This document shows, one piece after another, positions 1-64,000 of a stretch of 64,000 bases of DNA; the first letter of the stretch is position 1; each line of letters opens with the position of its first letter. The notes under the pieces are model-generated. The model was not told the origin of the DNA and did not search any database. It saw only the letters and a program-made list of their open reading frames with translations. The translations under genes and the position numbers were made by a program. Source of the stretch: Chlorogloea sp. CCALA 695 (GTDB lineage Bacteria; Cyanobacteriota; Cyanobacteriia; Cyanobacteriales; Chroococcidiopsidaceae); contig NZ_PVWN01000002.1 in assembly GCF_003003885.1 (NCBI RefSeq), forward strand, positions 1 through 64,000, in the 5' to 3' direction.

Positions 1-36
1 CCGAATGCGGGTTGATCCACAGTCAGGGCATTGCAT
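1..36 (-). CDS. 5' end of a zinc-ribbon protein, probably an IS1-type transposase subunit (partial)
   Basis: Only the first twelve codons lie in the window, read leftwards from an ATG at 36; they give MQCPDCGSTRIR. A Cys-x-x-Cys knuckle right at the N-terminus followed by Gly-Ser-Thr is typical of the small zinc-ribbon InsA-like proteins of IS1-family elements in cyanobacteria. The rest of the gene is outside the window, so neither the family nor its integrity can be proved. A different zinc-ribbon protein is possible. Confidence 0.4.
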   Translation of the reverse strand, partial: MQCPDCGSTRIR

Positions 37-274
37 GGTCTGTTCCCTCAATATCATTCTTCAATTATGCAACGCCTGATTTTAATCTTATGCAGGTTTG
101 AAAAAATAGTCTTGCTTAGGACTTTAGCAAAGAGACGCAGATATGGCGCAGTATTTTGGATTAGGGACAATTGAGCAACTTGCGATCGCCCCTGGCGCTA
201 CCCCTTGGGTAATCGCACTTGCAATAGTGGTTATCAGCTTAAAATTAAAACAGATTCAACACTAACTGCAACCT

Positions 275-535
275 ATGCTAAAAACCGTCAAAGGAATTTA
301 TCAAGATGGGCAAATTCATCTTACCGAGCTACCACAAGATGTTAGCGAATCCCAAGTTCTTGTCACCTTCCTCGATCCTAGCAAAATCGATCCCGTCAAA
401 CTACGCCAACTGATAGCTCGTTTGGAAACAATTGCGGGTATTGGACAAGGCTTTGAGGAACTAGAGCGCGGTCAAACTCGCCCTATTAGGGATTTCGTTC
501 AAGAAATGCAACAAAAATATGGCATTTCAAGTTGA
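275..535 (+). CDS. Probable antitoxin of a type II toxin-antitoxin pair
   Basis: An 86-residue protein whose N-terminal half (MLKTVKGIYQDGQIHL) is the short beta-rich opening common in small cyanobacterial antitoxin-like proteins ('AF2212-like'). The C-terminal half is charged (ELERGQTRPIRDF) and could be the toxin-binding tail. It overlaps the downstream RelE/ParE-type gene by 17 bp, the usual arrangement for a translationally coupled TA operon with the antitoxin first. The assignment rests mainly on this context and on size; no DNA-binding motif is obvious. Confidence 0.65.
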   Translation: MLKTVKGIYQDGQIHLTELPQDVSESQVLVTFLDPSKIDPVKLRQLIARLETIAGIGQGFEELERGQTRPIRDFVQEMQQKYGISS

Positions 536-857
536 GATTACCCCAATTGCAGAAGCTCAGATCGATCAAGCCTATCGCTGGTATCGAGAGCGTAATCCTG
601 AATTTGCCGATCGTTGGTTTCGAGGATTGATGAATGCGATCGCTACTCTACAAGAAAAGCCCCAACGCTGTATTTTAGCAGTCGAACATGAGATTTTTTC
701 AGAAGAAGTACGACAACTCCTTTATGGGAGAGCCAAAAATGTATACCGAGTGCTTTTTACAATTCGAGATGCTACGGTTTATGCGTTGTATGTTCGGCAT
801 AGTAACCAAGCACCGCTAACGTTAGATGACGTTGAGGAATTGGAAGGTGGGGTTTAG
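519..857 (+). CDS. RelE/ParE-family toxin
   Basis: A 112-residue protein of the RelE/ParE fold. The N-terminus (VEITPIAEAQIDQAYRWY) carries the 'A..di..a..wy' helix of the family, followed by a central 'RNPEFADRWFRGL' helix and a C-terminal beta segment VYALYVRHSNQAPL that fits the family's last strand. Such toxins either cleave ribosome-bound mRNA (RelE type) or poison gyrase (ParE type), and the sequence does not tell which. It is coupled to the preceding antitoxin-like gene by a 17-bp overlap. Confidence 0.8.
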   Translation: MAFQVEITPIAEAQIDQAYRWYRERNPEFADRWFRGLMNAIATLQEKPQRCILAVEHEIFSEEVRQLLYGRAKNVYRVLFTIRDATVYALYVRHSNQAPLTLDDVEELEGGV

Positions 858-1107
858 GCAATCTTTGCGATCGCTTTGCATAGTCTAAATTGGCTCAATG
901 CGCGATGTCTGAATACTTTAAGCTTTGCTACAGATGTTTTCTTTGCATTCACTCTGTAAAAAGTATTATACGCAAAAATTCTGTAGCATCTCCGAATTAT
1001 GGATGCTATGGGGATTCCACATATGATGCCTAAAAATGACTAAGATGCTTATATATTCTACTTTTCTAAAAAATTATACGGAAAGTTTTATTATAGTAAA
1101 CAATCAT

Positions 1108-1869
1108 ATGGAAAAAAAAGAGAGCATGGCTTCGACTGATGAAATACAACCGATTGAGGTGACCTTCCCACAGTTCGTCGATTTTCTTCGCTCTAATTTA
1201 AACGACCTCGACCACTCCGGCGGCTTTGGCATTAGTCCAAACTTTCCAGAATTCGATCTGATGCCACAAAATTACCTTGCGTACGCTAACATTGCATTGT
1301 CCGATTCCTCTGATGCAAACAGAATCAACTGTATTTCCCACCTTAAACGGGCTGTGGAATGCGAAGCTGATACATTTTTTCATGTGCTTCAAATTAGTCG
1401 GCGCATGAATTTTCCTCAGAAACTCGAAGCGCTTGAACGCCTTGAATTGATGCCGTCCCGGTCGATTGTCCATTTAAACCGCATCCGCAACAAGGTTGAG
1501 CATGAATATTCAGTTCCTGAAATAGACGACTTGTCCGTTTATTTCGATCTCGTGGCTGGATTTATAGCCGCAATAGAAGGCGCAATCTATATGCTTATCT
1601 CAATTGGTGGTCTGATGGAATGGGATGCACAAGAAGAGAATTCTAATCTGCGCTTTAGTATTGGTCTTGACATTAGTGATTCAACTCAAACCTCATCCAT
1701 AACCGTCTGTCTGTATGAAGGTAAGGCTTGCTCTCCCTACAAAGTTTCTCCTGACAATTGGGATGCTTTTCTTGATACTCTGCGGATTTTATTCTTGCTC
1801 ATTTGTGGTGCATCTGTCATTTCAAAGGATTATGTTATCAGCCTCTTACCTGCCACACCTGCTACATAA
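1108..1869 (+). CDS. Uncharacterised protein with a HEPN-like RNKVEH motif
   Basis: About 250 residues, no family recognised with confidence. The middle is helical and contains RIRNKVEHEY, which matches the R-x4-H signature of HEPN RNases and HEPN-like scaffolds, preceded by a helix with acidic and Cys residues (HLKRAVECEADTFFHVL). A hydrophobic helix (AAIEGAIYMLISIGG) follows. The reading frame is open from 1036, but the stretch before 1108 is AT-rich with unlike codon use. ATGs at 1108 and 1126 are the plausible starts, and none has a clear Shine-Dalgarno. It sits alone between two TA modules, which fits an accessory role, but its function is unknown. Confidence 0.6.
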   Translation: MEKKESMASTDEIQPIEVTFPQFVDFLRSNLNDLDHSGGFGISPNFPEFDLMPQNYLAYANIALSDSSDANRINCISHLKRAVECEADTFFHVLQISRRMNFPQKLEALERLELMPSRSIVHLNRIRNKVEHEYSVPEIDDLSVYFDLVAGFIAAIEGAIYMLISIGGLMEWDAQEENSNLRFSIGLDISDSTQTSSITVCLYEGKACSPYKVSPDNWDAFLDTLRILFLLICGASVISKDYVISLLPATPAT

Positions 1870-1876
1870 AACCGTG

Positions 1877-1926
1877 AAGAAGTGCGATCGCACTGGCTAA
1901 ACTTACGTAAATAAGCGATCGCTCTA
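1877..1926 (+). repeat. Left copy of a ~50-bp direct repeat flanking the Phd/PIN pair
   Basis: Begins AAGAAGTGCGATCGC and continues through GTAAATAAGCGATCGCTCTA. It contains two HIP1 octamers about 20 bp apart. A second copy at 2618-2668 is in the same orientation and differs at only a handful of positions by eye. The two copies bracket exactly the Phd/PIN toxin-antitoxin genes. Confidence 0.7.
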
Positions 1927-1965
1927 ACATATATACAAGACAAGTATATTAAGGCAATCTAACGA

Positions 1966-2199
1966 ATGAACGTTACTGTTGATGACTTGCAACGCGACCC
2001 CTTACAATATCTCCGCCGAGTAGAAGCTGGTGAAACCATCGTTATTATTAGACAGGATAAAGCGATCGCTGAACTTAGACCTATTGCTATTACTAATCAA
2101 TTGCGACCATTTGGTTTATGTGCAGGCGAGTTTACCGTTCCCGATGATTTTGACGATCCCTTACCGGAAGATATGCTTAGAGCCTTTGAGGGTAAATGA
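1966..2199 (+). CDS. Phd/YefM-type antitoxin
   Basis: A 77-residue protein with the typical Phd layout: MNVTVDDLQRDPLQYLRRVE (DNA-binding N-terminal helices), GETIVIIRQDKAIAELRPI (the 'Ge.v.I...g.pvA.l.p' core) and a flexible acidic C-terminus (VPDDFDDPLPEDML) likely to wrap the toxin. It overlaps the PIN-domain gene by four bases (ATGA, 2196-2199), so the two are co-translated. By analogy with the family it should repress its own promoter in the 1927-1965 region; no operator was identified. Confidence 0.88.
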   Translation: MNVTVDDLQRDPLQYLRRVEAGETIVIIRQDKAIAELRPIAITNQLRPFGLCAGEFTVPDDFDDPLPEDMLRAFEGK

Positions 2200-2579
2200 A
2201 GCTTTTGCTAGATACACATATTTTTCTTTGGTTTATTAGTGGCGATCCTCAATTATCAAAAAATATTCAAAATGCTATTCGTAATCCAGAAAATGAAGGT
2301 TATCTAAGTGTAATTTCTATCTGGGAGGCAATTATCAAGTATCAGTTGAATAAGTTGCCTTTACCAGAGCATCCCGCCACTTATTTACCCAAACAACGCG
2401 ATTTACATCAAATTGCTAGTCTTGCTCTTGACGAAAGTAGCGTGATTCAACTAAGCCAACTGCCACTATTACACCGCGATCCATTTGACAGAATGCTTAT
2501 CTGTCAAGCATTACAAAATAGTCTAACGATTGTGACCGTAGATACAGCAGTTCGTGCCTACTCAGTTAGTGTAATGTGA
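2196..2579 (+). CDS. PIN-domain toxin (VapC-like RNase)
   Basis: 127 residues with the conserved PIN acidic set: Asp5 in LLLDTHIFLWF, a Glu in SIWEAIIKYQ, Asp in HRDPFDRMLICQAL and Asp in IVTVDTAVRAY. These coordinate Mg2+ in VapC-type endoribonucleases. The subgroup with 'DTH.flW' and 'RDPFDR' is common in cyanobacteria and usually partners with Phd-like antitoxins, as here. Length is normal and the gene is intact. The RNA target cannot be told from the sequence. Confidence 0.92.
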   Translation: MKLLLDTHIFLWFISGDPQLSKNIQNAIRNPENEGYLSVISIWEAIIKYQLNKLPLPEHPATYLPKQRDLHQIASLALDESSVIQLSQLPLLHRDPFDRMLICQALQNSLTIVTVDTAVRAYSVSVM

Positions 2580-2617
2580 AATTTCCCACAAGACAATTCT
2601 ACTAGCCATAACTAGAC

Positions 2618-2668
2618 AAGAAGTGCGATCGCTCTTGCTAAAGTTGCATAAATAAGCGATCGCATCTA
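2618..2668 (+). repeat. Right copy of the direct repeat flanking the Phd/PIN pair
   Basis: Starts AAGAAGTGCGATCGC like the left copy at 1877 and ends ATAAATAAGCGATCGCATCTA. About 45 of 50 positions agree by eye. It lies 39 bp after the stop of the PIN gene. Confidence 0.7.
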
Positions 2669-2704
2669 GTAATTAAACTAAAAAGCGATCTTCTACAATC
2701 AAAC

Positions 2705-3103
2705 CTACTTGTCTAGAAATCCTTGGATTTTTTGACCCAACTCTTGCCTATTTGAGGTGTTGAGCAAATAGCGGCTAATAAACCAAATAGAATAGCCAAT
2801 TCCAACTAATTCAAAGGTTGGTGCTACTAAAGGAATCTCATTAATAGCTGCTATCACCGCTAAACTGACTCGAAACGCAATGATTGCGCCAAAAATCAGT
2901 CCCAAGTTGATTAATAGTGATTGATTCTCGCCAAAAAAACTGCCTAAATTTTCTGATAGTTGCGATAAAAAGTCTACAACCTGAGTAACTATCCATTGTC
3001 CTTTTTGGATAGATTGACTGGTAGGGGAGAAAGTCTGAGGTTCAGGTATAGTTACCTTGACTCCAGGAGTTTCAATTGCTGGTTGGGTTGGATCTACTTC
3101 CAT
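2705..3103 (-). CDS. CAAD-domain thylakoid membrane protein, CURT1/CurT-like
   Basis: A 132-residue protein: a soluble Pro/Thr-rich N-terminus, an amphipathic helix (VVDFLSQLSENLGSFF), two transmembrane segments (INLGLIFGAIIAFRVSLAVI and TFELVGIGYSIWFISRYLL) and a short C-terminal helix. This is the CAAD fold, first named from cyanobacterial aminoacyl-tRNA synthetases and shared with plant CURT1, which bends thylakoid margins. The strongest signature is the second segment with FELVGIGYS.W. The cyanobacterial CurT role in thylakoid architecture is inferred from the family. It could instead be another CAAD paralogue. Confidence 0.82.
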   Translation of the reverse strand: MEVDPTQPAIETPGVKVTIPEPQTFSPTSQSIQKGQWIVTQVVDFLSQLSENLGSFFGENQSLLINLGLIFGAIIAFRVSLAVIAAINEIPLVAPTFELVGIGYSIWFISRYLLNTSNRQELGQKIQGFLDK

Positions 3104-3193
3104 AATTCTGTGTTTTTTAACTTATCGAATAAGTGTAAATTACCATGCAAAGTTTAAGATTATGCTAGGCGATCGCACTTACTATATTTATCT

Positions 3194-3790
3194 TTAAAGC
3201 GGGATTAACTCTGTAAAATTTTGCAACAATTGATCGTTCGTCAACTCATCTCCCAATTGCGCGGGAGAAAAATGTACTTGAATTGCTTGCAATTTTTCTT
3301 GGTAATGCAGATTAATCAATGCTTTCAAGCCATCTTTGAGAGCGGTGATATTAGAAAGATCGGTTTCAAGTTCTGGTACTTCTCCAGTAAAAGCCGCCGT
3401 AATCATCACTACCAAATTACGAGTTATCGGTATAGACAAAGGCTCATTTGTTGGGGTGTTGCTAAAATCTGGTTCGCTGAGGTAACGCTGTGCAGAGTCA
3501 GTAAATAGTTCATTAACGTAGTCTCCCGCGTCTCCTTCACTCCAAAATACATCCCCTTCGTTCGCCGCCGAAAGCCAGTATTCATCGTATTGCAACAGAG
3601 TTTGACATATTTCAACTAACCCCTCTCCCAATACTTCCAAGTCGCCATCAGCATCCATAGCGGCTCTAGCAGTACGATTGAAAACCCCTAATATTGGTGC
3701 TACTTCTTGTCCGGCGAGATGCAAAAATAAACGAGAAACAACAAAACGAGTACCACCAGTTAATTTACTAAAGCGATCGCGCAAACCCAT
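3194..3790 (-). CDS. Conserved cyanobacterial protein of unknown function
   Basis: 198 residues, no membrane segment or signal peptide. The start MGLRDRFSKLTGGTRF is basic, the middle is acidic (AMDADGDLEVLGEGLVEI), and the end NDQLLQNFTELIPL is compact and helical. I recognise it only as a cyanobacterial conserved type; membership in DUF1517 is a weak guess. It is read leftwards, 72 bp from the divergent tyrA gene and 90 bp upstream of the CurT-like gene, which may be co-transcribed. Confidence 0.65.
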   Translation of the reverse strand: MGLRDRFSKLTGGTRFVVSRLFLHLAGQEVAPILGVFNRTARAAMDADGDLEVLGEGLVEICQTLLQYDEYWLSAANEGDVFWSEGDAGDYVNELFTDSAQRYLSEPDFSNTPTNEPLSIPITRNLVVMITAAFTGEVPELETDLSNITALKDGLKALINLHYQEKLQAIQVHFSPAQLGDELTNDQLLQNFTELIPL

Positions 3791-3861
3791 ATTTATTTAC
3801 TCCACAACTTAAACTACTTTATCCCTGGCAAGATCATACTAGCTAAGTTTTTATTTAATCT

Positions 3862-4704
3862 ATGAATATCGGCATTGTGGGACTAGGACTAATTGGCGGC
3901 TCTTTGGGATTAGATTTACGCGCTTGTGGTTATCAGGTTTTGGGCGTAAGTCGGCGCGAACAAGTGTGTCAAAAAGCAATTGATCGCGGTGTCGTAGATT
4001 TGGCAAGTATGGACTTTGCTATCCTTGCAGAGGCGGAAGTTATATTTATTTGTACGCCCATAGCGGCGATTTTACCTACCGTAAACCAATTAATTCCTGT
4101 TCTCAATCCATCTACAGTATTAACCGATGTTGGCTCCGTTAAAGTGCCAGTAATAGAAGCTATCACGCCTTTATGGTCAAACTTTGTTGGCGGACATCCG
4201 ATGGCGGGAAACTCTGAATGTGGAATTGAAGCCGCGCAAACCAATTTGTTTGTATCTAAGCCTTACGTGCTAACACCAGTTGCATCTACTCCCCTTGCAG
4301 CCGTTGCGGTAGTTGAAAACATTGTCAAGAGTCTGAGCGCAAAAATTTATCACTGCACTCCTCAAGCTCACGATCGCGCGGTTAGTTGGATTTCTCACTT
4401 ACCAGTAATTGTCAGTGGAGCGTTAATTGCTGCTTGTCAAAGTGAAGCTAATCCAGAAGTTTTAACATTAGCCCAAAACCTTGCTAGTTCTGGCTTTCGA
4501 GATACGAGCCGCGTAGGTGGGGGAAATCCCGAATTAGGCTTAATGATGGCGCATTACAACCGCGATGAATTGCTCCGAAGTCTGCAACACTATCGGCAAA
4601 ATTTAGATGGGTTAATTGATTTAATTGAGCAAAAAAACTGGGTGGAGTTAGAACAACAATTACAGTCTAATCATGCAGCGCGATCGCACTTTGTCCGTGA
4701 ATAG
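3862..4704 (+). CDS. tyrA: Prephenate/arogenate dehydrogenase
   Basis: 280 residues of the TyrA family, the oxidative step of tyrosine synthesis. The N-terminus MNIGIVGLGLIGGSLGLDL is a dinucleotide-binding Rossmann loop (GxGxxGxxxG). VGGHPMAGNSECGIEAA carries the conserved His of the active site, and HDRAVSWISHLPVIVSGAL and RDTSRVGGGNPEL belong to the helical dimerisation half. Cyanobacterial enzymes usually prefer arogenate and NADP+. That specificity is known for the group and cannot be seen here. No fused chorismate mutase or ACT domain. Divergent from the gene at 3194-3790. Confidence 0.94.
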   Translation: MNIGIVGLGLIGGSLGLDLRACGYQVLGVSRREQVCQKAIDRGVVDLASMDFAILAEAEVIFICTPIAAILPTVNQLIPVLNPSTVLTDVGSVKVPVIEAITPLWSNFVGGHPMAGNSECGIEAAQTNLFVSKPYVLTPVASTPLAAVAVVENIVKSLSAKIYHCTPQAHDRAVSWISHLPVIVSGALIAACQSEANPEVLTLAQNLASSGFRDTSRVGGGNPELGLMMAHYNRDELLRSLQHYRQNLDGLIDLIEQKNWVELEQQLQSNHAARSHFVRE

Positions 4705-4810
4705 AAGCCGATCAATGTTTGAATGATGAAATATTAAAGCAACTTTTACCCCTATATGTACTATTGGTACTGGTTGCTTTACGCTCGATTAAGTTATCTT
4801 ATTAAGGTAG

Positions 4811-5077
4811 ATGAATTTAGAAAATCTACTTTTAAGAGTCATGGCGACTTCTAATCCAACGCTCGAAGTAATTACAGTACCGGAAAAATTGCCTTTTTTA
4901 GAGTCAATTTGTTGGCAAACGGATAATGTTTATCGCTTTACTCGTGAGCAGATGCTAAGTCGCTACGAACGGGGTTGGTCATACCGTCAGCTATTTAATA
5001 ATCTTGAGGGTGAGGAATTAAAGTTTTTGCAGAAGCTGGCAAAACGATACAATTCTTGGCTACAAGCCACTTTATGA
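4811..5077 (+). CDS. Small protein paired with an AbiEii-like nucleotidyltransferase (possible antitoxin)
   Basis: 88 residues, mostly helical, with a basic/aromatic segment (MLSRYERGWSYRQLFNNL) that may bind DNA or the partner. Its stop codon overlaps the ATG of the following nucleotidyltransferase gene (ATGA, 5074-5077), so the two are coupled. Small helical proteins in this position upstream of AbiEii-like enzymes are often the cognate antitoxin, but this one is not a recognisable AbiEi winged helix. A later ATG at 4841 is an alternative start. Confidence 0.7.
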   Translation: MNLENLLLRVMATSNPTLEVITVPEKLPFLESICWQTDNVYRFTREQMLSRYERGWSYRQLFNNLEGEELKFLQKLAKRYNSWLQATL

Positions 5078-5829
5078 CTTTTAAGTTGGCTCATCACAAT
5101 AAAATCCTGACTATTTTAAATAGCTTAGATGATGAAATTCTTAAAAAGGGTTCTGCTTACTTTGGAGGCGGAACCCTTTTAGCACTCGACTTTGACGCCT
5201 ATCGCTGGAGTAAAGATATTGATTTTATTTCTTCAATATCTTCCTCCGGTTATGGATACTTACGAACTGTTGTATTTGATCGCGGTTATAAGGGATTATT
5301 CCGCGATTTAAGCAAAATCAAAATCGGGCGTGGTACTACTGACCAATACGGAATTCGGATGATAGTTTTGGTCGATGATGAGCCGATCAAAACGGAAATT
5401 ATTGCGGAGGTGCGCTTTGAACTGGATTCGCCTCGATATCCAGATTGGTCGCCCGTTGCTTGTTTAAGTATAATTGATTGTTTTACATCTAAATTATTGG
5501 CAAATAGCGATCGCTTTATGGTCGATGGTGTTGACTCTAGAGATTTGATTGATTTAGCAGTTCTTAGACTCCAATCTGTAATTCCTCTCGCAGCAGTGAA
5601 TAAGGCTGAGAAAGCTTACGAAGTCATGCGTCCGCTAAAAAGAGCAATCCAACGTTTTCAGGAAAGACCAGAATACAGACGAGAATGCTTTGCTGGTCTT
5701 AAAATTGATACTCAGCAAGTTCCTAAGATTATTGATGGCATTGATTTACTGGCTAGAGATGTAGGTTTAGCTGCGACAGAAAGAGTTTTCAACGAACAGC
5801 CAGATATTTTTTTGAATTTCGATTTATAG
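5074..5829 (+). CDS. AbiEii/AbiGii-type nucleotidyltransferase (putative toxin)
   Basis: Some 251 residues. The segment FGGGTLLALDF...WSKDIDFI (residues about 31-55) is the nucleotidyltransferase signature (GG-x-ALxL...S-x-DxDF) of the AbiEii/DUF1814 superfamily. It is followed by the third acidic strand (IKTEIIAEVRFEL) and a 'SKLLANSDR...DSRDLIDLAVL' helix typical of the family. AbiEii toxins transfer nucleotides, for example to tRNA 3' ends. The frame is open from a TTG at 5056, but ATG 5074 overlaps the upstream stop and is the better start. The target is unknown. Confidence 0.82.
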   Translation: MTFKLAHHNKILTILNSLDDEILKKGSAYFGGGTLLALDFDAYRWSKDIDFISSISSSGYGYLRTVVFDRGYKGLFRDLSKIKIGRGTTDQYGIRMIVLVDDEPIKTEIIAEVRFELDSPRYPDWSPVACLSIIDCFTSKLLANSDRFMVDGVDSRDLIDLAVLRLQSVIPLAAVNKAEKAYEVMRPLKRAIQRFQERPEYRRECFAGLKIDTQQVPKIIDGIDLLARDVGLAATERVFNEQPDIFLNFDL

Positions 5830-5844
5830 TATGAAATTTTGTTT

Positions 5845-5869
5845 ACAGACGTTGCAATGCAACGTCTGT
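5845..5869. repeat. 25-bp palindrome (12-bp arms, one-base centre)
   Basis: ACAGACGTTGCA, one A, then TGCAACGTCTGT. It lies between the convergent AbiEii-like gene and xseB. The core AGACGTTGC also occurs in the PKS-borne palindrome at 46738-46766, so both may belong to one family of short dispersed repeats. It may also act as a bidirectional transcription stop, although no T-run follows. Confidence 0.75.
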
Positions 5870-5921
5870 ATCATTTTCTGAACTGGGTAATGCCCAAAAA
5901 TATTTAGATAACAAAGTAACC

Positions 5922-6155
5922 TTAAAAAGAATCGGGTTGCTCTGTCAAAGTTTCTACTAACAAAGTCATTTGCTGCTGCTTTTGATTTAAAAAAGCTTCG
6001 CACTCGCGCAAATACTCCACCGCCGTACTAAATTCTGTAAAAACTTCCGCAAGCTCTAATTGCCCGGATTCTAGTTGATTGATAATTTTCTCAACTTTAG
6101 CAACAGTCGCCTCATAATTCCAATTTGGTTTCTTTTTAGCGCGGGGATCGGTCAT
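5922..6155 (-). CDS. xseB: Exodeoxyribonuclease VII small subunit
   Basis: 77 residues of the XseB type. The helical core YEATVAKVEKIINQLESGQL and the acidic 'ELAEVFTEF' segment, with AVEYLRECEAFL, match the family, which forms helical hairpins around the XseA C-terminus. Its ATG overlaps the stop of xseA (TAATG at 6153-6157), so large and small subunits are coupled in the usual xseA-xseB order. Length is normal. Confidence 0.93.
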   Translation of the reverse strand: MTDPRAKKKPNWNYEATVAKVEKIINQLESGQLELAEVFTEFSTAVEYLRECEAFLNQKQQQMTLLVETLTEQPDSF

Positions 6156-7387
6156 TATTTATCGAGAATTTCTGTTACTTTAACTTTAACTTGACCAGTA
6201 CCTAGTTGGACAAGTAACTCTTGCTCCAAGGCTAGTTGGGAACTAGAGCGCGCGATCGCCCCTTTTTCTGTTCTCACTACCGCATAACCCCTTTTTAACA
6301 CCTCCTTGGGGTCTAAAGTTGCAAGTTTTTCCTGCAAAAACTTACAACGCAGAGTCTCAGTTTGTAAGCATTTTTGCGTTACTTGGACTAACTGTTGCTT
6401 TTGCCAACCAATTAGCTGTGTTTGTTGCTGAATTTGGCGCTCTAAAGGCAAACGTTGCAAGCGACTTTGCAAGCGCCCAAAACGATTTTGGACAGTATCT
6501 AATTGACTTTTAGCCGCCCTTTGCAAAGCTTGCAAGCGTTCTTGATGTTCGGCGTAAAGGCTAGTAAGTTCTGGTACAACTTGTTCGGCGGCGGCGGTGG
6601 GAGTATGAGCATAGGCATCGGCGACCAAATCGGCTAAAGATTCGTCCCGTTGATGACCGATGCCAGTAATTACCGGAATTGAACAGTTGGCGATCGCTCT
6701 TACTACTCTTTCATCATTAAAACACGCCAATTCCTCTGTTGCACCGCCACCACGAGCTAATATTAGTACCTCTGCCCGTCCATCTCTTTCTACTCGCTCT
6801 ATGCCTTTAACAATCGATGCTGGCGCTTGTTCTCCTTGGACAATTGCCGGAGAAAATAACACGTGCAAACCTGGGTAACGCTGTCCTAAAGTTTTTTGCA
6901 TATCTCCCCAGGCGGCGGCGGAGGCTGAAGTAACTACAGCGATGGTTTGGGGATGCAGGGGTAGGGGCTTTTTCCGCTCAAGGTCAAACAACCCCTCTGC
7001 CGCCAAAAATCCGCGCAACTGCCGATAACGCAACGCTAATAAGCCTGATCCCGCAGGCAAACTTTGCCACACCGTTAATTGATATTGTCCACGAACTGGA
7101 TACAACCGAATACTACCTAAAACTATTACCTGCTCCCCCATTACAGGAACTTGGGCTAATTTTTCTAACTGACCATGCCAAGCGACACAACTGATTGCGG
7201 CTTTGTCTTGGGGATCTGTGAGGGTAAAAAATAGTCCTTTGCGGTGGTGATTGGTGCTAGAAACTTCTCCAGTAATCCAAACTTGGCGTAATTGTCCGTC
7301 TTGCTCTAACAATTCTTGAATGTAAGCCGTAATTCCGCCTACAGAAATTGGAGCTAATTCGGGGACAGTATCTGATGAAGGGATCAT
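6155..7387 (-). CDS. xseA: Exodeoxyribonuclease VII large subunit
   Basis: About 410 residues. The N-terminal OB-fold (ISVGGITAYIQELLEQD, VWITGEVSS...GLFFTL) binds single-stranded DNA; the nuclease core contains VVTSASAAAWGDM, ILARGGGA and the highly conserved TGIGHQRDESLADLVADAY; a long basic coiled coil follows. The enzyme degrades single-stranded DNA to oligonucleotides in repair. The frame extends to a GTG at 7411, but ATG at 7387 (MIPSSDTVPEL) gives the usual N-terminus. It is divergent from recA, 211 bp away. Confidence 0.95.
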   Translation of the reverse strand: MIPSSDTVPELAPISVGGITAYIQELLEQDGQLRQVWITGEVSSTNHHRKGLFFTLTDPQDKAAISCVAWHGQLEKLAQVPVMGEQVIVLGSIRLYPVRGQYQLTVWQSLPAGSGLLALRYRQLRGFLAAEGLFDLERKKPLPLHPQTIAVVTSASAAAWGDMQKTLGQRYPGLHVLFSPAIVQGEQAPASIVKGIERVERDGRAEVLILARGGGATEELACFNDERVVRAIANCSIPVITGIGHQRDESLADLVADAYAHTPTAAAEQVVPELTSLYAEHQERLQALQRAAKSQLDTVQNRFGRLQSRLQRLPLERQIQQQTQLIGWQKQQLVQVTQKCLQTETLRCKFLQEKLATLDPKEVLKRGYAVVRTEKGAIARSSSQLALEQELLVQLGTGQVKVKVTEILDK

Positions 7388-7598
7388 GGAAATAACGCGC
7401 TCTTTACACACACTAATCTTAAACTACTGCAAAATCGAGAGTGGCTCTAAAAATCTCCGCTCCTCGCCTTTACATTACTTCACTTAACGCCCAATCGCCT
7501 ACCAAGCGTAGAGGCGAAAAATTAGTTAAAATAGTATATCTGCACTACTGCTGAATCAACTGACAATTTTTTATATCCCTCCCTATTTAGAGGCGCGA

Positions 7599-8681
7599 AT
7601 GGCAACAGAAACAACAGACACCACTGGCAAGCAAAAAGCCCTAACTTTAGTTCTTAACCAAATCGAGCGTAGCTTTGGTAAAGGTGCAATTATGCGCCTT
7701 GGCGATGCCACTCGCATGAGAGTAGAAACAATTTCTAGTGGCGCGCTCACCCTAGATTTGGCTCTAGGCGGCGGTTTACCCAAAGGACGGGTAATTGAAA
7801 TTTATGGCCCAGAAAGTTCTGGTAAAACAACTTTAGCTCTCCATGCCTTAGCGGAAGTGCAAAGAAATGGCGGTGTAGCCGCCTTCGTTGATGCTGAACA
7901 CGCTCTCGATCCTACCTACGCCGCCGCCTTGGGTGTAGACATTGCCAACTTGCTAGTTTCACAACCAGATACCGGAGAATCGGCTTTAGAAATTGTCGAT
8001 CAATTAGTGCGAAGTGCTGCCGTTGATATTGTAGTTATTGACTCGGTGGCGGCGCTAGTTCCCCGCGCAGAAATTGAAGGCGAGATGGGAGATGTTCATG
8101 TGGGCTTGCAAGCTCGGTTGATGAGTCAAGCTTTACGTAAAATTACTGGCAATATTGGCAAGTCTGGCTGCACGGTAATCTTTTTAAACCAGTTACGTTT
8201 AAAAATTGGCGTTTCCTATGGTAACCCCGAAACCACAACGGGCGGTAATGCGCTAAAGTTCTACGCTTCAGTGCGGCTAGATATCCGCCGGATTCAAACC
8301 TTGAAAAAAGGTACCGATGAGTTTGGCAACCGCGTCAAAGTTAAAGTAGCTAAAAACAAAGTCGCTCCACCATTTCGGATTGCTGAGTTTGACATTATTT
8401 TTGGCAAAGGCATTTCTACTCTAGGTTGTATCGTAGATTTAGCTGAAGAAACTGGGGTGATTGTCCGTAAAGGTGCTTGGTATAGCTACAACGGCGAAAA
8501 TATATCTCAAGGTCGAGATAATGCGATCAAATACCTAGAAGAAAAACCAGAAATTGCCGAAATTGTCCAGCAACAGGTACGCCAAAAACTAGAAATGGGA
8601 GCCGTTGTTTCTGCTAACTCTGTAGCGGTAGTTAGTGAAGACGATCAAGTCGATGAAATCGACGAGCTTGACGGCGATTAG
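7599..8681 (+). CDS. recA: Recombinase RecA
   Basis: 360 residues, full length, no intein. Walker [10 protein letters not shown] (about residue 69), the conserved [20 protein letters not shown] Walker B/loop region, [11 protein letters not shown] and [17 protein letters not shown] mark RecA, which forms filaments on ssDNA for recombination and the SOS response. The tail is acidic ([14 protein letters not shown]) as in other RecAs. The start is supported by AGAGG five bases upstream. No convincing cyanobacterial LexA box was seen in the 7412-7598 spacer. A strong terminator follows at 8698. Confidence 0.98.
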
Positions 8682-8697
8682 ATAAAATTATTGGCAC

Positions 8698-8732
8698 AAA
8701 ATAGCGCTCTTTAGTAGGAGCGCTATTTTATG
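8698..8732 (+). terminator. Rho-independent terminator after recA
   Basis: A perfect 12-bp inverted repeat: AAAATAGCGCTC at 8698-8709, eight-base loop, GAGCGCTATTTT at 8718-8729. It starts 16 bp after the recA stop. The A-rich and T-rich shoulders make it able to work in both directions, but the gene facing it on the other strand (8771-9115) ends earlier, so it chiefly serves recA. Confidence 0.9.
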
Positions 8733-8770
8733 GTAGATATGCTTATTATCTCTGTATTTATCTGCACCGA

Positions 8771-9115
8771 TCAGATTGTTTTAGTAACTAAAGTTGGAGC
8801 CTCGCAAGGCGCGATGGAGTATTTAACCAAATCTGCCAATTCTTGAAGTTGGCTGATTGCCTCTGCTCCTTCTAACTTCATCAATTCGCGGTCATCCCGC
8901 ATTTCTGTCCAGGTGATTCCATAATCGGATACTAAAAACCGGATCAGATGGTTTTCATTTAAGCTAACCATGAATGAGGCACTACTCATTTGACCGCCAC
9001 AGGTATAACAAGATGCTGGGTAGCCGCGACGCTCTAGTACAATGGCTAAAGCTTGTAAGTTCATTACCAGATCCTGCACAAATTGTCGGTGTTGCTGTGC
9101 TAATCTTAAAAACAC
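8771..9115 (-). CDS. DUF1815 family protein
   Basis: 114 residues. The N-terminus MFLRLAQQHRQFVQDLVMNL is very characteristic of the cyanobacterial DUF1815 family, small soluble proteins of unknown function. Two cysteines (YPASCYTCGG) form a possible metal or redox pair. The rest alternates strands and helices with an acidic motif (TEMRDDRELMKLEG). It is convergent with recA, and its promoter must lie in the long spacer 9116-9457. Confidence 0.85.
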   Translation of the reverse strand: MFLRLAQQHRQFVQDLVMNLQALAIVLERRGYPASCYTCGGQMSSASFMVSLNENHLIRFLVSDYGITWTEMRDDRELMKLEGAEAISQLQELADLVKYSIAPCEAPTLVTKTI

Positions 9116-9457
9116 TGTTTTACTCCAAACACCACGTTTTATTGTAAACCCTTTTTTATATTTTCTTTAGATTTGTTGCCAAATTAGGTAAACAAATCTG
9201 CAAATACACTTTACGGGCGTTACTTTAACTATTCACACTCAGGTTAACCGATCCCCGATGGAAGTGGTAGGTTTATCCAATTAAAAACGCTATTATTTCT
9301 AGGAACCTACAGTTGAAGTGCTTGCTATACGAGCAAAGTAAGTATTTCTTCGGGAAAATTAAACAATTTATATTTAATACCTTAGATATACCAATGTTGC
9401 TACCTATCAAAGGCGTGAACTTAATCTATATTTAACTTGGGCTGCAACATTTTAGAC
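9116..9457. other. 342-bp gene-free spacer with two inverted repeats
   Basis: No coding frame of note. It holds GTAGGTT (9267-9273) pairing with AACCTAC (9304-9310), followed by a small hairpin TTGCT/AGCAA (9322-9336). AT-rich flanks on both sides could hold promoters; the DUF1815 promoter must be here on the minus strand. The arrangement would suit a small structured RNA, but I do not recognise a known family. Confidence 0.35.
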
Positions 9458-10246
9458 TTATCGCTCAATTTGATTAGCTGATTTAAGTTTATTTTTAAGT
9501 AGATAGGCGGCTAACTCGCAAAATCCCTCACCTTCGGCGGCGCTTGTAATGTAAGTTGGCTGGTGCTGCATCTGGTTTGCATAGTCTCGCACGTTGGCAA
9601 CACCTACAGAATGCTTAAAGTAGCTGGGGTTAAATAAGCTTTCGTCGTTGGGACTATCACCTACAGTCACAACTTGCTCTAAGGTAAATTGCGGAAAGTA
9701 TTGACGCATAACTTGTAATAATCCTGCGCCTTTGTCTTGGCTGAGGGGTTTAATATGACACTGCACATTACTGTATGTAAAACCCCACCCTAATTGAGCG
9801 CATAATTGTTCTAATTGTTGCAATTGTTTTACCTGCAAAGGTTGCACATCAAACGTCCAGTCAGTCAGGCGAAATCGGTTATCGGCGGATTCTTGGATAT
9901 AAGGAAATTTGTGCTTGAGTTTTTGAAAAATCTCCTCTAACTGCTGTCTATGGCTAGTTAAATCAGTTATGGAACTTAGGCTTGTAAGTAATTGCTCCCC
10001 ATTATGGTAATACAAACCGCCATTTTCGGCGATCACGCCAGCAACGGGTAAATAAGCCGCAAGTCCACTTACCCAACCCGCCGAGCGCCCAGTTGTAACT
10101 ATTACTTGAATCTTTGCGGCGGTTAAATCTGTTAAAGCTTGGAGTAATGCTGGCGTAAATTTCCCCGATTGGGTTAAAGTCCCGTCCATATCGGTAGCAA
10201 TTAGGCAAATATCGCTTAAAGCAGCGTTTATAAGTTTATCAGCCAT
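9458..10246 (-). CDS. HAD-superfamily (Cof/IIB type) phosphatase
   Basis: 262 residues. Motif I is IATDMDGTLT (nucleophile Asp plus the DxD general acid), motif II VIVTTGRS, and motif IV VTVGDSPNDESLF; a long type-IIB cap lies between. The fold and AENGG segment resemble phosphosugar phosphatases (mannosyl-3-phosphoglycerate or sucrose-phosphate phosphatase relatives), but the substrate is not determined. The ATG at 10246 overlaps the ridA stop (TAATG), so it is the third gene of a Nudix-ridA-HAD operon. A start at 10264 is less likely. Confidence 0.88.
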   Translation of the reverse strand: MADKLINAALSDICLIATDMDGTLTQSGKFTPALLQALTDLTAAKIQVIVTTGRSAGWVSGLAAYLPVAGVIAENGGLYYHNGEQLLTSLSSITDLTSHRQQLEEIFQKLKHKFPYIQESADNRFRLTDWTFDVQPLQVKQLQQLEQLCAQLGWGFTYSNVQCHIKPLSQDKGAGLLQVMRQYFPQFTLEQVVTVGDSPNDESLFNPSYFKHSVGVANVRDYANQMQHQPTYITSAAEGEGFCELAAYLLKNKLKSANQIER

Positions 10247-10635
10247 TAAATTACCGCAATACAATCAATTTCTACTAATACATCTTTAGGTAAACGGGAA
10301 ACTTGAACGCAAGCACGAGCGGGGGCTGTAGCTTCATTGAAGTATTGGCTATAAACTGAGTTCATAGTGGCAAAATCATTCATATCTGCCAAAAATACTG
10401 TAGTTTTCACCACATTTTCGCAACTTACCCCGGCGGCGGTTAGTATAGCTTTAAGATTTGTTAGCACTTGGTTAGTTTGCTTTGTTATATCGCCATCGCC
10501 GACAAGTTCGCCAGTGCTGGGATTGAGGGGAATTTGCCCAGAAACAAATAGCATTTGTCCGCTTGCAGATATTGCTTGATTGTAAGGGCCCACAGGTGCG
10601 GGTGCAAGGCTTGTATTGATAACTTGTTTGTTCAT
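10246..10635 (-). CDS. ridA: RidA family enamine/imine deaminase
   Basis: 129 residues, almost entirely family signature: [29 protein letters not shown], the active-site Arg/Glu region [19 protein letters not shown]. RidA hydrolyses reactive 2-aminoacrylate-type enamines released by PLP enzymes. It is three bases downstream of the Nudix gene and overlaps the following HAD gene, so the three form one operon, a set that looks like metabolite repair. Confidence 0.96.
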
Positions 10636-10637
10636 AA

Positions 10638-11072
10638 TTAATTAGATAAACGGGGACGAATGCCGTAATGTCTGTAATGCCAATAATCTTTTAAAATGCG
10701 ATCGTGGTCAAAGCATAAGTTAGCAGGAATCCGCCACGATTCAAATATTCCGTAGCTTTTAGCATCGTCTCCCGCTTGGGGAACTCCTGTTGCTGTGGCT
10801 AAAAATACTACGCTCATTGTGTGAGAGCGGGGATCGCGTTTAGGATCGGAATATACCTGGAATTGTTCGATTAGTTCTATTTCTAAGCCGATTTCTTCTA
10901 AGGCTTCGCGTTTAGCTGCAACTTCGGCGCTTTCCCCATAATCAATAAAACCCCCAGGAATAGCCCACCCTAAAGGCTCGTTACGTCGTTCAATTAAGAT
11001 AATTGGTCTGTGGGGGCGATCGCCAAGTTCGATAATAATATCAACAGTAGGAGCCGGATTGCGGTAAGTCAT
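10638..11072 (-). CDS. Nudix hydrolase
   Basis: 144 residues. The Nudix box is complete: [23 protein letters not shown] fits Gx5Ex7REUxEExGU, so Mg2+ binding and pyrophosphate hydrolysis should be intact. Upstream strand [17 protein letters not shown] is standard. The substrate is uncertain; ADP-ribose or oxidised nucleotides are typical for this small type. It heads the operon with ridA and the HAD phosphatase. The promoter should lie in the short gap 11073-11099 or further upstream. Confidence 0.93.
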
Positions 11073-11099
11073 TAAAATAAAAAGTTAATTATTCATCAT

Positions 11100-11405
11100 T
11101 TACTCATCTTCTGGGTGCGGAAACAAATTAGATAAATCGCGCCTACCACTAACGACACGCATAATTTCAATCCCATCCTCAATTACTCTGTAAAAAATAA
11201 TGTAACTTTCTAGCGGAATTCCCCGTAAATCTGGTTCAATATCAGCATAACTTCGACCTAAGCTCGGAAAATTGGCTAACTGCTTACACTTACGGCTAAA
11301 TTCTTGTAAAAAGCGTTCTCCAGCTTCAATATTATGCGTGTAAAAATAATCGGATATCGCGGCTAAATCCTGACTGGCAACAATATTAATAACATAACGG
11401 TTCAT
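11100..11405 (-). CDS. RelE/ParE-family toxin
   Basis: 101 residues. MNRYVINIVASQDLAAISDYF is the first strand and helix of the ParE/RelE fold, LANFPSLGRSYADIEPDLRGI is the conserved 'P..gr...el..glr' region, and YIIFYRVIEDGIEIMRVVSGRRDL is the final beta hairpin with its Arg. It overlaps the upstream antitoxin gene by four bases (11402-11405). ParE-like gyrase poisoning is the more likely activity, from the GR...R pattern. Confidence 0.92.
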   Translation of the reverse strand: MNRYVINIVASQDLAAISDYFYTHNIEAGERFLQEFSRKCKQLANFPSLGRSYADIEPDLRGIPLESYIIFYRVIEDGIEIMRVVSGRRDLSNLFPHPEDE

Positions 11406-11665
11406 TTTTGATTTTTGGGCGCTTGCTCAAAACGCTCTAGCAAACTAGCAACAAAAGTTTCACCATCAATTGGCGGAGTATGTTGTGATGCTGTGTGCGC
11501 TTCAGTTATTAGCTCTCGAACTTCTTGCGTCCACTGCTGATAACTACAATTTTCTGCCAACAAGTGCAATGCAGTATCGATAATTTCATCAGCATTATTA
11601 AATTTACCCATTGCCAGCAAGTTTTGAATTACTTGTTCTTGTTCTGGCTTTAACGTCATGCTCAT
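11402..11665 (-). CDS. ParD-like antitoxin
   Basis: 87 residues. MTLKPEQEQVIQNLLAMGKF then ADEIIDTALHLLAE is the ribbon-helix-helix type layout of ParD/CopG antitoxins, with an unstructured acidic C-terminus for toxin binding. It is first in the operon and coupled by ATGA to the toxin gene. It divergently faces malQ. An ATG two codons in (11659) is an equally good start. Confidence 0.85.
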   Translation of the reverse strand: MSMTLKPEQEQVIQNLLAMGKFNNADEIIDTALHLLAENCSYQQWTQEVRELITEAHTASQHTPPIDGETFVASLLERFEQAPKNQK

Positions 11666-11785
11666 AATCGATATTTTTACTGTTGTTTCTACAATAAGCT
11701 TACACTGCCACGTCTTAAGATAGTTTCTAAGTGGTTTGTACCATGATAGATTTTTGGCGATCGCTTTTTGAGCGCAATTTTACTT

Positions 11786-13297
11786 ATGCCTTTTCCTAGA
11801 TCCAGTGGTATTTTACTTCATCCGACTTCTTTTCCCGGTCGCTTTGGGATTGGCGATTTAGGTTTAGAAGCTTACAAGTTTATTGATTTTTTGGCAAAAA
11901 GCAATCAGCAATTTTGGCAAGTATTACCTGTAGGGCCCACAGGGTACGGCAATTCGCCTTATATGTCTTATTCGGCGATGGCGGGAAACCCTTTACTAAT
12001 TAGCCCCGAAGCTTTGCTAGAACAAGAATTACTCGCCGAGGAAGATTTTGCTAATTTGCCCGATTTTCCTAGCCAAAAAGTTGATTTTGAGCAGGTAATC
12101 AATATCAAAATGCCATTACTAAAAAAAGCCTGCGAGAATTTTAAAACTAAAGCCGCACCTGTACAGCAAAAAGAGTTTTCCGGCTTTTGCGAAACTAAAG
12201 CTTACTGGCTGGATGATTATGCTTTATTTATGGCGATTAGAGATGCTAAACAAAACGCCGGATGGCATACTTGGGAGCCAGAATTAGCTAAAAAGCAACC
12301 GGAAGCAGTTGAACAATGGCGGAGCAAACTTACAGAGGAAATTTTTTACTACAAATACACTCAATTTGAATTTTTCCGTCAATGGTCAACATTAAAGCAA
12401 TACGCCAATATGCGCGGAATTGAAATTGTCGGGGATATTCCGATTTATGTAGCTCACGATAGCGCCGACGTATGGGGAAATCCCGAAAATTTTTGCTTAG
12501 ATGAACAAGGTAACGCCGCCCAAATGGCAGGAGTTCCACCAGATTACTTTAGCGAAACTGGGCAATTGTGGGGTAATCCTGTCTACAACTGGGAGCAATT
12601 GCAAGCGACCAATTTTAAATGGTGGGTGCAGCGATTTCAAGCGATGCTCGACTATGTAGATATCATCAGAATTGACCATTTTAGGGGCTTCGAGGCTTAC
12701 TGGGCAGTGCCGCAGGGTGAAACTACAGCGATGAATGGTAAGTGGGTTGAAGCCCCCGGATCAGCGTTGTTTAAAGTCTTAAATGATAAGCTCGGTAAGT
12801 TGCCTGTGATGGCGGAAGATTTGGGGGTAATTACTCCCGAAGTAGAGGCGTTGCGCGATGAATTTGAGTTTCCAGGGATGAAGATTTTGCATTTTGCTTT
12901 TGGTTCCGATCCTGGTAATCCTTATTTGCCTTTTAACTACCAGCGCAATTGTGTTGTTTATACTGGCACTCACGACAATAATACAACGGTAGGTTGGTTT
13001 AACGACCTGTCAGACCACGAAAAAACGACAGTGGAACGTTATTTAGGTTGTATTAGTCCTGATGGCATCCACTGGGATTTGATTCGACTAGCTTTAAGTT
13101 CGGTAAGCAATCAAGCTATTATTCCTGTGCAAGACTTGCTCGGATTGGGGACTGAGGCGCGCATGAATGTACCAAGTTTTGGCGATGGTAACTGGCAATG
13201 GCGTTATCAATACGATGACTTGACGGAGGATTTGAGCTTTCGCCTGAAAACTTTAGTTCAGCTTTACGGGCGATCGCCAATGGTTGCGGGAGAGTAG
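11786..13297 (+). CDS. malQ: 4-alpha-glucanotransferase (amylomaltase, GH77)
   Basis: 503 residues. SSGILLHPTSFPGRFGIGDLG is the standard N-terminus; QVLPVGPTGYGNSPY, IPIYVAHDSADVWGNP, IRIDHFRGFEAYWAVP (catalytic Asp nucleophile), VMAEDLGVI (acid/base Glu) and TGTHDNNTTVGWF (stabilising Asp) are the GH77 motifs in order. The enzyme moves glucan chains between maltodextrins in glycogen turnover. The frame is open from a TTG at 11768, but ATG 11786 gives the family start. It is isolated, with the TA pair upstream on the other strand. Confidence 0.97.
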   Translation: MPFPRSSGILLHPTSFPGRFGIGDLGLEAYKFIDFLAKSNQQFWQVLPVGPTGYGNSPYMSYSAMAGNPLLISPEALLEQELLAEEDFANLPDFPSQKVDFEQVINIKMPLLKKACENFKTKAAPVQQKEFSGFCETKAYWLDDYALFMAIRDAKQNAGWHTWEPELAKKQPEAVEQWRSKLTEEIFYYKYTQFEFFRQWSTLKQYANMRGIEIVGDIPIYVAHDSADVWGNPENFCLDEQGNAAQMAGVPPDYFSETGQLWGNPVYNWEQLQATNFKWWVQRFQAMLDYVDIIRIDHFRGFEAYWAVPQGETTAMNGKWVEAPGSALFKVLNDKLGKLPVMAEDLGVITPEVEALRDEFEFPGMKILHFAFGSDPGNPYLPFNYQRNCVVYTGTHDNNTTVGWFNDLSDHEKTTVERYLGCISPDGIHWDLIRLALSSVSNQAIIPVQDLLGLGTEARMNVPSFGDGNWQWRYQYDDLTEDLSFRLKTLVQLYGRSPMVAGE

Positions 13298-13305
13298 TAT
13301 TATTA

Positions 13306-13325
13306 GGGAGACAAATTTGTCTCCC
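13306..13325. terminator. Bidirectional terminator between malQ and the RodZ-like gene
   Basis: A perfect 20-bp palindrome, GGGAGACAAA/TTTGTCTCCC, in the 35-bp gap between two convergent genes. No long T-run follows, so efficiency is uncertain, but the position between two 3' ends fits shared termination. Confidence 0.7.
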
Positions 13326-13332
13326 CCTAGCT

Positions 13333-14121
13333 TCAAAGTCTTGGTGCAGCAAAGGTTAGCTCTTGAACTTCGCCTAAATTGCCCATTTGCTTAGACTCTT
13401 TTTGATTAATTGTTAGCAATACTCCGCCAGCATTACCCGCCAATACTGTTAAATTGTCTTTTGCTACCCAAGTGCGCTGAGTTCCCGATGGTAAAAGTCC
13501 TTGAAAGGCAATTTTGCCGTCGGCTACTACTTTAATCCACGATGGCGCTTTTAAAGTAACGCCAATTTGAATTTGTTTGTTAATTTTAGGCGTACTGCTA
13601 ACAGACTCTACATTGCTTGAGCCTTTGGGTGGTGCGGTGGTACTATCGGCAACTAGGGGCAATTCTGGCAATTGGTTGTTAGTTAGCCCCTCGTTACGAC
13701 TTAAAGAGCGCGATAGCGTACTCACTGCTAGAGCGATCGCAATTATATACATTACGTACAAATGAATCGGACGCAACTGGATTACAGGTAATATTAAACT
13801 CCAAGCAGGCTTATTATTAGTACGATTACTTTTGTTGGTCGGGAAGCTACTAGCTAAGGCGTATTCATCCAAGCCTAGCACCTGAGCATATTGTTTGATA
13901 AACCTTTGGATATATACTGGCTCTGGCAACTCCTCTAATAAACCTTTTTCAATCGCTACCAATAAATGTTGACGAATTAAGGTTTTTGCGGCTACTTCTT
14001 CAATAGATAAAGCTTGTTCTAGACGCTTTTGGCGTAGTTTATCTCCTATGCACCTTAATATCTCAGCTTGTGCTTCAATTGGACGTACTGGTTCACTCTG
14101 TTTTTTCCCACACCACTTCAT
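13333..14121 (-). CDS. RodZ-like helix-turn-helix membrane protein
   Basis: 262 residues. The N-terminal HTH_25 domain (IGDKLRQKRLEQALSIEEVA...YIQRFIKQYAQVLGLDEY) is followed by one transmembrane segment (HLYVMYIIAIALAVSTLS, about residue 125-143), a Ser/Thr/Pro linker and a C-terminal DUF4115-type beta domain (VTLKAPSWIKVVADGKIAF). This is the RodZ architecture, which links MreB to the cell wall machinery. ATG 14121 has AGGAG eight bases upstream; the GTG at 14130 is inside that spacer. Immediately downstream of rluB, so likely one operon. Confidence 0.85.
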   Translation of the reverse strand: MKWCGKKQSEPVRPIEAQAEILRCIGDKLRQKRLEQALSIEEVAAKTLIRQHLLVAIEKGLLEELPEPVYIQRFIKQYAQVLGLDEYALASSFPTNKSNRTNNKPAWSLILPVIQLRPIHLYVMYIIAIALAVSTLSRSLSRNEGLTNNQLPELPLVADSTTAPPKGSSNVESVSSTPKINKQIQIGVTLKAPSWIKVVADGKIAFQGLLPSGTQRTWVAKDNLTVLAGNAGGVLLTINQKESKQMGNLGEVQELTFAAPRL

Positions 14122-14132
14122 TTTATCCACTC

Positions 14133-14954
14133 CTAAAAAGCATCTGGCTCCTCAACCGATGCAATGCTCACAGCCTTCTGGGAAAGGTTTTTCCCTGATC
14201 CCAATTCACCCTTTTGCAAAAAGCAAATTTCCGAATCTTTAAGGTAACGATAGCAACCTTTGGGTAACAGCGCCTCTGTTGACGGTTGCAATTCAATCGT
14301 CCCAATGGCGGTACGATGCAAGGAAATTACGGGGTATCCTAAAATCTCAGCAATTCGCCGAATCTGCCGATTTCTCCCTTCTTTCAAAACAATCTCTAAA
14401 CAAGTAGTTTGCTCGAAATGCTTACCTTTGGCAATGATTCGTAAAGAGCAATTACGAGTTTTTCTTCCTTCTAAAATAACCCCCTGTCGCCATTTTTGTA
14501 AAACGGTTTCGGGTGGATGACCTTTTACCCAAACATGATAGGTTTTCGGGATGCTGTGACGGGGATGAGTAAGTTTATTTGTTAGTTCGCCATCATTAGT
14601 TAGGATCAATGCTCCTGTAGAATCAACATCTAAACGCCCTACAGGGTGGATTCCCATCCCTATTTGGAGGTTTTTTGGTAGCAATTCGATAACTGTTTTG
14701 CGTCCTTGGGGATCGTCGCAAGTAGAAACTACTCCTTTGGGTTTGTTGAGTAGTAAGTAAATAAGTTTAGGGCGAAACTGAGACTGAAGGAGTTTACCAT
14801 CTACAGAAATTCGATCAGTTTCGAGATCGGCTTTTGCGCCCAGACTTGCTACTACGCCATTGCATTGCACTCTCCCCGCGACAATTAGCGCCTCTGCTTG
14901 ACGACGAGAAGCAATCCCCCATTGGGAGAGAATTTTTTGTAACCTTTCCTCCAT
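14133..14954 (-). CDS. Pseudouridine synthase, RsuA/RluB family
   Basis: 273 residues. An N-terminal S4 RNA-binding domain (ERLQKILSQWGIASRRQAEAL) precedes the catalytic domain with the family's HPVGRLDVDSTGALILTNDG, where the Asp in GRLD is the nucleophile, and EGRNRQIRRI later. It should make a pseudouridine in rRNA. RluB (23S) is more likely than RsuA given typical cyanobacterial content, but the two cannot be separated by eye. The last ~45 residues are an extension. The next gene downstream is the RodZ-like gene. Confidence 0.93.
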   Translation of the reverse strand: MEERLQKILSQWGIASRRQAEALIVAGRVQCNGVVASLGAKADLETDRISVDGKLLQSQFRPKLIYLLLNKPKGVVSTCDDPQGRKTVIELLPKNLQIGMGIHPVGRLDVDSTGALILTNDGELTNKLTHPRHSIPKTYHVWVKGHPPETVLQKWRQGVILEGRKTRNCSLRIIAKGKHFEQTTCLEIVLKEGRNRQIRRIAEILGYPVISLHRTAIGTIELQPSTEALLPKGCYRYLKDSEICFLQKGELGSGKNLSQKAVSIASVEEPDAF

Positions 14955-15029
14955 ACTAAGTTAGGTCTAATTTCCGCTATATATTTACAGATATTACACG
15001 GGAATTTTGCAATCCCTCACTTAAATATA

Positions 15030-15725
15030 TTGAACGCTTTGATTACTGATAATCCGACAAAAAAGCCTAGCCGACTGATTGGCAATATTCTATCGCCAGC
15101 AATTGAGTTGTGGCTAAGATCCCAAGTTCAGCAAGTATCTAATCTCAAGGTACAAATAGAAGGAAAAAGTCGCCAAATCCTGACAGGAAATATCCCAGGC
15201 GTTTCTATAGTAGCCAGTGATGCGGTTTATCAAGGGCTGCACGTAACAGAAATTCAGCTATATGCTACAGGTATTTTGATTAATTTAGGTCAAGTTATTA
15301 AAGGTCAACCATTGAAGCTGTTAGAAAAAGTGCCTGTAACGGGTAAATTGCAACTGCAACAAGCCGACATTAATGCGTCCTTGCGATCGCCTTTACTATC
15401 TAATGCTTTAACGGAATTACTCCTAAAACTAGCTCCCCAAGCTGCTGATAAACAAGTGCAATGGGATAAAATTATAGTCAACGATGGTCAAATCAGGTTA
15501 TGTGCAACAATGGGCGATCGCCAACAGATTATCCTCCAAGCTGGTTTAAAATTATCTACAAATCAAGAATTAGAGATTAGTCAGCCAACAATAGAAATTC
15601 CAGGAGTCAGTTTAACCAACCTTGATAGTTTCAATGTTGACTTAGGAGCGGAAGTGGAGCTTGAGGAACTAACCTTGCATCAAGGTAAAATTATCTGTAG
15701 GGGCAAAATTAACGTTCTACCTTAA
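15030..15725 (+). CDS. DUF2993 (LmeA-like) lipid-binding family protein
   Basis: 231 residues with alternating beta strands over the whole length: SRLIGNILSPAIELWLRSQV, VQIEGKSRQILTGNIPGVSI, then LHVTEIQLYATGILINLGQV. This is the cyanobacterial DUF2993 layout, related to mycobacterial LmeA, a phospholipid-binding tubular lipid-binding fold. No ATG exists near the N-terminus; TTG at 15030 is the most plausible start. The 3' end overlaps convergent cdsA by four bases. Role in lipid handling is only inferred. Confidence 0.85.
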   Translation: MNALITDNPTKKPSRLIGNILSPAIELWLRSQVQQVSNLKVQIEGKSRQILTGNIPGVSIVASDAVYQGLHVTEIQLYATGILINLGQVIKGQPLKLLEKVPVTGKLQLQQADINASLRSPLLSNALTELLLKLAPQAADKQVQWDKIIVNDGQIRLCATMGDRQQIILQAGLKLSTNQELEISQPTIEIPGVSLTNLDSFNVDLGAEVELEELTLHQGKIICRGKINVLP

Positions 15726-16591
15726 TTTGGTAATAACGGCAATAGCAGAGTTATAAAATAGTAAACCAAAGGAGCCGTAAAAACATAGCTATCTGCACGG
15801 TCTAAAATCCCGCCATGACCGGGGATTAGCTGACCTGAATCTTTAACTCCTGCATCACGTTTCATCATTGATTCTGTCAAATCGCCAAGCAAACTTGCGA
15901 TCCCAATGATTAAACCCAAGGCTAAACCCGTCCATTGCCAACTTGACCAGTCTAGATACCACGCCCCAGTTATGGCGACAACTACGCTACCAAATACGCC
16001 AAAAACTGCCCCTTCAACAGTTTTTTTCGGGCTGATATTGGAAAGACGGGTTTTGCCGAAAAATTTGCCGATAAAGTAAGCGCCAATATCCGCCGCCCAA
16101 ATACACAAAAACGTTAGTAGAGTTATTTTTAAACCTTGAGGTAATACTTGCAGATTTGTCCAATCTTCCACCCAGTAGCCACCCAAAGGTAAATTACTTA
16201 CCGTATCCAGACTCCGCATTCTTACCCAATAACTCGGCAAATACCCGCCATAAAATAGCCCTAAAATTGAGGTAGAAATATCAGCAATAGTGGCAAGTTT
16301 GGGTTGAAATAGCAGGTAAAAACAAATAAATGTTCCGGCTACAGGCATGACAACATCGGCTAAATCAGGCGATAATGTCGCCACAATCAGCAGCAATTGA
16401 CTAACAACTAAAGTAGTTTTGGCGGCGGGTGCTATACCTGTAGCGCGTACCAAATCAAAGTATTCTAACTGACCCAAATAAACGATCGCGCAAAACATTA
16501 AGGTAAAATACCACCCGCCGAGCAGAGTAGCACTTAAAGCCAGTGCGATCGCAATAATTCCACTAATAAGTCGTGACCAAGACATAAGCAA
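15722..16591 (-). CDS. cdsA: Phosphatidate cytidylyltransferase
   Basis: 289 residues, an integral membrane protein with about eight hydrophobic segments. The CdsA signature is near the C-terminus: SMMKRDAGVKDSG followed by PGHGGILDRADS, with the conserved Lys, Asp and His residues. It converts phosphatidate and CTP to CDP-diacylglycerol, the precursor of phosphatidylglycerol, essential in thylakoids. An ATG two codons in (16585) is an alternative start. Confidence 0.96.
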   Translation of the reverse strand: MLMSWSRLISGIIAIALALSATLLGGWYFTLMFCAIVYLGQLEYFDLVRATGIAPAAKTTLVVSQLLLIVATLSPDLADVVMPVAGTFICFYLLFQPKLATIADISTSILGLFYGGYLPSYWVRMRSLDTVSNLPLGGYWVEDWTNLQVLPQGLKITLLTFLCIWAADIGAYFIGKFFGKTRLSNISPKKTVEGAVFGVFGSVVVAITGAWYLDWSSWQWTGLALGLIIGIASLLGDLTESMMKRDAGVKDSGQLIPGHGGILDRADSYVFTAPLVYYFITLLLPLLPN

Positions 16592-16718
16592 AAGACAAAA
16601 ATAGACAAAACTTAAAGCTCAAAAGCTGTAACTAATGGTTATTACACTTGCACCGCTCAGTTTTATCTTTCACTTAAAACTGAAAACCATACATTGAGCT
16701 TTTACTTTCATATTCGCT
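16592..16718. other. Short spacer with nested inverted repeats between cdsA and cbiT
   Basis: Contains TCAGTTTTA (16657-16665) pairing with TAAAACTGA (16675-16683) and, outside it, AAAGCTCA and TGAGCTTT arms. The inner hairpin lies downstream of cbiT and upstream of cdsA on the minus strand and may attenuate or end cbiT transcripts. No T-run, so it is not a canonical terminator. Confidence 0.4.
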
Positions 16719-17321
16719 TTAGTCTAGCTTTTCGCCGCTCAAAATAAAAATTGGATTTACCGCCGCAAAGGTTTGTTGCGTCCCCCGCGTCTCCAAACGG
16801 TTAACCGCCGATTGTACTACTTCTATATTACGGGCTTGGAGTTCGGACAAGGTTTGAGAAACTGCATACAGGGTTTCTAAACTAATAGCGGTGGCTACAA
16901 CGCGCCCCTGGACTGGCAAATACTTCCATACAGCTTTTAAAATATCTTTAACTTGACGACCGCCTTCAATGCAAACTCTTCCGGGAGGATTTTTTATTTC
17001 TGACAAGCATTCGGGGGCGCTAGAAACAACGACTTCAACATTTTTTACTTCAAAGACTTCGCAATTGCGCCGAATTAAGTTTGCGACTTCTTCATCTCTT
17101 TCAATGGCGATAATTTTACCTTGGGGACACAGTAACCCAACTTCTACGGGGATTGTTCCTGTCCCTGCGCCAATATCCCACAACACAGAATCAGCTTGCA
17201 GTCGCAATTGAGCAATTAATAACAGCCGAGTTTCACGCTTTGTGAGGGGAATTCCTGGTAAACGCTCAAATAACTCATCAGGAATCCCAGAAGTAATGTA
17301 GGGCCATATTTTGCTGGGCAT
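16719..17321 (-). CDS. cbiT: Precorrin-6Y C15-methyltransferase (decarboxylating), CbiT type
   Basis: 200 residues. GIPLTKRETRLLLIAQLRL and the SAM-binding loop LWDIGAGTGTIPVEVGLL, followed by IAIERDEEVANLIRRNCE, are the standard CbiT pattern. It methylates C15 and decarboxylates the acetate side chain in corrin synthesis. In many organisms it is fused to CbiE as CobL; here it stands alone. Other corrin genes in the window (cobM 18.3 kb, cobI 33.6 kb) are scattered, so cobalamin synthesis is not in one operon. Confidence 0.93.
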   Translation of the reverse strand: MPSKIWPYITSGIPDELFERLPGIPLTKRETRLLLIAQLRLQADSVLWDIGAGTGTIPVEVGLLCPQGKIIAIERDEEVANLIRRNCEVFEVKNVEVVVSSAPECLSEIKNPPGRVCIEGGRQVKDILKAVWKYLPVQGRVVATAISLETLYAVSQTLSELQARNIEVVQSAVNRLETRGTQQTFAAVNPIFILSGEKLD

Positions 17322-17427
17322 AAAATACCTGTATAAATCCAGAACATATAGATTGTAATCAGCTTTAACAAAAAACTTTTCTTTGTTCTGACTCAGACGT
17401 AAATATTATTTGTTTGGAGTTTTTGCG

Positions 17428-17745
17428 TTAATGAATCCCATCAAATCCGAATAGTTTAGCAAGTCCGCCGAGTAAAGCAACCAATAATCCAATTGCTACT
17501 CCACGATTTATAAATTCCTGCGTGTCAAATCGTTTATCAATTCCTTCAACTTTTTGGTCTAAAACTTTAACATCAGTCTTTAATTGGGAGACATCTTCGC
17601 CGATTTTGTCTACCTTATCTTCTAGCTTATCTATTTTGGCTTCTAACTTTTCAAACTTAGTATCAAATTTATTTTCTAGTTGGACAAATTTATTTTCTAG
17701 TTTGTCAAAAAGTTCTTTAATGTCGTACTCAACGTTTAATGTCAT
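17428..17745 (-). CDS. Small coiled-coil protein with a C-terminal membrane anchor
   Basis: 105 residues. Residues 10-75 form a near-continuous heptad coiled coil (ELFDKLENKFVQLENKF, KFEKLEAKIDKLEDKV and so on) rich in Lys/Glu, ending with a hydrophobic segment GVAIGLLVALLGGLAKLFGF that should span or dip into the membrane. Such DUF-type coiled coils are frequent in cyanobacteria and have no known function. It is a low-complexity but clearly coding frame. Confidence 0.75.
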   Translation of the reverse strand: MTLNVEYDIKELFDKLENKFVQLENKFDTKFEKLEAKIDKLEDKVDKIGEDVSQLKTDVKVLDQKVEGIDKRFDTQEFINRGVAIGLLVALLGGLAKLFGFDGIH

Positions 17746-18010
17746 GGTTGCTCATTTTCCTAGGGAATAATGCAGGGGCATATTTGGCTAGTCCTATTAT
17801 ATAAAGTAGAAGCTTGCTTGCAGTCACAACCTAGGCGATAGAAGAGTTATAATCCCCCTGCATAAACAATGACTACTCAAATATTCGGCGATTTCTACTA
17901 CGTATAGCGGGAAATAGCTAGAAAGGCTGGACGAAAAACTTTGAGAATCGCACATTGATTACAAGTAAAGTAGCCTAGAAGATATTAGAGGAATTTACAG
18001 GGGATTTAAT

Positions 18011-18178
18011 ATGTTTGGTTTAGGATGGCTGGAAGTAGGAGTAATTGCCATAGTCGGAGTTTTTATTTTTGGAACAAAAAAAATTCCCGAATTAGGTAGT
18101 TCGTTAGGTAAAACTTTGCGCGGTTTTAAAGCAGAACTCAAAGGCGATGATTCTAGAGACGATGAAGATAAGGAATAA
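18011..18178 (+). CDS. tatA: Sec-independent translocase subunit TatA
   Basis: 55 residues. The N-terminal membrane helix (LGWLEVGVIAIVGVFIFG) is followed by the hinge GTKKIPELGSSLGKTLRGFK, the diagnostic TatA/B amphipathic helix, and an acidic tail. The protein forms the pore part of the twin-arginine export pathway, in thylakoid and plasma membrane of cyanobacteria. ATG 18011 follows an AGGGG at about the right distance. It stands alone; no tatC is in the window. Confidence 0.95.
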   Translation: MFGLGWLEVGVIAIVGVFIFGTKKIPELGSSLGKTLRGFKAELKGDDSRDDEDKE

Positions 18179-18275
18179 AAGTTGATGTAAGTGCGATCGC
18201 ACTTCATTCATATTTGGTAATTTTATCTCCTTTCTAGAGGTAAATTTTTCAGGTAAAAGCGATCGCATTGCAAAT

Positions 18276-19079
18276 TCAGTTCTGTGGGCGAAATAAATGG
18301 TTGTGTTCGGGATGATATAAACGACTTCGCACTTCTCCCATATTTTGCAACGCCGGACTAATTACATACAATGTTGTGCGAATTAAATTTTCTTTTTGGG
18401 TAACTTCTGCCATTTTGTCAAGGGGTACCACTAAAATCTTTTCATCTACCCAACCCAAGCGAAAACAAATAGCTACGGGGGTTTCGGGGGTGTAGTGTTC
18501 TAATAGTTGAGCTTGGGCATTATCTATATGACGAGCGCTCAAATACAGACACAAACTAGCTTTATGGGCGGCTAAAGAGGCTAATTCTTCCGTGGCGGGT
18601 ACTTGGGTGCGTCCGCTAATGCGACTAAGAATAATTGTCTGTACTACTCCCGGAACAGTTAATTCTATTTTCAGTTTGGCGGCGGCGGCTTGAAAGGCGC
18701 TAATTCCGGGGATAACTTCAAAAGGAATATCGGCGGCGGCTAAGGCTTGCATTTGCTCGTGAATGGCGCTGTAGAGGCTAGGATCTCCCGATTGGAGGCG
18801 AATTACTGATTTATGCGATCGCACTCTTTCCACCATTAAAGGCAAAATTTCCTCTAAAGTCTTATTAGCCGTGCGAATAATCTCCGCATCGGGGCGACAC
18901 CATTGCAATACTTGTTTGGGTACTAAAGAATCAGCAAATAAAATTACATCAGCTTGAGCTAAAAGTTTTTGCGCCTTGACGGTAAGCAAATCGGGGTCGC
19001 CGGGCCCCGCGCCTACGAGGTAAACTGCTGGTGCTAAAGGAATAGTTGGCGTTGAGTGTAGAAGCTCTGACTGCGACAT
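18276..19079 (-). CDS. cobM: Precorrin-4 C11-methyltransferase
   Basis: 267 residues of the tetrapyrrole methylase fold. VYLVGAGPGDPDLLTVKAQK is the N-terminal signature, ADVILFADSLV and RLQSGDPSLYSAIHEQM are the SAM and substrate loops, and EVIPGISAFQAAAAKL follows. The 'ADSLV' and 'GDPSLYSA' variants are those of CobM/CbiF. It adds the C11 methyl group in cobalamin synthesis. Its start ATG at 19079 is downstream, in the minus direction, of the spacer holding an opposite-facing terminator (19164). Confidence 0.95.
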   Translation of the reverse strand: MSQSELLHSTPTIPLAPAVYLVGAGPGDPDLLTVKAQKLLAQADVILFADSLVPKQVLQWCRPDAEIIRTANKTLEEILPLMVERVRSHKSVIRLQSGDPSLYSAIHEQMQALAAADIPFEVIPGISAFQAAAAKLKIELTVPGVVQTIILSRISGRTQVPATEELASLAAHKASLCLYLSARHIDNAQAQLLEHYTPETPVAICFRLGWVDEKILVVPLDKMAEVTQKENLIRTTLYVISPALQNMGEVRSRLYHPEHNHLFRPQN

Positions 19080-19163
19080 AAAAAAACTTTTACTAATTTT
19101 ATATTTTTTTGCGGAACGGACTTATCTGCGCTTGAAGTAATAAATGGTAGATGCACCCTGGTT

Positions 19164-19196
19164 AAGCTCTAGATTTGACTCTAGAGCTTTTTTTTT
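19164..19196 (+). terminator. Orphan Rho-independent terminator facing right
   Basis: AAGCTCTAG (19164-19172), eight-base loop, CTAGAGCTT (19181-19189), then a run of eight T. This is a textbook terminator on the plus strand, yet the genes on both sides (cobM and lgt) run leftwards. No plus-strand gene ends here. It could close a small RNA transcribed from about 19090 onward. Confidence 0.75.
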
Positions 19197-19203
19197 GCAA
19201 ATT

Positions 19204-20076
19204 TTATCTTTGGGACAACTCTCGCTCTTTTTTTCTCACTGGTGCAACATCCGGTAAAGAGCGCTGATAAATGTACAGCCAAGCTAATCCCGCTAATCCT
19301 AAACTAATACAGACTAAACTTACAACTTGAGCCATCCGCAACCATCCCAGCATCAAGCTGTCGGTACGCAAACCTTCAATCCACAACCGCCCCAAACTAT
19401 AAGTAACCAAATAAACTAAAAATAATGTCCCGGTTTTGAGTTGCTTTCCTTTCCATCCCCGAAAAAATAGCGTCATTAACAAGCCAAATACCATTAAATT
19501 CCACAACGACTCGTATAAAAATGTCGGGTGATAAGCAACATCGGCAAATTGAGCGGGGCGATATTGTGGCTGTATGTATAGCTTCCAAGGTAAATTAGTC
19601 GGGCTTCCAAACGCTTCAGAGTTGAAGAAATTGCCCCAGCGCCCGATCGCTTGACCTAAAATTAACGAAGGTGCTACTAAATCGGCTAATTGCCAAAATG
19701 AAATATTTTTAACTCTAGCAAAAACTAGCGTCGCGATCGCACCGCCAATAATTGCCCCATGAATTGCAATCCCACCTTCCCAAATTCTGATAATTGTCTC
19801 TGGATGTTGGGAGTATTTCGACCACTCAAAAATAACGTAATACAACCGTGCGGCGGGAATTGCCCCAATAATTAGCCAGATAATCAAGTCTCCCAGCAAA
19901 TCGGGGTCAACCTGGCGACGTTTTGCTAAATATTGAGAGAGATTTATCCCAATCAATACCGCCGATGCGATTAGTAAACCATACCAGCGAATAGTTATCG
20001 GCCCAATTTGCACTAACTCCGCGCCGGGGGAAGTAAATTGCATTGCTAAAGGTAATTGACTAATATCCGGCAACAT
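19204..20076 (-). CDS. lgt: Prolipoprotein diacylglyceryl transferase
   Basis: 290 residues, about seven membrane segments. The Lgt signature [17 protein letters not shown] is present, along with the upstream [12 protein letters not shown] and the [11 protein letters not shown] region. It transfers diacylglycerol from phosphatidylglycerol to the lipobox Cys of pre-lipoproteins. The C-terminus has a cytosolic basic tail ([10 protein letters not shown]). Isolated gene with normal length. Confidence 0.97.
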
Positions 20077-20196
20077 TATAATAATTCCTCAGAAATATTT
20101 ATTATCCCTTGCGATCGCCCAGTCAAAATTGTTTGTCTCCTCCGCAATAAGTTAAGGTCGTAATATATCTGTTTTTACATATACAAAATTACTTTT

Positions 20197-21267
20197 ATGG
20201 GCAGCAAAAGCCAAACTCAATCACAAACTGACACTAATACTCTAATTCAGCCTAACTCAACGCTATTAGGTTTAAATTTACAAGAACTAACAGACTGGGT
20301 AATCCTTCAAGGACAACCCGGCTATCGTGGCAAACAATTACACGATTGGATTTACCATAAAGGGGCGCGTAGTTTTGACGATATCTCGGTTTTTTCTAAA
20401 CAATGGCGCTCTAGCGTTTCTCATATCCCAATTGGGAGATCGAAAGTACACTTGCGATCGCAAGCACCAGACAAAACTGTAAAATATCTATTGCAACTAG
20501 CCGATAATCAGGTTGTAGAAACGGTGGGTATTCCTACCGAAAAACGCCTAACTGTCTGCGTTTCGAGTCAAGTAGGCTGTGCGATGGCTTGCGATTTTTG
20601 TGCTACGGGTAAAGGCGGTTTTAGTCGCAATTTATCATCGGGCGAAATTGTTGACCAAGTTTTGACAGTCCAAGAAGATTTTAAACGCCGCGTTAGCCAT
20701 ATAGTATTTATGGGCATGGGCGAACCGTTATTAAATACTGATAACGTTTTAAAAGCTATTGAATTGCTCAATCAGGATGTAGGTATCGGACAGCGCTGCA
20801 TAACTCTTTCAACTGTTGGCATTCGTTCGCGCATTCGCAAACTCGCTCGACACGAGTTGCAAGTAACTTTAGCCGTCAGTCTTCACGCCTCAAACCAAAA
20901 CCTCCGCGCCGAACTTATCCCCAGCGCTAACACTTATTCGCTGACCGATTTAATTACTGAATGTAAGGAATACGTGCAAGTTACGGGGCGACGAATTAGT
21001 TTTGAGTATGTCTTGCTAGCGGGGGTAAACGATTCGCCAAGGCAAGCAACAGAGCTTGCTCAACTGCTGCGCGGCTTTCAGTGCCATGTTAACTTGATTC
21101 CCTACAACCCCATTGCGGATGCGGACTACGAACGCCCAACCCCTCGCGCTATTCAAGCTTTTGTAACTACCCTACAACAGCAGCAAATCGCCGTTAGCGT
21201 GCGTTACTCACGCGGATTGGAGGCTAACGCTGCTTGCGGACAACTTCGTACTACTACGCAAGTTTAA
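20197..21267 (+). CDS. rlmN: Dual-specificity RNA methyltransferase RlmN (radical SAM)
   Basis: 356 residues. The radical-SAM cluster motif is CAMACDFC (CxxxCxxC, about residue 130), the segment [12 protein letters not shown] is the SAM-binding GEP loop, and the C-terminus has the second essential Cys in [11 protein letters not shown]. RlmN makes 2-methyladenosine at 23S A2503 and in some tRNAs. The N-terminus carries an extra Ser/Gln-rich 25 residues. Its 3' end overlaps the opposite-strand zinc-ribbon gene by 60 bp. Confidence 0.97.
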
Positions 21268-21444
21268 ACGGCAACTGTCAATTCCTGGCGCATAGGATTC
21301 TATGACTTTGCTAGTGTCTGAACAAGTAACCAATAAGTAGTCACAAGTTGGGCATTGCGTCCGAATTATATTGCTTTGGGCGATATAGTGGCGTTCGCCT
21401 TCACTACCGCAGTTTGGACAGCGAATTTTTTGAACTACTTGCAT
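21208..21444 (-). CDS. Small zinc-ribbon protein
   Basis: 78 residues. Two Cys pairs, [15 protein letters not shown] and [14 protein letters not shown], form a zinc ribbon like those of small cyanobacterial proteins sometimes labelled as PriA fragments. The C-terminal 20 residues run antisense through the end of rlmN and look less conserved. ATG 21444 is clear. It could bind nucleic acid; there is no direct evidence. Confidence 0.7.
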
Positions 21445-21904
21445 TTTTGTACCTTTAGTGAGGAGCGGAGAAGAAATAAATTAAAACGAAAACTTACAAA
21501 ACTTAACCAATCAACCTTAATATGTAGCTTTTAAATGAGAATCAACCGCAATATTTGTAACTTCCTGTTTTTATTGTGTAAGCCTGTACGAGTGCTTGTC
21601 GTGTAACTTTAGGTAGAGGATTAAAACTTTTTCTTGTATCTTTTACCTCTAAGCTTGATGATCCCCACTTGTAACTCCTTCATATTCTAGCCTCGATCTC
21701 TAGATTGCTCGTAAACTTAATCAAAAATTAAACTTAGTAAATTACTGATGAACTATGTAGTTAATCGCACAAGCGTTATTACATATATTTATATTTTTCT
21801 CATTATTTGCTAAAAATTTAGACTGCGATCGCTACTTTATAAAAGGAAACATAAACTTATACAGTTTTGCTGAGGGCAATTTCGTAATATATTGAGGTGC
21901 AAAA
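21445..21904. other. 460-bp spacer, likely divergent promoters
   Basis: AT-rich, with no open frame of note and no repeat that I can see. It separates the leftward zinc-ribbon gene from the rightward thymidylate-synthase-like gene, so both promoters should be here. One HIP1-like GCGATCGC lies near 21825. Confidence 0.5.
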
Positions 21905-23419
21905 ATGACTTCTTCGCTAATTAGGGAAACACTGTACAAACCCCTATACAAACCAAATCAAATAATTTGCGGTACAGGTCAAACAGTAGTGGCGACCGGG
22001 TGGACGGTAAAAGAGAGCGTCGCCAAACACTTACAACCCTACGAATACGCCGGGATAGGAGCTTGTTATAGCCCAACGCGGGGTATTTCGCTATTAATTC
22101 GCAATTTATTGGCAAATCCCTTTGTACGGTACTTAGTAGTTATCAACGCTACTAAAGAAGACCGCAACGCCGGAGCGGTGGAGTGTTTAATTGATTTTTT
22201 CCGTAACGGCTTTGAATTAGGACTTACAGATACAGGTAAGCAGTGCTGGCTAATTCGCTCTACCGCAACGGGTTATATAGATATAGAAATTCCCTCTGAG
22301 GTTTTAGAACAGTTACGCCAATCAATAGAATGGGTTGAAGCTAAAACTATTACTGATGCTGTAAATAAAGTAAAGCGATTAGCGCTTAGAGAGCCAATAG
22401 AACCTTGGAGTAATCCGTTAACCTACGATTTAGCTACTTTAGAACCGACAGTTTTACCAGGGACACGCTACGGACACCGCATCGAAGGACGGACAATTGC
22501 CGAAACTTGGGTAAAAATTGTTCACCGTATTAAAACTACAGGGACAATCAGACCTACTCTCTACGATGGACAATGGCAAGAATTAATCGATTTAGTTGCA
22601 ATTGTTACTGATGAACCAGAACAGTTTTATTTTCCCGAACCTAATTATCTACCATGCGATCGCACTTTTATTAACCAATACGTCTCCCAAATCCTAGACG
22701 ATGCGCCCTCTATAGACGGAGTTAAGTATACTTATGGGCAAAGATTGCGATCGCATTTTGGATTAGACCAAATAGAGCAAGTAATTGATAAACTAAGCAC
22801 CGATATTGATTCCGCTAGAGCAGTAATGTCTTTATGGGACGTACAGGACGGCGAAGCAAATAATAGTCCCCCTTGTCTCAATCATATTTGGGTAAGGGTT
22901 GTAGATAACGAATTATCTTTAACTGCTACGTTTCGCAGCAACGATATGTTTTCTGCTTGGGTGGCGAATGCGATGGGGTTACGAGCATTGCAAAAACATA
23001 TTTTAGATCAAGTCTGCGATCGCGCTAACCATAATTTACAAATGGGGGCATTAATTACTATTAGCCAAAGCGCCCATATTTACGATGATTGCTGGGAAAA
23101 TGCCGACAATTTAATTCAAAATCAGTACAAAAAGCTTGTAGCGCAAAGAGATTATGCTGATCCTTCTGGTAGTTTTGTAATTAACGTCCAAGATGACACA
23201 ATTATTGTGGAACACATGACCCCTGGAACAGGATCAGTTGTTAATTGTTATTCTGGTAAATCTGCAACGGGGCTTTGTAGACAAATAGCCGCCGATTGTC
23301 CAGCTTTACAAGTTGGACACGCAATGTATTTAGGAAGCGAATTACAAAAAGCAGAAGTAGCTTTGCTAAATAAATTTTTATACACTCAAGACAAAGCTTT
23401 AAAATCAAACTCTAGCTAA
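21905..23419 (+). CDS. Thymidylate synthase-like protein (archaeal-type ThyA with N-terminal extension)
   Basis: 504 residues in two parts. The N-terminal ~100 residues (QTVVATGWTVKESVAKHL...YLVVINATKEDRNAG) resemble the DUF4346/MtrA-like methyl-carrier fold. The C-terminal part carries a ThyA core: SPPCLNHIWVRV with the putative nucleophilic Cys (about residue 322) in the PPC context, then ELSLTATFRSNDMFSAWVAN and MGLRALQKHI, the 'RS.D.f.g...N...l..l' substrate strand. It would make dTMP from dUMP. It is convergent with dcd (15-bp overlap), the enzyme that supplies dUTP precursors. The assignment is by motif, not alignment. Confidence 0.75.
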   Translation: MTSSLIRETLYKPLYKPNQIICGTGQTVVATGWTVKESVAKHLQPYEYAGIGACYSPTRGISLLIRNLLANPFVRYLVVINATKEDRNAGAVECLIDFFRNGFELGLTDTGKQCWLIRSTATGYIDIEIPSEVLEQLRQSIEWVEAKTITDAVNKVKRLALREPIEPWSNPLTYDLATLEPTVLPGTRYGHRIEGRTIAETWVKIVHRIKTTGTIRPTLYDGQWQELIDLVAIVTDEPEQFYFPEPNYLPCDRTFINQYVSQILDDAPSIDGVKYTYGQRLRSHFGLDQIEQVIDKLSTDIDSARAVMSLWDVQDGEANNSPPCLNHIWVRVVDNELSLTATFRSNDMFSAWVANAMGLRALQKHILDQVCDRANHNLQMGALITISQSAHIYDDCWENADNLIQNQYKKLVAQRDYADPSGSFVINVQDDTIIVEHMTPGTGSVVNCYSGKSATGLCRQIAADCPALQVGHAMYLGSELQKAEVALLNKFLYTQDKALKSNSS

Positions 23420-23998
23420 AGTGACAACTTCGGCTTGATCTTGATACTTACCTTGGCGATCGTCGTAACTTGTAGCACAGGGTTCTCCTTCTAAAAATAG
23501 CAGTTGTACTACACCTTCATTAGCGTAAATTCGACAATCTGCACTAGAAGAATTAGAAAATTCTAATGTTAAATGTCCTCTCCACGCGGCCTCGGCGGGA
23601 GTTAAGTTTGCAATTATACCACATCTTGCATAGGAGCTTTTTCCAATACATATAACTGTAATATTTGCGGGAACTTCTAGCTTTTCTAGAGCTACTCCTA
23701 AACCGTAAGAATGAGCAGGCAAAATAAAATATTTGCCATTATTATCTGTATGTAGTTGGGTTTGCTCTAAGTTTTCAGGATTAAAGTTTTTTGGATCTAC
23801 TACGGTTCCGGGAATGTGGCGAAAGATGCGAAACTCTGCACTAGAAAGACGGATATCGTAGCCGTAAGATGAAAGTCCATAGCTAATTACAGGCTGTAAT
23901 ACCGAGTCATGTTGATGTTTTCTAACTAATTGTGGCTCAAAAGGCAAAATCATACCTTCAGCCGCCATTTTAGTAATCCAAATATCGTTTTTAATCAC
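23405..23998 (-). CDS. dcd: dCTP deaminase
   Basis: 197 residues. SYGLSSYGYDIRLS, then VCIGKSSYARCGI, the catalytic Glu in EAAWRGHLTLEFSN and the closing NEGVVQLLFLEGEPC are the Dcd pattern. It converts dCTP to dUTP, which after hydrolysis feeds dTMP synthesis. The thymidylate-synthase-like gene is directly opposite, their 3' ends overlapping by 15 bp. A start at MAAEGM (about 23968) is possible, since the first ten residues are not typical. Confidence 0.95.
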   Translation of the reverse strand: MIKNDIWITKMAAEGMILPFEPQLVRKHQHDSVLQPVISYGLSSYGYDIRLSSAEFRIFRHIPGTVVDPKNFNPENLEQTQLHTDNNGKYFILPAHSYGLGVALEKLEVPANITVICIGKSSYARCGIIANLTPAEAAWRGHLTLEFSNSSSADCRIYANEGVVQLLFLEGEPCATSYDDRQGKYQDQAEVVTLARV

Positions 23999-24066
23999 AG
24001 CATCACAACTAAATCAACAGATTCTCTAGGATACTTGAGATATTAACTTTTGAATATATTTAATAC

Positions 24067-24603
24067 TTAAGGTTGGTGACTGCGGCGAATTTCAGTAATT
24101 TGGTCGGCTAGTTCTATAATTTCTGGGGGCATTTCTGTACCTGTCAGTACAATGTCTACATGACTGGGACGTTTTTTGATAAATTCCAATACCTCATCTA
24201 AGGGAATTAACCCAAAAGAAATCGCTAAACTTAGTTCGTCCAGTACCACAAAAGCATATTTACCCTCAGATACAACTTTTTGCGTATGCTGCCACAATGC
24301 TAGTAGTGACTTTGTTTCGGCTTCGTCTAGTTGGGGAGTATCGATATAACGGGGTAAATCGCAGCGAATCCAATCTAGGTTTTGTCCCAATTGTACCGGA
24401 TGCTCAAACCCTTGCCCTATACCGCCTTTAAGAAATTGAACCACTAATACAGACGTACCTTGTCCGGCAATTCTCAAAGCTTGGGCGATGACGCTTGTAA
24501 AAAAGCAACGGGGGGAACAGGTAAATACTTGCACAAGTCCCGCGATCGCATAAGGTAGGTTATTAGGAGTAGGTAATACAGGTGTTTCTAGCTGGGCAAC
24601 CAT
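24067..24603 (-). CDS. CobO/BtuR-like P-loop family protein with degenerate Walker A
   Basis: 178 residues. The fold follows cob(I)alamin adenosyltransferase: the strand VQVFTCSPRCFFTSV at residues 24-38, then ALRIAGQGTSVLVVQFLKGG, Walker-B-like YAFVVLDELSLAISFGLI, and HVDIVLTGTEMPPEIIELAD. But CobO needs a GxGxGKT loop, and here the position reads TCSPRCFFTS with no Lys. Cyanobacteria have such a subfamily annotated simply as P-loop NTPase. ATP binding is doubtful, and a corrinoid role is unproved. ATG 24603 is preferred to 24651. Confidence 0.8.
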   Translation of the reverse strand: MVAQLETPVLPTPNNLPYAIAGLVQVFTCSPRCFFTSVIAQALRIAGQGTSVLVVQFLKGGIGQGFEHPVQLGQNLDWIRCDLPRYIDTPQLDEAETKSLLALWQHTQKVVSEGKYAFVVLDELSLAISFGLIPLDEVLEFIKKRPSHVDIVLTGTEMPPEIIELADQITEIRRSHQP

Positions 24604-24684
24604 AGGACAATGTTTGACTGTTGAAGAAAATAATACAGATATATAGCGCAATTATTAGCTAAGTTCTTTGATTTAACACTAGAT

Positions 24685-24795
24685 ATGAGTGAAGGTCAAC
24701 CGCTCGAAGATAGTTACTTTGACAAAAAACTAGCAGTAGAGAAGAATCCGCAAAATGTCCTAAACTTGGCTCTATTCCCCCAACTAAACGAGTAA
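24685..24795 (+). CDS. Candidate small open reading frame (36 residues) directly upstream of rph
   Basis: An ATG-to-stop frame whose translation begins [20 protein letters not shown] and ends with ALFPQLNE. Composition is protein-like rather than random, and the stop lies five bases before the rph ATG, so it could be a coupled leader. There is no recognised family, and it may be a remnant or chance. Confidence 0.3.
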
Positions 24796-24800
24796 TAGTC

Positions 24801-25520
24801 ATGTGGCAACGTCCCGATGGTAGACAAAGCGAACAGTTGCGTCCGATTAGCTTTGAACTTGGGTTTACGCGCTTTGCGGCTAGTTCGGTTTTAACGAGAT
24901 GCGGCGATACGCAAGTGCTTTGTACGGTAACGATTAGCGATGGAGTACCTAAGTTTTTGTTAGGTTCAGGAAAAGGCTGGCTAACGGCGGAATATCGAAT
25001 GTTACCCGGAGCAACCCCTCAGCGTCAACAAAGAGAATTGTTAAAACTATCGGGACGTACTCAAGAAATTCAACGCTTAATTGGGCGCAGTTTACGCGCA
25101 GCCATTGATTTAGAGGCACTAGGAGAACGAACAATTACTATTGATGCTGACGTACTCCAAGCTGATGCTGGAACCCGGACAACCTCTATTACGGGGGGCT
25201 TTGTGGCGCTATCAGATGCGATCGCCTCCCTGATAAAAAAAGGGACTTTAGAACATTCTCCGATTCGTCACCAAGTAGCGGCGGTTTCTGTAGGGATACT
25301 CCAAGGCAAACCCTATTTAGATTTAAACTACCCCGAAGATGTAGCCGCCGAAGTAGATTTAAACGTAGTCATGGACAGCAACTTAGGGATTATAGAAATC
25401 CAAGGAACCGCCGAAGAAGGCAGCTTTAGCCGAGTTCAAACTAACCAAATGCTCGATATTGCCGAAAAAGGAATTAAGGAACTGTTTATCGCGCAGCAGC
25501 AAGCGTTGCGGACTGAATAA
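24801..25520 (+). CDS. rph: Ribonuclease PH
   Basis: 239 residues. [19 protein letters not shown] at the start, [54 protein letters not shown], and [19 protein letters not shown] are the conserved blocks of RNase PH, the phosphorolytic 3' exonuclease that trims tRNA ends. Full length, intact. Confidence 0.98.
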
Positions 25521-25569
25521 AAAGATTGACAGAAAAATTGATACTCACTGAGTGATAGACAGCTAATGA

Positions 25570-25581
25570 TAACTATAGTAT
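25570..25581. promoter_or_regulatory. Candidate controller-protein box upstream of the C gene
   Basis: TAACTATAGTAT, with the perfect palindromic core ACTATAGT. The same 12-mer occurs at 27767-27778 upstream of the methylase gene, on the opposite side of the R-M locus. The core resembles known C-boxes such as GACTATAGTC-type sites bound by controller proteins. No other copy was noticed in the window. Confidence 0.55.
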
Positions 25582-25639
25582 GTAGAATTTTAGTATGCAG
25601 CCGTTTATGACTGTTTTAGTCCTGGATGAGAAAAGTTGT

Positions 25640-25867
25640 ATGGGGGCGGAAATACTCAAAAGATTTGGTCAAAGAGTAAGAAATGAAAGATTAAAGCGGA
25701 GTTTTTCTCAGGAAAAATTAGCCGAAAAAGCAAGTTTGCACAGAACATATATAGGAATGATTGAAAGAGCCGAGAAAAATATTACTCTTATCAACATTGA
25801 AAAAATTGCTAATGCTCTAGAAATAAGTATTGAGGAACTGTTAAAAGAAAGTAGTAAAAATGAATAA
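25640..25867 (+). CDS. R-M controller (C) protein, XRE-type HTH
   Basis: About 75 residues from ATG 25640: ILKRFGQRVRNERLKRSFSQ, then EKLAEKASLHRTYIGMIERA and EKNITLINIEKIANALEI, a compact XRE domain with the AEKASLHRTYIG recognition helix typical of R-M controller proteins. Such proteins time restriction enzyme expression after methylation. Starts at 25595 and 25607 are also open; the shortest fits known C proteins of about 80 residues. The stop overlaps the ATG (25860) of the disrupted nuclease gene. Confidence 0.85.
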   Translation: MGAEILKRFGQRVRNERLKRSFSQEKLAEKASLHRTYIGMIERAEKNITLINIEKIANALEISIEELLKESSKNE

Positions 25868-26787
25868 GGTTCCAGAAGAACAATGGATTAGTCACTTGCG
25901 GGACTATTGCCGATCGTTGAATATTTCAACGGGCGATCTCTACGTAAAGTCTTCCGGGGGAAGCTTCCCCCGGAGAGCTTTACAAAATAGTAACCGATCT
26001 CAAAGTCTCGCCAATGATTCGCGGTAAAGCTTTTGAATTTTCTACTTACTCAAGATTAAAACAAATATTACCAGCAGAAGAATGGACGGTTACTAAACCT
26101 GTAATGAACGCACAAACAGGGACACATGACATCGATCTGATGGTAAAGCATAATCTAACGGGTAAAGTTATATCTGTTGAATGTAAACTAGCTGGCAAGG
26201 GAGGATTTAGAGTAGCAAAGAAAAGCCAAGCTGGAATTGCATCAAAAGACGATTATCTTATCAGCGTTAAGTGTATGCGATCGCGTACAACTAAAACTCC
26301 AGCAAAAGTTGCATCAGCCGCAAGAATGCTCTCTGTTAGTCCAGAAGCATTTCTTACTCATAGCGATCAATATCGCGCATCTAATTTTGATGTAGTTGCT
26401 ACATCAATCGGTAATGCTTTTTATGAAACTTTAGAAGATGAAGATGGCAACTTGATGTATAAGTTTCAGCCAACAGAAGCAGGAAAAAAGTTTATAAAAC
26501 GGTTAAACCCACCTGTAGATAATGAAATAGCTTTACAAGAATTTGTTTACAACAAGGTTTATTTTGCTAGTTCTCTAGATATTGCTGTGTCAAGCAAAAG
26601 TGGTGTTGTTTGTAATAAACGTAGTTGCTTAGATAAGTCAGATTGCGGGTTTATTCCCAATTATCCAGTTATCAACTTTGGAAATATTACAGAGTTATCG
26701 CCCGATCTTATTCCTTCTCCTAAAAATCATTGGATAGAAATAGAGAGAGTCGAACAGCTTTTTAAAGAGGTATTGGATAGAATTTAG
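25860..26787 (+). pseudogene. Type II restriction endonuclease gene interrupted by a 40-bp palindrome
   Basis: The ATG at 25860 overlaps the controller stop. The frame reads MNKVPEEQWISHLRDYCRSL...GDLY, then hits a 40-bp palindrome (25944-25983). Removing those 40 bases joins the frame exactly to KIVTDLKVSPMIRGKAFEF and the rest, giving 295 residues. The body has a PD-(D/E)xK core: GTHDIDLMVKH, then ISVECKL. An ATG at 26014 (MIRGKAF) could start a 257-residue product that still contains the catalytic core, so partial activity is possible. No known recognition specificity was identified. It is convergent with the methylase gene. Confidence 0.75.
25944..25983. repeat. 40-bp imperfect palindrome inserted in the restriction gene
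   Basis: Starts GTAAAG and ends CTTTAC, with a GGGGGAAG/CTTCCCCC centre. The two 20-bp arms match at 17 positions. It sits directly after TAC and also ends in TAC, which could be a duplicated target. Being 40 bp long, it shifts the frame by one. Confidence 0.85.
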
Positions 26788-27730
26788 ACAAATAAGGCTA
26801 ATTGCTCTGAATCTTTATCTTTAACAGCTATTGAATTATAGTTCAATATAAATATTTCCTTGCCTTTATAACGTTCTCCTTTCTTGGAAACTTCGGGAGA
26901 GGCGGTTGTTTCTCCCGAAGTTTCTACTTTATTTCTTTGATCGTCTGTCCTATTGATAGTATAGTTCCACTCTTTATCGTGTATTTGCGTTGCCCAATCA
27001 TACATCTCTCTAACTTCTACGCTGTTGTCATAAGTCAAAAGAAATTTAGTCCTATCTTTATGCTCTCTAAGTAATTTAACTAGCCGATAATGGTCGTTTT
27101 TTGAAAAAGAGTGTGTGTAAAAATTTTCTTGATCTGCATTAAAATAAGGAGGATCGATAAACAAAAAAGCTCCATCAGGCACAGATTTTATAACCTGCTC
27201 AAAGTCAAAGCAAGTAATTTCAATATCCTGAAGTTTAACTGAGGTTCTTAAGATATTTCTACCCCAGTTTTCTGGACGCATACTATACTTTTCTCCGTAG
27301 CCCCAATAACAGTTTTGTAGTTTCATTATGCCTGAGTAAGATGTTCGATTTAGATAGAACCACCTTGCGGCTGCTTCCAAATTATTTTGGGGGACAAATT
27401 CTTTTTTATAGTATGTATGCCGTTCTTTAGTAGCCTGCTCCCCAGCCAAAAAATTAATTAATTCTTCTGGTCGATCTCGAATTATTAAATAAGTATTTAT
27501 CAACGTTGCATCTATATCGTTTAGCCAATTTTCTTTACCTTTGATTTTGCAAAAAATATAGACGCGCCTCCAGCAAACGGCTCAATATAGTCTGAGTGAG
27601 GAGGAATGTGTTCGAGAATCAGGTTACGAGCATAAAACTTACCGCCAGCGTAGCGAAACGGTGAGTTGATAGCGGAAACTTTAGAGGCGTGGTTTCCCGT
27701 CCCAAAGGTTTTCAAGAGAGAACCATTCAT
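26784..27730 (-). pseudogene. D12-class N6-adenine DNA methyltransferase with a frameshift
   Basis: The first 69 codons from ATG 27730 contain PFRYAGGKFYARNLI (SAM loop) and IEPFAGGASIFFAKSK. They then run into a stop, while the frame beside it continues as KENWLNDIDATLINTYL and includes FLFIDPPYFNADQ (catalytic DPPY) and LLREHKDRTKFLLTYDNS. The span is 947 bp. One added base, for example in the GAAAATTGG run near 27525, makes 315 residues in one frame. A sequencing error, decay or programmed slippage are all possible. Convergent with the nuclease gene, with a four-base overlap of stops. Confidence 0.85.
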
Positions 27731-27766
27731 AATGATTTCATCTTAAACATTAACGAGGGAGAATGC

Positions 27767-27778
27767 TAACTATAGTAT
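27767..27778. promoter_or_regulatory. Candidate controller-protein box upstream of the methylase gene
   Basis: TAACTATAGTAT, identical over 12 bases to the box at 25570, 37 bp before the methylase ATG. It would allow the controller to act on both promoters. The rest of the 302-bp spacer to chlB (27731-28032) is AT-rich and carries the chlB promoter; no other feature was seen. Confidence 0.55.
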
Positions 27779-28032
27779 TCAAAAACTGTAATTGTCAATA
27801 GCAGACAAAGGTATCGTAAATTTAAGCAAAAGCTTAGAAGCCATTTTAAAGACAGGACAAGCATTAGCTTAACTAAACTTGATTGAGGCTTGGGAAAGCG
27901 ATCGCAATTTATCGTTTTGTTGCAAAAATTGTCAGTAACCGCACTAGCACCCGATATCTCTGGGACAATCAGAAAATACAGGACTAATAATAACTATCCC
28001 CATCTATATAAATTAAGGAGCATTGCAAAGAT

Positions 28033-29559
28033 ATGAAATTGGCTTATTGGATGTATGCAGGGCCAGCCCACATTGGGACTTTGCGAGTTTCTAGCTCTTT
28101 TAAAAACGTCCATGCCATCATGCACGCACCGATTGGCGACGATTACTTTAATGTTATGCGTTCGATGTTAGAACGCGATCGCAATTTTACTCCAGTTACC
28201 ATTAGTTCAGTAGACCGCAACGTATTAGCGCGGGGTTCTCAAGAAAAGGTAGTTGACAACATCACTCGCAAGGACACCGAAGAACATCCTGATTTAATAG
28301 TTCTTACGCCTACTTGTACCTCTAGCATTTTGCAGGAAGACTTAGAAAACTTTGTCGAACGCGCTTCTATTGATACAAAGTGCGATGTAATGCTTGCAGA
28401 TGTCAACCATTACCGCGTTAACGAATTGCAAGCGGCGGATATTACGTTGCGGCAAATTGTCCAGCTATATACCGAAAAGGCACGGAAAAAGGGCGAATTA
28501 CCTACAGGTAAAACTGAAAAGCCTTCAGTCAATATCTTTGGTATTTCTAGTCTCGGCTTCCACAATCACCACGATTGCACTGAATTAAAGCGATTGATGA
28601 CTGATTTGGGAATCGAAATTAACGAGGTAATTCCTGAAGCAGCTTCCGTTCTCAACCTCAAAAGACTTTCTCAAGCTTGGTTTAACCTAGTACCTTATCG
28701 GGAACTAGGGGTAATGTCGGCGAAGTATCTAGAACAAGAATTTGGGATGCCTTATGTAGATATTACGCCGATGGGTGTAGTAGAAACGGCGCGTTGCATT
28801 CGCAAAATTCAGCAGATTCTTAACGATCAAGGTGCAGATGTAAATTACGAAGACTTTATCAACGAGCAAACTTTGTATGTTTCGCAAGCAGCTTGGTTTT
28901 CGCGCTCGATTGACTGTCAGAATTTAACCGGGAAAAAAGCTGTAGTTTTTGGCGACAGTACCCACGCCGCCGCGATGACAAAGATATTAGCGCGAGAAAT
29001 GGGCATTCATGTAGTTTGGGCGGGTACTTACTGCAAGTACGACGCTGAGTGGTTTAAGGAGCAAGTCGGCGAATACTGCGATGAAGTAATCATAACGGAA
29101 GATCACGGACTAATTGGCGATGCGATCGCCCGCGTTGAACCATCAGCTATCTTTGGTACGCAAATGGAGCGGCACGTAGGCAAGCGTCTAAACATCCCTT
29201 GTGGTGTAATTGCTGCACCAGTACATATTCAGAACTTCCCCATCGGCTACAAGCCATTTTGTGGCTATGAAGGTACAAACCAGATCGCCGATTTGGTCTA
29301 CAATTCCTTTACTTTGGGCATGGAAGATCACTTACTCGAAATTTTCGGCGGACACGATACCAAGGAAGTAATTACTAAAGGCATTTCCGCAGGTTCCGAT
29401 TTAGGTTGGAATAAAGAAGCTCAGGCAGAATTAAATAAAGTGCCGGGGTTTGTACGCGGTAAAGTTAAGCGCAATACCGAAAAGTTTGCGCGCGATCGCG
29501 GTTTTAGTGTAATTAGTCTTGAAGTCATGTACGCCGCCAAAGAATCTGTAGGCGCGTAA
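28033..29559 (+). CDS. chlB: Light-independent protochlorophyllide reductase subunit B
   Basis: 508 residues. [37 protein letters not shown] (cluster Cys region), [19 protein letters not shown] and [20 protein letters not shown] mark ChlB, which with ChlN binds protochlorophyllide and, together with ChlL, reduces it in the dark. It is nitrogenase-like. No chlN or chlL is in the window, so it is not in an operon with them. An AAGGAG lies slightly far upstream of ATG. A terminator follows at 29583. Confidence 0.98.
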
Positions 29560-29582
29560 TTTCATTAATTGTCTAGTATTTG

Positions 29583-29608
29583 GGCGTTCTCAGTTGAGAA
29601 TGCCTTTA
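29583..29608 (+). terminator. Terminator after chlB
   Basis: GGCGTTCTCA (29583-29592) pairs with TGAGAATGCC (29595-29604) with one G-T pair and a tiny loop, followed by TTTATT. It lies 24 bp after the chlB stop. Confidence 0.75.
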
Positions 29609-29715
29609 TTAATTGTTTCTCAGATTTTGAAAAATTGTTGAACCTATTGGTAGAAATGTAGCGCTGTAATTTAAGCTATACGTATAGTGGTAGTCTTAAG
29701 TAAAAGTAAAGTTTG

Positions 29716-30507
29716 ATGAAATTGCCTGAGTTTGAGCGTGTAGTCTATAAGCATAACCCTCTGGTAGAGGTTGTTTGCCAATTGCGCTTTCCGCCCATAC
29801 TCAAGATTTCTCACCAAGAGCCAGTAGAGTTCCAAGATGAGATTAGGTCTCAGTACCCACTTTTTGAGACAACCCAAGCGCGAGTTTCGCCAGAAATATT
29901 AAAGATTGTGCAACAACTCGGTGTACCTCTACAAAGCGATATTGCTTATAGCTTTAAGTCAGAAGATCAAAGATGGAATTTGTCTATTACTAAAGATTTT
30001 ATTGCTCTAACTACTTCTGTCTATGAGCGTTACGAGCAATTGAAGCAACGTTTTGAAGAAGCTTTAGAGGTTTTTGAACGTATATATAAACCATCTTTTT
30101 ATACAAGGGTCGGTCTCCGGTATCAAGACTTAATTATTCGTTCAAAACTTGGAATTGAGCATAAGAATTGGTCAGAATTGATTGCCAAGCATATTGCTTC
30201 AGAGTTGCACGACCCACAACTTTCTTCTTCAATTGAGACATTATTAAAAAATCTAACTCTGAAAACAGAAAATGGTCAAATCCATTTGAATCATGGGCTG
30301 GTTATTGTAAAAAATCCACAAGACAATAGTGATGAGATTGCTTACTTATTTGATGCTGATTTTTACATAGAAAAGAAGATAGAGGGAAATGGAGATGTCT
30401 GGAACGTACTCAATCAATTCAATCAATCTGCCGGAAGGCTCTTTAGGTGGAGCATCACAGATACCCTCCATAACGCCATGCAACCCCAATCAGTTGACTC
30501 AGCATAA
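29716..30507 (+). CDS. TIGR04255-like family protein
   Basis: 263 residues. The start KLPEFERVVYKHNPLVEVVC followed by LRFPPIL is the hallmark of the TIGR04255 family ('npL.EVv.qlRFp'). The ending VLNQFNQSAGRLFRWSITD also fits. The family is sporadically distributed, its function is unknown, and it often lies beside mobile or defence genes. ATG 29716 directly follows a TTG. The 3' end overlaps the following gene by more than 100 bp, so they are tightly linked. It heads a three-gene set with the proteins at 30395 and 30889. Confidence 0.7.
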   Translation: MKLPEFERVVYKHNPLVEVVCQLRFPPILKISHQEPVEFQDEIRSQYPLFETTQARVSPEILKIVQQLGVPLQSDIAYSFKSEDQRWNLSITKDFIALTTSVYERYEQLKQRFEEALEVFERIYKPSFYTRVGLRYQDLIIRSKLGIEHKNWSELIAKHIASELHDPQLSSSIETLLKNLTLKTENGQIHLNHGLVIVKNPQDNSDEIAYLFDADFYIEKKIEGNGDVWNVLNQFNQSAGRLFRWSITDTLHNAMQPQSVDSA

Positions 30508-30868
30508 GCATAGTCAAACCTCATCAGGTATTGCCCTCAATAATGTGGTTTTTGATAGAGAAAGTGGCAAACCTATCATAATTCAGCATCCTTCTTTTGA
30601 TTTGATGATGTCTAGTTCGTACTTATCCTTCAGAACCGATTCTCAACGTTTGTCGCCAGACAAGTTGATCCTGTTAATAAAATGCTTGCTTATTATTCAA
30701 ACCCTCCCAGAAGCTGCTTTAGAGGAAGCTGCTGAGGAATTAGAGGGGATTTCTCGCTTTTATGCTAATCGTCTGCCTCAAGTCAACTTACCTTTGATTC
30801 CTGCCAGTAGCATCAAAGGTAAGTTGAAAGCTACACAAGTTAGACCACCTATTGTCTTGGAACCTTAA
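30395..30868 (+). CDS. Uncharacterised protein, second gene of the TIGR04255 cassette
   Basis: 157 residues, no family recognised. N-terminus SGTYSINSINLPEGSLGG is low in charge; the middle DRESGKPIIIQHPSFDLMMS is strand-rich; then a helical segment KLILLIKCLLIIQTLPEAAL. The ATG at 30395 (another at 30389) lies inside the previous gene, giving about 113 bp of overlap, with AGAGGG upstream as a ribosome site. Such a long out-of-frame overlap is uncommon; a start at 30605 (MMSSSY) is the alternative. Confidence 0.55.
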   Translation: MSGTYSINSINLPEGSLGGASQIPSITPCNPNQLTQHKHSQTSSGIALNNVVFDRESGKPIIIQHPSFDLMMSSSYLSFRTDSQRLSPDKLILLIKCLLIIQTLPEAALEEAAEELEGISRFYANRLPQVNLPLIPASSIKGKLKATQVRPPIVLEP

Positions 30869-30888
30869 ATTGTTTGGTAATTTACTAC

Positions 30889-31488
30889 ATGGAAGAACGG
30901 GCTATTTACCAAACATCAGACAAAGATTCCTCGCTGAGACAAGGGGAAATTTTGACAGGTGTGGTTCAGTTTAATCCTATTGTTGAAGAGCTATCACAAA
31001 AGTGGCAAGAACTAAAGGATATACCTTTTACGCCTGTTCTTCATCCATATGCAATTGTTGTTACACAAGACTGTGACCTTGATTGGGATTATAAAGTTAG
31101 AGGAACTAGCAACAGTAATCCAGCTAAACTCCTAAATTCGATTGTTCTATGTGAAATTGGCACAGCAGAGTCAATTAGAGGTACAGATGGAATGAATCGC
31201 AAGGAATGGGAATTAGTTGTTTCTCATCGTCATGAAAGGTTTTACTTCTTCGAGAAGATTCCTTTTGAATATGAGGTAGAGCAAGAAGGTTTACCTGAAC
31301 TTACTGCTGACTTTAAGAAAGTTTTTGGTATTGATGCGGCAACTTTATATCGTCAAATCGAACTTGGTATAGTTAAACGGCGAACAATTCTAGCTAGTCC
31401 TTACTTGGAGCATTTTTCCCGACGATATCATAGCTTTCACGGTAGAGTTGCGCTTCCTTCTCAGTATGAAAGTGAACGTGAAGGGTAA
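30889..31488 (+). CDS. Uncharacterised protein, third gene of the TIGR04255 cassette
   Basis: 199 residues, no signal or membrane segment. The strand HPYAIVVTQDCDLDWDYKV contains a T-Q-D-C-D-L-D cluster that looks like a metal or catalytic site. EWELVVSHRHERFYFFEKIP follows, and the C-terminus is helical and basic. I recognise the TQDCDLD pattern only as recurring in small uncharacterised proteins. ATG 30889 is 20 bp after the previous stop, so the three genes are likely one transcript. Confidence 0.65.
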   Translation: MEERAIYQTSDKDSSLRQGEILTGVVQFNPIVEELSQKWQELKDIPFTPVLHPYAIVVTQDCDLDWDYKVRGTSNSNPAKLLNSIVLCEIGTAESIRGTDGMNRKEWELVVSHRHERFYFFEKIPFEYEVEQEGLPELTADFKKVFGIDAATLYRQIELGIVKRRTILASPYLEHFSRRYHSFHGRVALPSQYESEREG

Positions 31489-31659
31489 GTATGTTTAGTC
31501 AGCGCACTACAACGAATCATTGAAGCCGAGTGCTGAGAGTTTGCCTATTGTAATGCCTAAAGTTTATCTGTGGTAGATCAAATTAGTCATTAACTAAGCT
31601 TCATTTGGTTCTAATAACTCAGGCGTGGAGGTGATCGTAGCCTTTAAGGAGCGGAAGAT
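31489..31659 (+). other. Non-coding or decayed stretch upstream of the CHAT fragment
   Basis: 171 bp with no sustained frame; all three forward frames carry stops. It probably contains decayed upstream parts of a larger CHAT-domain gene together with the end of the preceding cassette. Confidence 0.4.
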
Positions 31660-32183
31660 GAAATCAAAAGAAAAGTATCACTCCACTGCTGCCAGGAAGT
31701 GAGGCTCATTTAGGTGCTGATGCTAAACTCAATATTTTTCCTACTCTTGCTCCTCGGTTTTCCATTTTGCACCTTGCGACTCATGGTTGTTTCCGTCCCG
31801 AAGGGTGTCCTGACTTGAAGCTAGAGGCGAATACTATCTTGTTTAGTGATCGCAATCTCAATATCGCCGATGCTGCGTTACTGGGACTGAAAAACACCGA
31901 TTTAGTTGTCTTAAGTGCTTGTCAAACCGCAGTTAGCGCCAATTCTAACGGTGAAGAATTTGCCGGGATTGCCTACCTATTTGAACGTGCAGGGGCGCGG
32001 TCTATAATTGCCAGTCTTTGGTTAGCTAAAGATGAGGAAACTAAGCAATTGATGGTTGCCTTTTACCAAAATCTCAACAAGGGAATGACTAAAGGAGAAG
32101 CCCTGCGTCAAGCAAAGTTAAGCCTAATTGACAAGCATCCTTTGTACTGGTCGCCATTTATTTTAATTGGGGATGCGCGGTAG
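31660..32183 (+). pseudogene. C-terminal remnant of a CHAT-domain (caspase-like) protein
   Basis: In frame from about 31660 the sequence reads ITPLLPGSEAHLGADAKLN, then APRFSILHLATHGCF with the catalytic His, and VVLSACQTAVS with the catalytic Cys of the CHAT peptidase. It ends with SLIDKHPLYWSPFILIGDAR, the usual end of the family. The TPR or other N-terminal region is missing and a TGA lies just upstream. The first in-frame ATG is at 31767. It is a 3' fragment, possibly still expressed as a small protein. Confidence 0.75.
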
Positions 32184-32200
32184 GTATAATGCCTACTAAT

Positions 32201-32836
32201 TTAAGTTAATTCAACTTCTTTTTGGGCTGGCAATTCAGGCGCAACAAGTTCGCCTTTCATTTCTTTTTCCTGCTTCAATATGCTCCACAAATGCACTACT
32301 GCAAGTAATATTGCTCCAGCCGATAGCAAGTAACTATGAATAGTATAAAGATGCTCTACAGTAGTTGTATTTAACGCCCCACCACCAACTAATACATCTC
32401 TCAACGTCGAACCAATTAGCGGAATTGCCTCAATGGTGCTTAATTCAATCCGAAAGCGCCAGTAACCTTCTTGACTCCAATCTAAAATAATTGCCGTCCA
32501 AGCAAGACCAATCGATGTCAATGTCAATAAAATACCGCTTACCCAAGCTGTCAACCAGCTAGAACGAAATTGTCTGCCTAAAAACATGACTACCATTTGA
32601 ATTAAGCTTACGCCGATCAGCAATGTTCCCGCGCGATCGTGAATTGTGTGAATCAATAAACCATTCGTAATTTCTGTATTTATCCACTTTAGCGACTGAT
32701 AAGCACCGCCTGCGGCTGGTTCGTAGTAAAAAGATATCAAGACACCTGTAATTGCCGCGATCGCACTTAAAGTTACAATCGCCACCGATAATATTGTCGC
32801 CGTCCGCCGCAATCTAAAATCGTAAGTAGAAATCAT
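32201..32836 (-). CDS. Cytochrome b6-like protein (PetB N-terminal domain paralogue)
   Basis: 211 residues, four membrane helices as in the b6 half of cytochrome bc. GVLISFYYEPAAGGAYQSLK resembles the PetB loop after helix A. Helix B gives His66 (TIHDRAG), but Gln80 stands where PetB has its second His, 14 residues on. Helix D has His167 and His182 with correct spacing (HSYL...AVVHLW). The Cys that binds haem ci in PetB is a Leu here (residue 23 by alignment). So one haem pair looks intact and the other lost a ligand. Role unknown; it may serve another electron path. Confidence 0.85.
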   Translation of the reverse strand: MISTYDFRLRRTATILSVAIVTLSAIAAITGVLISFYYEPAAGGAYQSLKWINTEITNGLLIHTIHDRAGTLLIGVSLIQMVVMFLGRQFRSSWLTAWVSGILLTLTSIGLAWTAIILDWSQEGYWRFRIELSTIEAIPLIGSTLRDVLVGGGALNTTTVEHLYTIHSYLLSAGAILLAVVHLWSILKQEKEMKGELVAPELPAQKEVELT

Positions 32837-32911
32837 AGCTGCTCAATGTATAGTTTTGTTTACAATCCTAACGCGATCGCCAATTTGTGCAGGTCATCCT
32901 AAAGTAGATAG

Positions 32912-33607
32912 TTAGCTCAGATAAGACACCCAAGAAGGTAAAATTGTAGGGGAGCCATACCAAAGTCCCGGCGATCGCGGAGAATGAAAAACGTTCTCTA
33001 TAACTAGATTTTCAGCCCCTTCTAAGTGCGCCGCTACAATTGGTGTAATCCCATCTCCCCAAGTATTTCCTACCCCGCAAGTTTGCTGATAGCTGCTGTA
33101 AGCCAGCCATTTAGTAGAAATGCGACTTCCAAAAACTGTTTTTCCCGCAACGCAAATGTAGCGAACGCTAGGATAAAAAGCGCCGGGATAGTTATTATTT
33201 ACAAAATCTAAATTCCACCGCGTCCACCGCTCTTGACTGATGTGCGGCGTACCAAGGGTAATTAAGTTAGCAATATTAGGGTAAGCATGACAAAAAGCTT
33301 GAGATTCTAACTCTTTTCGCCCCAAATAAGGCTTTTCTCCTAGATAAATTCGGGAAATCCAACCCCCCGCCGAATGACCAATTAAATTAATTTGCCCAGT
33401 ATCAGATTGTTCTAAAGCTTGCTTTACTGTGCGATCAAGTTGCTGCAAAATTGGTGTAATCGGTCGTCCGCCCAAAGTAGATAACCAATCGCGGCGACGT
33501 AATGGTACGGTGGATGTGGGAAAACCCAATTGTTGTAAAGCTTGTTGCAAAGGCAAATAGGCGATCGCACTTTCCAAGTATCCAGGCAAAATAACTGTAG
33601 GCAACAT
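32912..33607 (-). CDS. Alpha/beta hydrolase, lipase-like
   Basis: 231 residues. The nucleophile elbow is NLIGHSAGGWISR (GxSxG), with Asp likely in WGDGITPIVAAH and His in NVFHSPRSPGLW. VILPGYLESAIAYLPLQ holds the oxyanion side. No signal peptide or transmembrane segment is clear. The fold is similar to plant and cyanobacterial plastid lipase-like proteins. Substrate unknown. It is divergent from cobI by 26 bp. Confidence 0.87.
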   Translation of the reverse strand: MLPTVILPGYLESAIAYLPLQQALQQLGFPTSTVPLRRRDWLSTLGGRPITPILQQLDRTVKQALEQSDTGQINLIGHSAGGWISRIYLGEKPYLGRKELESQAFCHAYPNIANLITLGTPHISQERWTRWNLDFVNNNYPGAFYPSVRYICVAGKTVFGSRISTKWLAYSSYQQTCGVGNTWGDGITPIVAAHLEGAENLVIENVFHSPRSPGLWYGSPTILPSWVSYLS

Positions 33608-33633
33608 TAGGTTTAATTCAGACTACTAAACTT

Positions 33634-34353
33634 GTGAAAATTGGCACTTTATACGGAATTAGCGTCGGTACGGGCGATCCAGAATTAATTACAGTTAAGG
33701 GGCTAAAAATCCTCCAAGCATCTAAAGTAGTTGCTTTTCCGGCGGGAATAAAAGGCAAACTTGGCATCGCTCAACAAATTGTAGCGCCTTGGATGAGCCA
33801 ACTTCAGCGACAACTAGCCTTAACTTTTCCCTACGTGCAAGAGCAAGAAATCTTAGAAGCTGCTTGGAAAAACGCCGCCGTCCAAGTCTGGCAATATTTG
33901 CAACAAGGGGAAGATGTTGCTTTTGTCTGTGAAGGGGATGTTAGTTTTTATAGTACTTTTAGTTACTTAGCACAAACTTTACAGAAAATCCATCCTGAAG
34001 TATTAGTCCAATCAATTCCCGGAGTTTGTTCGCCAATGGCTGCTTCTTCAATGCTTGGATTACCCTTAACTGTTGGCGCAGAAAAATTAGTGGTTTTGCC
34101 AGCCATCTATCAGCTAAAAGAGCTAGAGGCTGTATTAGACTGGGCTGATGTAGTAGTTTTAATGAAAGTTGCTTCGGTATACGAACAAGTATGGCAAATC
34201 TTGAACCAGCGTAATTTACTAGAACGCAGCCGAGTTGTAGAAAGAGCTACTTTGCCAGAGATGGTAATTTATAATGGATTACGCGATCGCCCTTCTTTAC
34301 AATTACCCTATTTTTCGATTTTAATTGTGCAAGTAACACGCAGTAATTACTAA
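33634..34353 (+). CDS. cobI: Precorrin-2 C20-methyltransferase
   Basis: 239 residues. GTLYGISVGTGDPELITVKG is the CobI/CbiL N-terminus, VAFVCEGDVSFYSTFSYLAQ the conserved loop, and IPGVCSPMAASSMLGLPL the next. It adds the C20 methyl in corrin synthesis. The best start is a GTG (33634); no ATG is in reach. Divergent from the lipase-like gene, not with the other corrin genes. Confidence 0.94.
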   Translation: MKIGTLYGISVGTGDPELITVKGLKILQASKVVAFPAGIKGKLGIAQQIVAPWMSQLQRQLALTFPYVQEQEILEAAWKNAAVQVWQYLQQGEDVAFVCEGDVSFYSTFSYLAQTLQKIHPEVLVQSIPGVCSPMAASSMLGLPLTVGAEKLVVLPAIYQLKELEAVLDWADVVVLMKVASVYEQVWQILNQRNLLERSRVVERATLPEMVIYNGLRDRPSLQLPYFSILIVQVTRSNY

Positions 34354-34472
34354 ATTTTCATTAAATCGACGAAAATATATTATTGCTGATTAAAATAGTA
34401 TAGTTTTGCTCTCAAATTATCGATTTTTTCCACCCAAAAATTAAGTTAAAATTTCATAACTAAAAACTTTTT

Positions 34473-35984
34473 ATGTTTAACGTTGCCAATAAAAATGTCT
34501 TATCAAGCACTGGGATCGCTATACTAGCCTCCCTAGGCATTCACGGATTACTTTGGGCTGTTTTGCCAGGTTTAACGGTATCCCAAGCCGATAAATCGCC
34601 ATCGGAGAGGACTATAAACCTTATAGAATTATCCCCCCAAGAGCAAAGCCGTCTCCCCCAAGTTTCTAACCCCGCAGACAATACCCTACCAGCCTTTGCT
34701 TCTCAATTAACTGCGTTGCCACCTTTGCCCCCCGCACCACCTTATCAAACAAGCGTAATACCTCCGGTGCAACTGTCGCCCGGTAGCGCCCTCATTAATA
34801 ATGCCTCTCCTAATCAAAATTCCGCTCCTCCCCTGCAAACTTTTCAAGTACCCTTACCACCACCGCCACAAACTTCTTTTCCTGCCATTCCTTACGAAAA
34901 TATCCCAAATTCTAATCCGTTACCGCCTATTCCTCAAGCCCCGCCTTTTGTTTTGCCCCCAAATAACGGATTGCCTGACGCGCCTTTGACTCCTGATCGC
35001 ACTTTACCTGCTGACGAGGAGATCGCAAGGGCTACACCTTCCCCAGAGCCAACACAACCAAGCCAAGCTAATCTAATTGCCCCCGCAGCTAAACCCCCTG
35101 AAGCAGCGAAACTACCAGAAAGAGGCAAAAAAGAGCTATTAGCGATGCGCGATAGCATGAGAAATAATTTTCCCCAGCAGGTTGTTACACCAGCATCAAT
35201 AAATACTCGCGCTCTGAGTCGCCCTGAAATAGCCGCCGCTCTAAGGGGTCAGCAAAGTCGTAACCAACCAGCATCACCAAATACTCGCGCTCTGAGCCGC
35301 TCTGAAATAGCCGCCGCTCTAAGAGGACAAAACCGTAATTTATCAAACGAGCGATCGCAAGAGCTTTCAATCGAACAAGACAATTTAGATAAATACACAG
35401 TTGCTCGCGCAGAAGTCCAAAAGAAATACCCTGGTGTAGGTACAAAACAAATTAGGCGCAAACTGATAAGTTGCGATCGCGCTTTGGATGATTTAGCCGT
35501 CGTGTCTGTAGTCGTCAATCCCCAAGGAAAAAGATTATCTGAACCTGTTTTAATTACTCAGCCAAGAAGGGAAAATCTTACTCTCGCTCAAAATGATGTC
35601 AGAAATTATGGGTTTACTAAAACTGGTAAAACTACTAATTACATTTTTCGGCTTGAGTTTGACTACATTGCTAGTAAATGCGCCCAAGCAAAGCCAACAC
35701 CAACTCCTACTCCAGATAGTAAGCCAGCGCCGAACCTTTCACCAGCCTTAAGTAGTCCTAAGCCTACACCTATTCCAGATAGTAAGCCAGCGCCGAACCT
35801 TTCACCAGCCTTAAGTAGTCCTAAGCCTACACCTATTCCAGATAGTAAGCCAGCGCCGAACCTTTCACCAGCTTTAAGTAGTCCTAAGCCTACACCTAGT
35901 CCAGATAGTACGCCAGCGCCGAACCTTTCACCAGAACCCACAAGTACACCTTTACCTCTCAATCCTAATAAGCCTAGCTTTTAG
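34473..35984 (+). CDS. TonB-like proline-rich envelope protein with repeats
   Basis: 503 residues. An N-terminal anchor segment (GIAILASLGIHGLLWAVLPGL) is followed by a very long Pro-rich region, a charged linker holding the repeated ALSRPEIAAALRGQ motif, a folded part (residues about 300-400, LISCDRALDDLAVVSVVVNP and KTTNYIFRLEFDY) and a tail of four repeats of 21 residues ([19 protein letters not shown]). The anchor plus Pro-rich spacer resembles cyanobacterial TonB, but the final domain is not after the spacer as in true TonB. It likely spans the periplasm or wall. No ExbBD partner is nearby. Confidence 0.7.
   Translation: MFNVANKNVLSSTGIAILASLGIHGLLWAVLPGLTVSQADKSPSERTINLIELSPQEQSRLPQVSNPADNTLPAFASQLTALPPLPPAPPYQTSVIPPVQLSPGSALINNASPNQNSAPPLQTFQVPLPPPPQTSFPAIPYENIPNSNPLPPIPQAPPFVLPPNNGLPDAPLTPDRTLPADEEIARATPSPEPTQPSQANLIAPAAKPPEAAKLPERGKKELLAMRDSMRNNFPQQVVTPASINTRALSRPEIAAALRGQQSRNQPASPNTRALSRSEIAAALRGQNRNLSNERSQELSIEQDNLDKYTVARAEVQKKYPGVGTKQIRRKLISCDRALDDLAVVSVVVNPQGKRLSEPVLITQPRRENLTLAQNDVRNYGFTKTGKTTNYIFRLEFDYIASKCAQAKPTPTPTPDSKPAPNLSPALSSPKPTPIPDSKPAPNLSPALSSPKPTPIPDSKPAPNLSPALSSPKPTPSPDSTPAPNLSPEPTSTPLPLNPNKPSF
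35191..35328 (+). repeat. Two ~60-bp direct repeats, 78 bp apart
   Basis: CAGCATCA...AATACTCGCGCTCTGAG...GAAATAGCCGCCGCTCTAAG occurs at 35191-35250 and 35269-35328. Both code for TRALSR(P/S)EIAAALRGQ. They look like a recent duplication inside the TonB-like gene. Confidence 0.85.
35715..35935 (+). repeat. 63-bp tandem repeat, about 3.5 units
   Basis: Units start at 35715, 35778, 35841 and 35904. Each codes for [21 protein letters not shown] or a close variant; the last is partial and altered. The near-identity of units two and three points to recent expansion. In the frame of the TonB-like protein the repeat lengthens a Pro-rich tail. Confidence 0.95.
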
Positions 35985-36019
35985 AAATGACTAAAAAACC
36001 ACAGAGGGGATAAAAATAA

Positions 36020-37026
36020 ATGCGTCGGTTATTAGTAACTGGCGGAGCGGGATTTATTGGCGCGAATTTTGTCCGCTATTGGTGCAAAACTTACCCAGAC
36101 GATCGCCTTGTTGTCTTAGACGCGCTTACTTATGCTGGAAACAAGCAAAATTTGCACAGGTTAGAGAAAAATCCTAATTTTTCTTTTGTTCTGGGAAATA
36201 TAGGCGATCGCGCTCTTGTAGATAAACTACTAATATCAGAAAATATCGATACAATCATTCACTTGGCGGCAGAGTCTCACGTTGATCGCTCTATCCTTAA
36301 ACCTGCAACTTTTTTTCAAATAAACTTAGTAGGAACTTTTACCTTATTAGAGGCTTTTCGTCAATACTTAGAAACGGCAAAAGTTGTAAATAAACCTCTA
36401 TTTCTGCACGTTTAGTTTATGGTAGTTTGAGCCTTACCGAACCTGCTTTTACCGAGACTACGCCTTATGCTCCAAATAGTCCTTATTCTGCTTCTAAAGC
36501 TGGTAGCGACCACTTAGTAAGAGCCTATTTTCATACCTATGGATTGCCAACAATTGTTACTAATTGCTCTAATAATTACGGTGCGTTTCAATATCCCGAA
36601 AAGTTAATTCCTTTAATTTGTATCAATATTTTGCAAGGTAAAAGCTTGCCTATTTATGGAGATGGGCAAAATGTCCGCGATTGGCTTTATGTCGGCGATA
36701 ATTGTACAGCAATAGAAGCGGTAATTAATCGCGGTAAACCTGGCGAAACTTATAATATTGGCGGCAATAATGAAATTAAAAATATCGATTTAGTGAATAA
36801 AATATGTACATTAATGGATAAATTGGCGGCGCTACCGATAAATCCGAGCAATCAATTAATTACCTACGTTAAAGATCGACCGGGACACGATTTTAGGTAT
36901 GCAATTAATGCAAGTAAAATTAAACTTCAGCTAGGTTGGACACCAACAACAAGCATAGAAGACGGTTTGCGTCATACTGTGCAATGGTATCTCAATCATC
37001 GTCAATGGTGGGAATTACTGCTGTAA
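36020..37026 (+). pseudogene. rfbB: dTDP-glucose 4,6-dehydratase, inactivated by a 10-bp deletion at the active site
   Basis: The frame runs from MRRLLVTGGAGFIGANFVRY to NKPLFLHV and then stops (36415). The next frame resumes with [20 protein letters not shown] and goes to the normal end ([14 protein letters not shown]). RfbB has HVSTDEVYG at this place; here HV is followed by TA and then VYG, so 10 bases including the Ser-Thr-Asp-Glu codons are gone. The Thr-Asp-Glu are the catalytic residues of the family. Adding 10 bases gives 338 residues, a normal length. The gene is therefore both frameshifted and catalytically dead. Confidence 0.9.
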
Positions 37027-37094
37027 ACATGGAATTGACAGGTTAAGTTTACCTAGCAATTCCGTAAGAACCTTCAGTTATAAATTCAAAGTAA

Positions 37095-37325
37095 TTAACT
37101 TACTTCTGGCTTTTCAAATCTGCCGTGTATTAGTTCTAAATCCTGTTCTATTTCCTCAATAGTTTCGGGAGAACGCAGACAGAGCATTAAGAACCATCCA
37201 CCACCGACTACAAGGTACAACAAAAACAGATAAGGAAATACGGTGTAAGGGAAAGCTGGAACAGGGTATATGCTACCGATAACTGGAACCAGCATAAACA
37301 ATATTGCTAGAAGTGCGATCGCCAA
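37095..37325 (-). pseudogene. Probable C-terminal fragment of an amino-acid permease
   Basis: 76 codons with two hydrophobic helices (ALLAILFMLVPVIGSIYPV and TVFPYLFLLYLVVGGGWFL) and a soluble end (ETIEEIEQDLELIHGRFE). There is no proper start: TTG 37325 is preceded within a codon or two by a stop. The YPVPAFPYTVFPYLFLLYLV stretch looks like the last helices of APC-type transporters. It may alternatively be a small membrane protein in its own right. Confidence 0.5.
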
Positions 37326-37462
37326 TAATCACATATTAAGAAAAAATTTACATTGTAATATAGCAAAAGCGTTAGTAAGCCATAAACCATAACGAGAGAA
37401 GAAGTAAGATTACAAACTGATCGCATGGGCTACTGAAAACGTTGGCGATTGGCTGGTATGAT

Positions 37463-38011
37463 CGCCAGTGAGGTACGGTGAGAGAAGATTACAGCCCTGA
37501 TGATGCGGCTTGGGATTACTTTCCTCACGATAGCGCCAGATCTCGCGCCTACCGTTGGGGAGAAGATGAGATTGCGGGTATTTCTGACAATCATCAAAGG
37601 CTGTGTTTAGCGATTTCTTTATGGAAGGGCGCAGATCCGATTATTAAAGAAAGACTTTTTGGTTTATCAGGTAATGAAAGCAATCATGGCGAAGATGTCA
37701 AGGAATATTATTTTTATTTAGACAATACTCCGACTCATTATTACTTACGTAATAACTTTTTAGTAACGTGTCCCATAGGTTCGAGACAAATGATGAATCT
37801 TGAACAAGTTGCCACAGACTTATTGCCAAGACTGGTACAACTTTTTCTCCAAAATGATGCTAGTCAGCGTCCTTTCAATGGTGGAGTAGCGAAGTTTCAA
37901 ACCGATCCTCATTGGCGCGACTTAATGTTTCATGAGTATTTTCATAGCGATAATGGTGCAGGACTAGGCGCAAGTCATCAAACGGGGTGGACGAGCTTAA
38001 TCGCTACCTAA
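37463..38011 (+). pseudogene. Remains of a large glucosidase gene: both ends joined, middle deleted
   Basis: Before the first start, CGC CAG TGA GGT ACG reads RQ-stop-GT, where the family has RQWGT, so a Trp codon has become TGA. After a GTG at 37478 the N-terminal glucosidase motifs follow ([53 protein letters not shown]). Then the sequence passes directly to the family's C-terminus ([31 protein letters not shown]). Several hundred residues of the catalytic (alpha/alpha)6 domain are missing. Homologous GH63-like glucosidases have nearly 900 residues. Confidence 0.8.
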
Positions 38012-38049
38012 TCGAGCAAAGCAAAGAATTGATTAATTGAATGGGTGTA

Positions 38050-38862
38050 CTACGTTTTCTGTTTAAAACCTTGTCTAAATACCCACTGCATCAAACCAGG
38101 AAACAAGCTGTAAGCGGCGGTTGACAACTTAGCCGAGCCTACCAAAACTTCAGCACGCTGATTTTTAACTCCGTCCCAAATTGCTTTGGCTACATCCTCT
38201 GGTTTCTCTACTACCGGAGTGCTTAACACTTGGTTGAGTTGATTTCGCCGCGCTGCAATATCTTGTTCGTCTTTTCCGCGAAAAATTGCCCGTTCCATTA
38301 AGCTACTTTTAATTACACTGGGATAAACACCGCAGACATGAATACCTTTAGGTTTTAATTCTGAGTGCATCGCCTCTGTTAAACCCGTAAGCGCGAATTT
38401 GCTAGTAGAGTAAGGAACTAGATAAGGAATAGGCACTTTACCGCCAATCGAAATTACATTTACTATTGTGCCGCTACCTTTGGCAATCATTGCAGGCAAT
38501 AAAGCATGAATTGTATGAATATATCCCCACAAATTTGTATCTATAGTTTGATGCCAATCTTCCAAAGAGAAATCTTCCACAGTTCCCGAACTATAAATAC
38601 CTGCATTATTAATTAGCACATCAATACTGCCATATTCTGCCAAGGCTTTATTGACTAAATTAGCTACTTGCTGAGGATCTTTGACATCACAGTGAATACT
38701 TAAAACTTTCTTCCCTAAAGCTTGTAATTCTTGCGCTGTAACAGTTAAAGGCTCTACTCGGCGGGATGCTAGTACCAGATTGTAACCGTTTTGAGCAAAT
38801 AAAAGTGCGGTTGCTTTGCCTATGCCTTGGGAAGCACCAGTAATTAAAACTGTAGGAACCAT
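38050..38862 (-). CDS. Short-chain dehydrogenase/reductase
   Basis: 270 residues. TVLITGASQGIGKATALLF (NADP-binding), LINNAGIYSSG, IVNVISIGGKVPIPYLVPYS with Ser, and YSTSKFALTG (Tyr-x-x-x-Lys) complete the classical SDR set. The C-terminal end WVFRQGFKQKT is basic. Substrate unknown. It is the first intact gene after the decayed region at 36-38 kb. Confidence 0.93.
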   Translation of the reverse strand: MVPTVLITGASQGIGKATALLFAQNGYNLVLASRRVEPLTVTAQELQALGKKVLSIHCDVKDPQQVANLVNKALAEYGSIDVLINNAGIYSSGTVEDFSLEDWHQTIDTNLWGYIHTIHALLPAMIAKGSGTIVNVISIGGKVPIPYLVPYSTSKFALTGLTEAMHSELKPKGIHVCGVYPSVIKSSLMERAIFRGKDEQDIAARRNQLNQVLSTPVVEKPEDVAKAIWDGVKNQRAEVLVGSAKLSTAAYSLFPGLMQWVFRQGFKQKT

Positions 38863-39281
38863 AGTTATAAAATATTTGTTTTGTTTATATCTATATAAGG
38901 ATTTTTAACTTTTTTTCAACCTCTCTCCCTTGGTAGAAATTTTTGCGCCGTAGATTGATTAATTAGGTAAGCTGATATCTAATTGAGATTTTATTAATTG
39001 TGAGTTCAATTTTTAGGCGATTTATTGCAAATTGTATACTTTCGTTATATACTAACAGCGCTTAGGCAAAGAAAATAACTTCAAAAGCTGATTGCTGAAT
39101 TTTAGAATATTATACTCAGCAGATATTAAATAAGTTTTACATATTCAACTATTTAGTAGCTTGGTATAGTTAGTTTGTAGAAATAGAGCGCGATTGTACC
39201 CCAAGGCAGACAATTAGATACGGCTGTCAAGATAAGATAATAAAGTGATAAAATTTATCTGGCAATTAAGAAAATACGTGA
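38863..39281. other. 419-bp AT-rich spacer between the SDR gene and crtW
   Basis: No frame of note. It includes TGCTGA and TCAGCA arms around 39100 forming a loose inverted repeat, and must hold both promoters as the genes diverge. No Shine-Dalgarno is obvious before crtW. Confidence 0.45.
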
Positions 39282-40004
39282 ATGGTAAGTAGTAAAAATT
39301 TGTATGGTGGGCTTATCGTAGCTTTTGCCATTATTGGGATATGGGCATCAAGCTGGTGTTTATTAATGTCTGTTGATGTATCGGAAGTTAATAATTTATT
39401 GCTTTCACCACTAATAGTTTTACAAACGTTCCTTTATACAGGCTTATTTATTACTGCTCATGATGCCATGCACGGAGCCGTATTTCCGAGTAATCTCAAA
39501 ATAAATAACTTTATTGGTGCTTTAGCAGTGGGTTTGTATGCGCTTTTTTCCTATGAAAAGTTGCAGAAAAAACATTGGCTTCATCATCACAATCCAGCCA
39601 GCGAATTAGATCCAGATTTTCACAATAGCAAGCATAAAAACTTTTTTGCTTGGTACTTTAATTTTATGCTGCGTTATTGGAGTTGGACGCGGTTATTATC
39701 ATTAATGGCTTTATATAATGTCATTCTTTTTACTTTCCATATTCCTGAAAAAAACTTAACTTTGTTTTGGGTAATTCCTTCAATTTTAAGCTCAGTGCAA
39801 CTATTTTATTTTGGTACATTCACACCCCATAAAGAGCCAAGTGGAGGGTATAAAAATATTCATTGCGCTCAAACAAATCCTCTCCCAACTTGGTTATCGT
39901 TTATTACTTGCTATCACTTTGGTTATCATTACGAACACCACGAACATCCTGATGTTCCTTGGTGGGGATTGCCTAAAGTTTTTCAAATGCAACGCGAAAT
40001 TTAG
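39282..40004 (+). CDS. crtW: Beta-carotene ketolase CrtW
   Basis: 240 residues. The histidine clusters of the di-iron enzyme are all present: ITAHDAMHG, KKHWLHHHNPASELDPDFHN, and YHFGYHYEHHEHPDVPWWGL. FGTFTPHKEPSGGY and HCAQTNPLPTWLSF are also CrtW features. It oxidises the 4-position of beta-ionone rings to give echinenone or canthaxanthin, carotenoids used for photoprotection (also as the OCP pigment). The neighbours are not carotenoid genes, so it stands alone. Confidence 0.95.
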   Translation: MVSSKNLYGGLIVAFAIIGIWASSWCLLMSVDVSEVNNLLLSPLIVLQTFLYTGLFITAHDAMHGAVFPSNLKINNFIGALAVGLYALFSYEKLQKKHWLHHHNPASELDPDFHNSKHKNFFAWYFNFMLRYWSWTRLLSLMALYNVILFTFHIPEKNLTLFWVIPSILSSVQLFYFGTFTPHKEPSGGYKNIHCAQTNPLPTWLSFITCYHFGYHYEHHEHPDVPWWGLPKVFQMQREI

Positions 40005-40013
40005 AGGTATTTG

Positions 40014-40385
40014 AGATCCCCCCAACCCACGTCAACAAAGCGGGAAGTAGAACTACACCACTTTTTGACTCCCCTTGAAAAAGGGGGAGAATATTTAATA
40101 TTAGTTAGTAAAAGAAACTAGGGAAATAGCAGTTATTAACTACTAATCGTTGCTGTTGTTAGTAAAGTAAGATCCCTCCAACCCCCCTTAAAAACGGGGG
40201 AGAATAAAAAGGACTAGGGAAATAGCAATTATTAACTAATAATCGTCGCAAGATATTATTTTGATTCTCTAAAAAAATGTTTTAAAAGTTTTTTGAGTCG
40301 TATCTAATAATCCCACCCTTTTTAATCAAGAGTGGCTACGATATATTTTCCCCCCTTTTTCAAGGGGGCGTTAGGGGGGATTTAT
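40014..40385. repeat. Cluster of short interspersed palindromic repeats
   Basis: Two related direct units, about 40014-40153 and 40171-40250, begin GATCCCYCCAACC, have a CTCCCCTT/AAGGGGGAG-type hairpin (40069-40089 in the first) and end with CTAGGGAAATAGCA.TTATTAA. A third piece near 40350-40382 is inverted (CCCCCTTTTTCAAGGGGG then TTAGGGGGGAT). This is the common cyanobacterial GGGGG-rich MITE-like repeat. No coding frame lies in it. Confidence 0.8.
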
Positions 40386-40483
40386 AAGTATTACAAGTTA
40401 CCAACTATACTTTTACAACCTTCTCTAAGTTATAAATAGAAAAAAGCAGAGAATAACTTATAAAAATCCTGGTTTGTAGTTGT

Positions 40484-40719
40484 TTACTTTCCTGCTTGCA
40501 ATCGCATGACTAATTCATTAAAAGGCTGCCAATTGTCTTCGGTAGTTATAGATTCCCCTATTGCTTCTGTAACCAGTATTAGCAGTGCTACTTTAAGATT
40601 ACTTTTTTGCATTTGTTGGAATACTTTTTCAGTATTGCTAATAGGTAAATTTACTAAAATTTCTCGATATGATTTTTGCCACTTTTCTAAAAGCTCTGCT
40701 GGAAATTTCTCAGTGCATT
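40484..40719 (-). pseudogene. Relic copy of the selO 3' end
   Basis: Read leftwards, the frame gives FPAELLEKWQKSYREILVNL...[18 protein letters not shown] then a stop at 40484. It aligns with the last ~73 residues of SelO at 41586-42989 ([10 protein letters not shown]...[18 protein letters not shown]); about 47 of 73 residues agree by eye. No start or upstream part remains. The HAD phosphatase gene lies between the relic and the full gene. Confidence 0.88.
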
Positions 40720-40726
40720 GAGGTTG

Positions 40727-41404
40727 TTAGCTGACTACTGTGATCAATTCATCAAGATTCTTAATTACTGGTATTGCCACCTGATGGTAAGGTGAATCTT
40801 CTCGATTCAGCCAAATACCTTTCATCCCCACGGCTTCAGCCGCTAAAGCATCATTTTGTAAGCTATCACCAACATAACTACATTGTTGCACCTTGACTCT
40901 GGCTCGACGACACGCACTTAGAAAAATGTCTGGTTTTGGTTTAGACACCCCAACATCTTCAGACACCACAACGATATCAAATCGCGTTGCAATCTCTGTT
41001 TGGCATAACTTTTTCGTTTGCTGCTCTGTGTTGCCATTGGAGATGATGCCAAGCCTACGATTTGATAAGGCATTTAAGCAAGACAAAACATCATCAAATA
41101 ATATCCAATTGTCTTCATAATGCTGTAGATAAATAGCAAACCGCGCATCTGCTTCATCATCGGCAAGATATGATTCAGCCTCTTGAAATAGCTCTCTCAT
41201 ACGTCTTCGACGATGTTCAACAAAGGTAGTTTCTCCTCGCATGAAAGTAGCAAAGTGTTTCTCCATGACAGTTTGCCAACACAGGCAAAATTCCTCTGAG
41301 GCATAGGGTAATAAAGACGAAAATCGCTGCAAAAATAATAAGGCTGCGGTGTCTTGAGCCTGTTGGTGATTAATTAGCGTTTGATCGATATCGAAAAATA
41401 TCAT
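40727..41404 (-). CDS. HAD-family hydrolase (YjjG-like)
   Basis: 225 residues. MIFFDIDQTLINH is motif I (DxD), GIISNGNTEQQT motif II, KPKPDIFLSACRRA motif III, and YVGDSLQNDALAAEAVGMKG motif IV. The helical cap and these motifs resemble YjjG-type nucleotidases, but the substrate is unknown. Its 3' end is eight bases from the selO relic. Confidence 0.93.
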   Translation of the reverse strand: MIFFDIDQTLINHQQAQDTAALLFLQRFSSLLPYASEEFCLCWQTVMEKHFATFMRGETTFVEHRRRRMRELFQEAESYLADDEADARFAIYLQHYEDNWILFDDVLSCLNALSNRRLGIISNGNTEQQTKKLCQTEIATRFDIVVVSEDVGVSKPKPDIFLSACRRARVKVQQCSYVGDSLQNDALAAEAVGMKGIWLNREDSPYHQVAIPVIKNLDELITVVS

Positions 41405-41585
41405 TGTTGCTGCACGTTACGATTCAACATCAATTATTCTAAATCTGCATTTCACAAGCTTTTAGCTGATTAGATGCTATTAACAGATAACATTTAACTG
41501 GTCATCTGAACGATTGATACAAAGCTAGTTAACTATTGCTTTTGAACCTTATCAGGAACAAAAACGAATTTTTGCTCCTATATAT

Positions 41586-42989
41586 CTACTCTCCTGCTTG
41601 CAATCGCTTGACTAATTCATTAAAAGGTTGCCAATTGTCTTCGTTAGCTATAGATTCCCATACTGATTCTATAACAGGTCGAAGTAACGCTGTTTTAGGA
41701 TTACTTTGCTGTAATTGTTGAGATACTTTTTCTATATCACCAATAGGTAAATTTGACAAGCTTTGTTGATACAAGCTTTGCCATTTTGATAAAAGTTCTG
41801 CTGGAAGTTCCCCAAAGTTAAATATTAATGCTTGCTCTCTCCAGCTAGGGGTAAACCTTTCTCGCAACTGAGTAAAAAAGTCATGATAACCAATCTGAGT
41901 ATCTTTTAGCAGTTGAATTGTTACTTCTAGTAGCTCATCGGATTGGGGAAAGTTTGGACTTGTAAACCCTAACTTTTTCAGCATCAAATGTTTGTATTCC
42001 AACTTATAATATTCGTAAAATTTTGCTAATCCTTCCGCCATAGCATCAATGTCAATAACGGCGGCTAAAGGCTGCTGTAACGCTTCTAGATTTGTGCAAC
42101 AAACGTCTGGTTGATTGCCGTAACTATAGCGCCTGTAATGGTCAAAATAAGCGGCTGTAAATTCCAAATCGTAGCTAGGAATAAAAGCATAGGGGCCATA
42201 ATCAAAACTTTCGCCCGTAATTGACATATTATCGGTATTTAGTACGCCATGACAAAAGCCTGCTGCCATCCATTGCGCGGCTAATTTGGCAACTCTGGCG
42301 ACTAATTGGGCGTAAAAAAGTACGTATTGGTCGGGTTTATTGTGAATATCTGGATAATAATATTCAATTACATGGTCTAATAGCTTTTGAGTTAGGTCGG
42401 GACGATTGAGATTATGAAGTCGCTCGAATGTACCAAAACGGATATGAGAATTGCTAAATCGTACCATTACTGACGATCGCGTTGGTGACGGCTCATCTCC
42501 CCGCCAGAGTTGTTCGCCCGTTTCTACTAAACTAAAGGTGCGAGAAGTCCGTACCCCCGTTTGATGCAGTAATTCTGTAGCTAATACTTCCCGTACACCG
42601 CCTTTGAGCGTAAGTCTACCATCACCGCCGCGAGAATAAGGTGTTTTACCCGATCCTTTAGTACCAAAGTCGTACAATTCCCCATCTGTACCCCGTACTT
42701 GTCCAAAAAGGAAACCTCTCCCATCGCCCAAATCGGGGTTGTAGTAACCAAATTGATAGCCGTGATAACGTAATGCTAGTAAAGGCTGACGTTGAAACTT
42801 GCCAAAAGCTTCAATAAAATCATTATTTGTGACATTTTGCGGCTCTAATCCTAAAAGCGGTAATACCGAATCGTTGCGAAAACGTAAGATTTGTTCGGGA
42901 AATTGCGCCGCTTGAACTATATCGTAGTATTCATCGCCCAAGGATGCTATCGCGGATTCGTAATTGAGACTGAGTAAGGGATTGGTCAT
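41586..42989 (-). CDS. selO: Protein adenylyltransferase SelO (YdiU/UPF0061)
   Basis: 467 residues. [40 protein letters not shown], and [25 protein letters not shown] (the catalytic-loop-like block) are the SelO motifs. SelO is a pseudokinase that AMPylates proteins in redox responses. No selenocysteine or C-terminal CxxU is present; the C-terminus is RLQAGE. It is only six bases downstream of the PKS stop in the same direction, so it may share a transcript. Confidence 0.95.
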
Positions 42990-42995
42990 GGTAGT

Positions 42996-45900
42996 TTATT
43001 TGAGCAAGTTTTCTAATTCGTCTAAAAGCAAAGCTTCGGCTTCGGCTTCTGTAAGCTGCTGCATTTGGGCTACAGTAGAATCGATGTCTGCATTACTCTC
43101 TTTTAGATCAAAACTAGAGTTTTGGAGTAATTTTTCAGTTAAATAATCGGTAAGTTTGGCGACGGTGGGATAATCAAAAGCTAAGGTAGAGGGTAAAGTA
43201 CAGCCTAAACTACTTTGCAATTGGTTTCGTAGCTCTACAGAAGTCAGGGAATCTATACCCAAATCGGCAAATCCTTGATGTGCGTCTAGAGAATGAGGGG
43301 AATTTAATCCTAAAATTTTAGCAACAAGCGATCGCACATATTCAATTATTAGCTCGTGACGTGTAGTTTTATTTGCATTCTCTAATTGTCTTAAAAAACT
43401 CTGTGGAGGGACATCCTCACATTTTTGCTGCATCAATGGTGTTGTGGGTGGAAGGGCTAATTGGCTATAAAACGGATTTTTTTGCCACCACTGCGCCCAA
43501 TCTATAGGTACTACCCCGACTTGACTAAACTCTGAAGAAAATAGCAATTGCTCTAAAGCTTCTAGTCCTTGCTGGGGGTTAATTGTTCCCATTCCTTTGC
43601 TTTGCAACTGCTGCTCCAATTCGGGCTTGGCAGCTAGTCCTAATCCGCTCCAAGCCCCCCAATTAATGCTTAAGGTTGGGCTTCCTGCTTGATTGCGAGT
43701 ATGCGCTAAGGCATCTAAAAAGCTATTGGCGGCGGCATAATTTGCTTGTCCCGCCGAGCCGAGGAGAGACGCTACTGAAGAAAACATGATAAAAAAGTCT
43801 AGGGGACAATTGCGAGTTAAACTGTGTAAATTCCAAGCGCCTTGGACTTTGGGCGCAAGCACTTTCTCGAACCTTTCCCAGGTTTGCTGTTGTAAAATAC
43901 CATCATCTAATATTCCCGCCGCGTGGATAATGCCACGTAAGGGCGGTAAAGATTCTATATCTGTCAGCACTTGAGCAAGTTGGGATGTCTTCGCAACATC
44001 GGCTTGGGCAAAAACTAGGTTAATATCGGCAAATTGGGCTTTTAACTGCTCTATTACTTCGGTTGTTGGCTGGTTGCGCCCCACTAATACTAAATGCTTT
44101 GCGCCTTTGTTTGCTAACAACTTGGCGACAAGCAAACCCAAATCACCTAATCCACCAGTAATTAAATAGGTTGCATCGCTACGGATAGAGGGAGTAGGAG
44201 TATTTTTGTGATGATGTGCGATCGCAATTTTACCAATATGTTTGGCTTGCTGCATATAACGAAAAGCATCAATCACTTGCTCTACGGGAAATATTTTACA
44301 AGGGAGAGGTTTAAGCTTACCTGCTGTAAACTGCATCGTTATTTGGCGCAGCATGGCGGCGATTAAATCGGGCTGTTGTTGGGTTACTTGCAATAAATCA
44401 AAGATAAAATAAGCAGCATTCGGCTTTATTCGCTCTACTTGGGTTGCTTCCCAAATTCCCAATTTCCCAATCTCTACAAACCGCCCGTTATCTGCCAAAA
44501 CTGAGAGACTTTTGGGGATAAATTCACCTGTAAGGCAATTAAGGACAATATCTACACCTAACCCATGAGTAATTTCTGTAATTTCATCAGCGAAATCTAG
44601 CGTCCGGGAGTTCATAATATGTTTTACTCCTATAGAGCGCAAAAAGTAACCTTTGCTAGGAGATGCGGTAGCAAAAATTTCTGCTCCCATTGCTTGGGCT
44701 AAATGCACCGCCGCCAGCCCCACACCGCCTGTTGCTGCGTGAATTAAGACTTTTTCTCCGGGCTGAATTTTGGCTAAATGATGCAAGCCATAATACGCGG
44801 TTAAAAATGCTCCAGGGATAGTTGCAGCTTCGGCAAAACTTAGCGATGCGGGGATAGATACAACTAAATGTGCGTCAACGGTAACATATTGACTAAAACT
44901 ACCAGACATCATTGCTAAAATGCGATCGCCTATTTGAAAATTATCTACACCTTCTCCAATTGCAACTATATTTCCCGCACACTCTAACCCCAAAGCCCCC
45001 GCTTCCGGATACAAACCTAAAGCGTTTAACACATCTCGAAAATTTAGCCCCGTAGCTTGCACTTGAATTTCTACTTGACCAAAGCTAGGCACAGAGCGAG
45101 TTACACTCTGCCATTGCAAATTATCCAAGCTTCCCCGGTGGGTAATAACCAGTTGATTGGAAGTAAGAGAAACTTCTTTTAATTGGGGGCTAAAACTGCT
45201 CCTAACTAACCTTGCAACAGTCCGATTACCAGCTTTAAAAGCAATTTGAGCTTCATTTTGAGGATGCCAAATTTCTGCAAATAACTCGCTTACTTCATTT
45301 TGCGGCGCAGTTTCATCTAAATCTATGTGGGTACAATTTAACTCTGGATGCTCTAAAGTAATTACTTTACTCATTCCCCCTAAGCAAGAATTGGCAATTC
45401 CCGATGCTGAATTTGCGCCTCTAGTTACTAATATTAAACGCAGAGATTGAGAGCATTTAGCGGTTAATGCTTGGACTAAATGCAATGTACTACTACATCC
45501 CAGGTTTGTCGCTGCTTCTAAGTCAGCAATTGTTAGCTCATTATAGATACTATCTAAACTCCATAAATGAATTACATTGCTTAATTTATGCTTCTTTTCG
45601 CCTAAATCTTCTAGTAACTGCTGAGAATGATTTGAATTAGTGGGGTTTATTTGAAAATGCTGGGAATTACGCTTGTATTCTTTACCAGGGAATACTAAAA
45701 TATATTCTTGGTTTTGTGCTGTTAATAGTGTCGCCAACTCTTGCCCTAAGCCGCTATTATCTGCAAAAATTAGCCAGGTGCGATCGCATTTTTCACAAGT
45801 ATCTATTTTTTGACGCTCTTGAATTTGCCATTCCACTGTATATAACCAATCTTGCCACGATTCAGTTTTCTTAAGTAGCGCTTTACGGCTGGCTTGTTTG

Positions 45901-48900
45901 GAAACTAAACCATTGATTTCAACTACCAAGTTGCCAACTTCATCGTATAAGTAGACATCGGCGATAATTTCTTGTAAGTCATGATTGGGGCGGAGTTTGA
46001 CATAACTCCATACATTTTTACCTGGATGACTATAAACGCGCAGACTTGCAAAACCTCCAGGTAAATAAGTCTTTCCTTCTGGAAGTGTGGCAAATATTAC
46101 CTGAAAACAAGCATCTAGCAAAACTGGGTGAATTTGATAAGTTGCTAATTCTTCTTCTAGACAAATCAAACCTAAAGCGGCTTCGGCTTTTTTCCATAGC
46201 TGTTTAATTGCTCTAAAGGTTAACCCGTAAGCAATCCCGCGCTCTTGACATTGCAAATAGTGAGTTTCTACAGCTATTTCGCTAGTAAATTTACTCCGTA
46301 ACTCGGCGATATTTACCTGTTTGGGTATATCTTGAGTAACTACAATTTTTCCTGAAGTGTGCAGCGTCCAATTTTCGGTATCGGTTTTATCGAGACTGTA
46401 GATTGCAAAGGAGTAATCCGCCGCTTCTTTGCTGAGGATTAATTGTACGAGTTGGGGTTTAGCGGCTAGAATTAACGCGCGTTGGATGTCTACTTTTTCT
46501 AATCTAACTTGATTTTTCAATACCTGTGAAGCTGCGGCTAAAGCCATTTCTATATAAGCCGCGCCAGGTAAAACAACTTGCTCGTATACGCAATGATCTT
46601 TTAAAAATGCAGGTGTATCTAGAGTTAGTACCGATTGAAAGACAATATCTTTAAGCGCCGATGGTAGTTTTTGCCCTAGTAAAGGATGGGTAAATGTAGA
46701 GACGTTAATGGTAGATGTAAATACGTTGTTTGTAGATGTAGAGACGTTGCACCGCAACGTCTCTACGGTATTTTGGTTTTTTAAAGGTGATTCAATCCAA
46801 TGGCGTTGTTTTTGAAAAGGATAAGTAGGTAATCCAACTTTACAACGGGGGTAATCGCTGTCAAAACTAACCCAGTCAACCGTTACACCTTGCTCGTACA
46901 ATAAAGCCAAACTAGACAGAATTTGTCGCCAATTGGCGGAGGGGCGCAAACTAGGAAGCCAAACCCCTTCATCTACAAGCAGTCGCCCCATACCTAGTAA
47001 TATTGGTTTAGCTCCGCACTCTACAAATACATTAAAACCCGCCTGTTGTAACGTTTTCATTCCGGCGGCAAATTGTACGGGCTTGAGGATGTGGTTGCAC
47101 CAATATTCAGGAGTTGCGATCGCCTCATTAACGATTTCCCCTGTAATATTAGAAACGATCGCTATACTTGGCAAGTTATAAGTTATTTCTCTAGCAACCT
47201 GTTCAAATTCCTCTAATATCGGCTGCATTAGCGGCGAGTGGAAGGGGCGGGAAACATTTAAAAACCTTGTTTCGATTCCCTGAGTTGTAAACCTAGCAAC
47301 AACGCTTTGTAACGCTTCTGGACTACCAGAGATAACAATATTTTCTATGCCGTTAATGGCTGAAATCGCAATGTCTTCATAATCGGCAATAGCAGCTTGT
47401 ACTTTTGCTATATCTGCCCTTACTACAACCATTCCCCCCGGTGCTAATGTCTGCATTAGTCTTCCCCGCGCCGCAATTAGCTTTAAACCATCTTCTAGGC
47501 TAAATACTCCCGCAATAACGGCAGCGACATACTCCCCTATACTATGGCCCATAACAATCTCTGGATGTACCCCCCAAGATTGCCACAATTTATATAAAGC
47601 GTATTCCAACGCAAAGATTGCACTTTGGCTATAGTTGGTTTCGTTAATAGATGTATCTTCAGTTAAAGGATAAAGAATTTCTAGTAAAGGCTTTTCTAAA
47701 TACAAACGTAAAATGCGATCGCATTCATCTATATTTGCGCGAAAAACTGGTTGATCGTATAACTCCTGACCCATCCCCACATACTGCGATCCTTGCCCAG
47801 TAAACAAAAATGCTATGCGTGGCTTACTAATAACCTTTGTTTTGGCGCTGTCGAGTTGCGCTGTTAAATCATTAATAGAATCAGCAACAATAGCGATACG
47901 ATGTTGAAAATGCGATCGCCCAGTATTAGCTGTAAAACAGATATCTGCTAGATTTTCCTCCAGGTGCGATGTCAAAAACACTTGATAGCGTTTGATTAAT
48001 GCTTGCAAAGCGCTAGGATTTTTAGCTGAAAGGGTAAGTAAATGTATTGGGCGATCGCTCTTTAAACTATATGTTGTAGTTTGGACGTTTTCTGTCAAAA
48101 TTACATGGGCATTTGTCCCTCCAACACCCAAAGAATTAACACCCGCAAAACGGGGAGAAGCTTCCCAATCTTGCAGACTGGTATTGACGTAAAAAGGACT
48201 ATTGGCAAAATCAATTTGCGGTGATGGAGTCTGAAAGTGCAAGCTAGGAGGGATTTTTTGATGATGGAGTGTCAAAACAGTTTTAATAAAACCTGCAACA
48301 CCTGAAGCTATTTGCAGATGTCCAACATTAGTTTTTACAGATCCAATCGCACAGAAGCCTTTGTTTTGCGTATTTTCCCGAAACGCTTGGGTTAAGCCGC
48401 CAACCTCGATCGGATCGCCCAGTACCGTCCCTGTACCGTGCATTTCTACATAGCCGATACTCTGTGCTTTTACTCCCGCTTGCGCCATTGCTTGAGAGGC
48501 AACTTTTGCTTGTCCATCGCCATTAGGTGCTAAATAACCAACCTTTGCACTACCATCATTATTAATCGCTGTACCTTTAATTACGGCATAAATTCGGTCG
48601 GAATCTGCGATCGCATTCTGCAATTTTTTCAATACAACAATTCCCACCCCATTACCAAAAATCGTACCTTTTGCTTTAGCGTCAAAAGCCCGACAATGCC
48701 CGTCAGGAGATACAATTGTCCCTTCTTGATACAAATAACCACTTCTTTGGGGTACAGCTACCGAAACTCCCCCGGCTAAACTCATATCGCACTCGCCATT
48801 TAGCAAACTTTGGCAAGCCATGTGTATCGCTACTAAAGAAGTTGAACAAGCCGTTTGGACATTGACGCTGGGTCCAGTAAGATTTAATTTATAAGAAACT

Positions 48901-51653
48901 CGTGTAGTCAAATAATCTTTATCGTTAGCCACCATCATTTGAAAGCCACCCATAGAATCGAGAGTGACAGCTTGCAAATTGTCTTGAGAATCTAAATTAT
49001 GGCGAGAGGGATAAACGTTATTTAGCAAGTAAGTATTCATCACCGCACCCGCATAGATGCCAATTGCACCTTTGTAAGTTAAAGGATTGCAACCAGAGTC
49101 TTCCAAGCTTTCCCAGGCGCATTCTAGCAAAAGCCGTTGTTGAGGATCGATTAATTGTGCTTCTTTGGGACTATAACCAAAAAACTCAGCATCAAATAAT
49201 TCAATGTCTGCGATCGCAGGTTTGGCTTTGACGTAGTTAGGATTGTTTAATAGCATCGGATCTACCCCTGAAGCTAAAACTTCCTCATCGCTAAAAAACG
49301 AAATTGATTCCACCCCATCACATAAATTTTGCCAAAATTCATCAACGTTATTAGCGCCCGGAAAACGGCAAGCCATACCGATTACAGCAATATCACAGGT
49401 GTCTGTCGTAATTCTTTTGGCGATCGCATTTTTTACAGTTTGATTGCTCAAATAACCCGCCATCGCCTTTACAGTGGCATATTTGAACATATCTGCTACA
49501 GTTAGTTGCTTGCCAAATTGCGTTTGTAATTTATGCTGAACTTGGAGCAATAGTAAAGAATTTCCCCCTAATTCAAAGAAATTACTCTCACTTCCCACCG
49601 TAAAACCCAGCACTTGCTGCCATATTTGGGCAATTTGAGTTTCGTTGTCCGTCATTGAAGTTTTAACTATTTTTCGAGTCAAAAGCTCTAAACGCCCAAT
49701 AATACTATCAAATTCTCCCAATTCAAAAAGCTTGCTCAATTGTTGGCGTTGAATTTTGCCTATAGCGGTTTTGGGGATAATGTCTTTAGCAACAGGGATT
49801 AAATAACTCGGATTTATGCCGATTTGAGTTAAAACTGTTTGGCGAATTAGTCGTAGTAACTCTAGTAATTCCTCACCTTCTAAGCCGCAACTAAAAAATA
49901 TTGCTAACTTTTCCGTTGTATCAACTTGAACAGCACAGGCGGCGGTATAGGTACTTTCTACCCCGGTAACGGTTTCAACTACTTGCTCGATTTCATGGCT
50001 GTAGTAGTTAGCACCATTAATAATAATAGTTTCTTTAATGCGTCCAGCGATCGCCAATCCCCCATTACTAATAAATCCCAAATCCCCCGTATTAAACCAC
50101 CCATCGCTAAAAGCTTCGACGTTGGCTTGAGGATAGTTGTAATAACCAGGAAAAACAACATCGCCCTTTACTTGCAAGCAACCAATCGCATTTTCTGGCA
50201 ATACTACCCCTGTACTATCTACAATGCGAATGGCTACCCCAGGAATCGGCGCGCCTAAATCTGCAAAGGTGCGACTTTTTATCTCCTCAAAACTGCTACT
50301 ATCTAGCTGATGAAAATTTAAAGGTGCTGTCTCTGTAGGTTGATAATAAGTAACACCCGATCCTAATTCTGCCATCCCAAAAGCCGGACGAATAGCAGTT
50401 TTTTTCAATCCATATCTAGCCAACTTTTCTAAACAAGCTTGCACAGATTGACTTGAGATTGCTTCCCCGGCGGTTAATAAAAACTTGACGCAAGATAAAT
50501 CCCAACTTCTGGCTACATCATTTTGCAGCGCATCTTTAACTAAAGTATAAGCAAAACTAGGCGACCAGCTATGAGTAATGCGGTGTTTAGCGATTAAATC
50601 CAGCCAATTGAGTACCTGACCCAAAACCTCATCTTTTTGAGCGTAGACGACCTTACAGCCCACTTCCAAACAACGAATGTGCCAGTCTGAAATGCTGCCA
50701 ATATGGTCAAAGGGCAACCAATTGAGGATTTTATCATCAGACTGATGTTGATTAAAAAGGTTTGTCCCGCGCGCACGAGTAATTAAATTGCGATGGGTCA
50801 ATTGAATACATTTAGGAATGCCCGTACTGCCAGAAGTTAGACTTATAAAAGCAACATCATCGGGTAAAGCCTTGTAATAGCTAGTATCTGACTCATTATT
50901 GCTCAACTCAGACACATCAACGTAACTTTTTTGAAATGATGAGCTTACTAATTTTTCGCTAGTAATAATTAGCGGTTTTGCCAAAAACTCCCAAATATGA
51001 CGTAGCTTATCTAACGCTGGATGAGCATCGCTATAGGTTGGCGGTACTTCCATAATTACCGGAATAAACCCACCCAACACGCAACCCCAAAAAGCTGGGA
51101 GAATGTCGCAATTATTTTTTAAAAGCAATATTACTTTGTCGCCAGCAAGCAGTTTTAGTTGTCTCAAGCCAAACAAACATTTCTCAGCTTGCGTAAGTAA
51201 TTGGGCGTAAGATTGGCTAATTTCTTGACCATTTTCTAGATAAAGAATCTCTCCGCTAGTTTGGGCGGCTGTTTGCAGTAATTCTATTAAGGTAGTAGGT
51301 GTCGCTACAAATGGTAAAGCGCCACCATCGCTAAATGCCAATTTTACCTGGGGATAACTCTTTTGGGGAACACTTTTTAACGCTTTTTCGTCTATTTCCC
51401 CGATAGAATTGCGTGGTAGCTCTGACACCAACACATAAGTGGGCAATATTGAATCGGGAATAACGCCTTGCAAGTAAGATTGGAGTTGATTTAATAAGGG
51501 AGGTTGGCTAGAAACGACGTAAACGACTAACTCTGCTAAAGAGGAGCTTTTTGTTTTGTTGACAAATACGGCACAGTCATCAATTAAGAGATTTTGTAAT
51601 AAGATAGATGCTATCTTTCCCTTAATTTGTTGTAAATACTCCCGTCCACTCAT
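42996..51653 (-). CDS. Acyl-ligase/type I polyketide synthase (AL-ACP-KS-AT-DH-ER-KR-ACP)
   Basis: 2885 residues. Residues 1-110 resemble the C-terminal subdomain of an adenylating enzyme (ILPTYVLVSELPRNSIGEID). About 125-630 is an AMP-ligase (SLTSGSTGIPK, FPGYYNYPQ, FNTGDLGF); about 655-740 a carrier domain (FELGGNSLLL). KS follows with VQTACSTSLVA (near 934), then AT (GHSIGEYVAA, near 1370), DH (near 1690), a structural KR half, ER (HAATGGVGLAAVHLAQ, near 2310), KR (LITGGLGDLGLL, near 2500; HAAGILDDG, B-type) and a last ACP (LGIDSLTSVE, near 2800). No thioesterase. It should load an acid, extend it and fully reduce it. Product unknown. Confidence 0.92.
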   Translation of the reverse strand: MSGREYLQQIKGKIASILLQNLLIDDCAVFVNKTKSSSLAELVVYVVSSQPPLLNQLQSYLQGVIPDSILPTYVLVSELPRNSIGEIDEKALKSVPQKSYPQVKLAFSDGGALPFVATPTTLIELLQTAAQTSGEILYLENGQEISQSYAQLLTQAEKCLFGLRQLKLLAGDKVILLLKNNCDILPAFWGCVLGGFIPVIMEVPPTYSDAHPALDKLRHIWEFLAKPLIITSEKLVSSSFQKSYVDVSELSNNESDTSYYKALPDDVAFISLTSGSTGIPKCIQLTHRNLITRARGTNLFNQHQSDDKILNWLPFDHIGSISDWHIRCLEVGCKVVYAQKDEVLGQVLNWLDLIAKHRITHSWSPSFAYTLVKDALQNDVARSWDLSCVKFLLTAGEAISSQSVQACLEKLARYGLKKTAIRPAFGMAELGSGVTYYQPTETAPLNFHQLDSSSFEEIKSRTFADLGAPIPGVAIRIVDSTGVVLPENAIGCLQVKGDVVFPGYYNYPQANVEAFSDGWFNTGDLGFISNGGLAIAGRIKETIIINGANYYSHEIEQVVETVTGVESTYTAACAVQVDTTEKLAIFFSCGLEGEELLELLRLIRQTVLTQIGINPSYLIPVAKDIIPKTAIGKIQRQQLSKLFELGEFDSIIGRLELLTRKIVKTSMTDNETQIAQIWQQVLGFTVGSESNFFELGGNSLLLLQVQHKLQTQFGKQLTVADMFKYATVKAMAGYLSNQTVKNAIAKRITTDTCDIAVIGMACRFPGANNVDEFWQNLCDGVESISFFSDEEVLASGVDPMLLNNPNYVKAKPAIADIELFDAEFFGYSPKEAQLIDPQQRLLLECAWESLEDSGCNPLTYKGAIGIYAGAVMNTYLLNNVYPSRHNLDSQDNLQAVTLDSMGGFQMMVANDKDYLTTRVSYKLNLTGPSVNVQTACSTSLVAIHMACQSLLNGECDMSLAGGVSVAVPQRSGYLYQEGTIVSPDGHCRAFDAKAKGTIFGNGVGIVVLKKLQNAIADSDRIYAVIKGTAINNDGSAKVGYLAPNGDGQAKVASQAMAQAGVKAQSIGYVEMHGTGTVLGDPIEVGGLTQAFRENTQNKGFCAIGSVKTNVGHLQIASGVAGFIKTVLTLHHQKIPPSLHFQTPSPQIDFANSPFYVNTSLQDWEASPRFAGVNSLGVGGTNAHVILTENVQTTTYSLKSDRPIHLLTLSAKNPSALQALIKRYQVFLTSHLEENLADICFTANTGRSHFQHRIAIVADSINDLTAQLDSAKTKVISKPRIAFLFTGQGSQYVGMGQELYDQPVFRANIDECDRILRLYLEKPLLEILYPLTEDTSINETNYSQSAIFALEYALYKLWQSWGVHPEIVMGHSIGEYVAAVIAGVFSLEDGLKLIAARGRLMQTLAPGGMVVVRADIAKVQAAIADYEDIAISAINGIENIVISGSPEALQSVVARFTTQGIETRFLNVSRPFHSPLMQPILEEFEQVAREITYNLPSIAIVSNITGEIVNEAIATPEYWCNHILKPVQFAAGMKTLQQAGFNVFVECGAKPILLGMGRLLVDEGVWLPSLRPSANWRQILSSLALLYEQGVTVDWVSFDSDYPRCKVGLPTYPFQKQRHWIESPLKNQNTVETLRCNVSTSTNNVFTSTINVSTFTHPLLGQKLPSALKDIVFQSVLTLDTPAFLKDHCVYEQVVLPGAAYIEMALAAASQVLKNQVRLEKVDIQRALILAAKPQLVQLILSKEAADYSFAIYSLDKTDTENWTLHTSGKIVVTQDIPKQVNIAELRSKFTSEIAVETHYLQCQERGIAYGLTFRAIKQLWKKAEAALGLICLEEELATYQIHPVLLDACFQVIFATLPEGKTYLPGGFASLRVYSHPGKNVWSYVKLRPNHDLQEIIADVYLYDEVGNLVVEINGLVSKQASRKALLKKTESWQDWLYTVEWQIQERQKIDTCEKCDRTWLIFADNSGLGQELATLLTAQNQEYILVFPGKEYKRNSQHFQINPTNSNHSQQLLEDLGEKKHKLSNVIHLWSLDSIYNELTIADLEAATNLGCSSTLHLVQALTAKCSQSLRLILVTRGANSASGIANSCLGGMSKVITLEHPELNCTHIDLDETAPQNEVSELFAEIWHPQNEAQIAFKAGNRTVARLVRSSFSPQLKEVSLTSNQLVITHRGSLDNLQWQSVTRSVPSFGQVEIQVQATGLNFRDVLNALGLYPEAGALGLECAGNIVAIGEGVDNFQIGDRILAMMSGSFSQYVTVDAHLVVSIPASLSFAEAATIPGAFLTAYYGLHHLAKIQPGEKVLIHAATGGVGLAAVHLAQAMGAEIFATASPSKGYFLRSIGVKHIMNSRTLDFADEITEITHGLGVDIVLNCLTGEFIPKSLSVLADNGRFVEIGKLGIWEATQVERIKPNAAYFIFDLLQVTQQQPDLIAAMLRQITMQFTAGKLKPLPCKIFPVEQVIDAFRYMQQAKHIGKIAIAHHHKNTPTPSIRSDATYLITGGLGDLGLLVAKLLANKGAKHLVLVGRNQPTTEVIEQLKAQFADINLVFAQADVAKTSQLAQVLTDIESLPPLRGIIHAAGILDDGILQQQTWERFEKVLAPKVQGAWNLHSLTRNCPLDFFIMFSSVASLLGSAGQANYAAANSFLDALAHTRNQAGSPTLSINWGAWSGLGLAAKPELEQQLQSKGMGTINPQQGLEALEQLLFSSEFSQVGVVPIDWAQWWQKNPFYSQLALPPTTPLMQQKCEDVPPQSFLRQLENANKTTRHELIIEYVRSLVAKILGLNSPHSLDAHQGFADLGIDSLTSVELRNQLQSSLGCTLPSTLAFDYPTVAKLTDYLTEKLLQNSSFDLKESNADIDSTVAQMQQLTEAEAEALLLDELENLLK
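46690..46766. repeat. Palindromic repeat translated inside the PKS AT-DH linker
   Basis: Between 46738 and 46766, GTAGAGACGTTGC and GCAACGTCTCTAC form a 13-bp hairpin with an ACC loop. Two degenerate half-copies (GTAGAGACGTT and GTAAATACGTT) lie just to the left. In the PKS frame this codes the linker VETLRCNVSTSTNNV and TSTINVSTFTHP. The core AGACGTTGC equals that in the palindrome at 5845-5869. Confidence 0.8.
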
Positions 51654-52010
51654 GACTTACGCTCTAGTTTCAAATACACTACTCAAATCTGCACTGAATA
51701 TATTAGCTGAATTTCTCAATTTATTTGTATCTACAATCTCAATTAATCCTATTCCCTAAAAATTAATTTTAGTTTAAACCAAAGCGGTACTTTTCTGCGT
51801 TTTAAAATTGGCTCACTTTGGTAAACTTCAACTTAACATTTATATAAAAAATTGATATGCGATCGCACATTGTCTTTACAAAAATCAGAGTTTAGTAATT
51901 ATATAGCAAAGAATACAAGCGACATATAACAAGGATTAATCTTACTTGTATTATGTATACTACTTTTAAAAAGCTCAATGTTTTTTACTATAAAAAATCA
52001 AACATATATT
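51654..52010. other. 357-bp spacer upstream of the PKS
   Basis: AT-rich. It must contain the leftward PKS promoter and the rightward promoter of the epimerase-like gene. One HIP1 octamer lies near 51861. No ribosome site is obvious before the PKS ATG. A short open frame through the first part overlaps the PKS start and looks like chance. Confidence 0.4.
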
Positions 52011-52814
52011 ATGAGTAAAGCAATTATTGGCTACACTGGGTTTATTGGGAGTAATTTAATTCGTCAAGCAAAGTATGATGATTTTTATAACTCCCAAAAC
52101 ATCGAATCTGTTGCCGGAAAAAGTTTCGATTTATTAGCTTGTACGGCGGCTCCAGCCGAAAAATGGTTAGCAAATAAAGAGCCAGTAAAAGATAAAGAAA
52201 ATTTACAGAAATTAATCAAAAACTTACAGCAAGTATCAGCAAAAAAAGTAATTTTAATCTCTACTATTGATGTATATAATCAACCTGTTGAAGTAGATGA
52301 AGATACAAGCATAAATGCAGAAATTTTACATCCTTACGGCAAACATCGATTAGAGCTAGAAACTATGATTCAAAATCAGTTTGATGCTTTAGTTGTGCGC
52401 TTACCTGGTTTGTTTGGTAAGGGAATGAAAAAAAATATAATTTATGATTTTCTCCACAACAATTTATTAGAAAAAATCAACAAGGGTAGTGTGTTTCAGT
52501 TTTATAACTTAGACCATTTATGGCAAGATATTCAAGTAGCCATCAAAAACGATTTAAAAGTAGTTAACTTTGCTACTGAGCCTACCAGTGTCGCCGAAGT
52601 AGCTATTACAGCTTTTGATTTTGAGTTTACAAACCAAACACAAAACGCAGTTAAGTACGATATCCGCACCAAATATTACCAACTTTTTGATGGTATTCAG
52701 CCGGGATACTTATATAACAAAAGTCAAGTGTTATTAGAACTAAAAGAATTTGTAACTGATTTCAAAAACAGTAATTCTGCTATTTCTCAACTTGTCCTAC
52801 CCGACGAATATTGA
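52011..52814 (+). CDS. NAD(P)-binding epimerase/dehydratase-like protein
   Basis: 267 residues. SKAIIGYTGFIGSNLIRQ is a GxxGxxG nucleotide loop; VILISTIDVYNQPVEV has the 'ST.dvY' strand and HPYGKHRLELETM holds a Tyr-x-x-x-Lys-like set (YGKHRLE) as in extended SDRs. The tail differs from known subfamilies. Substrate unknown. ATG 52011 is preferred to 51978. The 3' end overlaps the rel gene by 35 bp, tail to tail. Confidence 0.8.
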   Translation: MSKAIIGYTGFIGSNLIRQAKYDDFYNSQNIESVAGKSFDLLACTAAPAEKWLANKEPVKDKENLQKLIKNLQQVSAKKVILISTIDVYNQPVEVDEDTSINAEILHPYGKHRLELETMIQNQFDALVVRLPGLFGKGMKKNIIYDFLHNNLLEKINKGSVFQFYNLDHLWQDIQVAIKNDLKVVNFATEPTSVAEVAITAFDFEFTNQTQNAVKYDIRTKYYQLFDGIQPGYLYNKSQVLLELKEFVTDFKNSNSAISQLVLPDEY

Positions 52815-55017
52815 GAATATCGCTCATTTTTTTGATTTGGACAAATACTTTTTCTAATTGAACCCGATCGCGTATTTCCAAACCCAAGTCAATAATAGCA
52901 GGTTCCCCATTTGTCGTTTTAACGTTGGCATTTCGCACGTTGATACTATAGTCGCTCAGGCGAGATAAAATATCTTTGAGTACACCTACGCGGTCAATAG
53001 CTTCTATTTGCACGTCAATAGGATAAGTTTGGGGACGACCTTTATTCGAGTCTACAGGATTCCAGCTTACCGGAACTAAGCGATCGCCTTCAACATTTTC
53101 GACATTTTGACAACCTTGGCGGTGAATAGAAATCCCTCGATTGCTGCGCGTCACCACACCAATAATTACCTCTCCAGGAATTGCATTGCAACAACCCGCC
53201 AAATGATATAACAAACCTTCAACCCCAGCAATCGGCGATTCGCTGGCTTTTTTGGTAGGTAAAGGAGTCCGGGTTGCAGTAGTTGGTATAATAACTTCTG
53301 TCGTATCAATAGTTTGCTGGGTTTTAAACACTTCTCGCCAGCGATTGAGTACCAAGTTTAAAGTTACTTCCCCGTAACCCACCGCCGCCAACAAGTCCTC
53401 TACACTGTGATAATTGCATTTGAGGGCAACTTGTACCATTGGCTCAGATTTTAGCAAAGATTCAAAGCCAGTTTTACCTATTGCTTTTTCTAACATATCT
53501 CGACCACGAGAAATATTTTCGTCACGGTGCGATCGCTTGTACCATTGTCTAATCCGATTTTTTGCCGCCGATGTCCGGGCAAAATTTAACCAATCTAAGC
53601 TGGGGTGGCTGTTTTTCTGGGTAAGAATTTCGACAATATCGCCATTTTTCAACCGCGTATCTAGCGTTACCATCCGTCCATTTACCCGCGCACCACTACA
53701 ACGATTGCCAACTTCTGTATGAATCCGGTAAGCAAAATCTACCGTAGTCGCACCGGGACTAAGGGGAATTACATCGCCTTTGGGAGTAAATACATAAACA
53801 TCATCTTCAAATAAATTATCTTTAACGCTTTCTAAATACTCCTGGGGATCTTTAACGTCTTTAAGGTCGTGTTGCCATTCTAATAGCTGTCGTAACCAGG
53901 TCAACTTTTCGTCTCCTGGAGCCATTTGCGTATGACTGCTACCTTTTTCTTTATACTTCCAGTGGGCGGCAATTCCATACTCAGCGATGTGGTGCATTTC
54001 TATCGTGCGAATTTGCACTTCTACGGGTCTGCCTGTGAAGCCTACAACCGCCGTATGCAATGATTGATAGCGATTTGGTTTGGGCAAGCCAATATAGTCT
54101 TTAAACCGCCCTGGAATCGGCTTAAATTCATCGTGAGCTATGGCTAAAGCCCGATAACATTCTTCGTTCGTTTGTACCACAATCCGAATTGCCGCCAAGT
54201 CGTAAATTTCGCTAAATTCCTTCTGTTGGCGCTGCATTTTTTGATAAATGCCGTAAAGATGCTTAGGACGACCGCTAACATCGCTGTAATTAATCCCTGC
54301 TTGGTCTAGCCTTGCTTTTAATATCTCTGTAACTCTAGTGAGTCTATCTTCTCTATCGCCGCGCTTTTCCGCCACCAATTCTTGCATCTGACGATAAGCA
54401 TCGGCTTCTAGGTATTTAAAAGCTAAATCTTCTAATTCCCACTTAAAGCGCCCGATCCCCAGTCTATGAGCAAGGGGGGCAAAAATATCGCGGGTTTCTT
54501 GAGCAATGCGGCGGCGCTTTTCATCAGCTAAGTGTTCTAAAGTCCGCATATTGTGCAAGCGATCGGCAAGCTTGACTACAATTACTCGTATATCTTTTGC
54601 CATCGCCAAAAACATTCGGCGAAAATTCTCGGCTTGACTTTCGGTTTTACTAGAAAAATTAAACTTAGATAACTTAGTAACCCCTTCTACCAATTGGCGC
54701 ACTTCGGGATTAAACAACTGTTCTAATTGTTCAATTGTAATATCAGTATCTTCAACCACATCATGAAGAAAACCCGCCGCAATCATCGCGCTACCGCCAC
54801 CTAAATCGCGCAACAAACCCGCCACCGCTACCGGATGACAGATATAAGGTTCGCCAGATTTGCGATACTGTCCTTCATGGAGTTTATAGGCAAAATCAAA
54901 AGCGCGACAGATAATTGCCGCATCGCTAGAATCATTATCTGACGATGCAATTAAACACTTTTGTAACCATTCAGGAATAACACAATCAAAGGAAGCGGTA
55001 GGCGCAACGGCATTCAT
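52780..55017 (-). CDS. Bifunctional (p)ppGpp synthetase/hydrolase (Rel/SpoT)
   Basis: 745 residues. The HD hydrolase region has AAGFLHDVVEDTDITIEQL. The synthetase part includes LYGIYQKMQRQ and PIPGRFKDYIGLPKPNRYQS, where RFKD is the variant found in bifunctional enzymes. A TGS domain follows (DVYVFTPKGDVIPLSPGAT), then a C-terminal ACT domain (IEAIDRVGVLKDILSRLSDY). It makes and degrades the stringent-response alarmone. Full length. As the only copy here it is probably the main cyanobacterial Rel. Confidence 0.96.
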   Translation of the reverse strand: MNAVAPTASFDCVIPEWLQKCLIASSDNDSSDAAIICRAFDFAYKLHEGQYRKSGEPYICHPVAVAGLLRDLGGGSAMIAAGFLHDVVEDTDITIEQLEQLFNPEVRQLVEGVTKLSKFNFSSKTESQAENFRRMFLAMAKDIRVIVVKLADRLHNMRTLEHLADEKRRRIAQETRDIFAPLAHRLGIGRFKWELEDLAFKYLEADAYRQMQELVAEKRGDREDRLTRVTEILKARLDQAGINYSDVSGRPKHLYGIYQKMQRQQKEFSEIYDLAAIRIVVQTNEECYRALAIAHDEFKPIPGRFKDYIGLPKPNRYQSLHTAVVGFTGRPVEVQIRTIEMHHIAEYGIAAHWKYKEKGSSHTQMAPGDEKLTWLRQLLEWQHDLKDVKDPQEYLESVKDNLFEDDVYVFTPKGDVIPLSPGATTVDFAYRIHTEVGNRCSGARVNGRMVTLDTRLKNGDIVEILTQKNSHPSLDWLNFARTSAAKNRIRQWYKRSHRDENISRGRDMLEKAIGKTGFESLLKSEPMVQVALKCNYHSVEDLLAAVGYGEVTLNLVLNRWREVFKTQQTIDTTEVIIPTTATRTPLPTKKASESPIAGVEGLLYHLAGCCNAIPGEVIIGVVTRSNRGISIHRQGCQNVENVEGDRLVPVSWNPVDSNKGRPQTYPIDVQIEAIDRVGVLKDILSRLSDYSINVRNANVKTTNGEPAIIDLGLEIRDRVQLEKVFVQIKKMSDILNIRRVGQVEK

Positions 55018-55223
55018 AGGGATCGGGGCTGCAATAAACTATTTGGGGTAGAACTATTAAAAAAGGCGACGGGTAAAGCAAAACAAATTATTAGGTTTGT
55101 TAATAGTAGCGCCAATTGTGCCAAAACATAGGCGGCGCAGTTATAAAAAATGTTTGTAGATTAGCAATTGTCTGCTAAACCTCTAAAATCTATTCATAGG
55201 GCAAAATTATTTACATTAATCTT

Positions 55224-55577
55224 ATGCTAATTAGCCCAATGTTGCCAGAATACCACCAGCATTATCAGCAATTTGTCAAACTAATAGAGCAACTGCAATC
55301 TCAACAGCAAGACTTGGCTCTTTTGCGCCAAAGTCACCAAAAAGCGCAGCAATTTTTCATTCAACAGATACTAACATTAGAGCCAATAGACAATTATCAA
55401 ATCCGCTCTTATCAAACAGAAATTAGCAAACAGTTGCAATTAATCGGTATGGATGTAATATTTTTGCAAGCAGCAAAAGTACCCGAAACCGCCGCAAATA
55501 GACAAAAACAACTACTTCAGCGCCTCCCCACTTTACTTAATTATTGCAACGCTATCCTTCAAGCTTGTCAAACATGA
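55224..55577 (+). CDS. PatD-like small protein (heterocyst frequency family)
   Basis: 117 residues, all helical: YHQHYQQFVKLIEQL, then a Gln-rich helix and the diagnostic-looking IRSYQTEISKQLQLIGMDVI, FLQAAKVPETAANRQKQL. This matches my memory of PatD, which tunes heterocyst frequency in Anabaena; relatives exist in other cyanobacteria. Start could be ATG 55224 or 55239 (MLPEYH). Its stop overlaps the ABC gene by ATGA. Confidence 0.65.
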   Translation: MLISPMLPEYHQHYQQFVKLIEQLQSQQQDLALLRQSHQKAQQFFIQQILTLEPIDNYQIRSYQTEISKQLQLIGMDVIFLQAAKVPETAANRQKQLLQRLPTLLNYCNAILQACQT

Positions 55578-57217
55578 AATCTCTACTAACTATAGAAAAT
55601 CTTAAAGTAGCCTATCCCCAACGCCGACTAAGTGGGCAACAACCTAATTGGGCAATAAATGATGTATCTTTAACCTTGCAAAGGGGCGATCGCTTAGGCT
55701 TAGTAGGAGAGTCGGGTTGTGGTAAATCGACCTTAGGTAGAGCCGTTATGCGTTTGCTACCACCATCATCGCAAATTGAAGGTAGCGTTAACTTTGATGG
55801 TCAGCCAGTTTTTGAAATGAATAGTTCCCAAGTGCGAAAGTTTCGTGGCGAAGCAGTGGCGCTAATATTTCAAGATCCGATGACAAGGTTAGATCCTTTG
55901 ATGACGATTGGCAAACATTGTACCGAAACTTTGCTTTCGCACCAACCCCACTTATCAGCCAAACAAGCTAAAGAAAAAGCCATTGCTACTTTAGAAGCCG
56001 TTAGTATTCCTGCAAGTCGCGCTAATCAGTACCCCCACGAGTTTAGCGGCGGAATGAGACAAAGAGTTGCGATCGCACTTGCCTTATTACTCAATCCCAA
56101 ACTTATTGTTGCAGACGAACCCACCACCAGTTTAGATGTAACTATCGCCGCGCAAATTCTAGACGAATTAACGAGATTATGCCGAGAGCGAGAAATGGCA
56201 CTGCTATTGATATCTCACGATTTGGCGCTAGTAGGGAAATACTGCGATCGCATGGGCGTAATGTACCAGGGATCGCTTGTGGAATTAAACGACTCTAAAA
56301 GCGTCTTGCAGCAGCCCCAGCATGAATATACGCAAAGCCTCTTAAAAGCGGCTTTACGTTTGCACGAGAACGATAAAAAAGCAACAGTAAATAAGCAAGA
56401 GCGATCGCCTTTACTAAAAACTATTAACTTACAGCAACACTACACCATCGAACCCAATTTAATCGAGCGATTTTTTAAAGAAAAAGAGCAAACCATTAAA
56501 GCAGTAGATAATGTCAATTTAGAACTGTATCAAGGGGAAATATTAGGACTTGTGGGGGAATCTGGTTGCGGCAAAAGTACCCTTTCTCGTACCATATTGC
56601 AGCTAATTCGCCCTACTGGGGGAAAAGTACAGTTGCAAGAAACAGAACTTACTACCTTGTCGCGGCAAAACTTGTTACAGCAACGGCGACAAATGCAAAT
56701 GGTATTTCAAGATCCCCATGCTTGCCTAAATCCAATGATGACAGTAGGCGAAAATATTGCCGATCCCGTACTAATTCACAAGCTAGAAACCCCAGATTTT
56801 TCAGCGTCGCAACAAGCAATGAAGATGTTGGAAAGAGTTGGCTTAGTTCCAGCAAAGGAGTATTACGAGCGTTACCCGTCGCAACTATCGGGAGGACAAC
56901 AACAACGCTGTGCGATCGCACGCGCAGTAATTACACACCCCAAACTCTTAATCTGCGACGAACCCGTAAGTATGTTAGACGCGAGTATTCAAGCGCAAGT
57001 ATTAGATTTGATGCTGGAATTAAAACAGCAATTTGAACTTACTTATTTATTTATTACTCACGATCTTTTTGTGGCACGATTTTTATGCGATCGCATTGCC
57101 GTGATGCAAGCCGGAAAAATTGTCGAAATTGGTGCAACCGAAGACATTTTTAATCATCCTCAACACCCGTACACGCAAACGTTGTTAAAAGCCGCGCCTT
57201 TATTAGCGCGATCGTGA
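55574..57217 (+). CDS. ABC transporter ATP-binding protein with two NBDs (oligopeptide/nickel type)
   Basis: 547 residues with two full ATPase halves. NBD1: VGESGCGKSTLGRAVM (Walker A), EFSGGMRQRVAIALALLL, LIVADEPTTSLDVT. NBD2: VGESGCGKSTLSRTIL, QLSGGQQQRCAIARAVI, LLICDEPVSMLDASI. Each has the Opp/Dpp-type C-terminal 'HPQHPYTQ' tail. Such fused pairs (YejF-like) energise peptide or nickel import, yet no permease or binding protein lies nearby, so the partner is elsewhere. ATG 55574 overlaps the PatD-like stop. Confidence 0.95.
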   Translation: MKSLLTIENLKVAYPQRRLSGQQPNWAINDVSLTLQRGDRLGLVGESGCGKSTLGRAVMRLLPPSSQIEGSVNFDGQPVFEMNSSQVRKFRGEAVALIFQDPMTRLDPLMTIGKHCTETLLSHQPHLSAKQAKEKAIATLEAVSIPASRANQYPHEFSGGMRQRVAIALALLLNPKLIVADEPTTSLDVTIAAQILDELTRLCREREMALLLISHDLALVGKYCDRMGVMYQGSLVELNDSKSVLQQPQHEYTQSLLKAALRLHENDKKATVNKQERSPLLKTINLQQHYTIEPNLIERFFKEKEQTIKAVDNVNLELYQGEILGLVGESGCGKSTLSRTILQLIRPTGGKVQLQETELTTLSRQNLLQQRRQMQMVFQDPHACLNPMMTVGENIADPVLIHKLETPDFSASQQAMKMLERVGLVPAKEYYERYPSQLSGGQQQRCAIARAVITHPKLLICDEPVSMLDASIQAQVLDLMLELKQQFELTYLFITHDLFVARFLCDRIAVMQAGKIVEIGATEDIFNHPQHPYTQTLLKAAPLLARS

Positions 57218-57235
57218 TTATTCCCGATGCGATCG

Positions 57236-58438
57236 CTACAACTGATTGGCGGGTGGTGGAACAATGCCAGTTTTTTGCAAACCTGCATCAATTTTTTTTA
57301 TTAGTTCAAAGTCTGCCTCTAAAAGAGAATTGTCTGGACTAATTGGCTGTTCTAGAAAGGCGAAAGCTTGGCGAAATTGCTGGGGTTGGGCAATAATTGG
57401 CGCATCAAAATGACAGGGAATAATTCGTTCAAAATTCCAACAGGCTACAATATCCGCCCAAGCAAGAGTTTCCGTAGGAGCGCGGTTGAGAATTAAAGTT
57501 TGTAATACAGGAGCAACAAATAATTTGCGATCTCGTAGCGCCTCAAACGAGCGCTGCCAATTAAGCCGCCATTGGAATGGAAATAACCCAAAATAAGCCT
57601 TTTTTGAGCGGTTTTTGGCTTTAAAAGCATTGCCCAATAGGTCTTTTAACCTCGGTACTTCTAAAACGCTAGGACTAAAATACAAGGCAAACAAAGAGAT
57701 ACGTTGCCATCCTTTGCAGCGATTGTCATAAGTATCTGCAACTACATCGGTGGCTTTATCTTTGGCATGAAACAGCAAAGGATAAGGATCTAACTGCACA
57801 ATGGCAGGTGGCGAAGCTGGCACGGAAACGATCGTATCTGTCACTAATAAAGTACGCGATTTTTTGTGAAAAAAAGCAACTTCAGTAAATCTACCTAATC
57901 CCAGTTCAATCGCGCCCAGAATAGCATAGTCAAACTCTTGAGCAAAGGGAGTTTGGCTAATATCTGCTGAAAGTACCTGAGTTCTTTTAAAGGGCAAACC
58001 AAGCCAACTAAGCGGCAAATTAAGCGGAAAACTCCACTGCTTAGGCGCTACAAATATTTGGGCATGGCGAAAGTATCTAGCAAAAGGGCCGACAAATACT
58101 TTATGTTCTAACCCAGAGCTAGTAGGCAAAATGATATATTTAACATCACCATGTTCAATAACTAATTCATTTAGAAGCCTGATACATTCTGGAGTTGGGG
58201 CAACTGGTGCGTAAACGAGCAAACCGCCAGTATCAAGCTTTACAACGCTCATACGAATAGGTACGACAACATAAAAGATGCCCTGAAGTTGATCGAAAGT
58301 CCAAACAGTATTTTTTACAACCTCAGTGCGGATTGTTTGCCGTTGGCTAAAAGGGTAAATTGGCAAGGTAAACCAAAAAGACCACAAAAAATCTTTACTA
58401 TACTGCTTAGATAATTCTGACGTTTCCTGTACTTTCAT
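57236..58438 (-). CDS. DUF4336 domain-containing protein
   Basis: 400 residues. The sequence VAPTPECIRLLNELVIEHGD, YIILPTSSGLEHKVFVGPFA and LLVTDTIVSVPASPP is the DUF4336 layout, a metallo-beta-lactamase-like fold without the normal HxHxDH set. Cyanobacterial and plant homologues have unknown roles. Start at 58438 (MKVQETS) is preferred; the frame opens to 58471. It is convergent with the ABC protein, 18 bp apart. Confidence 0.85.
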   Translation of the reverse strand: MKVQETSELSKQYSKDFLWSFWFTLPIYPFSQRQTIRTEVVKNTVWTFDQLQGIFYVVVPIRMSVVKLDTGGLLVYAPVAPTPECIRLLNELVIEHGDVKYIILPTSSGLEHKVFVGPFARYFRHAQIFVAPKQWSFPLNLPLSWLGLPFKRTQVLSADISQTPFAQEFDYAILGAIELGLGRFTEVAFFHKKSRTLLVTDTIVSVPASPPAIVQLDPYPLLFHAKDKATDVVADTYDNRCKGWQRISLFALYFSPSVLEVPRLKDLLGNAFKAKNRSKKAYFGLFPFQWRLNWQRSFEALRDRKLFVAPVLQTLILNRAPTETLAWADIVACWNFERIIPCHFDAPIIAQPQQFRQAFAFLEQPISPDNSLLEADFELIKKIDAGLQKTGIVPPPANQL

Positions 58439-58525
58439 CCTAAAATTGGGGTAATTAAAGACTCCTAACAAATTGTCAATGCTTAAATTATTTTATTGGA
58501 AGCAGCCCACAGTCAAAATAGAAGC

Positions 58526-59857
58526 ATGACGATTGATTCAAATTCTTCTCACCCCGATTCTAGCCCTGAAAACTCCAGCGACGATCGCAATAATAACGAT
58601 CTCGGCATTAGTACAGCAGATTTGGCAACCAAACAGGCTTTAGCTGCTTTGTCATCCCTGCAATCATCGCCGCAGAATCTCGCTACTTTAACTCAATCTC
58701 GATCTACTAACCAAGACAATACAAAGTTTCGTACAGGTAGCCCGCGAGCAATAGTTGTAACTTTGATTGCAATTATTTTAGTAATTATTGGCGTAGCTGT
58801 AAATAACTTTTTAATTGGCATTGTAGGTACGCTGCTGGCTTTGCTACTTTCGGGAGCAGTGATTTTACCTTGGTTGCAAGCGGTAGTTAGTGAAATGGTA
58901 TCGCCTCAAGAAAGGTCATTATTTGTGGCTTTTTTGGGCGCTGCCGCCGCAATTGTGGGTTTATTTAACTTCACAGGCATCAACACCCAAATTTATGCTT
59001 GGGGCGAACAAATTAACTGGGATGCCTTTGGGACATTAGCCGAGTGGTTTGGGGCTTTGGGACAAATTTTAATTGCTGTAATTGCGGTTTATGTGGCTTG
59101 GCGACAGTACGTGATTTCTAAAGACTTGACTATTCAGCAAAATTTGCTCACCGTCCAACAAAACTTAATTACTCAACAGCAAACCATTGATGCTTATTTT
59201 CAAGGTGTATCTGACTTAGTGTTAGATGAGCAAGGATTATTAGAAGATTGGCCCCAAGAAAGAGCGATCGCTGAAGGACGCACCGCCGCTATATTTAGTA
59301 GTGTTGATGGCAGTGGTAAAGCCAAGATAATCCGGTTTCTATCTCGTTCTAAGCTCCTTACCCCGTTGCAACGCGATTCTCGCTTAGGTAGAGCTATTCT
59401 AAATGGTAATGGTGGTTACGCCGAAGATCGCCTCTATGGAGTGCGGGTAATAGACTTAGGTGTAATGTTAGCAGGGGCGGATCTTTCTAATACAGATTTG
59501 CGCTGGACAGACCTCAGCGAAGCTAACTTAGTTCGCGCTAACTTGAGTAAATGCGATTTGGTTAAAACTAACTTAGCTCGGACTATTTTGTATGATGCTA
59601 AGTTGGTTGGCGCAGACTTTAAAGGAACTCGGTTATTTTATGGCAAGGCGGAAGTAGCTAGTCCTCGTAGTCGTACATCTGGGCCCAACTACCAAACCGG
59701 AGAATATACCGGAGCAGTAGTTGAAGATGCCGATTTTAGCGACGTACAGAGGATGTCTGAACCCGTGCGTTACTACTGCTGTACGTGGGGTGGCGAACAA
59801 ACTAGAGCAACGATTCCTGGCGGCTGCGAAGGTATTGTCAGCAAGTTAGAAAAATGA
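58526..59857 (+). CDS. Pentapeptide-repeat membrane protein
   Basis: 443 residues. A Ser/Asn-rich start is followed by membrane helices (IVVTLIAIILVIIGVAVNNF, GTLLALLLSGAVILPWLQ, LFVAFLGAAAAIVGLFNF, GQILIAVIAVYVAW), a coiled-coil Gln-rich stretch (LTIQQNLLTVQQNLITQQQ) and pentapeptide repeats (LSNTDLRWTDLSEANLVRAN, ANLSKCDLVKTNLART). The C-terminus is Cys-rich (RYYCCTWGGEQ). Function unknown. Its stop overlaps the TVP38 start (ATGA). Confidence 0.85.
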   Translation: MTIDSNSSHPDSSPENSSDDRNNNDLGISTADLATKQALAALSSLQSSPQNLATLTQSRSTNQDNTKFRTGSPRAIVVTLIAIILVIIGVAVNNFLIGIVGTLLALLLSGAVILPWLQAVVSEMVSPQERSLFVAFLGAAAAIVGLFNFTGINTQIYAWGEQINWDAFGTLAEWFGALGQILIAVIAVYVAWRQYVISKDLTIQQNLLTVQQNLITQQQTIDAYFQGVSDLVLDEQGLLEDWPQERAIAEGRTAAIFSSVDGSGKAKIIRFLSRSKLLTPLQRDSRLGRAILNGNGGYAEDRLYGVRVIDLGVMLAGADLSNTDLRWTDLSEANLVRANLSKCDLVKTNLARTILYDAKLVGADFKGTRLFYGKAEVASPRSRTSGPNYQTGEYTGAVVEDADFSDVQRMSEPVRYYCCTWGGEQTRATIPGGCEGIVSKLEK

Positions 59858-60549
59858 AAACAGGTATTTTACTACTAGCAATTATCTGTATTGTGGCTAC
59901 GGGTGGAGTAATTTATTTACTTGGGGGCATAGAAAGCGCTCAAATTAGAGCTTGGTTAAATTCTGTAGGTATTTGGTCGCCAGTTATTTATATTGCGCTG
60001 TATGTATTAGCAACAGTGTTAGTTTTACCTTCAACGGTACTTAATCTCACTGGTGGAGCAGTTTTCGGAGCCGTATGGGGGACTTTGTGGACTAGCTTGG
60101 CGGCAATTATTGCGGCAATTGTTGCTTTTACTTTTACTCGCACGGTGGGAAGGGAAATTATCGCTGAAAGACTTTCTGGACGTTGGCAAGCGATGGATGC
60201 AGAAGTACGCCAGGGGGGACTATTTTATATGTTTGCCATCCGGTTAGTGCCAATTATGCCCTACGGCTTGGTCAATTTTGCGGCGGGGTTAACATCAATT
60301 AGTTTTAAAGATTATGTTTTGGGTACAACTATGGGTACAGTACCTAGTGTTTTACCTTTTGTACTTTTGGGTAGTTCAGGGTTAAAGGCATTGCATACGG
60401 GAGATATTTTACCTTTAGTGGGAGCTTTGGCACTTACAGGTATTCTTGTGGGAGGTTCTACATGGTATCGTCGTCGCATCTTGCTGAGTAAAACCGCAAA
60501 AGCCTTGCAACAAAAAGAACTTAGCAATGAAGACTTGAAGGAACGCTAA
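59854..60549 (+). CDS. TVP38/TMEM64-family membrane protein
   Basis: 231 residues, about six helices. LPSTVLNLTGGAVFGAVWGT is the 'p.t.l.l.gG.lFG...G' signature, and FYMFAIRLVPIMPYGLVNFA (R-x-x-P) follows. It is a DedA-superfamily protein, related to lipid scramblases and transporters. The tail is basic. It is coupled by ATGA to the pentapeptide-repeat gene, suggesting a joint envelope role. Confidence 0.93.
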   Translation: MKTGILLLAIICIVATGGVIYLLGGIESAQIRAWLNSVGIWSPVIYIALYVLATVLVLPSTVLNLTGGAVFGAVWGTLWTSLAAIIAAIVAFTFTRTVGREIIAERLSGRWQAMDAEVRQGGLFYMFAIRLVPIMPYGLVNFAAGLTSISFKDYVLGTTMGTVPSVLPFVLLGSSGLKALHTGDILPLVGALALTGILVGGSTWYRRRILLSKTAKALQQKELSNEDLKER

Positions 60550-60592
60550 AGTACGTGGTGTTGCTGAAAGTATGATAATTTTTCCTTGGAAT

Positions 60593-60625
60593 TACTACCA
60601 ATTACCAATTACCCATTACCAATCC
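60593..60625 (+). repeat. Short tandem CCAATTA/CCCATTA repeat
   Basis: Runs of CCAATTA and CCCATTA (about seven bases each, four units) before the GT2 gene. Such heptameric short tandem repeats are typical of cyanobacterial spacers. They lie near the promoter and might affect expression. Confidence 0.8.
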
Positions 60626-60636
60626 AGCAACGCCAA

Positions 60637-61590
60637 ATGTCTCCTAAATATTCTTTTATCATTCCAATTTATAACGAAGAAGAAACAATTTTAGAAATGT
60701 ACCGCCGGATGAGTGCAGTAATGGATCGGATGGATGGGGCGGTAGAATTAATTTTAATCAATGATGGTAGCCGCGATCGCTCAATCCATTTACTACGGGA
60801 TTTACACGATCAAGACTCTCGCGTTTGCTATCTTAGTTTGGCGCGTAATTTTGGACACCAAATTGCTGTGACTGCGGGTTTAAACTTTGCTAGAGGTCAA
60901 GTTGTTGTTATTTTAGACGCAGACTTGCAAGATCCTCCCGAACTTATCCCTGACATGGTAGAAAAGTGGAAGCAAGGTTATCAAGTAGTCTACGCCCAAC
61001 GCACCCAACGCCGTCAAGAAGGCTGGTTTAAACGATTTACTGCTTACAGTTTCTATCGATTGCTTAAGCAACTGGCTGATGTAGATATTCCGACAGATAC
61101 GGGGGATTTTTGTTTGCTGGATCGACAGGTTGTAGAGGTGCTAAATGCGATGCCAGAACGCAACCGTTATATTAGGGGATTGCGATCGTGGATTGGTTTT
61201 CGTCAAACTGCAATTCGATTTGAGCGCGATCCTCGCTTCGCTGGAGAAGTTAAGTATACTTTCCGTAAGTCTTTGGCTTTAGCAATCAATGGTTTAGTAT
61301 CATTCTCTACAGTGCCGTTGCGTATATCTACTTATGTAGGATTGTTGGCAGCGATCGCATCTATTTTAATGGCTTTATTAGTTTTATATTGGCGGATTTT
61401 TGTCCCTAATTCGCCTTTAACAGGGTTCACAATGGTGTTAATGGCAATATTCTTCCTTGGTGCGGTGCAGCTAGTCTCTATTGGGATTTTGGGCGAATAT
61501 ATTGGGCGGATTTACGAAGAAGTTAAGGGTAGACCTTTGTACACTTTAGCGGAAGTTGGCGGCTTTATTCGTCAGCAAACCAAAGTTTAA
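60637..61590 (+). CDS. Family 2 glycosyltransferase (DPM1/ArnC-like)
   Basis: 317 residues. [48 protein letters not shown] (DxD), and [13 protein letters not shown] with [11 protein letters not shown] are the GT2 polyprenyl-phosphate sugar transferase motifs. Two C-terminal membrane helices ([19 protein letters not shown] and [20 protein letters not shown]) anchor it. It likely moves glucose or similar to a lipid phosphate. ATG 60637 follows the tandem repeat. Confidence 0.95.
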
Positions 61591-61607
61591 TGCGAAGCTC
61601 TGCGGGC

Positions 61608-61617
61608 GCGCTAGCGC
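61608..61617. repeat. GC-rich palindrome in a spacer
   Basis: GCGCTAGCGC, a perfect 10-bp palindrome within GCGGGCGCGCTAGCGCTATCGC. It lies between the GT2 and Uma2 genes and may be part of a dispersed repeat. The spacer is only about 104 bp. Confidence 0.6.
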
Positions 61618-61694
61618 TATCGCACCTTTACATAAAAAAGCCTGGAAACGCAGTTAAACTATGGATAATGGGGAGATTAACTGCTGTAAGTATT

Positions 61695-62246
61695 ATGAAT
61701 ACAAAAGCCCAAGCAATTATAGAAAACCTTTATAGAGTGCCAGAAGACGGCAAAGCGGAACTGGTGAATGGAGAATTGGTATTGATGGCTGCAACGGGTT
61801 TCATGCCGGGAAGGGCAAGCGGTGAGATATATGTCAGCTTGCGCGATTACGAACGCCGTACTAGGGCAGGGTACGCTTTACCGGATAATGTTGGTTTTAT
61901 CGTGAATTTGCCCAACCGCCGCTCTTTTAGCCCTGATGCAGCCTTTTATAGGGGTAAACCTACCGGGGGAAAATTCCTTGAAGGTGCGCCAGTTTTTGCC
62001 GCCGAAGTAAGAAGCGAAAATGATTATGGTGAAGCCGCAGAAAAAGCAATGGCTTCTAAGCGTAAAGATTATTTTGCCGCAGGTACTTTAGTTGTGTGGG
62101 ATGTGGATGTTCTGAAAGAGGAAGTTGTTAGAGTTTATAGTGCTAATAATCCCGAACATCCGCAAATATATCGTTGTGGTGAGATGGCGGAAGCCCAAAG
62201 CGCTTTGCCAGGGTGGGTAATGGCAGTAGATGATTTGCTTGTTTAG
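61695..62246 (+). CDS. Uma2 family endonuclease-like protein (DUF820)
   Basis: 183 residues. ELVNGELVLMAATGFMPGRA, SFSPDAAFYRGKP, FAAEVRSENDYGEAAEKAM and KRKDYFAAGTLVVWDVD are the PD-(D/E)xK Uma2 pattern, with acidic residues in the EVRSEND block. The family is very abundant in cyanobacteria, with no defined role. ATG 61695 (MNTKAQAI) is preferred to a long upstream extension that has odd composition. Confidence 0.93.
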   Translation: MNTKAQAIIENLYRVPEDGKAELVNGELVLMAATGFMPGRASGEIYVSLRDYERRTRAGYALPDNVGFIVNLPNRRSFSPDAAFYRGKPTGGKFLEGAPVFAAEVRSENDYGEAAEKAMASKRKDYFAAGTLVVWDVDVLKEEVVRVYSANNPEHPQIYRCGEMAEAQSALPGWVMAVDDLLV

Positions 62247-62296
62247 GTGTGTGCGATCGCTTGCAAGGTAAAAAGTTTAGATTACGTATAAAAATA

Positions 62297-62761
62297 ATGG
62301 CTGAAAATAGAATTAAAATTGCTAAAGATAAAGCTAACTTAGTCAAAGCATTGAAAATTTCAGATACGGTAAGTGGAGTTTTTCAAACTTACGTAGATAT
62401 AATGGTATTTGCGGCGGCGATAGGAATCAGTAGAAAAAAAAGAGTTCCTTTAGTTGAAATTGCTAAGGACTTAGATCCAATTAGACGAGATTATTTTAGC
62501 AATAATAGATGTGAGTTACTTATAAATTTGCTGGCACTTTCTGAAAGTCAAAATCAAAGTATTTTATCAGATGATGAACAATCAGATGACCAGCGTATTA
62601 ACATATTTGAAGAATACGCAAATGGCGGACTTGAGGTATTACAGCAAGAATTGCGTGGAGCCGTAGATTATTCAGAACAAATGTTGCTAATTCTTAGTTA
62701 TGAACGATTTAAACCAGAATCGCCGGGGGAGGAATTTGATTTAACTAGATTCCTCTCTTAA
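62297..62761 (+). CDS. DNA phosphorothioation-associated protein 4
   Basis: 154 residues. AENRIKIAKDKANLVKALKI, GVFQTYVDIMVFAAAIGISR and KKRVPLVEIAKDLDPIRRDY, with a long acidic linker and EQMLLILSYERF, match the Dnd-system associated protein 4 family. It accompanies dnd/dpt genes in phosphorothioation loci. It is convergent with dndB, 26 bp apart, which supports the assignment. Function unknown. ATG 62297 chosen. Confidence 0.82.
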   Translation: MAENRIKIAKDKANLVKALKISDTVSGVFQTYVDIMVFAAAIGISRKKRVPLVEIAKDLDPIRRDYFSNNRCELLINLLALSESQNQSILSDDEQSDDQRINIFEEYANGGLEVLQQELRGAVDYSEQMLLILSYERFKPESPGEEFDLTRFLS

Positions 62762-62787
62762 ACTAGCTTGTAATTATAAATAAACTC

Positions 62788-63981
62788 CTATGTCCAACCT
62801 AGTTGTGCTTTTGCGACACTGACTGCTATTCTTACTGCACTTGCTACCGCAGATATTTTGTATTTTTTAGCAGGATTTGTACAATTAGGATCGATTCTAA
62901 TCACACTATCCTGCCACAGATGACTTTCTCGTGACCAATCAAGTTGAGCAATCTGCAATACTTTTTCAGAGTTAAAACAATAATTTTCTTGTTCATAGGT
63001 ACAGTACAACAATCTTCCTAAAATCTCTAGTCCAACACTTACACCTAGCAAACATTCTTGCTTAAAAGTATCTACCTGTTCAATTGTAAGAGCTTCAACG
63101 TTTGTATTAAAAATTTTCTCTGTTTGCTTGCATTCAGCAAATAATTCATTTAAGCAATTAATAAGAGCTTGAGATGATTCAGTAACATCGTAGTTTTGAA
63201 GCTTGTCATCAGGATTTTCAGAAAAAGCACAACTTACAGCCCTAGCAATGTAGTTATTTGTGTAAATTAATTTATTTTTAGTTGCAGGAGATGCTTTAAT
63301 TTTTTCTGTCTTACCTTGAAACATTGGCACTTGTTTTACTAAATTTTTAGTTATACCAACTCGACCTTCAAATTCCCCAAAAGAGACTAATAATGATTTA
63401 TCAAGTTGTCTTGTTTGAGCCATGTCTCTAAAATCTGTCTGACATTGATGAAAGTCCCCTTCTAAAACTAAGGTAATGGGAAAATCGTCATCCCCGATCA
63501 ATTCACCATCAGCACTCTCAATCAAATCATGAATAGCCTTTTTACGGTGCTGCCCATCAGTAATATCCAGTTTAACTTTTCCAGGAATAACAACTATGCA
63601 AATACCCCTCTGACCTAATTCAATAATCTTAATTTCGTCTGGCGATACATTCGCCGTCAGTGTACCTAAAATCCAAGGCTTTCCTTTTGTCACACGATCA
63701 ATAATATATTCTTTGACTTCATCCGCGTGACCTTTTACTTCTGGGCGATTTTTTCCTGAATCAGGATCGTTGCCAGTGGAGGGTTTCGCTTGAAGTAGAG
63801 TAGGCAAATCTCTAGCAGGGACATTAATTTGTAGCATCTGCCGCTTTCCTTGCCTAAATATTAATCCTAAATAGCACCGATCTCGACAGTTTGCTGAAAA
63901 ATGTGGCTCAACAATAGAGTCAATACGTTGGTTATTCTCTGATTGGACACCGTTGGTACTAAGATCGTGGGAGTTATACAT
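62788..63981 (-). CDS. dndB: DNA sulfur modification protein DndB
   Basis: 397 residues, the start ATG 19 bases from the right edge. A DGQHR motif occurs at KVKLDITDGQHRKKAIHDLI, typical of DndB/DGQHR proteins. FSANCRDRCYLGLIFRQGKR at the start and the later VSFGEFEGRVGITKNLVKQV also fit. DndB is the regulator of the dnd phosphorothioation operon, which places sulphur in the DNA backbone. The rest of the locus (dndACDE, dptFGH) should be beyond the right edge, upstream or divergent. It is not required for sulphur transfer itself. Confidence 0.88.
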   Translation of the reverse strand: MYNSHDLSTNGVQSENNQRIDSIVEPHFSANCRDRCYLGLIFRQGKRQMLQINVPARDLPTLLQAKPSTGNDPDSGKNRPEVKGHADEVKEYIIDRVTKGKPWILGTLTANVSPDEIKIIELGQRGICIVVIPGKVKLDITDGQHRKKAIHDLIESADGELIGDDDFPITLVLEGDFHQCQTDFRDMAQTRQLDKSLLVSFGEFEGRVGITKNLVKQVPMFQGKTEKIKASPATKNKLIYTNNYIARAVSCAFSENPDDKLQNYDVTESSQALINCLNELFAECKQTEKIFNTNVEALTIEQVDTFKQECLLGVSVGLEILGRLLYCTYEQENYCFNSEKVLQIAQLDWSRESHLWQDSVIRIDPNCTNPAKKYKISAVASAVRIAVSVAKAQLGWT

Positions 63982-64000
63982 AAATCAATTAAGTTTTAGA

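Follow-up and report, generated by a model that had tools for sequence, protein, structure and literature searches.

Sphinganines made by a polyketide synthase (PKS) were reported in 2025 from Pseudomonas fluorescens MYb115, where the PKS SgaA and the alpha-oxoamine synthase (AOS) SgaB form them from L-serine (PMC12134224). AOS domains within PKS/NRPS proteins were already known (PMC3870968). Serine palmitoyltransferase (SPT) was not found in Nostoc punctiforme, and cyanobacterial sphingolipid genes have been described as unknown (PMC8895605).

Here we analyzed a PKS gene in a 64-kb stretch of DNA from Chlorogloea sp. CCALA 695, the whole of which is called the window below, together with a PKS-AOS gene on contig C57 of the same genome. 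The two share with SgaAB a type I PKS that would feed an acyl chain to an SPT-like AOS for release on an amino acid, and the catalytic residues of the AOS are likewise conserved. SgaAB is described as a single iterative PKS (SgaA) with a separate SgaB, whereas here two PKS proteins come from separate loci, the first with its own domain for acid activation and loading and the second with the AOS fused to it. SgaAB lipids carry phosphoglycerol, whereas the cluster described here contains glycosyltransferase (GT) genes. We regard the pair as a split, modular cyanobacterial variant of the PKS-made sphinganine route. No report of the two-protein cyanobacterial PKS/PKS-AOS form was found in a literature search conducted mostly outside subscription papers.

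At the loading end, sequence comparison places the window PKS nearest to McyG-type rather than Ols-type architectures. The loading PKSs of the McyG/NdaC type (microcystin, nodularin) have the same type of adenylating domain and the same A-PCP-KS order; in contrast, the McyG module is without DH and ER, whereas full reduction is predicted here, and the window line would end in an AOS, not in an NRPS. Outside the eight genomes that carry the pair, the nearest such relative is a McyG-like protein of genome G138, matching the AL-ACP-KS part at 56%. G138 has a PKS-NRPS cluster (L168-L169) that we take, from its architecture, to be McyG/McyE/McyD-like. Olefin synthases (Ols) also join AL-ACP-KS-AT...KR-ACP in one cyanobacterial protein, but the window PKS has DH and ER with active-site motifs, is without ST and TE, carries an AL that is not FAAL-like and would hand its chain over in trans; on these domains membership in the olefin synthases was rejected. 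The first-pass annotation had pointed to the missing ST-TE and the extra DH and ER, and Pfam and motif searches agree. Mycocerosic acid synthase (MAS) and Pks2 share the KS-AT-DH-ER-KR-ACP order (9d2z is the best full-length PDB match) but have no loading domain; both are methylmalonyl-specific and iterative. The NCBIfam Pks2 model NF041183 scored 1081 bits on the window PKS against a cut-off of 2400. Finally, the AL domain has its closest PDB counterpart in the keto-acid-selecting A domain of StsA, but the window loading module is without a KR.

Domain architecture of the window PKS

The PKS gene is an intact open reading frame of 8.66 kb on the minus strand, in a genome of 168 contigs that is 99.99% complete. 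Both its relatives and its petB/petD genes are as expected of a cyanobacterium. A 95%-identical orthologue occurs in a second genome of the genus (G005), which shows that the gene is maintained. The public record of the contig with this orthologue (L027) is titled 'Tatlockia sp.', evidently a mislabelled MAG that belongs to this cyanobacterial genus. A single 2885-residue AL-ACP-KS-AT-DH-ER-KR-ACP protein had been described in the first-pass annotation; Pfam and motif checks found the same, and the interpretation attached to it held in part. The minus strand was absent from that description, as were three features added here: an A-sub-like N-terminus, a docking-like C-terminal tail and an AL domain that is unlike FAALs. 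The gene and its parts are as follows.

42996..51653, minus strand: loading/extending PKS, (A-sub)-AL-ACP-KS-AT-DH-psiKR-ER-KR-ACP-tail, 2885 aa (open reading frame, translation, Pfam, motifs, orthologue alignment)
51372..51617, minus strand: N-terminal detached NRPS A-sub-like domain, residues ~13-94 (phmmer LgrA, weak PF13193, alignment)
49725..51284, minus strand: acid-adenylating domain (AL), residues 124-643 (Pfam AMP-binding 130-505, PDB comparison)
49428..49652, minus strand: loading ACP, residues 668-742, ELGGNSLLLLQ (Pfam PP-binding, motif)
48093..49394, minus strand: ketosynthase (KS), residues 754-1187 (Pfam KS 754-1140; Cys/His/His intact)
46995..47810, minus strand: acyltransferase (AT), residues 1282-1553, GHSIGE and RPFHS (Pfam, motif)
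45876..46688, minus strand: dehydratase (DH), residues 1656-1926 (Pfam, His/Asp motif)
45291..45773, minus strand: structural, non-catalytic KR subdomain, residues 1961-2121 (PF21394)
44220..45152, minus strand: enoyl reductase (ER), residues 2168-2478 (Pfam about 2192-2478, NCBIfam, nucleotide-binding motif)
43647..44174, minus strand: ketoreductase (KR), residues 2494-2669, LDD motif (Pfam, motif)
43140..43343, minus strand: C-terminal ACP, residues 2771-2838 (Pfam, motif)
42999..43061, minus strand: C-terminal docking-like tail QQLTEAEAEALLLDELENLLK (orthologue alignment)

All catalytic motifs that were checked are present, namely the A-motifs of AL, Cys-His-His of KS, the Ser of AT, His/Asp of DH, the nucleotide-binding motifs of ER and KR, Ser/Tyr of KR and the serines of both ACPs. 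The AT appears to be malonyl-type, judged by its xFHS motif alone. Pfam searches found no TE, ST or reductase release domain within the 2885 aa. An AlphaFold model of residues 1-745, built with 8 sequences, had a mean pLDDT of 56 and was set aside.

Loading domain and possible starter

The AL domain matched the StsA keto-acid A domain best among PDB entries (6ulw, E 8e-127) and the McyG A-PCP structure at E 2.6e-119 (4r0m), while the best FAAL in the PDB reached E 2.7e-48. A classical FAAL identity was rejected on this difference (1e-119 to 1e-127 versus 2.7e-48). Since the domain is nearer to McyG and StsA than to FAALs, a long fatty acid should not be assumed as the starter, although a non-FAAL AL domain may also activate fatty acids. 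The preference of McyG is for phenylpropanoids (PMC2885083). The A-sub-like domain that precedes AL matched LgrA in phmmer (E 1.3e-9) and PF13193 weakly. Among the orthologues it occurs only in G005; it is also present in G105, in a keto-acid-like loader that carries a KR.

In three relatives (G100, G062 and G146), an isopropylmalate/homocitrate-synthase-like gene lies divergent to the orthologous PKS (L159:1969-3174, L160:16461 onward and L162:16148 onward), and a fused LeuD-LeuC-like (aconitase-like) gene is found near it in G062 and G083 (L160:5500-7254 and L165). These neighbours hint that the starter could derive from keto-acid elongation. Such genes are absent from the 64-kb window and from the other stretches of its own genome that were examined.

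The partner PKS-AOS

Of the other KS genes in this genome, one encodes a fully reducing PKS. It lies from about position 116350 of C57 onward, and its 2493-aa product has the order KS-AT-DH-ER-KR-ACP-AOS without a loading domain. The terminal domain is a PLP-dependent AOS whose best PDB matches are serine palmitoyltransferases (E 1.6e-70); in NCBIfam it falls into the BioF/SPT superfamily and passes no equivalog cut-off. The PLP-binding Lys and the His, Asp and Arg residues are conserved in all seven aligned PKS-AOS proteins. A lipid-type GT4 gene starts about 15 bp past the PKS-AOS, and an Sfp-like phosphopantetheinyl transferase gene was located at C57:54747. The earlier observation that no thioesterase, phosphopantetheinyl transferase or second module adjoins the PKS is thus correct within the window but not genome-wide, as the latter two are on C57.

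Stand-alone AOS genes (450-580 aa) that share about 60% identity with the AOS domain of C57 were also seen in L109-L137 (e.g. in G010, G090, G110 and G138). They often lie beside FAALs and an SDR; in three cases a GT4 is there too, with 57-61% identity to that of C57. These loci are other candidate sphingolipid-type clusters in cyanobacteria.

Linkage of the window PKS and the PKS-AOS

In one genome (G067), the orthologous PKS and PKS-AOS genes are consecutive on the same strand, 7 bp apart, in a cluster that also has GT4, two GT2, FAD oxidoreductase, membrane protein and epimerase-like genes. Across a single sample of 149 genomes, both genes occur in the same eight (G000, G005, G067, G062, G083, G100, G132 and G146) and neither occurs alone, where an orthologue was defined as at least 60% identity over ~785 aa of AL-ACP-KS and the partner as a fused PKS-AOS. 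The probability of this co-occurrence by chance is 2e-13 if genomes are naively treated as independent and 1.8e-4 by family. The eight genomes represent three families; two other f19 genomes have neither gene. The assemblies of G001, G003 and G005 are incomplete.

The two genes have also been lost together. The window PKS lies between two flanking genes:

41586..42989, minus strand: SelO, flank (comparison with sister genomes)
52780..55017, minus strand: RelA/SpoT, flank (control tree)

In G003 and G004, SelO and RelA/SpoT are neighbours, and of the PKS no more than scraps of its 3'-end are left between them. Because such scraps remain in sister genomes, the 'empty' sites are deletions, and a recent horizontal insertion at SelO/RelA was rejected. 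In G001 the PKS is cut to residues 723-745, 2475-2546 and 2782-2885 and the epimerase gene is in pieces; at the C57 site of this genome, what is left of GT4, its final 60 residues, comes directly after the membrane protein, and everything between is gone. G004, a four-contig genome, combines PKS C-terminal scraps at SelO/RelA with a single leftover GT2 at petD-ExoD. The losses in G001 and G004 were separate, since G004 is a much more distant relative of G000 than G001 is, and both G000 and G005 keep the genes.

Trees of the window PKS and the PKS-AOS have identical topology with high support. Both group G083 with G062 and G146 and leave G132 outside, in contrast to the tree of RelA/SpoT, the flanking housekeeping gene that served as control. 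Pairwise identities of the two proteins are correlated at r=0.985, and the partial r is 0.974 when RelA is controlled for. The tail QQLTEAEAEALLLDELENLLK, a motif picked after inspection, is conserved in 7/7 full-length orthologues and absent from the seven PKS-AOS partners.

Taken on this evidence, the window PKS likely loads the starter and carries out the first extension in a modular line of two proteins that ends in the PKS-AOS and yields a sphingoid-base-like product. The term 'stand-alone' given to it earlier is true only locally, in view of the adjacency in G067, the co-occurrence, the co-loss and the shared phylogeny. Against a split line, the genes sit at separate loci or contigs in six of the seven genomes with both at full length, this one included, and the PKS-AOS lacks an N-terminal docking domain to receive the tail.

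The strict co-occurrence and co-loss also bear on an unlikely alternative, in which the window PKS would act by itself as an iterative MAS-like elongase and an acyltransferase working in trans would move the long chain to a glycolipid or wax. The best full-length PDB match of its KS-to-ACP part is indeed the iterative, fully reducing mycocerosic acid synthase, and the release domain is absent; the malonyl-type AT motif and the absence of an acyltransferase nearby speak against it, as does the tie to the PKS-AOS. We give very little credence to a start of another line, either the C132 NRPS/PKS cluster or the KS-AT protein of C39. C132 does encode a PKS/NRPS line and the C39 protein begins with a coiled segment, presumably a typical N-terminal docking region, but C132 has its own AL-ACP loading domains at its start, and relatives of the proteins of C132 or C39 persist in G004 or G002, both without the window PKS gene. 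That the locus is silent or decaying, a 'stand-alone' relic in a genus that is losing the PKS, would fit the sister genomes, in which deletion occurred independently at least twice, but is similarly improbable: here and in the 95%-identical G005 orthologue the frame is open, the motifs are intact and the partner gene is there too.

Neighbouring genes and the glycosyltransferase cassette

A third neighbour of the PKS in the window connects it to the C57 locus:

51978..52814, plus strand: NAD-dependent epimerase/dehydratase-like gene, divergent to the PKS (homology to a G067 cluster gene and to cassettes)

Its product is 49% identical to the homologue in the G067 PKS cluster. Homologues also belong to a conserved FAD-GT2-GT2-epimerase cassette in seven genomes that lack the PKS pair, mostly accompanied by genes for a TIM-barrel and a membrane protein, so that the epimerase-like gene was rejected as a specific PKS marker. 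In this genome the cassette is split, with the epimerase-like gene in the window and FAD, GT2 and GT2 flanking the PKS-AOS on C57, which ties the two loci independently of the PKS genes. No GT/FAD cassette was seen beside the PKS genes of the five f19 genomes, a point against the split-line reading.

No 3-ketosphinganine reductase was identified in the cluster, which counts against a sphingoid-type product. The SDR gene of the window (38050-38862) was considered for this role and found unsupported, as it is generic and is retained in G001, where the PKS is lost. Several further observations were made in this region. A CrtW-type beta-carotene ketolase-like gene of the fatty-acid-desaturase fold lies near the PKS (39282-40004, plus strand) and is present in G001 too. 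Just downstream of SelO, part of its C-terminus is repeated as a detached copy (40490-40708, minus strand) with 64% identity to residues 394-466. A dTDP-glucose 4,6-dehydratase-like gene (36020-37026, plus strand) is in two frames here and in one 338-aa frame in G001, reflecting either a broken gene or an assembly error.

Proposed pathway

From the architecture, the intact active sites and the linkage, all read from sequence, we infer a course of acid loading, extension, transfer in trans and AOS release. The AL domain would adenylate a carboxylic (or keto) acid and load it onto the first ACP, after which the window KS would add one malonyl unit that is fully reduced. The acyl chain on the second ACP would then pass in trans to the PKS-AOS, possibly by way of the conserved tail, and be extended there by another reduced C2 unit. 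The modules could possibly iterate within this scheme, which would lengthen the chain. Release by the SPT-like PLP domain through decarboxylative condensation with an amino acid would give a sphingoid-base-like alpha-amino ketone, which the linked glycosyltransferases would probably then decorate.

The first-pass suggestion that the PKS prolongs and reduces an acid and hands it to another enzyme agrees with this scheme, and the putative receiver can now be named as the C57 PKS-AOS. Of the two products offered there as examples, the linked GT genes point toward a glycolipid; a wax is unlikely, since the AOS terminus of the receiver implies decarboxylative condensation with an amino acid.

Implications for cyanobacterial sphingolipids

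Two ceramides have reportedly been found in cyanobacteria, and we know of no sphingolipid gene reported from them. Tentatively, and with somewhat less than even confidence, the split PKS line may make a sphingoid-base-like lipid whose starter is not a long fatty acid, with a fused SPT-like release domain, as the first cyanobacterial genetic route of this kind. The analysis also illustrates how joint loss, shared phylogeny and a single genome that keeps the split genes together can place a PKS that seems to be an orphan. The PKS pair with its SPT-like AOS end is a named, testable candidate for a cyanobacterial sphingolipid pathway.
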